Positions 1-35,824 of a DNA stretch of 35,824 nucleotides are shown here, piece after piece. A program made the position numbers and the translations under genes. The notes below the pieces were generated by a model that was not told where the DNA came from, did no database searches, and worked only from the letters and a program-made list of their open reading frames with translations. Position 1 is the stretch's first letter. Each line of letters opens with the position of its first letter. This DNA comes from a virus: the IMG/VR virus record IMGVR_UViG_3300033149_001302, positions 1 to 35,824 of that record; one strand, written 5' to 3'.

Positions 1-77
1 CGGCGGAGGCGGATGTGGTGGATGCGGCGGCGGCGGCGGCGGAGGCGGATGTGGTGGATGCGGCGGCGGCGGCGGAT
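1..77 (+). repeat. Codon-periodic GCG/GAT/GTG repeat (left half)
   Basis: A 36-nt unit (gag gcg gat gtg gtg gat followed by GCG codons) starts at 6 and again at 42, the second copy one GCG shorter. It encodes EADVVDAAAAA-type blocks. The same codon vocabulary occurs at 35724-35824. Low complexity here is the probable reason the assembly stops at this point. Confidence 0.85.
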
Positions 78-134
78 GTGGTGGAGCGACGCTGGCAGCT
101 AAAGACCCTCATACAAATCTTGGAGGCTAGATGA
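1..134 (+). CDS. C-terminal end of the Ala-rich Imm5-like protein (gene split by the window ends)
   Basis: Reading from base 3 gives an open frame of 43 codons to TGA at 132-134. It begins inside an Ala/Asp/Glu/Val repeat and ends in the non-repetitive tail ERRWQLKTLIQILEAR. There is no start codon because the gene begins at 35355 and crosses the contig join. Both pieces use GCG for alanine almost exclusively, with GAT and GAG between, so they look like one gene. A tail of the form 'RxWQxxxLxxxLE' after an Ala-rich stretch is typical of repeat-bearing Imm5-like proteins as I remember them. An overlap of 1 or 4 bases between the window ends would restore the frame; plain abutment would not. 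Confidence 0.75.
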   Translation, partial: AEADVVDAAAAAAEADVVDAAAAADVVERRWQLKTLIQILEAR

Positions 135-135
135 T
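122..135. repeat. 14-bp direct repeat, copy 1
   Basis: GGAGGCTAGATGAT is identical to 35346-35359. This copy covers the stop of the Ala-rich gene; the other covers its start. Across the circle they bracket the gene exactly. Confidence 0.9.
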
Positions 136-214
136 TGAGAGTGGTCTGGTCACGATGGGAGTGGTGGGGTGAAAAGCCTACCAAACCCGACGGAAAATTC
201 TTGGAGGACAAGTG

Positions 215-382
215 ATGGACAAGAAAACGTGGAAGGATATCGCTGGCTGGGCTTGTAATTGCCCGAGTGATAGAACAGATGACCTACCCCCTTGTGGTCG
301 GGTGGAGATACACGACAGGCCAGATGGCAGGTACTGCGATTGTGGTCATGATGAGAACTGTTGGTCGTGGTCGCGGTCGTAG
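215..382 (+). CDS. Small Cys-rich protein (55 aa)
   Basis: ATG at 215 follows TTGGAGGACAAGTG, a clear ribosome binding site, and the frame closes with TAG at 382. The 55-residue product has Cys at 14, 16, 27, 41, 43 and 49 and a CDCGHDENC segment, suggesting metal binding or disulfides. The sequence just before the start (GGAGGACAAGTG) is repeated before the next gene at 390-401, so the two share a translation-initiation cassette. I do not recognise a family. The upstream stretch 135-214 holds only a 13-codon frame (ATG 131) that I do not call. Confidence 0.5.
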   Translation: MDKKTWKDIAGWACNCPSDRTDDLPPCGRVEIHDRPDGRYCDCGHDENCWSWSRS

Positions 383-401
383 AAAAGACGGAGGACAAGT
401 G

Positions 402-1046
402 ATGGCTATATGCGGAGAGTGTGAGCACAAAAACAAATGTTCTCTTTATCTGTACATGCAAGCGGGACAAGGAACACAAGAGTGCCCCGCCCGCACCCGG
501 GAGAGGGAACTACTGAAGACAAAACAGAACAACGCAAGCCCGACATCACAGGTATGTATTGATAGATGTGAGGTTGATATACATGCCGACTGCCAACCCC
601 CCAAGAAAGATCCTCATCCACCAAGTGATCCACTCAAGAAACTTTCACCAGAGGAGCTTGCCGAAGTCGAGCCCCCGTCCGACGATACAATCAGAGCGGC
701 ATTAGACAAGGGGGAGCAAGAAGCGTTCGGACCCAAACCCAAAGACTCCTGTGATAAACTGAAGCAGCACAAGGAGTGCTGTAAGTGTAAGGGTCGTTGG
801 GTGGCAATCTATGAGCACCTAGGAGGGGAGCGCGTAGCCTTTACTCACATCGACGCCACCCATGCACAGATAGACCTCATCGGCGCAGCCCCCCAACTAC
901 TCCAAGCCCTGGAAGCGGCGGAGTGGGGAGGGAGAACAAACGACGATGAGGCGTGCCCTGTTTGCGGGAACGAGTCTCGCATCGGCCACACCCAAGACTG
1001 TATACTCAACAACGCTCTCAAGTTAGCTCATGGAGAGAAACCATGA
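402..1046 (+). CDS. Zinc-ribbon-like phage protein (214 aa)
   Basis: ATG 402 is chosen because GGAGGACAAGTG lies just upstream; the frame is open further 5' but without a comparable RBS and overlapping the 215-382 gene. The N-terminus has CGEC plus further Cys (about residues 4-13), the middle has a CDK...CCKCKG cluster, and the C-terminus has CPVCGNES...H...C after a helix (LLQALEAAEWGG). An AALEAAEW-type helix followed by a CxxC/H-C ribbon is common at the end of small early phage proteins. It overlaps the next gene by ATGA. Function unknown; nucleic-acid or protein binding through zinc is inference. Confidence 0.6.
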   Translation: MAICGECEHKNKCSLYLYMQAGQGTQECPARTRERELLKTKQNNASPTSQVCIDRCEVDIHADCQPPKKDPHPPSDPLKKLSPEELAEVEPPSDDTIRAALDKGEQEAFGPKPKDSCDKLKQHKECCKCKGRWVAIYEHLGGERVAFTHIDATHAQIDLIGAAPQLLQALEAAEWGGRTNDDEACPVCGNESRIGHTQDCILNNALKLAHGEKP

Positions 1047-1318
1047 TCCGACTGCTTTTGATTCTGGTGTTGGCTGAGCCGATGATTGTGAAGCATGGGA
1101 TCTACGGCGCGTTTCCGCTGCCAAACAACTACGGACCTTCCGTTGAAGTGCCCGTCGTCGTCTGCTATCGCCCCCGCTCGATCTGTATGGGTTCGGGGCC
1201 GCACAATTGCTGGACAGGTTGTTGCAACGCATCCCAAGCTGCGCGATTCGCTCTCAACATATACGGTATGGGTGAACTCCCAGATCCTGACGCAGAAATC
1301 TTTGGAGAGAAACCATGA
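1043..1318 (+). CDS. Small protein with hydrophobic N-terminus (91 aa), hypothetical
   Basis: ATG 1043 overlaps the previous stop (ATGA) and has GGAGAGAAACC upstream, the same leader that precedes the next gene at 1315. The N-terminus MIRLLLILVLAEP is a short hydrophobic stretch, possibly a signal or anchor, followed by a small Cys-containing body (HNCWTGCCN). The first 31 nt match 28 of 31 positions at the start of the Cys-rich lipoprotein gene at 29113, although no lipobox is seen here. The shared 5' end suggests duplication or recombination at the signal-encoding segment. No family recognised. Confidence 0.55.
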   Translation: MIRLLLILVLAEPMIVKHGIYGAFPLPNNYGPSVEVPVVVCYRPRSICMGSGPHNCWTGCCNASQAARFALNIYGMGELPDPDAEIFGEKP

Positions 1319-1695
1319 AAGAAGAGAAGAAGACGTGCTGGACGTGTAGTTGGGGTTATCAAGCGGAGGTTGACATGGACAACGTCGGACAAGATGGCGA
1401 GGATACTAGCAAGCGGATCACCTGCCCGGAGTGCAAGGGCGAGAAGGAGATTACAGTTGGCAGGTCGTATGAACCACACTATACCACAGAGAGCGGCTAC
1501 GAATTGGTCACGGTGGATTGCCATACCTGCAAGGGCGTCGGCCAGGTCTGCGTCTGCCCCGCGTGCGACGGCTCCAGAGAGCGCGAGGGACGGCCCTGCC
1601 TGGCCTGCGACGCCAAGGGCCACGTACCGGTGGACGAATGGGACAGGGCGGTCGACAAGGGCCACAGCAGGCTGATGGAGGAGCACCGCTCTTGA
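1315..1695 (+). CDS. DnaJ-type zinc-finger protein (126 aa)
   Basis: ATG 1315 overlaps the previous stop (ATGA) with GGAGAGAAACC upstream. After an N-terminal CWTC, four modules related to the DnaJ cysteine-rich CxxCxGxG repeat follow in order: CPECKGEKEI, CHTCKGVGQV, CPACDGSRER and CLACDAKGHV, which should bind two zinc ions in pairs. There is no J domain, so this is a stand-alone zinc finger as often found in phages. Role unknown; binding of unfolded protein or nucleic acid is inference. Its stop TGA is part of a TTGACA hexamer. Confidence 0.7.
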   Translation: MKEEKKTCWTCSWGYQAEVDMDNVGQDGEDTSKRITCPECKGEKEITVGRSYEPHYTTESGYELVTVDCHTCKGVGQVCVCPACDGSREREGRPCLACDAKGHVPVDEWDRAVDKGHSRLMEEHRS

Positions 1696-1719
1696 CAGAT
1701 TGATTCTTCGTGTTGTACG
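1692..1719 (+). promoter_or_regulatory. Weak promoter candidate upstream of the terminase genes
   Basis: A perfect -35-like TTGACA (1692-1697) overlaps the stop of the preceding gene. The best -10 at 16-nt spacing is TGTACG (1714-1719), only three of six consensus positions. It lies in a 92-bp gap before the packaging genes, a sensible place for a late promoter. Confidence 0.3.
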
Positions 1720-1787
1720 GTGAAACTGAAACGCGCTGGTCGCGTCTCGGTTCAGGGGCAGGTCCCCAGGATGGGTGTTGATCACCG

Positions 1788-2282
1788 ATGCCGAAGAAAA
1801 AGAATGCCAAGAGAAAACCCGCCAAGAAGAAACCGATCAAGAAAAAGAAACGCGGACCAGGCCAGCCGACCAAGTACAACGAGGAACGCGTCGCGATTAT
1901 CCTCGCCGCCCTGCAGGCAGGCAATTTCAAATGCGTTGCTGCGCAGATGGCGGGCATCCACGTTGACACGCTCAACGAATGGGAACACCGACACCCGGAG
2001 TTTTCCGAAGCAGTAAAAAGGGCCGATGCCGAAGCGGAGGCGTATCACGTTGAGAGAATCAGTAAAGGAGAGAGGGGTTGGCAATCATCGGCGTGGTGGC
2101 TCGAACGCAAACACCGGAACCGCTGGGGAGCCGAGGCGCAACCGAAGGACCAGTCGGCGGATGACTGGAAGCGCTTGGTTATTGGCGGTGGTGGTGAGCG
2201 CATTGTTCTTGAGCCCGGCGCAACCCTTATCGGAACCACCTGGACAGCGACACATGGGAAAGTGGATTCTACGGAATCCTGA
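1788..2282 (+). CDS. terS: Terminase small subunit
   Basis: 164 residues. A very basic Lys-rich N-terminus (residues 1-25) precedes a helix-turn-helix region (GQPTKYNEERV...AAQMAGIHVDTLNEW) and a segment PEFSEAVKRADAEAEAYHVERI, then GWQSSAWWLERKHRNRWG. That order is characteristic of small terminase subunits, which recognise the packaging site and recruit the large subunit. It directly precedes and overlaps the large terminase by 29 nt. The start has no strong Shine-Dalgarno, so it is less certain than the body; the lysine-rich start is nonetheless consistent with DNA binding. Confidence 0.8.
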   Translation: MPKKKNAKRKPAKKKPIKKKKRGPGQPTKYNEERVAIILAALQAGNFKCVAAQMAGIHVDTLNEWEHRHPEFSEAVKRADAEAEAYHVERISKGERGWQSSAWWLERKHRNRWGAEAQPKDQSADDWKRLVIGGGGERIVLEPGATLIGTTWTATHGKVDSTES

Positions 2283-3621
2283 GAACCCAACCGAACCACT
2301 GGCGATGCGGGAGAATCAGTGGCCGGTCGCGTATTCGGATTCTTTTGCCACGTTTGCAGCTGGCGGATGGGGGAGCCGTAAGACGTGGAGCGGATTGGGA
2401 TTCATCGACGAGAGTTCGTGGATCAATCCCGGATGCGATGGTCTGATAGGTGCACCGACCTACAAGCTCCTCCGCGAGCTCATCAACAACAAGGTCAAGC
2501 CCGCCATGCAGGACGCGATCATCGGAGAGAGTAAGCAGGACGAGGTCATCTATTTGACGGGTGGTCGACGGATTATCTATTTTACGTTTCACAATCCCGA
2601 GCGACTGGAGATGTACACTGCGGCCTGGGCGTACCTGGACGAGATCGCACTTGCGAATCAATCCATCTTCACCCGGACCGTTGCGCGGCTGAGGGACTCC
2701 CGGGCCACCAGGCTACGGCTGCTCGTCTCGGGCGTACCCCACTGGACACCCTGGCTGAGAGACGAGTTCGAGGGTAGAGACGACGGCAAGCGGCGCATCC
2801 TCCGGCTGAGGACTGACGACAACACCGACCTGCACCCGGACGCGGCGCAGAATCTTCGAGAATCAACGTCGGCTCGGATGGCCCCCTGTCACCTAGAGGG
2901 TCAGTGGGTCCCGCCCGGCGGATCGGTCTATCCCGAGGTGGACGAGAAGAGACACGCGATCCCGTGGGTGTTCAGTGGGTCCCTTTCTTCGTGCGTTGCT
3001 CTTGACTGGAGTCCGAGGACGCCGCATGCACTTTTCTATCAGCTCCTCCCCGAGGGGTTTGAGATCAAGAAAGGCATTCGGCTCAAGAAGAGAAATCCTG
3101 CGTGGCAATACGCTGGTGTGGTCTTCCACCGAGAGTATTTCCCCAACGGCATAGAACAGGCGATTACCACCGAGGCCCTGTGTCGGGGCGTCAAGGACCA
3201 GGGATACCCGATCACTATTGCACTCGGCGACCCGGCGGGCATGGCAACGGAAGCGACGAGTGGACTAGATCAAATCTTTATCGCCAAGAAGGTCCTCCAG
3301 GTCCCGAAGATCGTCTACACCACGAACCCACGGCTCCGCAACATCCAGAACGGGATCGAACACGTTCACGCCCTGCTTGATCCCATTGACGGACCACCGG
3401 CGATGTACTTCTCAACCGACCTGTTGAAGGAGCAGAGATCACGTGGATGCTGGAACGCGTTGCATTCCTATTCATACCCGGACGTGAAGGAGGGGAAGGG
3501 GGTTGACAGCAACCCGGTGAAGGATGGGATTTCGGACCACGCATGTGATCTAATCCGGTATGTCGCGGTCAATCACTTTCCGATTCTTCGATTGCAAACT
3601 AGAGTGAGGCAGTATGCGTAG
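2254..3621 (+). CDS. terL: Terminase large subunit (ATPase/nuclease)
   Basis: 455 residues from ATG 2254; the frame is open further upstream but that part lies inside the small-subunit gene. The N-terminal ATPase has Walker A GGWGSRKT (residues 37-44) and Walker B AYLDEI (D129, E130). The RNase H-like nuclease half shows acidic residues in ALDWSPRTPH, ALGDPAG and DGISDHACDLIRY, the usual three-Asp arrangement. It pumps DNA into the prohead and cuts it. The order small subunit, large subunit, portal supports the call. Confidence 0.92.
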   Translation: MGKWILRNPENPTEPLAMRENQWPVAYSDSFATFAAGGWGSRKTWSGLGFIDESSWINPGCDGLIGAPTYKLLRELINNKVKPAMQDAIIGESKQDEVIYLTGGRRIIYFTFHNPERLEMYTAAWAYLDEIALANQSIFTRTVARLRDSRATRLRLLVSGVPHWTPWLRDEFEGRDDGKRRILRLRTDDNTDLHPDAAQNLRESTSARMAPCHLEGQWVPPGGSVYPEVDEKRHAIPWVFSGSLSSCVALDWSPRTPHALFYQLLPEGFEIKKGIRLKKRNPAWQYAGVVFHREYFPNGIEQAITTEALCRGVKDQGYPITIALGDPAGMATEATSGLDQIFIAKKVLQVPKIVYTTNPRLRNIQNGIEHVHALLDPIDGPPAMYFSTDLLKEQRSRGCWNALHSYSYPDVKEGKGVDSNPVKDGISDHACDLIRYVAVNHFPILRLQTRVRQYA

Positions 3622-3741
3622 TGAAACAGAGGTGTTTGGACAAGGCGGCTGGAATAAAAGAAGGCTCGATTGAAATGAGGCGATTCCGAGAGGTATATTG
3701 CCGCTTCAGGTGCGCTATTGGATAAGCAGAGAGGTTTGAGA

Positions 3742-4005
3742 ATGATGCGCAGGGGATGGTTATTCAATGGTGTTTGCTGGTGGTGTGATGAATACGGATC
3801 TGTTTCCTTTGGGCCTTACTCGGATTGGGATGGAAACGAGATTGAGGGAACCGCCGGTAAGTGGTGGGGGTGGCCCAAGTCCGCGAGCGATTGCCAAGCA
3901 GATCGGGATGTTGGCCTATGGCCCATGGGTCCGTATAAAACGGCAGAACAGGCCATGATCGCATTAGAAGAGTTCGACAAGGAGGGATTGGAGATTGATC
4001 GATGA
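3742..4005 (+). CDS. Hypothetical protein between terminase and portal (87 aa)
   Basis: ATG 3742 (or 3745) follows GAGGTTTGAGA, a reasonable RBS; an in-frame TTG at 3718 is less likely. The protein is aromatic-rich (WWCDEYG, KWWGWP) and ends in an acidic helix (AEQAMIALEEFDKEGLEI). It overlaps the portal gene by ATGA, implying co-translation with structural genes. No family recognised. The 120-bp gap before it (3622-3741) contains only 16-19-codon frames and nothing else I can identify. Confidence 0.55.
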   Translation: MMRRGWLFNGVCWWCDEYGSVSFGPYSDWDGNEIEGTAGKWWGWPKSASDCQADRDVGLWPMGPYKTAEQAMIALEEFDKEGLEIDR

Positions 4006-5564
4006 GCGTATTCACCGACCTGAAAGATAAACTCGGGGAGTTTTTCAACGTCCTGATGCGCGACCAGCGCAAGGCGAACCTCCAGGAGCTCCTGACGGCG
4101 TCCGCCAACTGGCAACCGTCCGGCGAGTTCTTCACGTACAAGAACGAAATGCAGGCCCGGCAGGATTACTACCTCGGCTCGATGCAGTCGGACATGAGGG
4201 AGGTCCTCAAGCGCCACTTCCCACAGACCTACACGGAGGTCGAGAGAGATCAGGTCAACCTCCCGCTGGTGAAGAAGGAGATCTCCGACAAGGCGCAGGT
4301 GTTCGTTGATTCCGGCGACGTGGTCCTCGTGAACGATTCAGGGGAAATTCAGAAGATCGAATCCTTCGAGGAGATGAAACGCAAGAGCAACATCTGGTCC
4401 GCTCTCAAGGATGCCGACGCCTACACGCAGCTCCAACACCGGTCGATGTTCAAACCCTGGTGGGATTCCCGAGCTGGACACGCTCGGTGTTCCGTCTGGC
4501 CGGCGCAGCTTGTGGACATCGTACCCGATCCCTTCCGATGGTGGGATGTAGATTCGGCATGGGCTGTTCTGTTCACCTTGCCCGGGATCTCCGGCATCAA
4601 CTCTTCATCGTATCGGTATGAGGTGTGGGGATACAGAGACCAGGATGCGGTTGACGCTGGTATGGATAACACGGTGTATTTCACCACTGACGGAAACAAC
4701 GACTATCGGATCAACGATGAAGACGTAAATCCGTTCACCGACCCGAGGACCGGCGGGTCGCTCTACCCGTTCGTGTGGTGGCAAGACGATACAATCACGT
4801 CCCTGTACGTGATCGGTGATGAGGATCTGCTCACAGTCAACCGGCAGGTCAACTCGATCCTGACCGACGCCAACTACACGATCCGCTTCAACTCGATCCC
4901 GGCCTGGGTGCATACGATGGCCGAGGGCGGGAGCGAGCTCGGGGTGAAGACGATATCTCCCGGCTGCGTGATCGATATACCGGCGGGGGCAGGTCTTGAC
5001 CCGAAGACACCGACCCTCAACATCACGGAGATCTGGAACTACACGAAGGAGTTGATGGAGATCCGGGCCCTGTTCGGCGGGTTGTCGCCCTCGGCCGTGA
5101 GAGCCGATTCATCGGCGCCGGAATCCGGATACGCGCTGAAGATCCGCAACAAACCAATTCGCGAGCATCGGCAGAACTTGGTGGAGATCTATCGCCCCTA
5201 TGTGGAGGAGAGTGTCTACCGGCTCTGCGTGGTGCACAACACCTACGCTGACGACAAGATCCCCATCGAGGGCCTGCGCGTGAAGTGGGAGCCGGGAGAG
5301 ATTGACGAGATCGAGGACCCGATGGCCGTGGGTAACCAGTACGCGGCGGAGATCGAGGCGAACGTCTCGACGGCGGCTGACTGGAGAGCAGCGCGGTACG
5401 ACGAGACGAGGGAGGAGGCGAGAAAAGCTGTAGAGAAGAATGCGGAGGAGAACCGCGAGCAAAAGAGCAAGGGTAAACAAGAATTGCCGACAGGGTATGC
5501 CGACGCATTCGCTCAGCGCATGGGCCTGAAGAAACCGGAGGAAGAAGGGACCGATGAAGAGTGA
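4002..5564 (+). CDS. Portal protein
   Basis: 520 residues, the expected size for a portal subunit, directly after the terminase. Sequence features consistent with SPP1 gp6/HK97-type portals are the WWDVDSAWAVLFT and YRYEVWGYRD core, the helical stem region (EIWNYTKELMEIRALFGGLSPSAV), SGYALKIRNKPIREHRQNLVEIYRPYVEE near the crown helix, and a long charged C-terminal tail rich in Glu and Lys. Twelve copies normally form the DNA channel at the capsid vertex. The start overlaps the upstream stop (ATGA). Position and composition make this call strong, though no short diagnostic motif exists. Confidence 0.82.
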   Translation: MSVFTDLKDKLGEFFNVLMRDQRKANLQELLTASANWQPSGEFFTYKNEMQARQDYYLGSMQSDMREVLKRHFPQTYTEVERDQVNLPLVKKEISDKAQVFVDSGDVVLVNDSGEIQKIESFEEMKRKSNIWSALKDADAYTQLQHRSMFKPWWDSRAGHARCSVWPAQLVDIVPDPFRWWDVDSAWAVLFTLPGISGINSSSYRYEVWGYRDQDAVDAGMDNTVYFTTDGNNDYRINDEDVNPFTDPRTGGSLYPFVWWQDDTITSLYVIGDEDLLTVNRQVNSILTDANYTIRFNSIPAWVHTMAEGGSELGVKTISPGCVIDIPAGAGLDPKTPTLNITEIWNYTKELMEIRALFGGLSPSAVRADSSAPESGYALKIRNKPIREHRQNLVEIYRPYVEESVYRLCVVHNTYADDKIPIEGLRVKWEPGEIDEIEDPMAVGNQYAAEIEANVSTAADWRAARYDETREEARKAVEKNAEENREQKSKGKQELPTGYADAFAQRMGLKKPEEEGTDEE

Positions 5565-5650
5565 TCTGGTTTATCCTGGGGGTTCTGCTGGGTCACTTTC
5601 TGACCGTGGCCTACATGGTGTGGTTGTTGAAGATTGAGAGGGGATTCTAG
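5561..5650 (+). CDS. Tiny membrane protein (29 aa)
   Basis: GTG 5561 overlaps the portal stop (GTGA), and TAG at 5648-5650 abuts the TTG start of the next gene. The product is almost entirely one transmembrane helix (WFILGVLLGHFLTVAYMVW) followed by LLKIERGF. Exact stop/start coupling on both sides and the clear hydrophobic span argue that it is translated. Function unknown. Confidence 0.5.
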   Translation: MIWFILGVLLGHFLTVAYMVWLLKIERGF

Positions 5651-6427
5651 TTGCCCGTTGAAGCCGTAGAAGCCCGCGTCGAAAGAGCACTCACCCAGGC
5701 ATTCCTGAATCTGGAAAAGTACCTGCGTGATTTGCTCAAGAAGATACACAAGAAAGAAGGCGTGCTCGTCTCCGACTCCTTCAATATCACCCGGCTGGAC
5801 AACACGCTGCGTTCCCTCCGGGTGGAGATGGATGCTCTTGGTTACCGGGAGGTGATCCTGCAACAGCTCGCCGGCCTGGAGCAGCTCCACTACGAGATCT
5901 TGGACAAGGCCAAGAAAATGAAACTGCCAGCGGAGTTCAGCCGGGAATCGCAGCAGGCGATCACCATGTTGCTGAGCGGGGCCGAGGCCGAGTTGATGGC
6001 TGTGGCAGACCAGGCGGCAGAAGAGATCTCTCAACTGCTCAGGCGTGCTATACTGGGAGGAGGAGATGTTGCGGATTTGCTGACGTCGATCTCGGAAAAA
6101 CTCGGAACTAAGAGACACCAGGCCATGACGTTGATCGTGACCTCGTTGCAGGCGTTCAACCGGACGCTGACCATGCGCCATGCCGAGGAAGCAGGGGTTG
6201 AGTGGTTCGTCTACCTGGGTCCGCAGGATAGCATCACGCGGGAGTGGTGTTCTCACTGGGTTGGGCGGCGAGGAACGAAAGAGGATTTCGAGGCCACCGC
6301 CTCCAGATGGGGGCATCAGAAACAACCAACACCTGTCATAACATGGGGCGGTGGGTGGAACTGCCGGCATGAGTTCGTGCCCCTCGTCGGGGACGCTGTC
6401 AAGAAGTACCCGAAAGGTCCGCGATGA
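5651..6427 (+). CDS. Minor head protein, SPP1 gp7/Mu gpF-like
   Basis: 258 residues starting at TTG 5651, immediately after the previous stop, with AGAGGGGA upstream. The N-terminal two thirds is helical and charged. The C-terminus has the Mu F-like head-morphogenesis signature: VYLGPQDSITREWCSHWVG followed by WGGGWNCRHEFVPL (Cys...Trp...NCRH). Such proteins sit at the portal vertex and are needed for head assembly or DNA ejection. Placement directly after the portal is canonical. It overlaps the next gene by ATGA. Confidence 0.82.
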   Translation: MPVEAVEARVERALTQAFLNLEKYLRDLLKKIHKKEGVLVSDSFNITRLDNTLRSLRVEMDALGYREVILQQLAGLEQLHYEILDKAKKMKLPAEFSRESQQAITMLLSGAEAELMAVADQAAEEISQLLRRAILGGGDVADLLTSISEKLGTKRHQAMTLIVTSLQAFNRTLTMRHAEEAGVEWFVYLGPQDSITREWCSHWVGRRGTKEDFEATASRWGHQKQPTPVITWGGGWNCRHEFVPLVGDAVKKYPKGPR

Positions 6428-6948
6428 CCATCAAGCTGAAGATCGACATGGGCAACGCTTTCAAAAAGATTCCTTGGCCGTCTCGCAAGGAGCGGAGGAA
6501 GCTCAACGTCATCATGGCAAACAAGGCGGTTGAGGTGATCAAGACCCGAGTGAACAAGGGGCAATCGTTGGTCGGCGGCGGATTCAAACGCTACTCGGAG
6601 GGGTATCGGAAGTATAAACAAGCTGTGGGGCGCTCCCCCGAGAGCCCCGGTGATTGGCTGCGACTCACCGGCAAGATGCTCGCGGCCCTGGGGATACTGG
6701 AATACGACGCCGATCATTGGGTAATTGGATTCTCCGGGTCCCGACCGAACACCAGGCCCATGACCCCGGGGGCGCGGAAGCTCCGCCGACGCAAGGGAGC
6801 GAAGGCGCGCAAACCGATGACGAAAAACGTGTCGAATGCACTTCTCGCCTGGGCCAACGATAAGCTGCGCCCGTTCGTCGGCTTGTTGGACAAGGAGCAA
6901 ACCGAGGTTGTTGACCATACCATGAAACACTGGACGGAGAGGATATGA
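6424..6948 (+). CDS. Head/tail morphogenesis protein, gp10/gpS-like
   Basis: 174 residues, basic. It contains GGGFKRYSEGYRKYKQ and WLRLTGKMLAALGI early, a beta segment WVIGFSGSRP, and near the C-terminus AWANDKLRPFVGL followed by a helix. The 'TGxM...IGF...RPFxGL' arrangement is that of HK97 gp10/phage virion-morphogenesis (neck or tail-completion) proteins. ATGA overlaps on both sides place it in one translational unit with the minor head protein. The exact family is not certain. Confidence 0.55.
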   Translation: MTIKLKIDMGNAFKKIPWPSRKERRKLNVIMANKAVEVIKTRVNKGQSLVGGGFKRYSEGYRKYKQAVGRSPESPGDWLRLTGKMLAALGILEYDADHWVIGFSGSRPNTRPMTPGARKLRRRKGAKARKPMTKNVSNALLAWANDKLRPFVGLLDKEQTEVVDHTMKHWTERI

Positions 6949-7184
6949 TCTACGAGTATCGATGCCCCTGCTGTGATCGAATGACCGAACTCATAACCAA
7001 CGGGTTCCGGCAGCCCAAGACCGCCAAGTGCGTGCACTGCGGAGCCCGGGCCCGCCGGGTGATCTCCGTGTGTGATTTCCACCTGAAGGGCCTGGGCTGG
7101 ACGGATGGTTGTGACGGCGGAGTGGGCGAGGCCCCGACCGCGACGAATCACAAGACAGTCAGGAATGAAAGGACGGTGAAATGA
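6945..7184 (+). CDS. FmdB-like zinc-ribbon protein (79 aa)
   Basis: The start MIYEYRCPCCDRMTEL, a second knuckle CVHCGARARRVIS, and the sequence FHLKGLGW are hallmarks of the FmdB-type 'putative regulatory protein' zinc ribbon (CxxC x~20 CxxC plus the FxLxGxGW tail). Function in phages is unknown. It is coupled to both neighbours through ATGA, in the middle of head-morphogenesis genes. The C-terminal 20 residues are polar and probably disordered. Confidence 0.75.
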   Translation: MIYEYRCPCCDRMTELITNGFRQPKTAKCVHCGARARRVISVCDFHLKGLGWTDGCDGGVGEAPTATNHKTVRNERTVK

Positions 7185-7288
7185 GTATCGAGATCCGCAG
7201 GGAGAAACCGAAAGAAAAGGGCTGGGTTCCAGTCCCCGGTGAGGGCACGGTGATTGAGATCTGCTGGGTGATGAAGGAGCGGATATGA
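7181..7288 (+). CDS. Small hypothetical protein (35 aa)
   Basis: ATG 7181 overlaps the FmdB-like stop (ATGA) and the TGA at 7286-7288 overlaps the next ATG (7285) the same way, so the frame is locked between two coupled genes. The product is charged at the N-terminus (IEIRREKPKEKGW) and hydrophobic later (VIEICWVMKERI). Coupling is the main evidence; no family recognised. Confidence 0.5.
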   Translation: MSIEIRREKPKEKGWVPVPGEGTVIEICWVMKERI

Positions 7289-7557
7289 TCAAACTCGGAG
7301 AACTGGTAGGTCATCTCACTGTGCATCAAAACGGCAACGTTGTTTGGGGAAAGCATGAAACCAAGGACGCCTGTATTCTTGAGCTGCGAAAGCTACAGAC
7401 CCCCCACGACGCAGACCGCTACGAGTACCTGACATACTTCTCCGGTCCTCCCCCGATGTGGTGGAAGCCGTTTCACAAATCCTTGGCAGACAGATTTCTG
7501 TGGGACGAGTCAAACAGACTCTCCGACAGAACAAAGCCCCTGGTGATCGAGTGTTAG
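7285..7557 (+). CDS. Hypothetical protein (90 aa)
   Basis: ATG 7285 overlaps the preceding stop and has AAGGAGCGGAT upstream, a good RBS. The protein begins with an apparent beta pair (GELVGHLTVHQNGNVVWGKHETKDACILEL) and ends with an aromatic-rich segment (PPPMWWKPFHK). It overlaps the next small gene by 7 nt. No family recognised. Confidence 0.5.
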   Translation: MIKLGELVGHLTVHQNGNVVWGKHETKDACILELRKLQTPHDADRYEYLTYFSGPPPMWWKPFHKSLADRFLWDESNRLSDRTKPLVIEC

Positions 7558-7688
7558 AGAAGATCAAGAAGCTGCTTGACAAGGTGGTGAACACATGTTT
7601 CTATGGATCTGTGACGCTGACCTTTCGCGGAGGAAAGTTGGTCAGCGTTGACGTGAACCGGCACCTGAAGCCGGGAGAAATAAATTAG
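7551..7688 (+). CDS. DUF2292/YezD-like small protein (45 aa)
   Basis: GTG 7551 lies at the end of the upstream gene; the frame is open from 7458, but an upstream GTG would need a 100-nt overlap. The product LEKIKKLLDKVVNTCFYGSVTLTFRGGKLVSVDVNRH matches the short helix-plus-two-strand pattern of DUF2292/YezD proteins ('GxVTxxxxxGKxxxVxxxxR'). Function unknown. It is the last gene before the terminator at 7717. Confidence 0.5.
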   Translation: MLEKIKKLLDKVVNTCFYGSVTLTFRGGKLVSVDVNRHLKPGEIN

Positions 7689-7716
7689 ATAGCATCTCGG
7701 TTAGCCGAGAAACTCG

Positions 7717-7755
7717 GACGCCGATCCACGCTGGACGTGGACGGCGTCTTTTTTT
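7717..7755 (+). terminator. Intrinsic terminator after the packaging/head-assembly block
   Basis: GACGCCG (7717-7723) pairs with CGGCGTC (7742-7748), and TCCACG (7725-7730) pairs with CGTGGA (7736-7741) around loop CTGGA, with one bulged A. Seven T residues (7749-7755) follow at once. A smaller hairpin CTCGG/CCGAG (7696-7709) precedes it. This is a textbook rho-independent terminator just before the scaffold and capsid genes. Confidence 0.92.
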
Positions 7756-7793
7756 GTTTCCGCCGTGCTGTACGGCAAAGACTTGGAGGAACA

Positions 7794-8570
7794 ATGGCAG
7801 ATCAGGATGTGCAGAACGCACAGGAACCGGAGGATGTCTCCGCAAGCTCCGATTCGTCGGTTGTCGACGATGGAGCGGTAGATCAAGGACGGGGAGAGGA
7901 CATCAGGACCGAGGCTGCAAACAACGACAAAGAAGAACTGGTCCGGGAGAAAATCAAGCAGCGGAAGCGGGCGCAAGCAGCCGAGAAGAAGATGGCGGAG
8001 CTGGAAGCCGAACTGCGGAAAATCCGAGAGAAGGACATGTCGGAGAAAGAACGCGCAGAAGCCAAGGCGAAAGAGCTTGAGATGGAACTCGCGAAAGAGC
8101 GACAGGAACGAATGCACCTTACGCGGGTTACCATCGCTCAAGGGCATGGTGTGGAGTCCGACTATACCGACTACATCGCTTCGGAACTCAAGAATGCATC
8201 CGAGGCACAGGGTGAGGACTTCGACACCGAGAAATGGTTTGAGGATCTCAAGAAAACCAAGCCCGCGTTTTTCGGCAGCGTCAAGACCTCCGCCCCGGCA
8301 TCCGGCGAGGGGGGTGCGACAAGCGGAATCGGCAAAAAGGGAACGAAGGATCAGCAGATTGCCGACATGGAGGCGGAGATCACCGCTCTCATGAAAGCTT
8401 CCGCAATGGGTGGGCGGCGCAGCCCCCAGGTAGAAAATCAACTGTTCAACCTGCGTCGAAAAATAAACCTGCTCAAGAAGGGGGACGAGAAGTTTTTGCT
8501 TGGGCAGAATGCGTTCGTCCAACCGTTGGACGTCGCGAATCCAAATCCAGGAGGGAATGGAGTAACCTAG
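7794..8570 (+). CDS. Capsid scaffolding protein
   Basis: 258 residues from ATG 7794, preceded by TTGGAGGAACA. The open frame begins slightly earlier but inside the terminator. The N-terminus is acidic and disordered (about 1-45). A long Glu/Lys/Ala-rich coiled coil follows (about 45-110: EKKMAELEAELRKIREKD and onward). A Gly/Ser linker and a basic C-terminal helix (LFNLRRKINLLKKGD) complete the usual scaffold layout, in which the helical rod guides coat assembly and the basic end contacts coat. It sits immediately before the major capsid gene. Confidence 0.8.
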   Translation: MADQDVQNAQEPEDVSASSDSSVVDDGAVDQGRGEDIRTEAANNDKEELVREKIKQRKRAQAAEKKMAELEAELRKIREKDMSEKERAEAKAKELEMELAKERQERMHLTRVTIAQGHGVESDYTDYIASELKNASEAQGEDFDTEKWFEDLKKTKPAFFGSVKTSAPASGEGGATSGIGKKGTKDQQIADMEAEITALMKASAMGGRRSPQVENQLFNLRRKINLLKKGDEKFLLGQNAFVQPLDVANPNPGGNGVT

Positions 8571-8571
8571 A

Positions 8572-9711
8572 ATGGCACAGACTAACGTTTTCGCAAACAT
8601 CGCCAGCTCAAACATGGTGGCAGTCCCTGAGGATATCAGCGACGAGATCGCGCATCTTCAGGGAGGGGAAACTCCCCTGCTGACCAAGGTCGGGCTGAAC
8701 TCATTGCTCAAGCCGTGTACCAACACGACTCACAAGTACCTGGAGATCATGGAGCGGGCCAAGCGGTCGACCCTGAACGGGGCCGTCAACCAGGCTGCGA
8801 CCACCGTCGTGATCAGCGATGCGATCTTCGAGGCCGGCGAGCTGGTGGTGGTGGACGAGGAAGTGATCGCGCTGGGAAGCACCAGCGACAATTTGACCTT
8901 CACCTCCTGCACCCGGTCGAAGGGAGCCGGGGCCGATCACGCTCTGTCTGATGGAGCGCCGGTGATCGGTCTGGGCGAGCCGGCCGCACAGGGAGCGGCT
9001 TCCGGGTCCACCTCGGACCATGTGATCTACCCGGACACCATCACCAACTACACCCACATCTTCAGCAAGGACATCGTGGTCAGCGGAACCGCCAACGCCC
9101 TGAATCGGTACGGCAGGGCCGGAACCGAATTCGATTACGTCGCCCAGCGACAGCTCGTGATGCTTAAGAAGGAGATGGAGCACAACTTGCTATGGGGCTA
9201 CGACGTGGCTCCGTCCGGGACGACCACCGCCGGTCAGGCGAACGGGATCTACGAGCGGATCTCCAGCTACGCAACCGACCTCGGCGACTCGGCTGCGGAC
9301 ATGGGCCACTGCCGAACTGCGGTGCGGAACATCGTGGACTGGGACGGGAGACCTGATACGGCTGTCTGCTCCCTGTACATGAAGGACGTGATCGACTCCT
9401 ACGGTGTCGCGCACGTCACGCACATCACCGATCCCAGCGATCCGGTCGTGCAGATGTACGGCAACAGCGTGACCCGGTTGTTCGTTGGTGGTCAGCAGCT
9501 CGACGTCCTGCCCATGAGCAACGTTTCCGGGCAGATGTTCTTCCTGTCAACTGCCAACATCGGCTGCGGCCCGCTGGTCGGTCGTCAGTTCCAGCTCATC
9601 CCCATCGCCAAGGACGGCGACCGGACCAAGGCTTTGGCCTTGGGTGAGTACACGTTCGAGGTTCCTGCTCCGAGGCGGCATTACGTGCTGACCTCCGTGG
9701 CCGCGAGCTAA
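8572..9711 (+). CDS. Major capsid protein (DUF5309/SU10-like)
   Basis: 379 residues, beginning one base after the scaffold stop, with GGAGGGAATGGAG upstream. The segment YTHIFSKDIVVSGTANALNRYGRAGTEFDYV...LKKEMEHNLLWG resembles DUF5309 (SU10-type, HK97-fold) major capsid proteins, and the C-terminal part (MYGNSVTRLFVGGQQLDVLPM...) fits the same family. Residues about 67-140 look like an inserted beta domain (ATTVVISDAIFEAGELV...VIALGSTSDNLTFTSCTR...HALSDGAPV). A related-looking block occurs in the tail protein at 20176. Scaffold, MCP and decoration order supports the call. Confidence 0.78.
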   Translation: MAQTNVFANIASSNMVAVPEDISDEIAHLQGGETPLLTKVGLNSLLKPCTNTTHKYLEIMERAKRSTLNGAVNQAATTVVISDAIFEAGELVVVDEEVIALGSTSDNLTFTSCTRSKGAGADHALSDGAPVIGLGEPAAQGAASGSTSDHVIYPDTITNYTHIFSKDIVVSGTANALNRYGRAGTEFDYVAQRQLVMLKKEMEHNLLWGYDVAPSGTTTAGQANGIYERISSYATDLGDSAADMGHCRTAVRNIVDWDGRPDTAVCSLYMKDVIDSYGVAHVTHITDPSDPVVQMYGNSVTRLFVGGQQLDVLPMSNVSGQMFFLSTANIGCGPLVGRQFQLIPIAKDGDRTKALALGEYTFEVPAPRRHYVLTSVAAS

Positions 9712-9723
9712 GGGAGGTGGATC

Positions 9724-10326
9724 ATGGCACACATTCCTAGAGGAGCAAGCGGACAGGAAGGCTGGGCGGGCTTCACCGAGGCTACGCCTCTTTCACATCT
9801 AATTTTCGACCGGCCGATCAAAACCATTCCCCTCCTGGCGGGCGGACACATGGCGGTTGCATCCCTCGTCTCGATGGGCGCCGGGACGCCGGCCGTCGCG
9901 GAAATCAACACGTCCGAGATGGGCGGGTTCACCACCGACGGAAACAACGATTCGGTCGCGATTCTTTGGGTGCTCCCGGTGGACATCGACCTGGCAAAGG
10001 ACATCGACCTGCGCGGTCTGTGGAGCAACAGCGAATCAGCAGGGACCGGAACCGGGCTCTTGAAGTTCAAGTACAAGAGCTTCACCGCCGGGACCACGGC
10101 CGTTGCCGTTCCCGCGACCGCGTGCGACACCGACGCGAGCGCGCAGACCGACCTCGGGGCGAACATCGCTCTGTGGTCCGGCTGGAGCACCATCAGCGGC
10201 GGGACGATCAGCACGACTCCGGGTGATGATTACCTCGGGATCAAGGGCTACGTTACGCTCGACACCATCGCGGATATGACGGTGTACGCGTATCAGATCA
10301 GGTACTACAGGAAGTATCTGAACTAG
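9724..10326 (+). CDS. Virion structural protein, decoration-like (200 aa)
   Basis: ATG 9724 follows GGGAGGTGGATC. The protein is Gly/Thr/Ala-rich and predicted mostly beta: an N-terminal stretch (GGHMAVASLVSMG), a middle with alternating strands (VAILWVLPVDIDLAKDIDLRGLWS) and a C-terminus YQIRYYRKYLN. Placement directly after the major capsid gene and before a strong hairpin suggests a capsid-decorating or minor capsid component. No family recognised with certainty. Confidence 0.5.
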   Translation: MAHIPRGASGQEGWAGFTEATPLSHLIFDRPIKTIPLLAGGHMAVASLVSMGAGTPAVAEINTSEMGGFTTDGNNDSVAILWVLPVDIDLAKDIDLRGLWSNSESAGTGTGLLKFKYKSFTAGTTAVAVPATACDTDASAQTDLGANIALWSGWSTISGGTISTTPGDDYLGIKGYVTLDTIADMTVYAYQIRYYRKYLN

Positions 10327-10338
10327 GAGACAACCAAC

Positions 10339-10365
10339 GGGAGGGGGACTTCGCGTCCCCCTCCC
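10339..10365 (+). terminator. Long perfect hairpin after the capsid genes
   Basis: GGGAGGGGGAC (10339-10349) pairs perfectly with GTCCCCCTCCC (10355-10365) around TTCGC: eleven base pairs in a 58-bp gap. No U-run follows (ATAGCTTTATGG), so it may act as a partial terminator, an mRNA 3'-end stabiliser for the abundant capsid message, or both. Confidence 0.7.
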
Positions 10366-10384
10366 ATAGCTTTATGGAGGATTC

Positions 10385-10912
10385 ATGCCGCCTGAAAAAG
10401 GAATGAGGTTCTGGTTACCGTCCACGGTGAACGTTCCCGGATTCCCCCCGTATCGATCTGAAGATCCCTGGGAGGGAGTGAAGAAGACCGGGATGGCAAG
10501 CGCTACGTCGAAGGTCACTTTCATGAACTGCCCCGACGAGGGTTCGGCTCCGCTGGTGATTCATGGAGAGAAGTGGATCGACAACGGGGACATCATCCGG
10601 CATCTGCTGTTCAAGAGCAAAAACGGATTACTTCGCTTTGATCCTCAGGAAGCCGTTGACAAGGGCTACATCTCATTCGAGGAGATGAGCGAAAAGGGAT
10701 TCAAGGTCGTCAAGCCTGCGGAGCCGGTGGAGATCAAGCCCGCGAAGAAGCCTTCGAAGAAAAAGAGCGGCATCGACCTGAACACCATGACCAAGGACGA
10801 GCTGGTCAAGTTCGCCGGCAAGAAAAAGCTGGTGGTCGATGTAACGCTGAACAAACCCGAGCTGCTGAAGGAAGTCAAAGCAGCCATGAAGGAGCAGGAG
10901 AATGAGGAATAA
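10385..10912 (+). CDS. Structural-region protein with C-terminal SAP/HeH-like domain (175 aa)
   Basis: ATG 10385 follows TTTATGGAGGATTC. Residues 1-110 are a hypothetical domain (RFWLPSTVNVPGFPPYRSEDPWEG...VTFMNCPDEG). After a Lys/Pro-rich linker (EIKPAKKPSKKKSG), the C-terminus LNTMTKDELVKFAGKKKLVVDVTLNKPELLKEVKAAM is a helix-extension-helix of SAP/HeH type, a small nucleic-acid-binding module seen in capsid-region phage proteins. It overlaps the next gene by 11 nt. Role unknown; DNA contact inside the head is an inference. Confidence 0.6.
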   Translation: MPPEKGMRFWLPSTVNVPGFPPYRSEDPWEGVKKTGMASATSKVTFMNCPDEGSAPLVIHGEKWIDNGDIIRHLLFKSKNGLLRFDPQEAVDKGYISFEEMSEKGFKVVKPAEPVEIKPAKKPSKKKSGIDLNTMTKDELVKFAGKKKLVVDVTLNKPELLKEVKAAMKEQENEE

Positions 10913-11483
10913 ACCTTTTGTCCTGGGCATTGTCCTGGGAATCCTGTGTGTGTTCCTGATCGGCGCGGTGATCGAGGGAGTGGACAGCGTGAGCAACGCC
11001 CCGAAAGCGTTTCAGGTGTTCGTTGACGACTCGGCGTTCGGCGTCGCCTCGGATCGCCCGACGCCTTTCGCGGCCCTGCTCGACGATACCTCGTCCGATA
11101 CCGTGGACGAGGGGGACATCGGTGTTGTCCGCATGTCGTCCAGCCGCGTTCTGAAGGTGGTGACCACTGATGCCGCCGGTACGGTGATCGGAAGTGCAAA
11201 GGCCGACGATGACCAGACGGATAACTGCACGGCTTTGACCACATCGTCTCAGCAATACACGCTACCGGACGCGGGGGATGAGTACATCATCTCGGTGACC
11301 GGGAACACGGCAAGCGTTCTTTGTGGATCGAATCCCACTGCGACTACCTCGGCCAACGGGCATTTTATCAAGATCCCCGACGGTGCGGCTGTACGGCTGA
11401 CTCTGGATTCCACGAAGTGCGCGTTCATCGCGGGCACGGCCACCGGGGAGATTTGTTTCGTGCACCTGAACGATTCGCTGTAA
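10902..11483 (+). CDS. Membrane-anchored or exported structural-region protein (193 aa)
   Basis: ATG 10902 overlaps the upstream gene and has AAGGAGCAGGAGA before it. The N-terminus (RNKPFVLGIVLGILCVFLIGAVI) is a clear signal/anchor. The rest is small-residue and Thr/Ser-rich beta sequence (TALTTSSQQYTLPDAGDEYIISVTG) with a few Cys. Many virion beta proteins look similar, but an N-terminal export signal is unexpected. It is the first of three consecutive genes with such an N-terminus. No family recognised. Confidence 0.5.
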   Translation: MRNKPFVLGIVLGILCVFLIGAVIEGVDSVSNAPKAFQVFVDDSAFGVASDRPTPFAALLDDTSSDTVDEGDIGVVRMSSSRVLKVVTTDAAGTVIGSAKADDDQTDNCTALTTSSQQYTLPDAGDEYIISVTGNTASVLCGSNPTATTSANGHFIKIPDGAAVRLTLDSTKCAFIAGTATGEICFVHLNDSL

Positions 11484-11492
11484 GGAGCCGCC

Positions 11493-13493
11493 ATGAAGCG
11501 GCTCTTGATCGCTTTGTGCCTCTTGCTGGTTCCCGCCGGGCTTCTGGCCGGAAGCGGGTGGTACTTCGAAAGCGGGTATGTGCGTGGGTATCACATGGAT
11601 TCGTCCGGCGTGATAGACCCCAACTACCCGGGTACGCCTACCGCGTGCTGGGACTTCGATTCAGCGGTCGGCGGGACGTACACGGACGACTGTGCGGCGA
11701 CGTACTCGATGACCGTGAACGGGTCGCCGAGCAAAGTGGATGACGCTACCTGGCCGAGTGGGTTGTCCGGCTCCCAGGGCAGCGCGTGGGAGATCGACGG
11801 TGCAGCGGATTATCTGTCGAGAGCGGACGACGGCACCTTCGATCCAGGAGGTGATTTCTCGGTTCAGTTCGTCATAACTCCGGAGCTGTCATCTGCATCA
11901 ATGCCCTTCGGGAAATGGATAGCCGGGACGAATCAACGCGGCTGGGTGATATACTTGGCGGCGAATGGGACTATCTCTCTGTATTTATCCGACAACGGGA
12001 CCGGCGGTGCTGGACATCAGAGTTATGTTTCTAAGGCTACCGCCTGCTCTGCATACCGTCCAGCATTCATCACCGCCACCTACGATTACATTTCAGACGG
12101 CAATTCCGTTGCTACATTGTACGTAGACAATTTGTCTACGGCAACGAATTCGTCAATGGACGGACCCGTGTTTAACTCGTCGGCCGATTTCAGAATCGGT
12201 GCCGATGGTGCGGCTGGTAATAAATACAAGGGCGATGTTCATCAGTTCACCTACTACGACGGCATAGTCATCACCGAGGCCCAGCACGACGAGATGTTTG
12301 CCCGGTGGCAGGGGCGGTCTTCCACGGCTGGGGATACCGTGAGGGTGACGGTGTCGTCCGCTTCTCCGCCCGCTATTCCCATGGCGTACCCGTCCAGCGG
12401 CACGCAGCCATTCCTCGTGGACCAACCGGCGAACAGCGGATATGTCGGTAGCCCGGCGAGCGGAAGCGGGGGGATCTACTCGGCGGGGGCGATCACTAAT
12501 CTGGTGCAGCGGGCCAGCTTTGAGACGTGGGCCGGGGCGGGGGATGCGACGGGGTGGGTTGAAACAAAAACGAATGGCAATGGGTCGGCTGCAATCACAG
12601 AAGAAAACACCATCGTTGCTCATGGGGGATCGTCGGTAAAGATGGTGCTGACGGGGACTACAAGTATCGCTAAAATACACTCCAGTTTCTGTGTTATCGG
12701 AGGTGCTGGATCAAGCGATGTGTATTTATCAATTTACGAAAAAAAATCGGGTGGAATCACTGCAACCGATATTATCGTTACCGAATATGATGCAGCGAAT
12801 TGCACATCATATTTGCAAGACACGACTGTTCTTAGCGCCCAAGATGTTACAACGTCGTGGGCCGAATACGGGGGACTAATGGCATCTGGGTCGTGGCACG
12901 CTAGCACATCATCATATAAAATCGTGATTCGTGAGCAGTGTAATGGTGGTTGTACCACATATATAGACGCCGTCCAGGCCCGCGTCGCCTCCACCCCAAC
13001 CGACGCCTTCTGCGGTTGCGACACCGATGCAAGCTGTGTCTGCAACCTAGTCGATATTACCGACGACAACCCCCCGACCGGGATGACTGGTGGCAGTTGG
13101 ACGTTTGAGGCCACGGTGAGATCCCCGATTGACGGAGCGGAGGCCACGCCCGTTAGGCAGATCATGTATGTTCCCGCCACGTCTGGGAACAACAACAAGA
13201 TCTCTTTGTCCTGGGCGTCGGACGTGCTCACCTGTAGCGTCTGGGATTCGAGCGGGACGGAGAAGTCAAGCACGGTCGCGGCCGCCGGAAATGCCGACAC
13301 CGACTACGCGGTCAAGTGCAGCAAATCCAGCGCGGGGGTGGTCACGGCGTGTTGGGCTGGATCGTGTGATGCTACTCCGGCGACCGGGGCGACGACTGCG
13401 GGGATCGGGTCTGAGATGGTGCTGGGTTCTGACGGCTCGACTGGTGGCGACGTGTGGGTAAATGACCCGGTGATTTACAGGAGGGTGAGATGA
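11493..13493 (+). CDS. LamG/CBM-like multidomain protein with signal peptide (666 aa)
   Basis: ATG 11493 with AAGGAGCCGCC upstream. MKRLLIALCLLLVPAGLLAGS is a Sec-type signal peptide. Residues about 50-270 resemble a concanavalin-like LamG jellyroll (AWEIDGAADYLSRADDGTF, FSVQFVITPEL, RGWVIYLAANGTISLYLSD, FITATYDY...ATLYVDN). Residues about 335-495 resemble a CBM_4_9-type fold (NLVQRASFETWAGAGDATGWVE...). Residues about 500-666 hold a Cys-bearing link (FCGCDTDASCVCNL) and a second LamG-like domain. Such domains bind glycans, so a receptor-binding or capsid-surface adhesin is plausible. The signal peptide in a virion gene cluster is odd. Confidence 0.65.
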   Translation: MKRLLIALCLLLVPAGLLAGSGWYFESGYVRGYHMDSSGVIDPNYPGTPTACWDFDSAVGGTYTDDCAATYSMTVNGSPSKVDDATWPSGLSGSQGSAWEIDGAADYLSRADDGTFDPGGDFSVQFVITPELSSASMPFGKWIAGTNQRGWVIYLAANGTISLYLSDNGTGGAGHQSYVSKATACSAYRPAFITATYDYISDGNSVATLYVDNLSTATNSSMDGPVFNSSADFRIGADGAAGNKYKGDVHQFTYYDGIVITEAQHDEMFARWQGRSSTAGDTVRVTVSSASPPAIPMAYPSSGTQPFLVDQPANSGYVGSPASGSGGIYSAGAITNLVQRASFETWAGAGDATGWVETKTNGNGSAAITEENTIVAHGGSSVKMVLTGTTSIAKIHSSFCVIGGAGSSDVYLSIYEKKSGGITATDIIVTEYDAANCTSYLQDTTVLSAQDVTTSWAEYGGLMASGSWHASTSSYKIVIREQCNGGCTTYIDAVQARVASTPTDAFCGCDTDASCVCNLVDITDDNPPTGMTGGSWTFEATVRSPIDGAEATPVRQIMYVPATSGNNNKISLSWASDVLTCSVWDSSGTEKSSTVAAAGNADTDYAVKCSKSSAGVVTACWAGSCDATPATGATTAGIGSEMVLGSDGSTGGDVWVNDPVIYRRVR

Positions 13494-14047
13494 AGAAGTT
13501 ACTCGCCGCAACCGCTCTCATCGGTGCCTTGGTGGGAGGGGCGGTGTTGCTCAACGGAGGAGAGGGTGAGTTGCTGACCGCGATCCCCGTCAAGGATGTC
13601 AAGGTCAAGATCCTGACCGGAGATTGCCCGTCTGAAAAATCCAAGGACTGCCCCGCCGGTATGATGCAGAGGAAAGACGTTTGCATCTGCTACACGGACA
13701 AGAAGACGGTGGACAACGAGGTGAAGCCCGACCTGATCGCGGCCAAGGATCGAATCAGGCTAGTCCTTTGCTGCAACCAGATCGATCCCGAGACGAAGGA
13801 GAAACATCACGTCGTCACCCGGTCAAAGGGCACCGGGCCGATCCCCATCGGATGCCAGGTACTCAAGAGCAATCTGGTGGCAGACCTTTCCACGCACAAT
13901 GTCTGGACGGAGATCGACGATGCGGCCAAGGCTGCTTGCTGCAAGGACTGTCCGGGCAACTGCTGGATCAAACCCGGAGAGCACGGGCAGTGTCCGTATT
14001 GTCTGTGTGACGGAAGTTGCGGCAAATATTGCCCGGAGGAAGAGTGA
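13490..14047 (+). CDS. Cys-rich protein with signal-peptide-like N-terminus (185 aa)
   Basis: ATG 13490 overlaps the upstream stop (ATGA), with AGGAGGGTGAG as RBS. MKKLLAATALIGALVGGAVLLNGG is a signal peptide or anchor. The mature part has 16 Cys, clustered in DCPSEKSKDC, VCICYT, LCCNQ, CCKDCPGNC and a terminal run (CPYCLCDGSCGKYCPEEE). This suggests disulfide knots in the periplasm or metal-binding knuckles. No family recognised. It overlaps the next small gene by one base (TGATG). Confidence 0.55.
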   Translation: MKKLLAATALIGALVGGAVLLNGGEGELLTAIPVKDVKVKILTGDCPSEKSKDCPAGMMQRKDVCICYTDKKTVDNEVKPDLIAAKDRIRLVLCCNQIDPETKEKHHVVTRSKGTGPIPIGCQVLKSNLVADLSTHNVWTEIDDAAKAACCKDCPGNCWIKPGEHGQCPYCLCDGSCGKYCPEEE

Positions 14048-14169
14048 TGCCAGTAAAAAAAGTAAGTGGCGGCTGGAGTTTCGGCGGCGGGGTTTTCAAA
14101 TCGAAGGCTGATGCTGAAAGATCTTACCGCGCATACCTAGCACGAAAAAAGAAGAAGAAGCGCAAGTGA
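14047..14169 (+). CDS. Small basic protein (40 aa)
   Basis: ATG 14047 shares one base with the previous TGA and has GGAGGAAGAG upstream, a strong RBS. The product MPVKKVSGGWSFGGGVFKSKA continues with a Tyr/Ala helix and ends in a run of Lys/Arg (RKKKKKRK). Small proteins of this shape occur in phage structural regions, but I do not know the role. Confidence 0.55.
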   Translation: MPVKKVSGGWSFGGGVFKSKADAERSYRAYLARKKKKKRK

Positions 14170-14181
14170 TCGGAGGCTGAC

Positions 14182-14424
14182 ATGCCCAATGGAGACACCA
14201 ACCCCAACATCGTGAGTCTCGGCAGAGTTTTTACCGAGATCAGAGATCTGCGCAAAGAGAACAAGATCGAGCACAAGACGATCTCTCAGACGCTGAGCAA
14301 GCACAGCATTCAACTGGCGTGTCTCGAAACCAAGTGGGCAACCTTCTGGAGGGTCACTAAGTACGCCGCCCCGATTGTCGGTGCGGCCATCGGCGCCGGA
14401 ATCGCCTTGAGGTCCCTGCTATGA
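14182..14424 (+). CDS. XhlA/holin-like membrane protein (80 aa)
   Basis: ATG 14182 after CGGAGGCTGAC. Residues about 14-50 form an amphipathic or coiled-coil helix (FTEIRDLRKENKIEHKTISQ), followed by a C-terminal transmembrane helix (YAAPIVGAAIGAGIALRSLL). This helix-plus-single-TM layout resembles XhlA-type haemolysin/holin accessory proteins. It lies away from the lysis genes at 24.3 kb, so a structural membrane role is possible. It overlaps the next gene by ATGA. Confidence 0.5.
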   Translation: MPNGDTNPNIVSLGRVFTEIRDLRKENKIEHKTISQTLSKHSIQLACLETKWATFWRVTKYAAPIVGAAIGAGIALRSLL

Positions 14425-15344
14425 GTTACGCGACGAGAGGTTTGCAGCAAGTTGTGATGTACGGGGGAAGCTCCGAGCGGCTCACGTACACGGTGACAGA
14501 CGACTACGGTAGGCAGCAAGAGCCGGACGCCGCACCGAAGATCACGATTTACGACACGAGCGGCGATGCTCTGGTATCTGCAACCAATATGTCCGCCAAC
14601 AGCTCCACAACCGAGGGCTTCCTGGCCTACGACGCGCAGACGGCGGAATTTACCGTGGGGCAGACCCTTACCGGGGGAACATCGGGAGCTACGGCCCTGA
14701 TAGTCGGGCAGGTGAAATCCGGGGCTACCGGGGTCTTGCAGCTCGCGGACATCAACGGGACCTTCCAGGACGACGAGACAATCACCGACGGCTTGAACGG
14801 AAGCGCGACGGCAAACGGAACACTGTACCAATCCGAGTATTACTACGACCTGGACGCGAGTTCCTCAACGAACTACAGCGTTGCCAAGAACTACCCGGCG
14901 AAAGTAACCTACGATCTCTCGTCCCGAGGATACACGCGATGGCTATACTTTGACGTTGCTTTCTCTCCGGCCACGGCACCGTGGGTCACTCACTCGGACG
15001 TGATTCGTGAGTATCCCTACCTGATAGGGGCTGCGCCGGAGGAGTGGGGAGACTGGACACCGGCGATCACCAAGGCCCACCGAAAGCTGGTGAACAAGAT
15101 CCATTCACTGGGAGATCAAGCAGCGTTCTACATCAAGCGCGATCAGGAGATGTGGGGGATCGAGATGGCGTTTACCCGGCAGGTGATCGCCGAGGCGATG
15201 GGGGAGGACCAGGAGAAGATCGATTACTGGGCGAGCGAGGCCACGGAGGCCTGGGCGGCGCGAGGTGAGTTCACCTATGACCGCGACGACGACCAGGAGA
15301 TCGACGAGGACGTAAGGGTTTTGAGTTCGAGGTTTACGAGATGA
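14421..15344 (+). CDS. Neck/connector-region structural protein (307 aa)
   Basis: ATG 14421 overlaps the previous stop. The N-terminal half is beta-rich and contains EFTVGQTLTGGTSGATALIVGQ followed by VLQLADINGTFQDDETITDG, a 'GxTSGATA...GTFQxxETI' beta module known from phage structural proteins. The C-terminal half is helical (VIREYPYLIGAAPEEWGDWTPAITKAHRKLVNKIHSLG...), resembling head-tail connector proteins. The C-terminal end is acidic, then SSRFTR. Its last codons lie in a 14-bp tandem duplication (15329-15356). Confidence 0.5.
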   Translation: MSYATRGLQQVVMYGGSSERLTYTVTDDYGRQQEPDAAPKITIYDTSGDALVSATNMSANSSTTEGFLAYDAQTAEFTVGQTLTGGTSGATALIVGQVKSGATGVLQLADINGTFQDDETITDGLNGSATANGTLYQSEYYYDLDASSSTNYSVAKNYPAKVTYDLSSRGYTRWLYFDVAFSPATAPWVTHSDVIREYPYLIGAAPEEWGDWTPAITKAHRKLVNKIHSLGDQAAFYIKRDQEMWGIEMAFTRQVIAEAMGEDQEKIDYWASEATEAWAARGEFTYDRDDDQEIDEDVRVLSSRFTR

Positions 15345-15356
15345 GGTTTACGAGAT
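15329..15356. repeat. 14-bp perfect tandem duplication at a gene boundary
   Basis: GAGGTTTACGAGAT occurs at 15329-15342 and again at 15343-15356. The upstream stop codon (TGA 15342-15344) forms at the junction, and the second copy supplies the upstream sequence of the next gene at 15358. Confidence 0.9.
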
Positions 15357-15357
15357 A

Positions 15358-15807
15358 ATGGCGACCACTCTTGAAGCGATCCGCACCGCGTTGGAAAACA
15401 CAATCAAGGGGATTTCTCTCACCAACTCGATGCCGGGCCAGAGATCGTTTGCCAAGATCCCGCCGAAATACAACTGGGACGATACACCGGACAAACACAA
15501 AGATCGCGGCTTCCGGGTAGGATTCATCAAGGAGGGCCCGGCAACGGTTTTCGGCAGAACGAATTCAACCCACTATGCTGGAACCGTGTCGATCATGCTG
15601 CGACACAAGAGACTACCGAACGAGGAAAGGTGCATCGACCGCATGAACACGGACCTGGGCCAGCTCCGGGAGGAGTTGGAAGACAAGGCCAACTTTCCGA
15701 GCGGGGTTAGCCTCGTCCGGTTGAATAACTGGGAAATATCCGAGGACGATGATTATTGGGAGACGGAGTTTGAATTTCGCATGGTCTACGAGAGGGCGCT
15801 GCCCTAG
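15358..15807 (+). CDS. Tail-terminator/neck-like protein (149 aa)
   Basis: ATG 15358. The fold pattern of an N-terminal helix (TLEAIRTALENTIKGI), then strands (GFRVGFIKEG, YAGTVSIMLRH), a helix with conserved acids (CIDRMNTDLGQLREELEDK) and a final strand pair (ETEFEFRMVYERA) matches tail terminator/minor tail proteins that cap the tail tube. It stands directly upstream of the tail-tube candidate, as in lambda-like gene order. The RBS is weak (GAGGTTTACGAGATA). Confidence 0.55.
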   Translation: MATTLEAIRTALENTIKGISLTNSMPGQRSFAKIPPKYNWDDTPDKHKDRGFRVGFIKEGPATVFGRTNSTHYAGTVSIMLRHKRLPNEERCIDRMNTDLGQLREELEDKANFPSGVSLVRLNNWEISEDDDYWETEFEFRMVYERALP

Positions 15808-15819
15808 GAGGTTTTTGAA

Positions 15820-17025
15820 ATGACTACTCGTTACATACCAACCGACATCGTCGGGCTGAAATACGCCGAACAAGTTTCGTGGTCGGCGGGAGATCCGGGC
15901 TCCGGCTATACCAATCTGCCCGCCCGGAACATCAAGTTCGAGCCGACCGCCAACATGGTGAACGCCGAATATCTGAAGCCCGAGGCGTGCCGTGGACCGG
16001 ACGAGTCGATCTTCGCCGGAAAGGGAGGCGTCCTGACATTCGAAATTCCGCTGCGCGGCGGCGCCGGTTCAGAATCGGAGTTGTCAATCCTGATCAGCAA
16101 CTGCGGATTGTCCCGGAACGCACGGGCCGGTGGAAGCGGAAAGATCAAGGGCACTCCGACCACCACAACCATTGATGCGCTGACATCGGACATCGGGTCT
16201 TACGTGGTAGGTGACGCGATATGCGTCGGAGGATCTTCGACGGACACCCAGGTACGCTTCGTACTCAGGGTACAGGACGATACGCCGTCGGCGGGAGACA
16301 CCAGGCTGACGGTGTCGCCCAATTTCAGCGACACGCCGACCAGTGGAGACTCCTATTACAACATTGACAGCTTCACCCCGACCGTTGGAGAGCCGGAGAA
16401 ATATATGACCTGGCATCTGTACCAGGGACAGGGGGCGACCGACCGGCTGAAGTGGGTGCTTGAAGGTTGCGCCGGGACGTTCAAGATCCTTTCATCGAAT
16501 GCTGATTCGCTGCCGTTCGTCGAATTCACTTACCAGGTGGATACATGGACGGCATCGGAATCCAGTACGACCACGACCAGCGATTCTTTCAACCCCGGTC
16601 ACCCGCTGCTGAGCGATCCGTTCTACGTGGGAAACACGGCGACCTATATCGAGAGCGTGGCTTTCGATCCCGGGATCAAGCTCAGTCCGATCACCGCAAC
16701 ATCCGGCACGCAAGGGAGGCAGGGATGGCTCTATCACGGAGTGGAGCCGAAGATCGAGTTCTCCGCCTATCACGATATTGACTTCATCAATACGATCTGG
16801 ACCGCCGACCTCACGGCTGGATACACATTCCAGTCCGTGAAGGACACAGATGAGTTCTGGGGCATCTGGATTCCGGCCGGCCAGATCGTCAAGCCGAACT
16901 TCACTGCGCTGGGAAACGAACATCTGGGAGTCAGCCCGGACATACTCGCGGTAGACCCGGGCTACAACGCGGACAGCACGAATTACCCGTTGTTCTGCAT
17001 CGCGGTAAGTGGTTCAGGATCCTAA
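15820..17025 (+). CDS. Major tail (tube) protein candidate
   Basis: 401 residues from ATG 15820, with CTAGGAGGTTTTTGAA upstream, the strongest RBS in the tail block, as expected for an abundant product. It is beta-rich and Gly/Ser/Thr-rich. It has an N-terminal IKFEPTANMVNAEYLKPEACRG, an insert-like beta domain around residues 115-190 (DIGSYVVGDAICVGGSSTDTQVRFVL...), and a C-terminal VSPDILAVDPGYNADS. Position between the tail-terminator-like gene and the tail-assembly chaperones is where siphophages encode the tube. Longer than a simple tube protein, so extra surface domains are likely. Confidence 0.6.
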   Translation: MTTRYIPTDIVGLKYAEQVSWSAGDPGSGYTNLPARNIKFEPTANMVNAEYLKPEACRGPDESIFAGKGGVLTFEIPLRGGAGSESELSILISNCGLSRNARAGGSGKIKGTPTTTTIDALTSDIGSYVVGDAICVGGSSTDTQVRFVLRVQDDTPSAGDTRLTVSPNFSDTPTSGDSYYNIDSFTPTVGEPEKYMTWHLYQGQGATDRLKWVLEGCAGTFKILSSNADSLPFVEFTYQVDTWTASESSTTTTSDSFNPGHPLLSDPFYVGNTATYIESVAFDPGIKLSPITATSGTQGRQGWLYHGVEPKIEFSAYHDIDFINTIWTADLTAGYTFQSVKDTDEFWGIWIPAGQIVKPNFTALGNEHLGVSPDILAVDPGYNADSTNYPLFCIAVSGSGS

Positions 17026-17043
17026 AATAGGAAAGGAGGGGTA

Positions 17044-17688
17044 ATGCTGATCCCTGATCTCGCGGCAACTAAGGAAATAAACTTGGTGCGTCTATACTTC
17101 GAGCGCACGGTAGACAACGCCCGATACGGACTGGAGCAAGCGGGGAGCGAGGAGGAAAAAAAAGAAGCCACAGAAACTCTAACGGCCGCGCAAAAAGCGC
17201 TGGACGAATTCCAGCCGAGCGACGACGACCCGACGATCACCATCGGATCGATCCCGCCCCCGAAACTCACCGAGCTACGCAACTGCGGATTCGTTAGTCT
17301 GAGAGACGAAAAAGACGCGGAGGCTGACAAAGTTTCGGCCGAGTTTCTGAACCGCACTGCTGAGATATCTCGGCAGTACATCCGTTGGGGAGTGCGGGGA
17401 CACGCGAACCTTTCCGGCGTGAAGTTTGAAACGGAGAAGGACCGGATCGGATCGAAAGAGTACGAAGTCGCTTCGGTCGAGACGGTTTACATCTATGAGG
17501 GAATGAGCAACGGGCTTTATTTCAACTGGATCGCCAACGAGGTGATCAAGTTCAACACGTTGGACGAATCAAAAAAAAAGCAATCATCGCAGCCTGCTGG
17601 CACAAGCCCGCAGACTTCAACTGCGAACTCTGCCGACAAAAACCCAAGCTCAAAAGGATTAAAGGATGCGACGGTCCCGGGGAAATAA
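17044..17688 (+). CDS. Tail assembly chaperone, unshifted product (G-like)
   Basis: 214 residues from ATG 17044, with GGAAAGGAGGGGTA upstream. It is a mixed alpha/beta protein (LYFERTVDNARYGLEQAG...; VETVYIYEGMSNGLYFNWIANEVIKFNT). The frame-0 tail after the A9 run is low complexity (Ser/Thr/Pro/Ala/Asn), as expected when the real partner domain lies in another frame. It lies between the tail-tube candidate and the tape measure, the classic place for lambda gpG-like chaperones. Confidence 0.75.
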   Translation: MLIPDLAATKEINLVRLYFERTVDNARYGLEQAGSEEEKKEATETLTAAQKALDEFQPSDDDPTITIGSIPPPKLTELRNCGFVSLRDEKDAEADKVSAEFLNRTAEISRQYIRWGVRGHANLSGVKFETEKDRIGSKEYEVASVETVYIYEGMSNGLYFNWIANEVIKFNTLDESKKKQSSQPAGTSPQTSTANSADKNPSSKGLKDATVPGK

Positions 17689-17933
17689 CATACACATATC
17701 CACCGATGGAAGTGGAGTGGGGTGGGGAACGGATTGTTACGAAGATATGCCCAGCGAAGTCTTCCACGCCCGAGATAGTGGACCTATTCAGGCAACACCG
17801 CTTTGCGGGTGGGAACTTGACATTGACGGAGCAGAGCCGACTGACCGCTCCCTTTCTGGAAGCGTGGGATCTCATCACAACCCACCTGGACGCGGCACAG
17901 GCTGAGAGGATAAAGAAGAGTGGCAAGTCGTGA
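17044..17933 (+). CDS. Tail assembly chaperone, -1 frameshift fusion (GT-like)
   Basis: The frame -1 to the 17044 gene is open from the A9 run to TGA 17933 and encodes 117 more residues (AIIAACWHKPADFNCELC..., YPPMEVEWGGERIVTKI, PEIVDLFRQHRFAGGN, LTAPFLEAWDLITTHL). Shifting there yields a fusion of about 296 residues. The downstream part has no good start of its own before 17706, and nothing but a frameshift explains its coding look right from 17580. It overlaps the tape-measure start by 14 nt. This is the lambda G/GT arrangement, in which the T domain recruits tail tube subunits to the tape measure. Confidence 0.78.
17571..17580 (+). promoter_or_regulatory. Programmed -1 frameshift site (A9 run)
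   Basis: In frame 0 the codons are TCA AAA AAA AAG; the nine A residues at 17571-17579 satisfy the X XXY YYZ slippery rule (A AAA AAA). After a -1 slip reading continues GCA ATC ATC GCA. A9 could also permit transcriptional slippage. I did not identify a decisive downstream stem, though GCAGCCTGCTGGC (17590-17602) is self-complementary in part. Confidence 0.75.
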
Positions 17934-19401
17934 GATAAAAGTTTACGGGGTATGGGAAGGCGGGAAGCTGGAACGCGGCTTCACCCAGACCGCCAAGAAT
18001 GTTGAGTCCGCGTCTCAGCAGATGGCGGAGAAGACCGGAACTTTTGTGAGTGAAGGCATGGGTCGGTCGATGTCGCAATTCAACGAGAAGACCGAGAAGG
18101 CCCGGCAGTTGATGACTGCGTTTGGGGGAACGCTAGGCGAGGTTGCCGGACAAGCTACGTACTACGCCGGGACATTGAGTTATGTTGCCGGCCGATTCAA
18201 GAAAATGGAACTCGGCATCATGGGGGCCATCGGTGCCATCACAACTCTCGGGGTGTCGTTCTATAAACTGGCTACCGAGCAAATCTCTGCGGTCTTGGGA
18301 AACATTGGAGAGCTAACGAAGGAAATTGACAGCCTGACTGCTTCAGTTGAAAAGATGTACGAATCACAACTGAATGCATTTCTTGGCTTGGATAAGTGGG
18401 AAGTCAAGCGCCTAGAGCTTCGCAGCAAAGAGCGGGCCCTGATGCTGGAAATCAGAGATCTGCAAGCCGAGATGGCCGCCTTTTCGGCAAAGACCGGATT
18501 CGAGCGCGGCTTAGCCCTAATCGCCGGTACTGCTGGAGACATGACCGGGAAACTCAACAAGGCGCGCGAAGCATTGATGAAGATCCGCAATGCGCTTAGA
18601 CAACTTGGTTCCGGTAAATCAATGGAAGCTGACGCAAACGACGATCGTGGTGGCGGTGGCGGTGGCGGTGGTGTTCTTGAACCCACCGGCGGTGGATTCG
18701 GTGGCTTTGGCTTTGACATGATGGGATTCGGGGGGACTCTCGACTGGCTGATGGAGGCCACTGGCGGAGAAGCCGGCGGACGCCGATTGTCTAAAATGGC
18801 TCTTGATGCGGAATCTGCATACTACGATGCATCTTGGAAGCTCAAAGAAGAGAACATGATGCGTACCGACAGGATCATGCAAAACGAAGTCCGCATGATC
18901 GAAGCCCGCGAGCGAGAGAAACACAAGATCAAAATGCAGTACGCTGAAATGGCGGCCGGGGCCACGGCCGAATTGTTCGAGGTCATGTTGTCGTCATCGA
19001 AGGGCGCTTTCTGGGCGGAGCTGAACGCATGGCTGGAATCCAAGGCGATCCAGGCAGCGGCACAAGCTCTGTACGAAACTGCAATGGCGATTGCAACTTC
19101 GTTCTGGAATCCGGCCGAGTCCGCTTCTCACTGGACCGCTGCCGGGATGTTCGCATCCTTCGCCGCTTTATACGGTGCTGGTGCCGGTATTACATCCGGG
19201 GCCACCGGTGGAGGGGGTGGAGGCGCATCCGTTGAATCCAGGGCATCCGCACAAGGAACCGCTCAACAGCAAATGCCGAAAGAACCGCAGGTCCTGGAGG
19301 TGTACATCGGCGGTAAATACGTCGGCCGAGCGATCAACGACGCACTCGATGATTACCAGGACCAGAAGACGCCAGGCCGGAAACGAACGGAAGTCAGATA
19401 A
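17920..19401 (+). CDS. Tape measure protein (short)
   Basis: 493 residues from GTG 17920, inside the chaperone gene's end. It is long and helical: an N-terminal domain (GGKLERGFTQTAKNVESASQQMAEKTG), hydrophobic helices (FKKMELGIMGAIGAITTLGVSFYKL), coiled coil (EVKRLELRSKERALMLEIRDLQAEM), a Gly-rich hinge near residues 243-275 (GGGGGGGG, GGGFGGFGF), a second coiled-coil half, an Ala-rich membrane-like segment and another Gly run near residue 430. It sets tail length and is released at ejection. At about 1.5 angstrom per residue this implies a tail of roughly 70-75 nm, short for a siphovirus. Confidence 0.8.
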   Translation: MASREIKVYGVWEGGKLERGFTQTAKNVESASQQMAEKTGTFVSEGMGRSMSQFNEKTEKARQLMTAFGGTLGEVAGQATYYAGTLSYVAGRFKKMELGIMGAIGAITTLGVSFYKLATEQISAVLGNIGELTKEIDSLTASVEKMYESQLNAFLGLDKWEVKRLELRSKERALMLEIRDLQAEMAAFSAKTGFERGLALIAGTAGDMTGKLNKAREALMKIRNALRQLGSGKSMEADANDDRGGGGGGGGVLEPTGGGFGGFGFDMMGFGGTLDWLMEATGGEAGGRRLSKMALDAESAYYDASWKLKEENMMRTDRIMQNEVRMIEAREREKHKIKMQYAEMAAGATAELFEVMLSSSKGAFWAELNAWLESKAIQAAAQALYETAMAIATSFWNPAESASHWTAAGMFASFAALYGAGAGITSGATGGGGGGASVESRASAQGTAQQQMPKEPQVLEVYIGGKYVGRAINDALDDYQDQKTPGRKRTEVR

Positions 19402-20174
19402 TGGCAAAGCCAAGTATTTCAACGCAGATCACCATTGATTCAACAAATAAATATCTGGACGTGACCAGCGGCGCCGGTGGTGACGAGACGGTGACTCTCA
19501 CCGAGCAGGATTACGATGACATGGTGGCTCTATGTTCCGCGATCCAGACCGGACTGCAGGCTCTTGGTGGGACCTGGGCCAGCGCTACCTGTGCGGTGAG
19601 CTATACGACCACGCCGGTCGGCAAGGTGGTGATCGATTCTCAACAGGCCGGGGATACATGCGGGCTTGAATGGGCGACGGGCACGAATGCGGCGAACACC
19701 GTGGGAGATATTCTCGGCTTCGACACGTCGGCTGATGACACTGGGGCGTATTCGTACACATCTGACTATCAACATCAGTACGGATGGTATGCGACCCGGG
19801 CGCCGGTCCGGTATTCAAAAGAAGATCCGATCCAGATCGGCGGAGATCTCCGAATCCCTCTTTCCGGCAAGTCGGCAAAGATCGTACACGTCGGATACCA
19901 ACACCGATACAAGGTCGAGCTGGCACTTATCCTCCCCGAGTGCATGTATTCCGACGAGGCCACCGATAGCAACACCAACCGGGATCTGGAAACCGAGTGG
20001 CAGCGCATGGCGCAAGGACAGTGGTTCCGATGGCGGGAAGATCAGACGGTGGAGGGAACAAGCACGGACTTCTACCTGATCGAACCCCGGGATTGGGGCC
20101 GGGCGGTCACCCGGCCGCACATTGACTACGAGGCCTACAACATAGCCATGACCTTCAGCAAGAAGGAATCGTGA
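19401..20174 (+). CDS. Distal tail structural protein (257 aa)
   Basis: ATG 19401 shares one base with the tape-measure stop (TAATG). The first ~120 residues are Gly/Thr/Asp-rich beta (VTSGAGGDETVTLTEQDYDDMVALCSAIQTGLQALGG), reminiscent of a small tail Ig-like or tube-like unit. The C-terminal half has VHVGYQHRYKVELALILPE and WFRWREDQTVEGTSTDFYLIEPRDW. The position after the tape measure suggests a distal-tail (Dit-like) or baseplate component. No family recognised with confidence. Confidence 0.5.
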   Translation: MAKPSISTQITIDSTNKYLDVTSGAGGDETVTLTEQDYDDMVALCSAIQTGLQALGGTWASATCAVSYTTTPVGKVVIDSQQAGDTCGLEWATGTNAANTVGDILGFDTSADDTGAYSYTSDYQHQYGWYATRAPVRYSKEDPIQIGGDLRIPLSGKSAKIVHVGYQHRYKVELALILPECMYSDEATDSNTNRDLETEWQRMAQGQWFRWREDQTVEGTSTDFYLIEPRDWGRAVTRPHIDYEAYNIAMTFSKKES

Positions 20175-20175
20175 C

Positions 20176-22575
20176 GTGCCGACTTCTGATTTCCAGGCCA
20201 CAACCAGTGCTGATGATATCAAGGCGCAGTGGTGGATCGAGATAGAGGGCATACGCCGGCGATACGGGACCGTCTCGCCGTCATGGGCTCCGACTTCAGA
20301 TACTGGGACGAACAGGATCATCCGCGATTGGTTCACCGATTTGCCGGAGATCAAGGGTCAACGGGCCGAGCCGCTGGACGGCACGACCGAACCGCACGAG
20401 TTCACGGTCAAGATCGTGGACATCGACGACGAGCTGACGGCGCTCTTCTCTGTTCACGATGCTACCAGTCGGAATGAGACAACTCTTGCATCGGCGGTGT
20501 CGGAAGGGGATGGAACTATCACCGTCGATGATGGAAGCGTGTTTTCGAATAACACGGACATCTACATCAATCGGGAGACGATGAGAATCACCGGGATTGC
20601 CGGGAATGTTTTGACTGTCTCGCGCGGGATGTATGGATCGACAGATTCAGACCATCCTCTCACCGACTCACAGGGGAATACGATCACAGTTGCCGTGACC
20701 AACGAACCAACATTCATGCACACGCGAGAGATAATCCTTTGCGAGAACAGGACTGGCCTTGATGAAGCAGATGCGATCAAGACTCGCGGGTATCTCAGTA
20801 GCATAGTCGAAGACAACGGCATATGGGAATTGACCGCATCCGGTTACCTGCGCCGACTCTCCTGCAGGATCGGGGAGACTCTGGCACAAACGGAACTTGA
20901 AACCGCGCTCTGGGGAGGCGACAACCCGGACGGAGAAGATTCAATCATTGCCCGGGCAGGAATGACTACATGGTGTCTTGACATAGCAGACATCAGCAAG
21001 TTCCAATCCAGCGGGCATGTCATAGTTGATAATGAGATTATCAAATATGCCGCCAAGGCAACCGGGTTGCTGAAATTGGTTGATAGTTCCGATCATGTCC
21101 AGGAAGAAGCGTTGTTTTGGTCGGCTGGGCGGGGTGTTTTTTCTGGCGTGATTTTTGGTCCAACAAAGGGCATGCGTGAAATCCACGAGATCTGGTATGA
21201 TCGCAATGACAACGAGATGATCGATGTTCAGTATGTGCCCGCATTGATGGAATCTCATGATGTGGGCGCGCAGGTCCGCGAGGTGATTCACTCGGATTCT
21301 TTTACGGCTGGAACAGCTCCTGCCGCAGTGATCCTAACGCTGCTGACATCCCAAGAGGGAGACTCCTCAAACGGCTCATACGACGTATTACCCGAGGGAT
21401 GGGGAGCCGGGATAGACCAGGCAAGAATTGATGTAACCGGAATCGAGAACACCTGTGCATTTCTTGACTCGCTGGATTTGGCACCATTCTGCATCCCGGA
21501 GCCGGTGGACTGCAAAGAATGGCTGGAGGAAAACGTTCTGCGTCCCTGCCTTCTGTTCTTTGTTGAGGATTTCGACGGCAAGATAACTGTCAAGCGCTTG
21601 TATTCCAAAAGCGAGGCGATCAAGTACACGACTCCGACATCGATCACCGAAGATGAACTGCTGGAGATCCCGCATTTGTCTCTGGATAAGATGCCAATCG
21701 GAGAGTTCACAATCAATGTGAACTGGGATCCGGGCAATGATAAGTTCTGGGGCAAGGTCAACGTCTACCTCGGAGATGCCACCGAGAAGTATCTCGGGAC
21801 CGCGCGCAACTTCGAGATTGATTGCAAGACAATATATGACTGGCGCATGACCGGGGGGGCAAGTCGACGCAGCACCAGCCAGGGGGACCTTCCGGTTCTC
21901 ATGGATTCATATCTCCAGCCCATCTGGCAGAACTTCGCGCAGAATCCGAATCCGGAGATTGAAATAGAAGTCCCATACAATCTGATGATCGATGTCGGGG
22001 TGGGCCAGGTGATCCAGGTGACGTGTTCGGTCACGCCAGATTTGAAAAACTCCGACCGTGGATTGATCGCAGAATATTTTCAGATCGTGGAAACGATGCC
22101 TCAGCCGGATAAATCATCCATAAAGTGCGTGGCATGGATGATTGGGATCAACGAGGCCGACACCAGAGCGCTTGCCCCAAGCCTAAAAGTCACGAGCTAC
22201 CAAGCTTCCGGCGGAAATGGTGACCCGAGGATCAACGTCGAAGATTCCGAGTTCGCGGATGGGGATATCTATACGTATGATGTTGATGCTTTCTCCGTCG
22301 GTGATAAAGTGATCCTCGTTGATGCTCAATACATTGCTCTATCGGGTTCCGGTGTTCCGGAGGTCGCGGAAATCAAGGCCATCGGAAGCGGTGCAGGTGC
22401 GTGTTGGATTGATCTGAACGCTGCTCCTACGGATACACCGAGTTCCGGCGATTATGTCGATACGGCATCGTATGACTCATGCGTATCCGCGCAGAAAGCA
22501 GATTGGGCATTCTTGGCCGACGCCACGCCGACGCTTGGAACGGCTGGTGATGATCCACACAAGAGGGATAGATGA
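20176..22575 (+). CDS. Large tail protein, baseplate hub-like (799 aa)
   Basis: GTG 20176, two bases after the previous stop. The N-terminus (KAQWWIEIEGIRRRYGTV) and the region GLDEADAIKTRGYLSSIVEDNGIWELTASGYLRRLSCRIG look like the tail-tip/hub domain that follows Dit in siphophages. Residues about 100-175 hold an inserted beta domain (TLASAVSEGDGTITVDDGSVFSNNTDIYINRETMRITGIAG...LTVSRGMYGSTDSDHPLTDS...V) like the one in the major capsid protein. A C-terminal Cys-poor beta repeat region ends in HKRDR. It overlaps the next gene by ATGA. Confidence 0.6.
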   Translation: MPTSDFQATTSADDIKAQWWIEIEGIRRRYGTVSPSWAPTSDTGTNRIIRDWFTDLPEIKGQRAEPLDGTTEPHEFTVKIVDIDDELTALFSVHDATSRNETTLASAVSEGDGTITVDDGSVFSNNTDIYINRETMRITGIAGNVLTVSRGMYGSTDSDHPLTDSQGNTITVAVTNEPTFMHTREIILCENRTGLDEADAIKTRGYLSSIVEDNGIWELTASGYLRRLSCRIGETLAQTELETALWGGDNPDGEDSIIARAGMTTWCLDIADISKFQSSGHVIVDNEIIKYAAKATGLLKLVDSSDHVQEEALFWSAGRGVFSGVIFGPTKGMREIHEIWYDRNDNEMIDVQYVPALMESHDVGAQVREVIHSDSFTAGTAPAAVILTLLTSQEGDSSNGSYDVLPEGWGAGIDQARIDVTGIENTCAFLDSLDLAPFCIPEPVDCKEWLEENVLRPCLLFFVEDFDGKITVKRLYSKSEAIKYTTPTSITEDELLEIPHLSLDKMPIGEFTINVNWDPGNDKFWGKVNVYLGDATEKYLGTARNFEIDCKTIYDWRMTGGASRRSTSQGDLPVLMDSYLQPIWQNFAQNPNPEIEIEVPYNLMIDVGVGQVIQVTCSVTPDLKNSDRGLIAEYFQIVETMPQPDKSSIKCVAWMIGINEADTRALAPSLKVTSYQASGGNGDPRINVEDSEFADGDIYTYDVDAFSVGDKVILVDAQYIALSGSGVPEVAEIKAIGSGAGACWIDLNAAPTDTPSSGDYVDTASYDSCVSAQKADWAFLADATPTLGTAGDDPHKRDR

Positions 22576-24266
22576 CCACGATCAACTGGCGATACTACAA
22601 CGAGCCCGGAGACTATGCGATCAAGCTCGGGCGCATGGCGTCGGGCGGTTACGATACCAATCTCGTGCGGTCCATCGCTGCGTGTTACGCTCAGTGTAGA
22701 CGCAATGTCATCTGTGCAATGTACAATCTTGAGACTCAGAGTCTAGATATTCCCGGGGCCGATGAAGACAACTGGTTTCGGTGGGCCGATCCGGTGATCG
22801 GCGGCAGAATCAATCGACCGGGAAATCTGAAAGTTTTTTTGCACTGCTATAGCTCCAGCGAGGCCGTGGGTAATGAGATCCTGTGCGAAGCCCGGGCGGG
22901 GAGCGATTATAACTATAGGGAGATCCAAAACAGCAGCCTTGGTTGGAGACAGCCGATCAACGTGACATTGAGCGGCCCGGCGATATGCATCCCCCGTGAA
23001 CGCATGGTTATCTCAATCAAGACACTCGGAACCAATACGCTGCATATAAGCGGGATCTCTTGCTACCAACCCGCAGACACATCAGCGCCAACATTTATTG
23101 ATCTGGACGATGCCAACTGCTATCTCGGAACTGCCGACTATCCAGACTCGGTGCGGGTAATGGAGCTTTTGAAGGACAACTGCCTTGCCGTCAGAGGATA
23201 CAAGATCCCAAAGGCGAACGTTTGGACTCAGTGGTTTCTGGCTTGGCACAAGACCGGAACATCGTATGGGGCGAGCAACAAGGACCTTGGATCGTATCGA
23301 TTTCCGAAGCGGGCCGGGGTGTCGGAAATCAAATGCCATTACCTTGCATGGGAAAGCGGCGTAGGGGATGGCACCGTGCGATGTGAGATAGCAGATCCAG
23401 ATGGTGTGCTGGATAATGCCATCGGTGGCGGGGCTGCACAAGAGAACTCTTTTTCAAGCGGATCGTTGGCGTGGCAATCGGAAACCTGGACTTTTTCAGG
23501 GACGGACATAATCAATGAAAGGGAACTCGAATTGAAGATCGACGCCAAGCACGCTGACGCCAGCGGGCAGGTGTTCGTGCCGGGTGTCTATCTGGTAGAG
23601 ACAGCTCCATCGTCTTCGATTACACACACGGTTCCCGATCCTATCAATGTCAGGATGCACTCGAACATCAAGGCGGCGATAGAACACGATAACATGAGGA
23701 CCACGTTGAATCATCTTTATTATCAGGGAGGAAAGCAGATCCTGGTTGCTGATTGGAGATTCGGAGAATCCGCCAGCTACAATGGGCAGTTTCATTGCAT
23801 TGATTCCGGGTGGACAAGCGGCATGGGAGATCCAGCGCAGAACATCGGGGGATCGGATAACAACGTTGTTTCGCGAGCGATCCTGTACTCGTCCACCAGC
23901 GCAAAGCGCGTTAGATCATATATGGAATACTCAACCGATGCGACATCAAGCGCTACGAAAACGATCCAGTCATCACTGAGCGATACCGCCTCGCGTGGGG
24001 TGGGCGATTACTACGAAGCAGATCCGAGATACGATGGGTCAACCAACAATCTGCACAACACCAACGCTGAGATTGATGGTAATAAGATGCGAGTCATTGA
24101 GCAGAGTGCACTGAGCATTCGTTCCGCCGATTGGGAAGAGCATTACGACGGAGCAAACGAACCGCCGCAAATATTCTTGATGTGTGCGGGTGCGGCGAAT
24201 GGATACATCATCCCATACCAGTATTCATGTGAGGAGATGGAACTCTTGCCAAGTGAGTTTCCATAA
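22572..24266 (+). CDS. Tail tip/fibre-like structural protein (564 aa)
   Basis: ATG 22572 overlaps the upstream stop. The protein is beta-rich with many Ser/Asn/Gly/Asp and several Cys. It contains jellyroll-like strand patterns (RYYNEPGDYAIKLGRM..., LEMKIDAKHADASGQVFVPGVYLVET-like stretches). As the last large structural gene before lysis it is a candidate receptor-binding or tail-tip protein. No catalytic motif seen. Downstream is a terminator-like hairpin and then the endolysin. Confidence 0.5.
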   Translation: MTTINWRYYNEPGDYAIKLGRMASGGYDTNLVRSIAACYAQCRRNVICAMYNLETQSLDIPGADEDNWFRWADPVIGGRINRPGNLKVFLHCYSSSEAVGNEILCEARAGSDYNYREIQNSSLGWRQPINVTLSGPAICIPRERMVISIKTLGTNTLHISGISCYQPADTSAPTFIDLDDANCYLGTADYPDSVRVMELLKDNCLAVRGYKIPKANVWTQWFLAWHKTGTSYGASNKDLGSYRFPKRAGVSEIKCHYLAWESGVGDGTVRCEIADPDGVLDNAIGGGAAQENSFSSGSLAWQSETWTFSGTDIINERELELKIDAKHADASGQVFVPGVYLVETAPSSSITHTVPDPINVRMHSNIKAAIEHDNMRTTLNHLYYQGGKQILVADWRFGESASYNGQFHCIDSGWTSGMGDPAQNIGGSDNNVVSRAILYSSTSAKRVRSYMEYSTDATSSATKTIQSSLSDTASRGVGDYYEADPRYDGSTNNLHNTNAEIDGNKMRVIEQSALSIRSADWEEHYDGANEPPQIFLMCAGAANGYIIPYQYSCEEMELLPSEFP

Positions 24267-24276
24267 ATGGCGATCC

Positions 24277-24300
24277 GGGGGGTTGCCTTCGCAACCCCTC
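24277..24300 (+). terminator. Hairpin after the tail genes
   Basis: GGGGTTGC (24279-24286) pairs with GCAACCCC (24291-24298) around CTTC, extendable by G-T and G-C at its base. No U-run follows (CGCGAGGGCGCCCCC). The 68-bp gap separates structural and lysis genes. Confidence 0.55.
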
Positions 24301-24334
24301 CGCGAGGGCGCCCCCTGGATTCGCTGGAGTGATA

Positions 24335-24775
24335 ATGGGTAATTTATCCGAGAACTTTGATCGTGAGGAATTCCGCTGCAACTGTGGTTGCGGAAAGGTG
24401 GTGGTTTCGGTGCGCTTGGTGATGGCTCTGCAATCTCTCAGGGATCGTGTCAAGAGTCCTATTCACATCACGAGTGGGTATCGATGCACCGAGCATAACC
24501 GGAAGGTGGGTGGTGTGCGCAATTCCAGGCATCTCTCGGGCGAAGCGGCGGACATCGTGATCGAAGGGATGGGGCCCCGGGAGATGTACAGCCACGCGCT
24601 GGCGATTCAGGAGTTTCGGAACGGAGGAATTGGGATCTATGTTGATCGCGGATTCGTTCATGTGGATATTCGAGACAAAGCAGCTCGCTGGGCAGAGATC
24701 GGCGGGCGTAAGGTTTCGTACTTCGACTACGCAAAATGGGAGGAAAAGAAAAATGGGAAAGTATTTCAGTCGTGA
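24335..24775 (+). CDS. Endolysin, M15-type peptidase
   Basis: 146 residues from ATG 24335, with CTGGAGTGATA upstream; an in-frame GTG lies 6 nt earlier. The sequence shows the peptidase M15 fold: FRCNCGCGK near the N-terminus, LMALQSLRDRVKSPIHITSGYRC, the zinc-binding SRHLSGEAADI (His and Asp ligands, SxHxxGxAxD) and GFVHVDIRD with the third His ligand. Such enzymes cleave L-Ala-D-Glu or D-Ala peptidoglycan bonds. It overlaps a small membrane gene by 23 nt, forming a lysis cassette. There is no cell-wall-binding domain, typical for Gram-negative hosts. Confidence 0.88.
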   Translation: MGNLSENFDREEFRCNCGCGKVVVSVRLVMALQSLRDRVKSPIHITSGYRCTEHNRKVGGVRNSRHLSGEAADIVIEGMGPREMYSHALAIQEFRNGGIGIYVDRGFVHVDIRDKAARWAEIGGRKVSYFDYAKWEEKKNGKVFQS

Positions 24776-24929
24776 GTTTCTTCTGGCCGTTGCTCTGATG
24801 GTGGTTGCAACGGTGGCTCTGTTCACCATGCCGAAGGTTAGCTTCGTCGAATGGGCCGCTGCAGTCGGCGGGTTCGTGGCGATCTACACCGGCGGAAAGA
24901 CAGTCCAGAAGATCAAGGGCACTCAGTGA
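24753..24929 (+). CDS. Holin-like membrane protein (58 aa)
   Basis: ATG 24753 lies inside the endolysin's last codons and is preceded by GGGAGGAAAAGAAA, a strong RBS. The product has two hydrophobic helices (LLAVALMVVATVALFTM and FVEWAAAVGGFVAIYTGG) separated by a short polar turn, plus a basic tail (KTVQKIKGTQ). Two TM segments, small size and endolysin overlap make it the best holin candidate. Confidence 0.65.
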   Translation: MGKYFSREFLLAVALMVVATVALFTMPKVSFVEWAAAVGGFVAIYTGGKTVQKIKGTQ

Positions 24930-25145
24930 GTGGGATCAGACCGCGACAGTTTCTTGACCGTAGTTTGCTGCGCAGCTTGCGGAGCTCTTGTGCGGCCGGG
25001 AAAGAAATGCTCCTGCGGATATGTGACCGTCTGGTGCCCGACGTGCGAAGAGAGACGCACATCTATGATCTGCCGTATCTGTGGGCACTACTGCTCGACG
25101 AAGATCCCGAGAGGAAAAGATAATGGCTCACGAATGGCTGACTGA
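24930..25145 (+). CDS. Zinc-ribbon protein in the lysis region (71 aa)
   Basis: GTG 24930 follows the previous stop directly. Four CxxC-type knuckles are visible: CCAAC, CSC, CPTC and CRICGHYC, consistent with a tandem zinc ribbon (KKCSCGYVTVWCPTCEERRTSMICRICG). The last 22 nt overlap the next gene. Function unknown; its placement among lysis genes is odd. Confidence 0.6.
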   Translation: MGSDRDSFLTVVCCAACGALVRPGKKCSCGYVTVWCPTCEERRTSMICRICGHYCSTKIPRGKDNGSRMAD

Positions 25146-25479
25146 CTCAATGGGAAACGCGCTCTGGCACGCGCAGACGTTCGGGCGCGAGATCGTCTTC
25201 GTGGATGAGATCCAGAAGGAGTTCGAGATGACCTGGCTGAAAAAAGCATGGCGCAAGATCCGATCAGTGAGGGCCTGGTGGCTGATCGTCCCGCTGCTTG
25301 GCGCCAGCGCGCTGGTGGTGATCCGCAGACTGTTCCGGCCGCGTCCCCGAGCCCGGGTTCCGGTGATCAGCGAGGACCGGGCGGAGGCCGAGCGGGAGCG
25401 GGTACGGGATCACGCCGACGCCCGCCGGGAGGAGATCGAGCGGACGGCGGACGACTGGCGACGGAGGCTCGACGAGTGA
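25123..25479 (+). CDS. Membrane-anchored coiled-coil protein (118 aa)
   Basis: ATG 25123 with GAGAGGAAAAGATA upstream. Residues 1-45 are soluble (LTDSMGNALWHAQTFGREIVFVDEIQKEFEM). A TM helix follows (WWLIVPLLGASALVVIRRLF), then a proline/arginine segment and a charged coiled coil (AEAERERVRDHADARREEIERTADDWRRRLDE). It resembles an inner-membrane spanin in having a TM and coiled coil, but the TM is internal. Its position in the lysis region suggests a role at the membrane; unproven. Confidence 0.5.
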   Translation: MAHEWLTDSMGNALWHAQTFGREIVFVDEIQKEFEMTWLKKAWRKIRSVRAWWLIVPLLGASALVVIRRLFRPRPRARVPVISEDRAEAERERVRDHADARREEIERTADDWRRRLDE

Positions 25480-25598
25480 CCAGGCGGGGAAACCTCAACG
25501 CAACCTCCAAGGAGGCGACGTGTGGATCCTGCACCCCCCGCCCCGCTTTTCCCCCGCCGGCGAGGCGGGGGGATCTTGACATGGGGGATGGGGCGTGA
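25476..25598 (+). CDS. Possible small Pro-rich peptide (40 aa), uncertain
   Basis: GTG 25476 overlaps the preceding stop (GTGA), and the frame runs 40 codons (CGSCTPRPAFPPPARRGD). In another frame a 19-codon peptide starts at GTG 25520 after AAGGAGGCGAC, a near-perfect Shine-Dalgarno; it is the better initiated of the two. Both read through the GC-rich hairpin at 25534-25572. One may be a leader peptide; neither is convincing alone. Confidence 0.3.
   Translation: MTRRGNLNATSKEATCGSCTPRPAFPPPARRGDLDMGDGA
25534..25572 (+). terminator. GC-rich 9-bp hairpin between lysis genes
   Basis: CCCCCCGCC (25534-25542) pairs perfectly with GGCGGGGGG (25564-25572) around a 21-nt loop containing CTTTTC and CGCCGGCG. 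A TTGACA (25576-25581) follows but has no usable -10. The structure is very stable, so termination, processing or translational control is possible. Confidence 0.5.
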
Positions 25599-25610
25599 TA
25601 CGGAGACGAC

Positions 25611-25808
25611 ATGACCCCATACGAGATGTGGAGATCGAAAGAAACGCCCAAAAAACTCAGCCGGAAATACGCCATCCGGATGAAATGCCGCGAGTGTACG
25701 GGCGACCAGCAGATCGAGATCCGGGAGTGCCCCGTCTGGTCCTGCCCCCTGTGGCCCTATCGACTGGGACGAGTACTAGATCCGCCCCCGGCGTGGTCCC
25801 CAGAATGA
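25611..25808 (+). CDS. Conserved phage CPLWPYR zinc-ribbon protein (65 aa)
   Basis: ATG 25611 after CGGAGACGAC. The core AIRMKCRECTGDQQIEIREC followed by CPLWPYRLGR is a widely found phage family: CxxC knuckle, a second C...C pair and the invariant 'CPLWPYR'. Function unknown. The C-terminus (DPPPAWSPE) is short. It overlaps the next gene by ATGA. Confidence 0.75.
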   Translation: MTPYEMWRSKETPKKLSRKYAIRMKCRECTGDQQIEIRECPVWSCPLWPYRLGRVLDPPPAWSPE

Positions 25809-26248
25809 AATCTGAGCCCGAAACACCCCCCAAAATGCGTCGATTCCGCGACGCGCTCGCGAAATACGTCCTCGGGTATACCCTGATTGCGCTGGTGGCC
25901 TGTAGTGGCCCGAGAGCGCAGATCCCCGATCCGGCCCCCGACCAGGCCCAGGTGGACGATCTCATGGAGCGATACGAGGCCCACCGGGAGGCCGTGGAGC
26001 CTGTACCCCTCCCAGAGCACCGGGAGGCCCTCGGGGTGGTGGTAGACCTCTGGGAGGCCTGGCAGCTCTGCCGGGTAGACCTGGAGGAGACGGAGGCCCT
26101 GGGGCTCGTGGATGCGCGTCTGGCGGCCAGCCGACAGGCGGCGGCGGAGGCCGAGCGGGACCGGGCTCGGCGGGATCGGTGGCTCTGGGGGGCTGTGGGG
26201 GTGGCCCTCGGGGTGGCCCTGGGGCTCGTGGCAGGGATTTCCTTGTGA
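25805..26248 (+). CDS. Candidate unimolecular spanin (lipoprotein with C-terminal TM)
   Basis: 147 residues. ATG 25805 overlaps the upstream stop; an alternative ATG is codon 11. A basic leader and hydrophobic stretch (KYVLGYTLIALVAC) ends in lipobox LVAC with Cys33, then SGPRAQIPDPAPD. The middle is a charged, helical periplasmic region (residues about 45-120). The C-terminus is one TM helix (WLWGAVGVALGVALGLVAGISL). An outer-membrane lipid anchor plus a C-terminal inner-membrane TM in one chain is the u-spanin layout (T1 gp11 type), which joins inner and outer membranes in the last step of lysis. Confidence 0.6.
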   Translation: MKSEPETPPKMRRFRDALAKYVLGYTLIALVACSGPRAQIPDPAPDQAQVDDLMERYEAHREAVEPVPLPEHREALGVVVDLWEAWQLCRVDLEETEALGLVDARLAASRQAAAEAERDRARRDRWLWGAVGVALGVALGLVAGISL

Positions 26249-26573
26249 TATTATGCGATTAGGTGACGCATTTAGATGCCGCCAGAGGCCACGGAGCGGG
26301 TAGGCCCTACCTCTGATATGGGGAGAGGTCGCCGGCGGCCTTGTGGTGCTTGTGAGACGTATGTACTATTTTCGTACTATGGCCGTTATTTGCGTAGTGT
26401 AACCTATTGATTTCATTACGACCTATGCAAGATTGTAATACTTGTGTCATACCGGACACGTCAGAAATCTGACTACCCCTAGCAATTTCATACACTTAGA
26501 GCGTACTACACTTGGCATACGGATTGCAAGAGTAATAGGCATGAACGCAACGCGAACCAAAACGGAGGAGAAA
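26249..26573. promoter_or_regulatory. AT-richer 325-bp intergenic control region
   Basis: No gene recognised. The 5' part (26278-26339) can fold with GCCGCC (26278-26283) pairing to GGCGGC (26334-26339) around inner hairpins ACCTCT/AGAGGT or GGTAG/CTACC. Then come direct repeats GTACTAT (26363-26369, 26374-26380; 11-bp spacing), a third GTACTA at 26503, and TACACTT at 26491-26497 and 26507-26513. A -10-like TGTAAT (26434-26439) has only a poor -35. Dyads GTGTC-N6-GACAC (26444-26459) and GTCAGAAATCTGAC (26460-26473) lie just downstream, where an operator would. This divides late genes from early/accessory genes. Confidence 0.5.
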
Positions 26574-26756
26574 ATGAACCGCGAAATCCCCGAGGGAATG
26601 CTGGACGGCGAGATTATCACGGAGGACAACGCCGAGATCAACAACCCGGAGATCGTCCCCTGCCCGAACTGTGGACGGCCGACGCACCGCACCTGCCTGA
26701 TGAACGGCGGGACCTGTTGCTCTGCGTGCTACGATTCGATGGACGAGGAATATTAA
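26574..26756 (+). CDS. Small acidic zinc-knuckle protein (60 aa)
   Basis: ATG 26574 is chosen over ATG 26541 and 26442 because AACGGAGGAGAAA lies just upstream. The first 30 residues are acidic (EIPEGMLDGEIITEDNAEINNPEI). The second half has CPNCGRPTHRTC and CCSAC, a compact zinc site. It opens the accessory block after the control region. No family recognised. Confidence 0.6.
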   Translation: MNREIPEGMLDGEIITEDNAEINNPEIVPCPNCGRPTHRTCLMNGGTCCSACYDSMDEEY

Positions 26757-26795
26757 GCGGCTGGGGCCGCACACAGACCAGAGAGGAGATAGGTT

Positions 26796-27050
26796 ATGAA
26801 AATGCTAGACGCCATGAAAGCCGATATCCCCGAGGCCGACCTCGCCGAACACGCGAAGTTGATTGACGCCATCGACTGCGCCCATGACTGCCATGATGGA
26901 GTAGCCGAGGCCGAGCAGGAGCTGGCCGAGTACCTGGCCAAACACCCTGAAATCACAGACTACTACCGGGCGGTCAGGCAGTATCACCGCACCCAGAGTG
27001 CGATTGCCGAAATTAGCGGCGCAAACATCTTTGCGCCGTTCGCGGGTTGA
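26796..27050 (+). CDS. Hypothetical acidic helical protein (84 aa)
   Basis: ATG 26796 follows GAGAGGAGATAGGTT. The product is mostly helix (LAEHAKLIDAIDCAHDCHDG; EAEQELAEYLAKHPEITDYYRAV). The 19 nt GGAGATAGGTTATGAAAAT spanning its start (26785-26803) is repeated exactly at the next gene's start (27062-27080), showing a copied translation-initiation region. Function unknown. Confidence 0.6.
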   Translation: MKMLDAMKADIPEADLAEHAKLIDAIDCAHDCHDGVAEAEQELAEYLAKHPEITDYYRAVRQYHRTQSAIAEISGANIFAPFAG

Positions 27051-27072
27051 CCAAAACTACGGGAGATAGGTT

Positions 27073-27291
27073 ATGAAAATCACGACGCTAGACGATGCCA
27101 GGACCTACGTAGGCAATACCGGCCCGGGACAGTGGGACGAGGACGCATGGGGCGGGACGGCGAGTGCGGCCGGGTGGGCCGAGTGGATTTTCCGCCACCG
27201 GGACCACCTGGACGGCGAGGAGGATTTTCAGTGTGCCCTCCGTGAGTACCTGGAGAGCGAGAGCGAGAATCCAGCGGACTACAACGTGTAA
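27073..27291 (+). CDS. Hypothetical acidic protein (72 aa)
   Basis: ATG 27073 with GGGAGATAGGTT, identical in 19 nt to the preceding gene's start. The protein is Trp/Asp/Glu-rich (GQWDEDAWGG, AAGWAEWIFRHRDHLDGEEDF). The C-terminal end is an acidic helix (REYLESESE). Strongly acidic small phage proteins are often inhibitors or DNA mimics, but nothing here proves that. No family recognised. Confidence 0.6.
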   Translation: MKITTLDDARTYVGNTGPGQWDEDAWGGTASAAGWAEWIFRHRDHLDGEEDFQCALREYLESESENPADYNV

Positions 27292-27293
27292 CC

Positions 27294-27350
27294 CCCTCGC
27301 GGGCGGGTCCGACTCCCGCCCCGAGTTATGCGCCCCGGCGGGCGCGAGGG
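27294..27350 (+). promoter_or_regulatory. Branched GC-rich RNA structure over the next gene's RBS
   Basis: CCCTCGCG (27294-27301) pairs with CGCGAGGG (27343-27350), enclosing GGGCGGG/CCCGCCC (27301-27307 with 27315-27321) and GCGCCC/GGGCGC (27330-27335 with 27340-27345). Not all stems can form at full length together because ends overlap by a base or three. The outer stem covers GGGAGG (27348-27353), the Shine-Dalgarno of the gene at 27361. Confidence 0.6.
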
Positions 27351-27360
27351 AGGTGTGAGC

Positions 27361-27564
27361 ATGCCCCGTAAACTCATATCAATTCGACTCGACTTGGCGG
27401 ATCTGGCTTGGCTCAATCGGGATCGCACAGTGAGCAGATCGGAGCGCCTCCGCCGCGACCTGGAGGAGCTGCGCCGACTGCGGCACATCGCCGTGCATCA
27501 GCCTCACATGCCGATCAGCGAGGCTGTCAGCATCGCGAATCTGGAGGCGGTGAAAAATTCTTGA
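27361..27564 (+). CDS. RHH-like small DNA-binding protein candidate (67 aa)
   Basis: ATG 27361 after GGGAGGTGTGAGC. The N-terminus KLISIRLDLADLAWLNRDRTVSRSERLRRDLEEL has the strand-helix-helix pattern of ribbon-helix-helix (CopG/Arc-like) proteins: a short strand with alternating residues, then 'SRSExxRRDLEEL'. The C-terminal half (HIAVHQPHMPISEAVSIANLEAVKNS) is helical. Such proteins often repress an adjacent promoter, and a good promoter begins on its stop codon. RHH assignment is by pattern only. Confidence 0.5.
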   Translation: MPRKLISIRLDLADLAWLNRDRTVSRSERLRRDLEELRRLRHIAVHQPHMPISEAVSIANLEAVKNS

Positions 27565-27588
27565 CACGTCAGACTGGGATGATATTAT
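27561..27588 (+). promoter_or_regulatory. Sigma-70-type promoter
   Basis: TTGACA (27561-27566, perfect) and TATTAT (27583-27588, five of six) with a 16-nt spacer. The -35 overlaps the stop of the RHH-like gene. It drives the recombination-associated gene and probably downstream replication genes. This is the best promoter seen in the window. Confidence 0.75.
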
Positions 27589-27637
27589 CGGACCATGCGA
27601 CGGGGAAAACTTGAAACCGAAACCGATCGATAGGCAA

Positions 27638-27692
27638 CCAGGGCGCGGGGCCGCACGATAATCCCCCCCCCGTCGCACGGTCCCGGCCCTGG
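27638..27692 (+). promoter_or_regulatory. Long imperfect hairpin in the leader of the recombination-associated gene
   Basis: CCAGGGC (27638-27644) pairs with GCCCTGG (27686-27692), and GGGGCCG (27647-27653) with CGGTCCC (27678-27684, one G-U), around a 24-nt loop that includes a run of nine C (27663-27671). It lies in the 5' leader downstream of the 27561 promoter, with no U-run. Attenuation or translation control is possible. The rest of 27589-27765 shows nothing else. Confidence 0.5.
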
Positions 27693-27765
27693 GAGCCATT
27701 TAAAAACGGATCAGGCCCCGTCGCGCTGCCCCGCGCTCCTCGAGGCCATGGCGAAGGGAGACGAG

Positions 27766-28830
27766 ATGGAAGACAAAAAAACCATAGATCTGGCAGAACG
27801 GGGAAAATCCACACTGATCAAGCCGTTGGTCAGCCCGCAGGATCTGATCGAACACCACAAGGAAATCACCAACCTGATCGGCAAGGCGCTCAAGAAGGGG
27901 CAGGACTACGGAGTGATCCCGGGGTCCGGCACGAAGCCGACCCTATTGAAACCGGGAGCCGAACGGATCGCAATCGCGTTCGGCGTGGCGCCGCTCTACT
28001 CGATCATTGAGACGGAGGTAGACCACCATCGGGAAGTCGAGTGGAAGAAGCGCAAGAAAAAATGGCGCAATGCCCACCAGGGGGATCGCCATTTCGATTG
28101 GGTGGAAACCACAGGCACCGCAAGGGGGATCTACCGCTACGTGGTTCGGTGCGACCTGCAGCACCAGGTCACCAACAAAGTGATCGGCTCGGGGATCGGC
28201 ACATGCTCGTCTATGGAGAGCAAATACATCGACCGGCCACGCGACACGGAGAACACCATTGCCAAGATGGCGCAGAAGCGGGCGCTTGTAGCGGCCGTGC
28301 TCAGCACCTTCGGACTATCGGACAGATTCACCCAAGATTTGGAGGACATCCAGGACAACGGGGAGAAGTTCTCCCCCCAGCAGAAAGCCGACGCCGAATC
28401 ATCCCCCGCCGCGCAGCTCTGGGCGAAGAAGGCTAAGCCCCGGGGGGTGCCGGCCGAGGAGTGGAAGGCCTGGTGTCAGGAGATCGGGATCAAGCGCGAC
28501 CTCCGCAGTCAGAGCGCTCAGCACATGGCCGACCTTGAGGCCCGGGTTGACGAGTGGATCTCCGCTGCCGCTGAGAGCGCAGAGGCCACCGAGGCCCAGG
28601 ACGCTGCCGAGGACCCCAAGCTCTTCGTCGATGACGAGATGATCGCCTGGCTCCGCTCCACTGCCGACGCTTCGTCCCTGGACATCGACGGGGCCCGGGG
28701 CCTGATCGCATTCGCGAAAAGTGTGACTGGAAACAAGTCCCTGAAGTCTTTGAAGCATTTGACAAGGGATGAGTTCGACGTTGTCATGGAGGCTATCAAC
28801 AACCAGAGCGCGGAAAGGAGTGCCGAATGA
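27766..28830 (+). CDS. Conserved phage DNA-metabolism protein (354 aa), recombination-associated
   Basis: ATG 27766 follows AAGGGAGACGAG; an in-frame ATG at 27748 would add six residues. The motifs KKGQDYGVIPGSGTKPTLLKPGAERIAIAFGV and TEVDHHREVEWKK, then GTCSSMESKY and NTIAKMAQKRALVAAVLSTFGLSDRFTQDLED, belong to a common phage family near recombination/single-strand annealing genes. 'NTIxKMAxKRAxVxAxL' recalls RecT/Rad52-superfamily annealing proteins. The C-terminal third is variable with an SAP/helical look. A role in annealing or recombination is inference from pattern and neighbours. Confidence 0.55.
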   Translation: MEDKKTIDLAERGKSTLIKPLVSPQDLIEHHKEITNLIGKALKKGQDYGVIPGSGTKPTLLKPGAERIAIAFGVAPLYSIIETEVDHHREVEWKKRKKKWRNAHQGDRHFDWVETTGTARGIYRYVVRCDLQHQVTNKVIGSGIGTCSSMESKYIDRPRDTENTIAKMAQKRALVAAVLSTFGLSDRFTQDLEDIQDNGEKFSPQQKADAESSPAAQLWAKKAKPRGVPAEEWKAWCQEIGIKRDLRSQSAQHMADLEARVDEWISAAAESAEATEAQDAAEDPKLFVDDEMIAWLRSTADASSLDIDGARGLIAFAKSVTGNKSLKSLKHLTRDEFDVVMEAINNQSAERSAE

Positions 28831-29024
28831 TACGAGAAAATAACGACATCGAAGATTGGCCGCCCAAACACCTGCGAGTGCCCGAGGACTACCGCGACTC
28901 AGACCGGGGATACCGGGGATCTTGGCTGAAGGTTCAGAAGGAGAAGAAAGTTGATCGGGGACGTCTTTTCGCAATTTGTCCTAGGTGCCGCAGCAATCGT
29001 GATCATGGGACAGAAATCCCTTGA
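28827..29024 (+). CDS. Hypothetical basic protein (65 aa)
   Basis: ATG 28827 overlaps the upstream stop (ATGA), with GGAAAGGAGTGCCGA as RBS. It has acidic (NNDIEDWPPKHLRVPEDYRDSD) then basic (KVQKEKKVDRGR) halves and ends with CPRCRSNRDHGT, half of a zinc knuckle. Its stop TGA is part of a TTGACA. No family recognised. Confidence 0.55.
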   Translation: MIRENNDIEDWPPKHLRVPEDYRDSDRGYRGSWLKVQKEKKVDRGRLFAICPRCRSNRDHGTEIP

Positions 29025-29049
29025 CAACCTTCTTCGGTGGGATCTTACT
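29021..29049 (+). promoter_or_regulatory. Promoter candidate before the Cys-rich lipoprotein gene
   Basis: Perfect TTGACA at 29021-29026 overlapping the upstream stop. The -10 at 17-nt spacing is CTTACT (29044-29049), three of six matches. It would start RNA just before the large hairpin at 29063. Confidence 0.3.
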
Positions 29050-29062
29050 CCGTGAAAAGCAA

Positions 29063-29098
29063 GCCGGGGGCGGCGCGCCCACCCGCCGCAACCCCGGC
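29063..29098 (+). promoter_or_regulatory. 13-bp GC hairpin in the 29.1-kb leader
   Basis: GCCGGGG (29063-29069) pairs with CCCCGGC (29092-29098), and GCGGCG (29070-29075) with CGCCGC (29084-29089), with AA bulged and loop CGCCCACC. No U-run follows (ACTTTGGAG), so it could be a terminator remnant or a leader that controls the RBS 8 nt further on. Confidence 0.55.
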
Positions 29099-29112
29099 AC
29101 TTTGGAGTTGAG

Positions 29113-29436
29113 ATGATCCGACTTCTTTTGATCCTGATGTTGGTAGCTGGTTGCAGTACTACTCCAAGCAACCCAGCTGATGATCTGCGAGCGTGCATCA
29201 ATGAGTGTTTCCCGGATGATGATGGGTGCATTAACGGATGTCGTCATGGGTGTTATTACGACTGCATCGGGGATGAGTGCATCGACCGTCTGACCTGCGA
29301 GCGGTGGTGTAAAGCTGACTGTGGGGATGATGCGGATTGCGCTGCAGCTTGCTGGGATAGGTGCCCGATCCCCGACCCGGAGATATGCACCGAGGAGCTC
29401 TATGCCAGGTGTGACGAGATGTGTTTTTTGCCTTGA
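29113..29436 (+). CDS. Cys-rich lipoprotein (107 aa)
   Basis: ATG 29113 after TTTGGAGTTGAG. MIRLLLILMLVAGC is a lipoprotein signal with lipobox LVAGC (Cys14), then STTPSNPADD. The mature part has a dense Cys pattern, 17 Cys in all (CINEC, CINGC, CYYDC, CERWC, CAAACWDRC, CDEMC), and many acids. Spacing of four or five between Cys suggests small disulfide-bonded repeats. The 5' 31 nt resemble the gene at 1043. An exported, lipid-anchored Cys-rich phage protein next to replication genes is unusual; superinfection exclusion is one idea, with no direct support. Confidence 0.65.
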   Translation: MIRLLLILMLVAGCSTTPSNPADDLRACINECFPDDDGCINGCRHGCYYDCIGDECIDRLTCERWCKADCGDDADCAAACWDRCPIPDPEICTEELYARCDEMCFLP

Positions 29437-29457
29437 CAACGATATAGGATAGGCATC

Positions 29458-30228
29458 ATGGCTCAAGCTGAAGGTTGGGTTATTAAAGCAAAGCTCGTCC
29501 GATCAAAGAAGTTCAATGCGCTGAATGGAGACGATTTCACACAGAAGATCTACTGCCTCATGTTGGCGTGCAAGGACTCATACGGCATGATGCCCGCAGA
29601 CCCCTTTTCACTGAAGGGCGCACTTGGCCCACTGGACAAGACCAAGACCCCCCAGAGGTTCAAGGCGGCGGTGGATAAATTGGCCAGCGTAGGACTCGTC
29701 TACCAATGGGATCACCAGGGAGATCCCTGGCTATACATGATGGGTCACGACGAGGAGAACCGAACCAATCGACGAGCCAAAGATCCCCTTGTCCCCAGGC
29801 CGGATATAGACCATATGTGGCTGAAAACAAACAAAGTCTGGACTAACTCCGGACTAACTCCGGAGTCAGTCGGGAGTAACTCCAACGGCAGTCCGGACTT
29901 TGTTTCGCACCCTCCCGCGCGCGCGGGATCTGGAAAGGGGAAAGGGAAAGGGGATCTGGATCAGGAAAAGGAAGATGGTCAGTTTGACATTTTCTGGAAA
30001 GCCTACCCCAAGAAAATCGGAAAAGGCGCAGCTCGGAAGTCATGGGAGAAGATCAAGCCCTCAGTGGATCTCTTGGGAGAGATCCTGACAGCCATTGATC
30101 GGCAAAAGCGTTCCCCTCAATGGCAAAAGGAGCGTGGACAATTCATCCCTAATCCGGCCACCTGGTTGAATCAAGAGCGGTGGTCTGATAGTGTCAATGT
30201 GGAAATCAACCAGAAATGGGATCTATAA
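29458..30228 (+). CDS. Replication initiator/replisome organiser
   Basis: 256 residues from ATG 29458. The N-terminal winged-helix-like domain (EGWVIKAKLVRSKKFNALNGDDFTQKIYCLMLACKDSYGMMPADP...) resembles phage replisome-organiser N-termini. A low-complexity linker (about residues 128-175) is encoded by the repeats at 29833-29901 and a purine-rich tract. The C-terminal FWKAYPKKIGKGAARKSWEKIKP...FIPNPATWLNQERW is the 'FWxxYPxKxxKxxAxxxWxK...PxxxxWLNQxRW' domain of phage initiators that load helicase. The gene overlaps the helicase gene by one base. Confidence 0.8.
   Translation: MAQAEGWVIKAKLVRSKKFNALNGDDFTQKIYCLMLACKDSYGMMPADPFSLKGALGPLDKTKTPQRFKAAVDKLASVGLVYQWDHQGDPWLYMMGHDEENRTNRRAKDPLVPRPDIDHMWLKTNKVWTNSGLTPESVGSNSNGSPDFVSHPPARAGSGKGKGKGDLDQEKEDGQFDIFWKAYPKKIGKGAARKSWEKIKPSVDLLGEILTAIDRQKRSPQWQKERGQFIPNPATWLNQERWSDSVNVEINQKWDL
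29833..29901. repeat. Iteron cluster in the initiator gene: candidate replication origin
   Basis: Two adjacent direct copies of GGACTAACTCC (29840-29850, 29851-29861), an inverted variant GGAGTCAGTCG (29862-29872) and GGAGTAACTCC (29873-29883). The cluster is flanked by AAAGTCTGGACT (29833-29844) and AGTCCGGACTTT (29890-29901), inverted repeats matching at 11 of 12 bases. ACTCCGGAGT (29857-29866) is a further palindrome. A purine-rich strand follows (29926-29975). The position inside the linker part of the initiator gene matches lambda ori within gene O. Confidence 0.65.
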
Positions 30229-31487
30229 TGCTTGATAGAATCAACGCAGAGATTGCCAAGCGGGAGCGTTCGATACTGGGCGCCGCGCTTGATGATTACC
30301 AGCACGCGGTGCTCGGGACCGACACGTCCCCGGACGACTTCTCGGATGGGTTGCGTTCAAAGCTCTGGGAATGGGTCAAGCGGCAGGCAGAAGCCGGAGA
30401 GATCCACGATGCTACTCTTGCGCGCATGAACCTACATATCCCCCCAAACACCGTGAAGGAGATCGAGAAACACTGGGTGCCTCCGAGTTCGATTCAGGCA
30501 GTGACGGATCAACTCAGGAAGTACAAGCGGATCAAGCGATGGGTTCTGTTGCTCCACGACTCGGCGCGAAGCATGGCGGAGAAGGGGAACGTTGACGAGA
30601 TACTTGGGGAGATCCACAAGGCGCAATCGGCCGAGGACCTGGCCGGCGCGTTGCGACCCAACAGAGATGTGCTGACGGAAGCCCACAAGCAGACAATCGA
30701 CGTTCAAGAGGGGAATCGGATCGGCTACCTACCCACCGGACATACCGAGTTGAACATACACGCCCCGGCCCCAGGGGAAGTTCTGGTGATCGGCGCCGAA
30801 TCGAGCATGGGCAAATCCCTGCTGGCATCCACGATTGCCGAGTACATGACCTCGATGGACAAGCCGATTCCCACCCTTTTTGTTTCTCTGGAGATGTCCG
30901 AAGAAGAGATCACAATCCGCAAGTTTGCTCACGCCGCTCGGGTGAGCTCCGGGGCTTTTCGCAACCCAGGTGCATTACAGTCAGAACATTACGACTCAAT
31001 CGGAGCGTACATCGACAACCACAAAAACAACCCCCTATACTGGCAGCGTATAGATACCCCGGAAAATCTGGTCAACACCGTGGCGCGACTCACCCGGCAG
31101 CACGGAATCAAAGCTGTGTTCATCGACTACTTGCAAAATATGAACTTCGGTGCGGGCGAGCGGTACGACTTGAAGATCGCCGGGGCAATGCGGATGTTCT
31201 ACTACACATCCAAGAAATACGGCGTGACTTTCTACGTGCTGTCACAGATCCGTAAACCACCACCGGGCGCGAGTGATCAGAAGGCACCGAAGCTTGCTGA
31301 CCTCAAGGAGTCGGGGGCAATCAGGCAAGTGGCGGATCATATCTGGCTGCTTTTTCGTCCGGGCTATACGGATCAAAACTCAGACGACGATAGAATCATC
31401 GTGAAGATCGCGAAGAACCGGAACGGTCCCACGGGGAACGAAATAAAACTGAACTTCAAGAACGGTCGATTAACGGATTGGAGCTAG
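30228..31487 (+). CDS. dnaB: Replicative DNA helicase, DnaB family
   Basis: 419 residues from ATG 30228, sharing one base with the initiator's TAA; an ATG 12 nt earlier is also possible. After an N-terminal helical domain, the RecA-like motor shows Walker A IGAESSMGKS (about residue 190), LFVSLEMSEEE (motif H1a/H2-like), Walker B AVFIDYLQNM, the sensor LSQIRKPP, and LKESGAIRQVADHIWLLFRP before the arginine-finger end. It unwinds DNA at the fork. The initiator/helicase pair is the core replication module. Confidence 0.9.
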   Translation: MLDRINAEIAKRERSILGAALDDYQHAVLGTDTSPDDFSDGLRSKLWEWVKRQAEAGEIHDATLARMNLHIPPNTVKEIEKHWVPPSSIQAVTDQLRKYKRIKRWVLLLHDSARSMAEKGNVDEILGEIHKAQSAEDLAGALRPNRDVLTEAHKQTIDVQEGNRIGYLPTGHTELNIHAPAPGEVLVIGAESSMGKSLLASTIAEYMTSMDKPIPTLFVSLEMSEEEITIRKFAHAARVSSGAFRNPGALQSEHYDSIGAYIDNHKNNPLYWQRIDTPENLVNTVARLTRQHGIKAVFIDYLQNMNFGAGERYDLKIAGAMRMFYYTSKKYGVTFYVLSQIRKPPPGASDQKAPKLADLKESGAIRQVADHIWLLFRPGYTDQNSDDDRIIVKIAKNRNGPTGNEIKLNFKNGRLTDWS

Positions 31488-31489
31488 TG

Positions 31490-31600
31490 ATGCACTTGAG
31501 CGACGCAACCAACTCACTAAAGTATGACGATCTATCCAAAACGGCTTTTAAGATAGCCGACGCAATGATTAAGGCCTGCGGAACGGAGGGAAGCAAATGA
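31490..31600 (+). CDS. Small coupled protein (36 aa)
   Basis: ATG 31490 lies two bases after the helicase stop, and its TGA overlaps the next ATG (ATGA at 31597). MHLSDATNSLKYDDLSKTA continues with FKIADAMIKACGTEGSK, probably one helix. The tight spacing supports translation; no strong RBS of its own. Function unknown. Confidence 0.45.
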   Translation: MHLSDATNSLKYDDLSKTAFKIADAMIKACGTEGSK

Positions 31601-32631
31601 AGATCGAGAAACTCACAGCCACGCAAGAAAAACAGTTGCAGGAATTCCGAAAGGAATGGTTTGAAATTGGATCTTGTACAGATCCGGCAGACAGACCTCG
31701 TGCTGAGAAGGCAATTCGCGAAATGTACAAACGGCTCGATAAAGATCCGCCAAAATTTGTTTGGGTGCAATCACCAGCGACTGCTATTTTATGTTGTGGG
31801 ATGCTGGGAAAATTAACGGAAGATAACATGCAGAGCCTGAGGCAGAGCCTGGAGCATAGCCTGGAGCATAGCCTGGAGCATAGCCTGGAGCATAGCCTGG
31901 AGCTGAGCCTGTGGCAGAGCCTGGAGCTGAGCCTGTGGCAGAGCCTGGAGCTGAGCCTGAGGCTGAGGCTGAGCCTGGGGGATCTTGCACAAGAGTTTTT
32001 GGGCAGGGAATGGTGGGGACAGCATGAGGCGTATTGGGTTGCGTTTTATAGATTCCCAGAGCAGTATTTAGGGGTGAAATATGAGCGATCCGCAGATTTG
32101 AAATTATGGGAAGAGATCGCAAGATCGTGTTGTTGGTGGTGGCCGTTTGAGAATGTTTGTATTGTCTCGGATCGCCCTGAGATCGTGAAGTGGGAAACCG
32201 ATCAGGAAAGGCCGCGTTTGCATTGTGAGAATGGGCCTGCTTTGAAATTCCGAGACAGTTGGGCATTGTGGTGCTGGCATGGCTTGAGAGTAACACAAGA
32301 GATCATTGAGCAGCCCGAGACGATCACGATAGAGCAAATTGACAACGAAGAGAATGCAGAGATCCGGCGAGTCATGGTAGAGCGGTATGGTCTTGAAAAA
32401 TTCGTCAAGGACAGCAATGCGACAGTAATTGACAATAGCGATTTCGGCACACTCTATCACCGAGAAATGAAAAGCGATGAGCCAATTGTAACCGTGAAGG
32501 TGCGGGATTCTTCTACTGATAGAATTTATTTTCTTCGCGTCCCGCCAGACATGAAAACCGCACAGCAAGCAATTGCCTGGACGTTTTCTTTACCCGAGAG
32601 CATAGAGTATAAACCAGTTGTAGAAACCTAG
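31597..32631 (+). CDS. DUF6745-like protein with SLEH-type tandem repeats (344 aa)
   Basis: ATG 31597 with AACGGAGGGAAGCAA upstream. The body matches the DUF6745 pattern as I remember it: FRKEWFEIGSCTDPADRPRAE near the start, LHCENGPALKFRDSWALWCWHG, VIEQPETITIEQIDNEENAEIRRVM-like 'EQPExITxEQIDxExNAExRRVMxERYG', and IYFLRVPPDMKTAQQAIAWTF at the end. Residues about 80-127 are tetrapeptide repeats. Members carry variable short repeats at this place. Function unknown. The partner gene at 32642 commonly accompanies it. Confidence 0.75.
   Translation: MKIEKLTATQEKQLQEFRKEWFEIGSCTDPADRPRAEKAIREMYKRLDKDPPKFVWVQSPATAILCCGMLGKLTEDNMQSLRQSLEHSLEHSLEHSLEHSLELSLWQSLELSLWQSLELSLRLRLSLGDLAQEFLGREWWGQHEAYWVAFYRFPEQYLGVKYERSADLKLWEEIARSCCWWWPFENVCIVSDRPEIVKWETDQERPRLHCENGPALKFRDSWALWCWHGLRVTQEIIEQPETITIEQIDNEENAEIRRVMVERYGLEKFVKDSNATVIDNSDFGTLYHREMKSDEPIVTVKVRDSSTDRIYFLRVPPDMKTAQQAIAWTFSLPESIEYKPVVET
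31834..31977 (+). repeat. 12-nt codon-periodic repeat (SLxx) in the DUF6745-like gene
   Basis: Eleven consecutive 12-nt units AGCCTGNNNNNN encode SLRQ, SLEH four times, SLEL, SLWQ, SLEL, SLWQ, SLEL, SLRL, then RL. Four SLEH units (31846-31893) are identical in DNA. Every unit is a multiple of three, so copy number can change in frame. Confidence 0.92.
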
Positions 32632-32641
32632 GAGGTAAGCC

Positions 32642-32944
32642 ATGTACAGACAGGGAGACGTGTTGATCATTCCGGTGAACGAAATACCGGAGGAAGTAGA
32701 AGCAGTCAAGCGTGAGAATGGTCGCCTGATTCTGGCAGAAGGGGAGGCTACCGGCCACGCTCACGCGATAGCTTCACAGCATGCCAGGATGTACGCAGCG
32801 GGGATTGGAATGTTTTTGGTGCTGAAGAAAGCGGCGGAGCTTCTGCACGAGGAACACGGCAAGATTGATCTTCCCCCCGGAAATTACCAGGTGATTCGGC
32901 AGCGCGAGTATGACCCGGTAAGGGAACGGTTGGTCAGAGATTGA
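32642..32944 (+). CDS. Conserved small partner protein of the DUF6745-like gene (100 aa)
   Basis: ATG 32642 after CTAGGAGGTAAGCC. The sequence YRQGDVLIIPVNEIPEEVE, then NGRLILAEGEATGHAHAI, HEEHGKIDLPPGNYQVIRQREYDP is a compact beta-rich domain (GDVLxxPV...GExTGHxHxI...HxExxxxxLPxGxYxVxRQREY) conserved beside DUF6745 proteins in phage and bacterial genomes, as far as I recall. Conserved His and Glu could suggest a metal site. Function unknown. Confidence 0.7.
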   Translation: MYRQGDVLIIPVNEIPEEVEAVKRENGRLILAEGEATGHAHAIASQHARMYAAGIGMFLVLKKAAELLHEEHGKIDLPPGNYQVIRQREYDPVRERLVRD

Positions 32945-32956
32945 GGCCAAGACGGA

Positions 32957-33193
32957 ATGACCCGTGAGGTAGAAACAAACGGAGCTGCAAACCAGGTGAT
33001 TATCAGCAGGCAGCTTTCGGAATACATACACGAGAAGTACGCTGGAGATCAGGAGTTGATCGGAATGGTGGAGGACTTGGGCGAAGCGGCTCGGCGGCTT
33101 TATGCTTGGCTGAGATTCCTCCAGGAGTGCAAGCAGCAAGTAAAGATCAGCTACACCGAATATGTGAGTGTTGTCTACAAGGAGGAAAAGTGA
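32957..33193 (+). CDS. Hypothetical protein (78 aa)
   Basis: ATG 32957; the RBS is weak (AAGACGGA). The protein is helical: IISRQLSEYIHEKYAGDQEL, LGEAARRLYAWLRFLQECKQQ, ending SVVYKEEK. The final AAGGAGGAAAAG codons serve as the RBS of the next gene. No family recognised. Confidence 0.55.
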   Translation: MTREVETNGAANQVIISRQLSEYIHEKYAGDQELIGMVEDLGEAARRLYAWLRFLQECKQQVKISYTEYVSVVYKEEK

Positions 33194-33375
33194 TCGTTAT
33201 CGTTTTGGAGGCTGCTCTTGGAGGGCCAGAAGACTGCGGGTGCCCGATGGTAGCCCAAGCAACGCCTCGGGTTTCAAACCCCCCGCTGCCCTGCTACGTG
33301 GCCGCAGTAATCGTCGGCGTCCGCATGGACGGGAATGCAGGGAGCCTCCATTTTTTTTCTGGCGGGGAAAAATGA
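33190..33375 (+). CDS. Small hypothetical protein (61 aa)
   Basis: GTG 33190 overlaps the preceding stop (GTGA) with AAGGAGGAAAA directly upstream, one of the strongest RBSs here; an earlier in-frame start would overlap the upstream gene by 85 nt. Start VIVIVLEAALGG, Cys at EDCGC, a Pro-rich middle and LHFFSGGEK at the end. It overlaps the nuclease by ATGA. No family recognised. Confidence 0.5.
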   Translation: MIVIVLEAALGGPEDCGCPMVAQATPRVSNPPLPCYVAAVIVGVRMDGNAGSLHFFSGGEK

Positions 33376-33764
33376 AAGTCTACGACAGGTCAACAGACGA
33401 GGACAAGCGCAGACAGCGCAGGGGTAGACGTTCAAAGGACAAGGGCGGGCGTTTTGAAAAGGAAGTGGAGAAAGCGATCAACCATGCTTTCAACGACGAA
33501 GGAACGGCGCGGCGTGGATTCAAATCTGATATTGACGTTGAAGTGCTAGACTCTGAGGGGCGGCTGGCATTCAACATCGAGTGCAAGTGTGGCAAGCGAG
33601 TCAATATCCGCAAGGCATTCCGGCAAGCGCAGGAAAAGCGGCGAGCTGCTTCTATCCCTATCGGAGTCTGGAAAGACGACGGAGCACCAAACGATCTGTA
33701 TGCGGTGATTGACATAGATCTGTTGATCGAATTCATGCGGCTTTATCTGAGGGAAAACAAATGA
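33372..33764 (+). CDS. PD-(D/E)XK nuclease, Holliday-junction resolvase-like (130 aa)
   Basis: ATG 33372 overlaps the previous stop, with GGCGGGGAAAA before it. After a basic N-terminus (DKRRQRRGRRSKDKG) the motifs are GGRFEKEVEKAIN (Glu in helix 1), RRGFKSDIDVEVLD (Asp), FNIECKCGKRVNI (ExK core) and ALRQA/RQAQEKRR (helix after the core). This is the PD-(D/E)XK order of phage resolvases and restriction-like nucleases. In a replication/accessory block a junction resolvase role is likely. The catalytic Asp lies in 'SDID', slightly displaced. Confidence 0.7.
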   Translation: MKVYDRSTDEDKRRQRRGRRSKDKGGRFEKEVEKAINHAFNDEGTARRGFKSDIDVEVLDSEGRLAFNIECKCGKRVNIRKAFRQAQEKRRAASIPIGVWKDDGAPNDLYAVIDIDLLIEFMRLYLRENK

Positions 33765-33859
33765 CTTGGGAACCTAACGACAACGGATTACTTATCGGCG
33801 GAATTCTTTTCTGGACCGTAACTCTGATCGCAATACTGGCGATCTTGCTGATGGATTGA
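33761..33859 (+). CDS. Tiny membrane protein (32 aa)
   Basis: ATG 33761 overlaps the nuclease stop (ATGA) and the frame ends at TGA 33859, just before ATG 33863. The product TWEPNDNGLLIGGILFW followed by TVTLIAILAILLMD is one TM helix. Coupling on both sides supports it. Function unknown. Confidence 0.45.
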   Translation: MTWEPNDNGLLIGGILFWTVTLIAILAILLMD

Positions 33860-33862
33860 GGA

Positions 33863-34093
33863 ATGGCAAAACAAATTCGCCAACTGGAAGCACTACTCCA
33901 AGAGGAACAAAAGACCATCCAGGTGATCGAGCAGATCGCCATTGAGCACGGATACGAACCCGACAAGCAACCGCTCGACGCCTGGTTGAATGATCGTCTC
34001 TCCATGCTGGAAGGTCTTGGAGACAACGCAGAAGAGTCACGGACAGAGGGAAATGTTTTGAAATCGCGCTACTGTGGACACGACCCGCAATAA
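33863..34093 (+). CDS. Hypothetical coiled-coil protein (76 aa)
   Basis: ATG 33863, three bases after the preceding stop, with GATTGAGGA upstream. The N-terminus is a coiled coil (AKQIRQLEALLQEEQKTIQVIEQ), then GYEPDKQPLDAWLNDRLSMLEGLG and a Cys/His end (YCGHDPQ). No family recognised. Confidence 0.5.
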   Translation: MAKQIRQLEALLQEEQKTIQVIEQIAIEHGYEPDKQPLDAWLNDRLSMLEGLGDNAEESRTEGNVLKSRYCGHDPQ

Positions 34094-34117
34094 TGAGAGC
34101 TAGAGGGAGGAGGAAGA

Positions 34118-34435
34118 ATGATCGAGAAGAAAAGCGCAGGTAAGAGGGAGAAGAAACGATATGTGATGATCTTGGATTTCCACCGAGGTATTTATTTCGG
34201 AAAGCTCGTTGCCACGCGCAATAACGAGCGGACGGTGGACGTTGAGGAGGGGCGGCACTGCTTCAGATATGGGGTTGCGGAAGCGGGACATCGAGGAGTC
34301 TACGGTCTTGCGATTGTCGGACCGGCCGCTGGGGCGAAGATCGGCCCTGCCGTAAAAATGACGATCCACGACGTGGCGAAGATCGTAGAATGCACTCCAG
34401 AGGCGGTGGAGCGATGGAAAAAGATCATTTGGTAG
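34118..34435 (+). CDS. DUF6948-like protein (105 aa)
   Basis: ATG 34118 after AGAGGGAGGAGGAAGA, a strong RBS. A beta-rich core (YVMILDFHRGIYFGKLVATRN, VEEGRHCFRYGVAEAGHRGVYGLA, GPAAGAKIGPAVKMTI) is followed by a helix-turn CTPEAVERWKKI. This matches what I recall of DUF6948 (RGIYFGxL...ARHC...GxxGLAxxGP...CTPEAVxRW). Function unknown. The downstream Gly-X repeat gene starts inside its last codons; this pair also recurs in other genomes. Confidence 0.6.
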   Translation: MIEKKSAGKREKKRYVMILDFHRGIYFGKLVATRNNERTVDVEEGRHCFRYGVAEAGHRGVYGLAIVGPAAGAKIGPAVKMTIHDVAKIVECTPEAVERWKKIIW

Positions 34436-35070
34436 GCTTTGAACACGGCTCCGGCGACGGTGACGGCTCCGGCTACGGCTCCGGCGACGGCTACGGCGAC
34501 GGCTACGGCTATGGCTACGGCGACGGCTCAGGCGACGGCGACGGTGACGGCTACGGCGACGGCTACGGCGACGGCTACGGCGACGGCTCCGGCTACGGCT
34601 CCGGCTCCGGCGACGGTGACGGCTCCGGCTCCGGCGACGGCGACGGCTCCGGCTCCGGCGACGGCGACGGCGACGGTGACGGCTCCGGCTACGGCTACGG
34701 CGACGGCGACGGTGACGGCTCCGGCGACGGCTACGGCGACGGCTACGGCGACGGCAACGGCCTGGTTTTTGTCTCGCACGACACCCCCATTCTGGCCTGG
34801 TGGAGGATGGGGGATAGGCTCCACCTCGGCCAACCACTCGACACACGGAATGGCTCTGTCCACGAGTGGCCTTATTTGCCCAAGCTGTGCGCACATGGGT
34901 TGCATGCTTGTCTTGACAGGGACGACACAGTCAGATGGAGCAAAGGATCTCTGTGTCGCGTCGCGTGCTCCGGGTGGGTGAGATTCCAGCTAGATAAATT
35001 CGTTTGCACTCGGCGGGTAATAGTCGAGGAGGTCACATGCCAACCAGATCCACACGAGCCGAGCAGTTGA
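34414..35070 (+). CDS. Gly-X repeat protein with DUF7666-like C-terminus (218 aa)
   Basis: ATG 34414 (GGCGGTGGAGCG upstream; an in-frame ATG at 34390 is also possible) overlaps the DUF6948-like gene. Residues about 12-116 alternate Gly with Ser, Asp or Tyr, very hydrophilic and surely disordered or fibrous. The C-terminal domain (SHDTPILAWWRMGDRLHLGQPLDT..., KLCAHGLHACLDRDDTVRWSKGSLCRVACSGWV, DKFVCTRRVIVEEV) carries the 'GLHAC...V.G.....DK.V....I..E' pattern I associate with DUF7666. Function unknown. The gene overlaps the HTH protein at its end. Confidence 0.65.
   Translation: MEKDHLVGFEHGSGDGDGSGYGSGDGYGDGYGYGYGDGSGDGDGDGYGDGYGDGYGDGSGYGSGSGDGDGSGSGDGDGSGSGDGDGDGDGSGYGYGDGDGDGSGDGYGDGYGDGNGLVFVSHDTPILAWWRMGDRLHLGQPLDTRNGSVHEWPYLPKLCAHGLHACLDRDDTVRWSKGSLCRVACSGWVRFQLDKFVCTRRVIVEEVTCQPDPHEPSS
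34447..34761 (+). repeat. Gly-X codon repeat (GGC NNC)n, about 105 codons
   Basis: Every odd codon is GGC (rarely GGT) and every even codon is GAC, TCC, TAC or rarely TAT, TCA, AAC. The hexamers GGCGAC, GGCTAC and GGCTCC are shuffled without any frame break over 315 nt. The antisense strand is also open, an expected side effect of this composition. Confidence 0.92.
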
Positions 35071-35291
35071 TCACGCTGCTCAAGAAAGGCGATCAGGAAA
35101 TGGACCATCTCGCCGAGGTATTCGGCGTGAAGCGGGAGACGATCAGCTCCTACGTCACCCAGGCGCGGCGGCTGCTGGCGGGAAGGGGAACAATCTACAC
35201 CCATCTGTCCAGCGATGGTGTGGTGAGCTGGTGCTGGTATTCGCTGCGGGAGAAAAAGGGACAGGGGGAACTCGGGCTGAGGGAGGAGTGA
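35037..35291 (+). CDS. Small HTH protein (84 aa)
   Basis: ATG 35037 with GTCGAGGAGGTCAC upstream, overlapping the previous gene by 34 nt. RAEQLITLLKKGDQEMDHLAEVFGVKRETISSYVTQARRLLAG is a helix-turn-helix (helix 2 MDHLAEVFG, recognition helix RETISSYVTQARR). The rest, GTIYTHLSSDGVVSWCWYSLREK, forms a beta wing, giving a winged-HTH look. A transcription regulator of the accessory island is plausible. Confidence 0.65.
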   Translation: MPTRSTRAEQLITLLKKGDQEMDHLAEVFGVKRETISSYVTQARRLLAGRGTIYTHLSSDGVVSWCWYSLREKKGQGELGLREE

Positions 35292-35292
35292 T

Positions 35293-35358
35293 TTGAATGT
35301 CGGATCGCTGTTCACGGGAATCGGCGGATTCGGCTTAGAATTCAGGGAGGCTAGATGA
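35293..35358 (+). pseudogene. Truncated C5 DNA cytosine methyltransferase (N-terminal 21 codons)
   Basis: TTG 35293 after GGGAGGAGTGAT (good RBS, 6-7 nt spacing). The peptide LNVGSLFTGIGGFGLEFREAR then TGA matches the start of C5 cytosine methyltransferases: motif I 'LFTGIGGFxLxFExAG' that binds AdoMet. Full enzymes run 300-400 residues; only the first 20 remain, ending inside the 14-bp repeat 35346-35359. No other methyltransferase part is seen in the window. Confidence 0.65.
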
Positions 35359-35359
35359 T
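35346..35359. repeat. 14-bp direct repeat, copy 2
   Basis: GGAGGCTAGATGAT, identical to 122-135. It contains the stop of the methyltransferase stub and the ATG of the Ala-rich gene. Confidence 0.9.
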
Positions 35360-35824
35360 CGGGAAATGCACATTGAGGCAGGTGGAGAGTTGGAAGCCTT
35401 GCGGTTTTGTTGATCCAGAAAAGGGGTTATACACCCACGACTACCTGAAACAGCTTTTCGGTCGCAAGAAGTTCTACACGACTCTTGAGATCCTGAAGGC
35501 CGAGGGGCGCTTGCGGAAAGTTCCAATCAAAGATCGTTTTTGGCTAGTGTTCCGGCCGGAGATGATAGCCAAGGGGCACGTCGTTGAGTTTGCGAATCGT
35601 TGCGCGGACAGGGCTGTCAAGAAATACGCTTTGAATTGCGGAGTGCCCGAGGTCGAGAAATGGGCGCGGAAATGGTTGTCTGGCGAAGATCGCACAGCGA
35701 GGTCGGCGAGGTTGGTGAGGTCGGCGGCGGATGCGGCGGCGGATGCGGCGGCGGATGCGGCGGCGGATGCGGAGGCGGCGGCGGCGTGGTTGGCGGCGGC
35801 GGCGGCGGATGCGGCGGCGGCGGC
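35355..35824 (+). CDS. Ala-rich Imm5-like protein, N-terminal part (runs off the window)
   Basis: ATG 35355 with CAGGGAGGCTAG upstream; at least 156 codons remain open at the end. Residues 1-75 (CTLRQVESWKPCGFVDPEKG..., HDYLKQLFGRKKFYTTLEILKAEGRLRK) look like a small winged or helical domain. HVVEFANRCADRAVKKYALNCGVPEVEKWARKWLSGED then matches the 'F...CAxR.L..y......v.kA...R.WL.GE' part of Imm5-like proteins. From residue 119 it is an Ala/Asp repeat with one Trp. The C-terminus is on the left edge (bases 3-134). Immunity-type function is only by family resemblance. Confidence 0.6.
   Translation, partial: MIGKCTLRQVESWKPCGFVDPEKGLYTHDYLKQLFGRKKFYTTLEILKAEGRLRKVPIKDRFWLVFRPEMIAKGHVVEFANRCADRAVKKYALNCGVPEVEKWARKWLSGEDRTARSARLVRSAADAAADAAADAAADAEAAAAWLAAAAADAAAA
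35724..35824 (+). repeat. Codon-periodic GCG/GAT repeat (right half)
   Basis: Units of GCG GCG GCG GAT (AAAD) occur four times at 35724-35771, then GCG GAG, GCG runs and another GAT. Almost every Ala codon is GCG. The window ends inside it. Confidence 0.9.

Follow-up and report, generated by a model that had tools for sequence, protein, structure and literature searches.

A probable replication origin in the linker-coding region of a phage initiator gene, with repeats that appear to follow the N-terminal domain

What does a regular array of short palindromes do in the middle of a protein-coding gene? The question is raised by a viral sequence record 35,824 bases long, referred to here as the window, in which a 256-residue protein is encoded on the + strand (29458–30228) and the palindromes occupy codons ~125–150. 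The element is very probably the iteron array of a phage replication origin located inside the gene of its own initiator. Examples of in-gene origins come from lambda and a small number of plasmids, most of them isolated cases. The window has no close DNA relatives among phage records, and no close relatives were found by single-protein scans of genome contigs or by helicase and capsid scans of viral contigs. Both contig ends (1–85 and 35710–35824) lie in the same GCGGCGG-type low-complexity repeat; the contig may represent a complete genome, or a circular one opened within this repeat.

The array-bearing gene scores as a phage replication-initiation protein. Its C-terminal part matches PHROG 9474, 270, and 9327, annotated as ‘replication initiation protein’, with E-values of 1e-24 to 9e-20 (1.4e-24 for 9474 and 8.4e-23 for 270), and residues 40–175 weakly match phrog_2149 of the same annotation (E 3e-5). 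The next gene downstream (30231–31487, + strand) encodes a DnaB-type replicative helicase (Pfam DnaB_C, E 2e-41; phrog_19, E 5e-50). Both results uphold the first-pass annotation, made from the sequence alone, which had called the host gene an initiator. Immediately upstream of the initiator gene, at 29113–29436, lies a small ORF rich in cysteine whose start resembles that of a lipoprotein.

AlphaFold2 models the initiator as a winged-helix N-terminal domain (~aa 9–112), a disordered linker (~aa 122–167), and a helical C-terminal domain (~aa 166–246). The array thus sits between the predicted DNA-binding N-domain and the C-domain, in DNA that encodes a linker predicted to be disordered, where it had been placed originally. 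The initiator matches no Pfam family at E<=0.01 and by sequence belongs to neither Phage_rep_O nor RepA_N, and sequence searches found no credible relative in the PDB. The N-domain model aligns with many winged-helix proteins at Z 7–8, including RepA_N plasmid initiators (4pql, Z 7.3; 4pt7, Z 7.0; 5kbj, Z 6.7), which are tied with Fur and other unrelated winged helices. The C-terminal domain is modeled with confidence as five helices (pLDDT 87), and neither Foldseek nor VIA gave it a PDB match of weight, a result that shows no relationship either way. In sequence, the part encoded at 29983–30195 and the proteins of PHROG 270/9474/9327 have a common C-terminal domain with the pattern FxxFWxxYP ... 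FIPxPATWLNQxRW.

The array contains six near-palindromic 10-bp units with the consensus ASTCCGGAST in an exact 11-bp register between 29835 and 29899, with starts at 29835, 29846, 29857, 29868, 29879, and 29890. Five of the six match the consensus at 9–10 of 10 positions. The units are AGTCTGGACT (29835–29844), ACTCCGGACT (29846–29855), the perfect palindrome ACTCCGGAGT (29857–29866), AGTCGGGAGT (29868–29877), ACTCCAACGG (29879–29888), which is degenerate and keeps one half, and the perfect palindrome AGTCCGGACT (29890–29899). Tandem Repeats Finder (TRF) reports a period of 11 with 4.0 copies at 29840–29883. Since 11 bp is not a whole number of codons, neighboring units are read in different frames, and the repetition resides in the DNA and not in the protein.

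Four 11-bp units had been described at first: two exact, one inverted variant, and one variant. All four are found, with GGACTAACTCC exact at 29840 and 29851, inverted with two mismatches at 29862, and with one mismatch at 29873. This 11-bp unit is the 10-bp palindrome unit in a frame shifted by five bases, and the array is larger than was described. The inverted repeats reported to flank it are also present, at a length of 16 bp with 15/16 complementary positions (AAACAAAGTCTGGACT at 29829–29844 and AGTCCGGACTTTGTTT at 29890–29905) instead of 12 bp with 11/12. These arms delimit the whole dyad-symmetric element (29829–29905), which as a single strand folds into a three-way junction (RNA z −7.3 for 29826–29908); both strands of the region fold. 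No further copy of the array is present in the 35,824-bp window, including at any promoter. The observation of an array is therefore real and stronger than first described. Tandem arrays of other kinds lie elsewhere in the window: a 12-bp array of ~12 copies (31830–31977) runs in frame and encodes an HSLE repeat in the gene of a DUF6745 protein (31597–32631), and a 6/12-bp array of 26–52 copies (34452–34761) encodes a Gly/Tyr/Asp-rich repeat in the ORF at 34390–35070.

Chance is a poor explanation for the repeats. The best direct repeat scores 18.5, compared with 9.1±1.3 in synonymous-codon shuffles, which keep the protein sequence and of which 0/60 reach this value. Dinucleotide shuffles of the whole 35.8 kb give 11.3±1.0 with a maximum of 15.5, and 0/300 reach 18.5, while in a smaller run of 60 window shuffles one equalled it. 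Among 291 segments in the 31 ORFs of the window, only two overlapping ones that contain the array reach 0/100. The inverted flanks alone are weaker genome-wide, being matched in 14/300 shuffles, and what gives them weight is their position around the array. The synonymous-shuffle test was also run on phage lambda as a positive control and flags only the known in-gene origin there; the flagged stretch of gene O holds the annotated iterons with a period of 20.

The DNA that follows the array is strand-asymmetric. The purine-rich strand that had been noted after it is present at 29920–29980 (78–82% purine), with the 14-bp GC palindrome CCCGCGCGCGCGGG (29914–29927) in between. Purine-rich short repeats (GGAAAGGGGAAAGGGAAAGGGG...) on the + strand at 29930–29978 have a period of 7 (P ~0.01 vs synonymous shuffles). 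The DnaD recognition element is a strand-specific element (PMC10201434), and by analogy with it these repeats are the best candidate for a strand-opening or single-strand recognition element. Duplex stability is lowest at 29800–29840 and 29960–30000, the latter with 62% AT; no strong AT-rich region lies near the array, and the least stable neighboring 40-mers are only ~2 sd from the mean. Of the features of a lambda-type opening region, purine asymmetry is present and AT enrichment is weak, which makes the opening site the weakest point of the origin mechanism. Cumulative GC skew climbs from one end of the window to the other without the turn predicted near 29.9 kb and lends no support to an origin there, although skew in a stretch of this kind may reflect transcription, which gives it little weight for or against.

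Blind scans of 2.9 million IMG/VR viral contigs, one with the exact 22-mer and one with a pattern of two adjoining consensus units, returned 10 distinct loci. Eight of these lie in the linker of ORFs with an initiator-like domain layout, and seven of the eight carry three or more units; the two loci outside initiator-like genes have no more than the two units that the pattern required. Five of the eight match replication-initiation PHROGs, and L190, another of the eight, is homologous to PHROG-matching motif loci. At L191, the initiator-like gene is followed by a DnaB helicase gene. The motif-found loci keep both the unit sequence and the 11-bp spacing.

In five motif loci, the N-domain belongs to one family with that of the window (hhalign 99.3%, E 1.7e-20) at ~25% identity. 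Pairwise BLASTP found no link between the window’s N-domain and L190; profile comparison linked them. L193, L194, and L200 apparently have another N-domain type, and the case for L193 and L194 as initiators rests mainly on position and layout. Three viral sequences that are alike around the site (L192, L197, and L198) have two palindrome units in a 131-aa ORF with no PHROG match. By sequence comparison, then, the same DNA array occupies the same place in the initiator genes of otherwise unrelated phages.

Relatives of the initiator were gathered by tblastn and alignment-based scans from cultured phages and IMG/VR. The hosts of the cultured phages include Pseudomonas, Acinetobacter, Gordonia, Arthrobacter, Faecalibacterium, Rhizobium, and others; Arthrobacter phage Hum25 is one of the cultured relatives. 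Redundancy removal at 80% identity left 97 genes, including that of the window. Direct repeats out of codon phase (spacing not divisible by three) are significant at P<=0.01 in 58/97 linkers, compared with 6/96 N-terminal and 0/97 C-terminal segments; ~40% of linkers fall short of this threshold. Their spacings cluster at 10, 11, 14, 20, and 22. The first-pass annotation proposed that repeats would be conserved in position but not in sequence among relatives, and this test was passed across the 97 genes.

The linkers contain further elements. Short repeats with a period of 5 or 7 (one of 4) reach significance in 33 linkers, compared with one N-terminal and no C-terminal segments. In about a third of the relatives, strand-asymmetric period-5/7 repeats (GGGAA, GAGAA, AACCATA, and similar) lie between the iterons and the C-domain; examples of short tandem repeats of these periods are L006, L012, L114, and L062. 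They may be a single-strand recognition element. A strand-specific CCCCC-N(1-6)-CCCCC-N-GGGGG hairpin occurs in 16/97 linkers, where 0.96 are expected, and once on the other strand. This motif lies after the repeats, and the initiators that carry it come from unrelated phages, for example L070, L096, L114, and L178. The window itself has no match to the strict C-run/C-run/G-run motif, and CCCGCGCGCGCGGG is a possible counterpart of the GC-rich hairpin.

Binding of the repeats by the N-domain would predict that related N-domains have repeat words in common regardless of the C-domain to which they are joined. Repeated 7-mers are common to ~17% of pairs with homologous N-domains and to ~3% of other pairs at matched C-domain identity. 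Where C-domains are 93–99% identical and N-domains are unrelated (L005/L012/L014 and L032/L044/L045), no pair shares repeated 7-mers. Phages phiPSA1 and psageK9 are two relatives that combine nearly identical C-domains with different N-domains. Hitch-hiking of the whole linker would raise the sharing of single-copy words equally. Instead, pairs with N-domain identity <45% share 13.8 repeated and 2.5 single-copy words per 10,000, and unrelated pairs share 2.2 and 1.7, respectively. Permutation of cluster labels over genes gave a mean of 28 and a maximum of 48 in 5000 permutations vs 86 observed; the pairs are not independent, the clusters are broad, and shared ancestry within clusters is only partly controlled. 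The nearest N-domain relatives of the window (L023, L003, L033, and L024) have repeats of other sequence, a point against the origin reading, which suggests that specificity shifts quickly within the subfamily. The patterns of shared repeat words nevertheless indicate that repeat type follows the N-terminal domain, not the C-terminal one, across phage initiators.

Other functions for the array must be weighed against an origin. Palindromic dimer-type sites within an operon would suit a transcriptional operator or autoregulatory site that binds the initiator or a repressor for the replication operon, and many winged-helix proteins are repressors. However, no promoter-like site is found near the array, no promoter in the window carries a further copy, and repeats recur at the linker position across relatives, so that an operator in place of an origin is improbable. 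Origin binding and autoregulation are not mutually exclusive. The very stable predicted fold of 29826–29908 raises a different prospect, namely that a three-way junction in the transcript regulates translation or mRNA stability. This is very unlikely, as strong folding is not general among relatives while repeats are frequent: only 18/97 linkers have z below −2, the window and several of its N-domain relatives among them. Both strands fold, as expected of palindromic binding sites; no Rfam match, known RNA family, or tRNA is found at the array; and the motif loci retain the unit sequence and 11-bp spacing, whereas the outer arm joined to a unit is not found elsewhere in the 2.9 million viral contigs. 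A cruciform or RNA cloverleaf as a conserved feature was rejected on the same count of strongly folding linkers, and the fold is treated as a by-product of the palindromic units.

In-frame palindromic elements occur in some bacteria, and inverted termini of 16 bp (15/16) around a short core are what a palindromic mobile element landed in a tolerant linker might leave. Such an insertion is extremely improbable here, since the patterns tried retrieve no second outer arm and unit from the 2.9 million viral contigs, a related pattern is absent from GTDB genome contigs, the window holds no other array, and eight of the 10 distinct motif loci fall in initiator-like genes. Selection on the linker peptide (NSGLTPE and similar) could also in principle create DNA repeats, and the same peptide frame does recur in several motif loci. 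The 11-bp unit nevertheless places successive copies in different frames and yields a peptide without a repeat at that period, and synonymous shuffles keep the protein and lose the repeat, so the probability of a protein-level cause is minimal.

An in-gene origin, the preferred reading, has precedents with which the locus can be compared. In lambda and its Stx phage relatives, as here, dyad-symmetric iterons occupy a central part of the initiator gene. Protein O binds the lambda iterons, which are inverted repeats, as a dimer (PMC5043065, PMC7466680); in plasmids, helical phasing of iterons is common (PMC5043065). The differences are considerable: the window has 10-bp palindromes phased at 11 bp and lambda 18–19-bp iterons spaced 20–24 bp; a phage-encoded DnaB adjoins the window’s initiator, whereas lambda has a P-type loader; the lambda iterons adjoin the strand-opening region, while the candidate opening region here lacks a pronounced AT-rich tract; and the window’s initiator has no sequence match to Phage_rep_O. 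The likeness to lambda first claimed for the locus thus stands for layout and presumed mechanism and fails for ancestry, there being no Pfam match to the lambda O family.

RepA_N plasmids such as pSK41 are closer to the window in layout and presumed mechanism than lambda gene O. In pSK41 and pTZ2162, a winged-helix N-domain binds repeats central in the rep gene, the encoded linker is dispensable, and the C-terminal domain is separate (PMC5703833). The chimera pPR9 pairs a C-domain that is still >97% identical with an N-domain and origin that are different as a unit (PMC5703833), an exchange that resembles the pattern across phages of the same C-domain with a different N-domain and repeats. The window’s initiator has no Pfam RepA_N match, and the fold likeness (Z 6.7–7.3) is no closer than that to many other winged-helix proteins. 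The best reading is thus an origin that works like those of the lambda O gene or plasmid RepA_N and is, as far as sequence can tell, a member of neither family.

The initiators of PHROG 270/9474/9327, annotated in actinophages as ‘primosomal protein’ or ‘RepA-like replication initiator’, have their C-terminal domain in common with the window, and a DnaB helicase or DnaC-like loader adjoins the initiator in many annotated relatives. In-gene repeats in this group are not described in the papers searched. Repeats inside the replication gene of Francisella phage KIRK were proposed as an origin by comparison with lambda (PMC7924643); that is a single putative case with a Phg_2220_C initiator and no family-wide test, unlike the family of 97 genes here. 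Relative to the papers searched, and with some reserve for the general rule, the extent seems new, in that the layout appears frequent across many phage initiators with repeat type tied to the N-domain.

In the proposed mechanism, the N-terminal winged-helix domain, probably as a dimer, would bind each 10-bp palindrome. Units 11 bp apart, or about one helical turn, would place these dimers on one DNA face in a compact nucleoprotein array. Adjacent DNA would then open, most likely in the purine-rich and moderately AT-rich stretch at ~29930–30000. As neighboring genes and domain order suggest, the C-terminal domain on its flexible linker may deliver or contact the phage DnaB-type helicase. The linker probably tolerates almost any peptide, which would leave its codons free for DNA sites.

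A broader proposal, advanced tentatively and at somewhat less than an even chance, is that the interdomain linker serves as a general DNA slot for the whole origin in a large number of phages with diverse hosts. The slot would hold exchangeable iterons that go with the N-domain, followed by strand-asymmetric 5-/7-bp repeats with a role in single-strand recognition comparable to that of DnaA-trios or the DnaD recognition element; some phages would also have a strand-specific GC hairpin. The testable rule is that the linker-coding DNA of many unrelated phage initiators contains the origin sites, which track the N-terminal domain. It offers a means to predict the origins of uncultured phages from sequence alone and lets initiator domains be paired with their DNA sites, with N-domain and origin as a swappable module. 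If the linker is indeed a general origin slot, the sequence of an initiator gene could by itself reveal the origin sites, and N-domain and origin would move between phages as one cassette.
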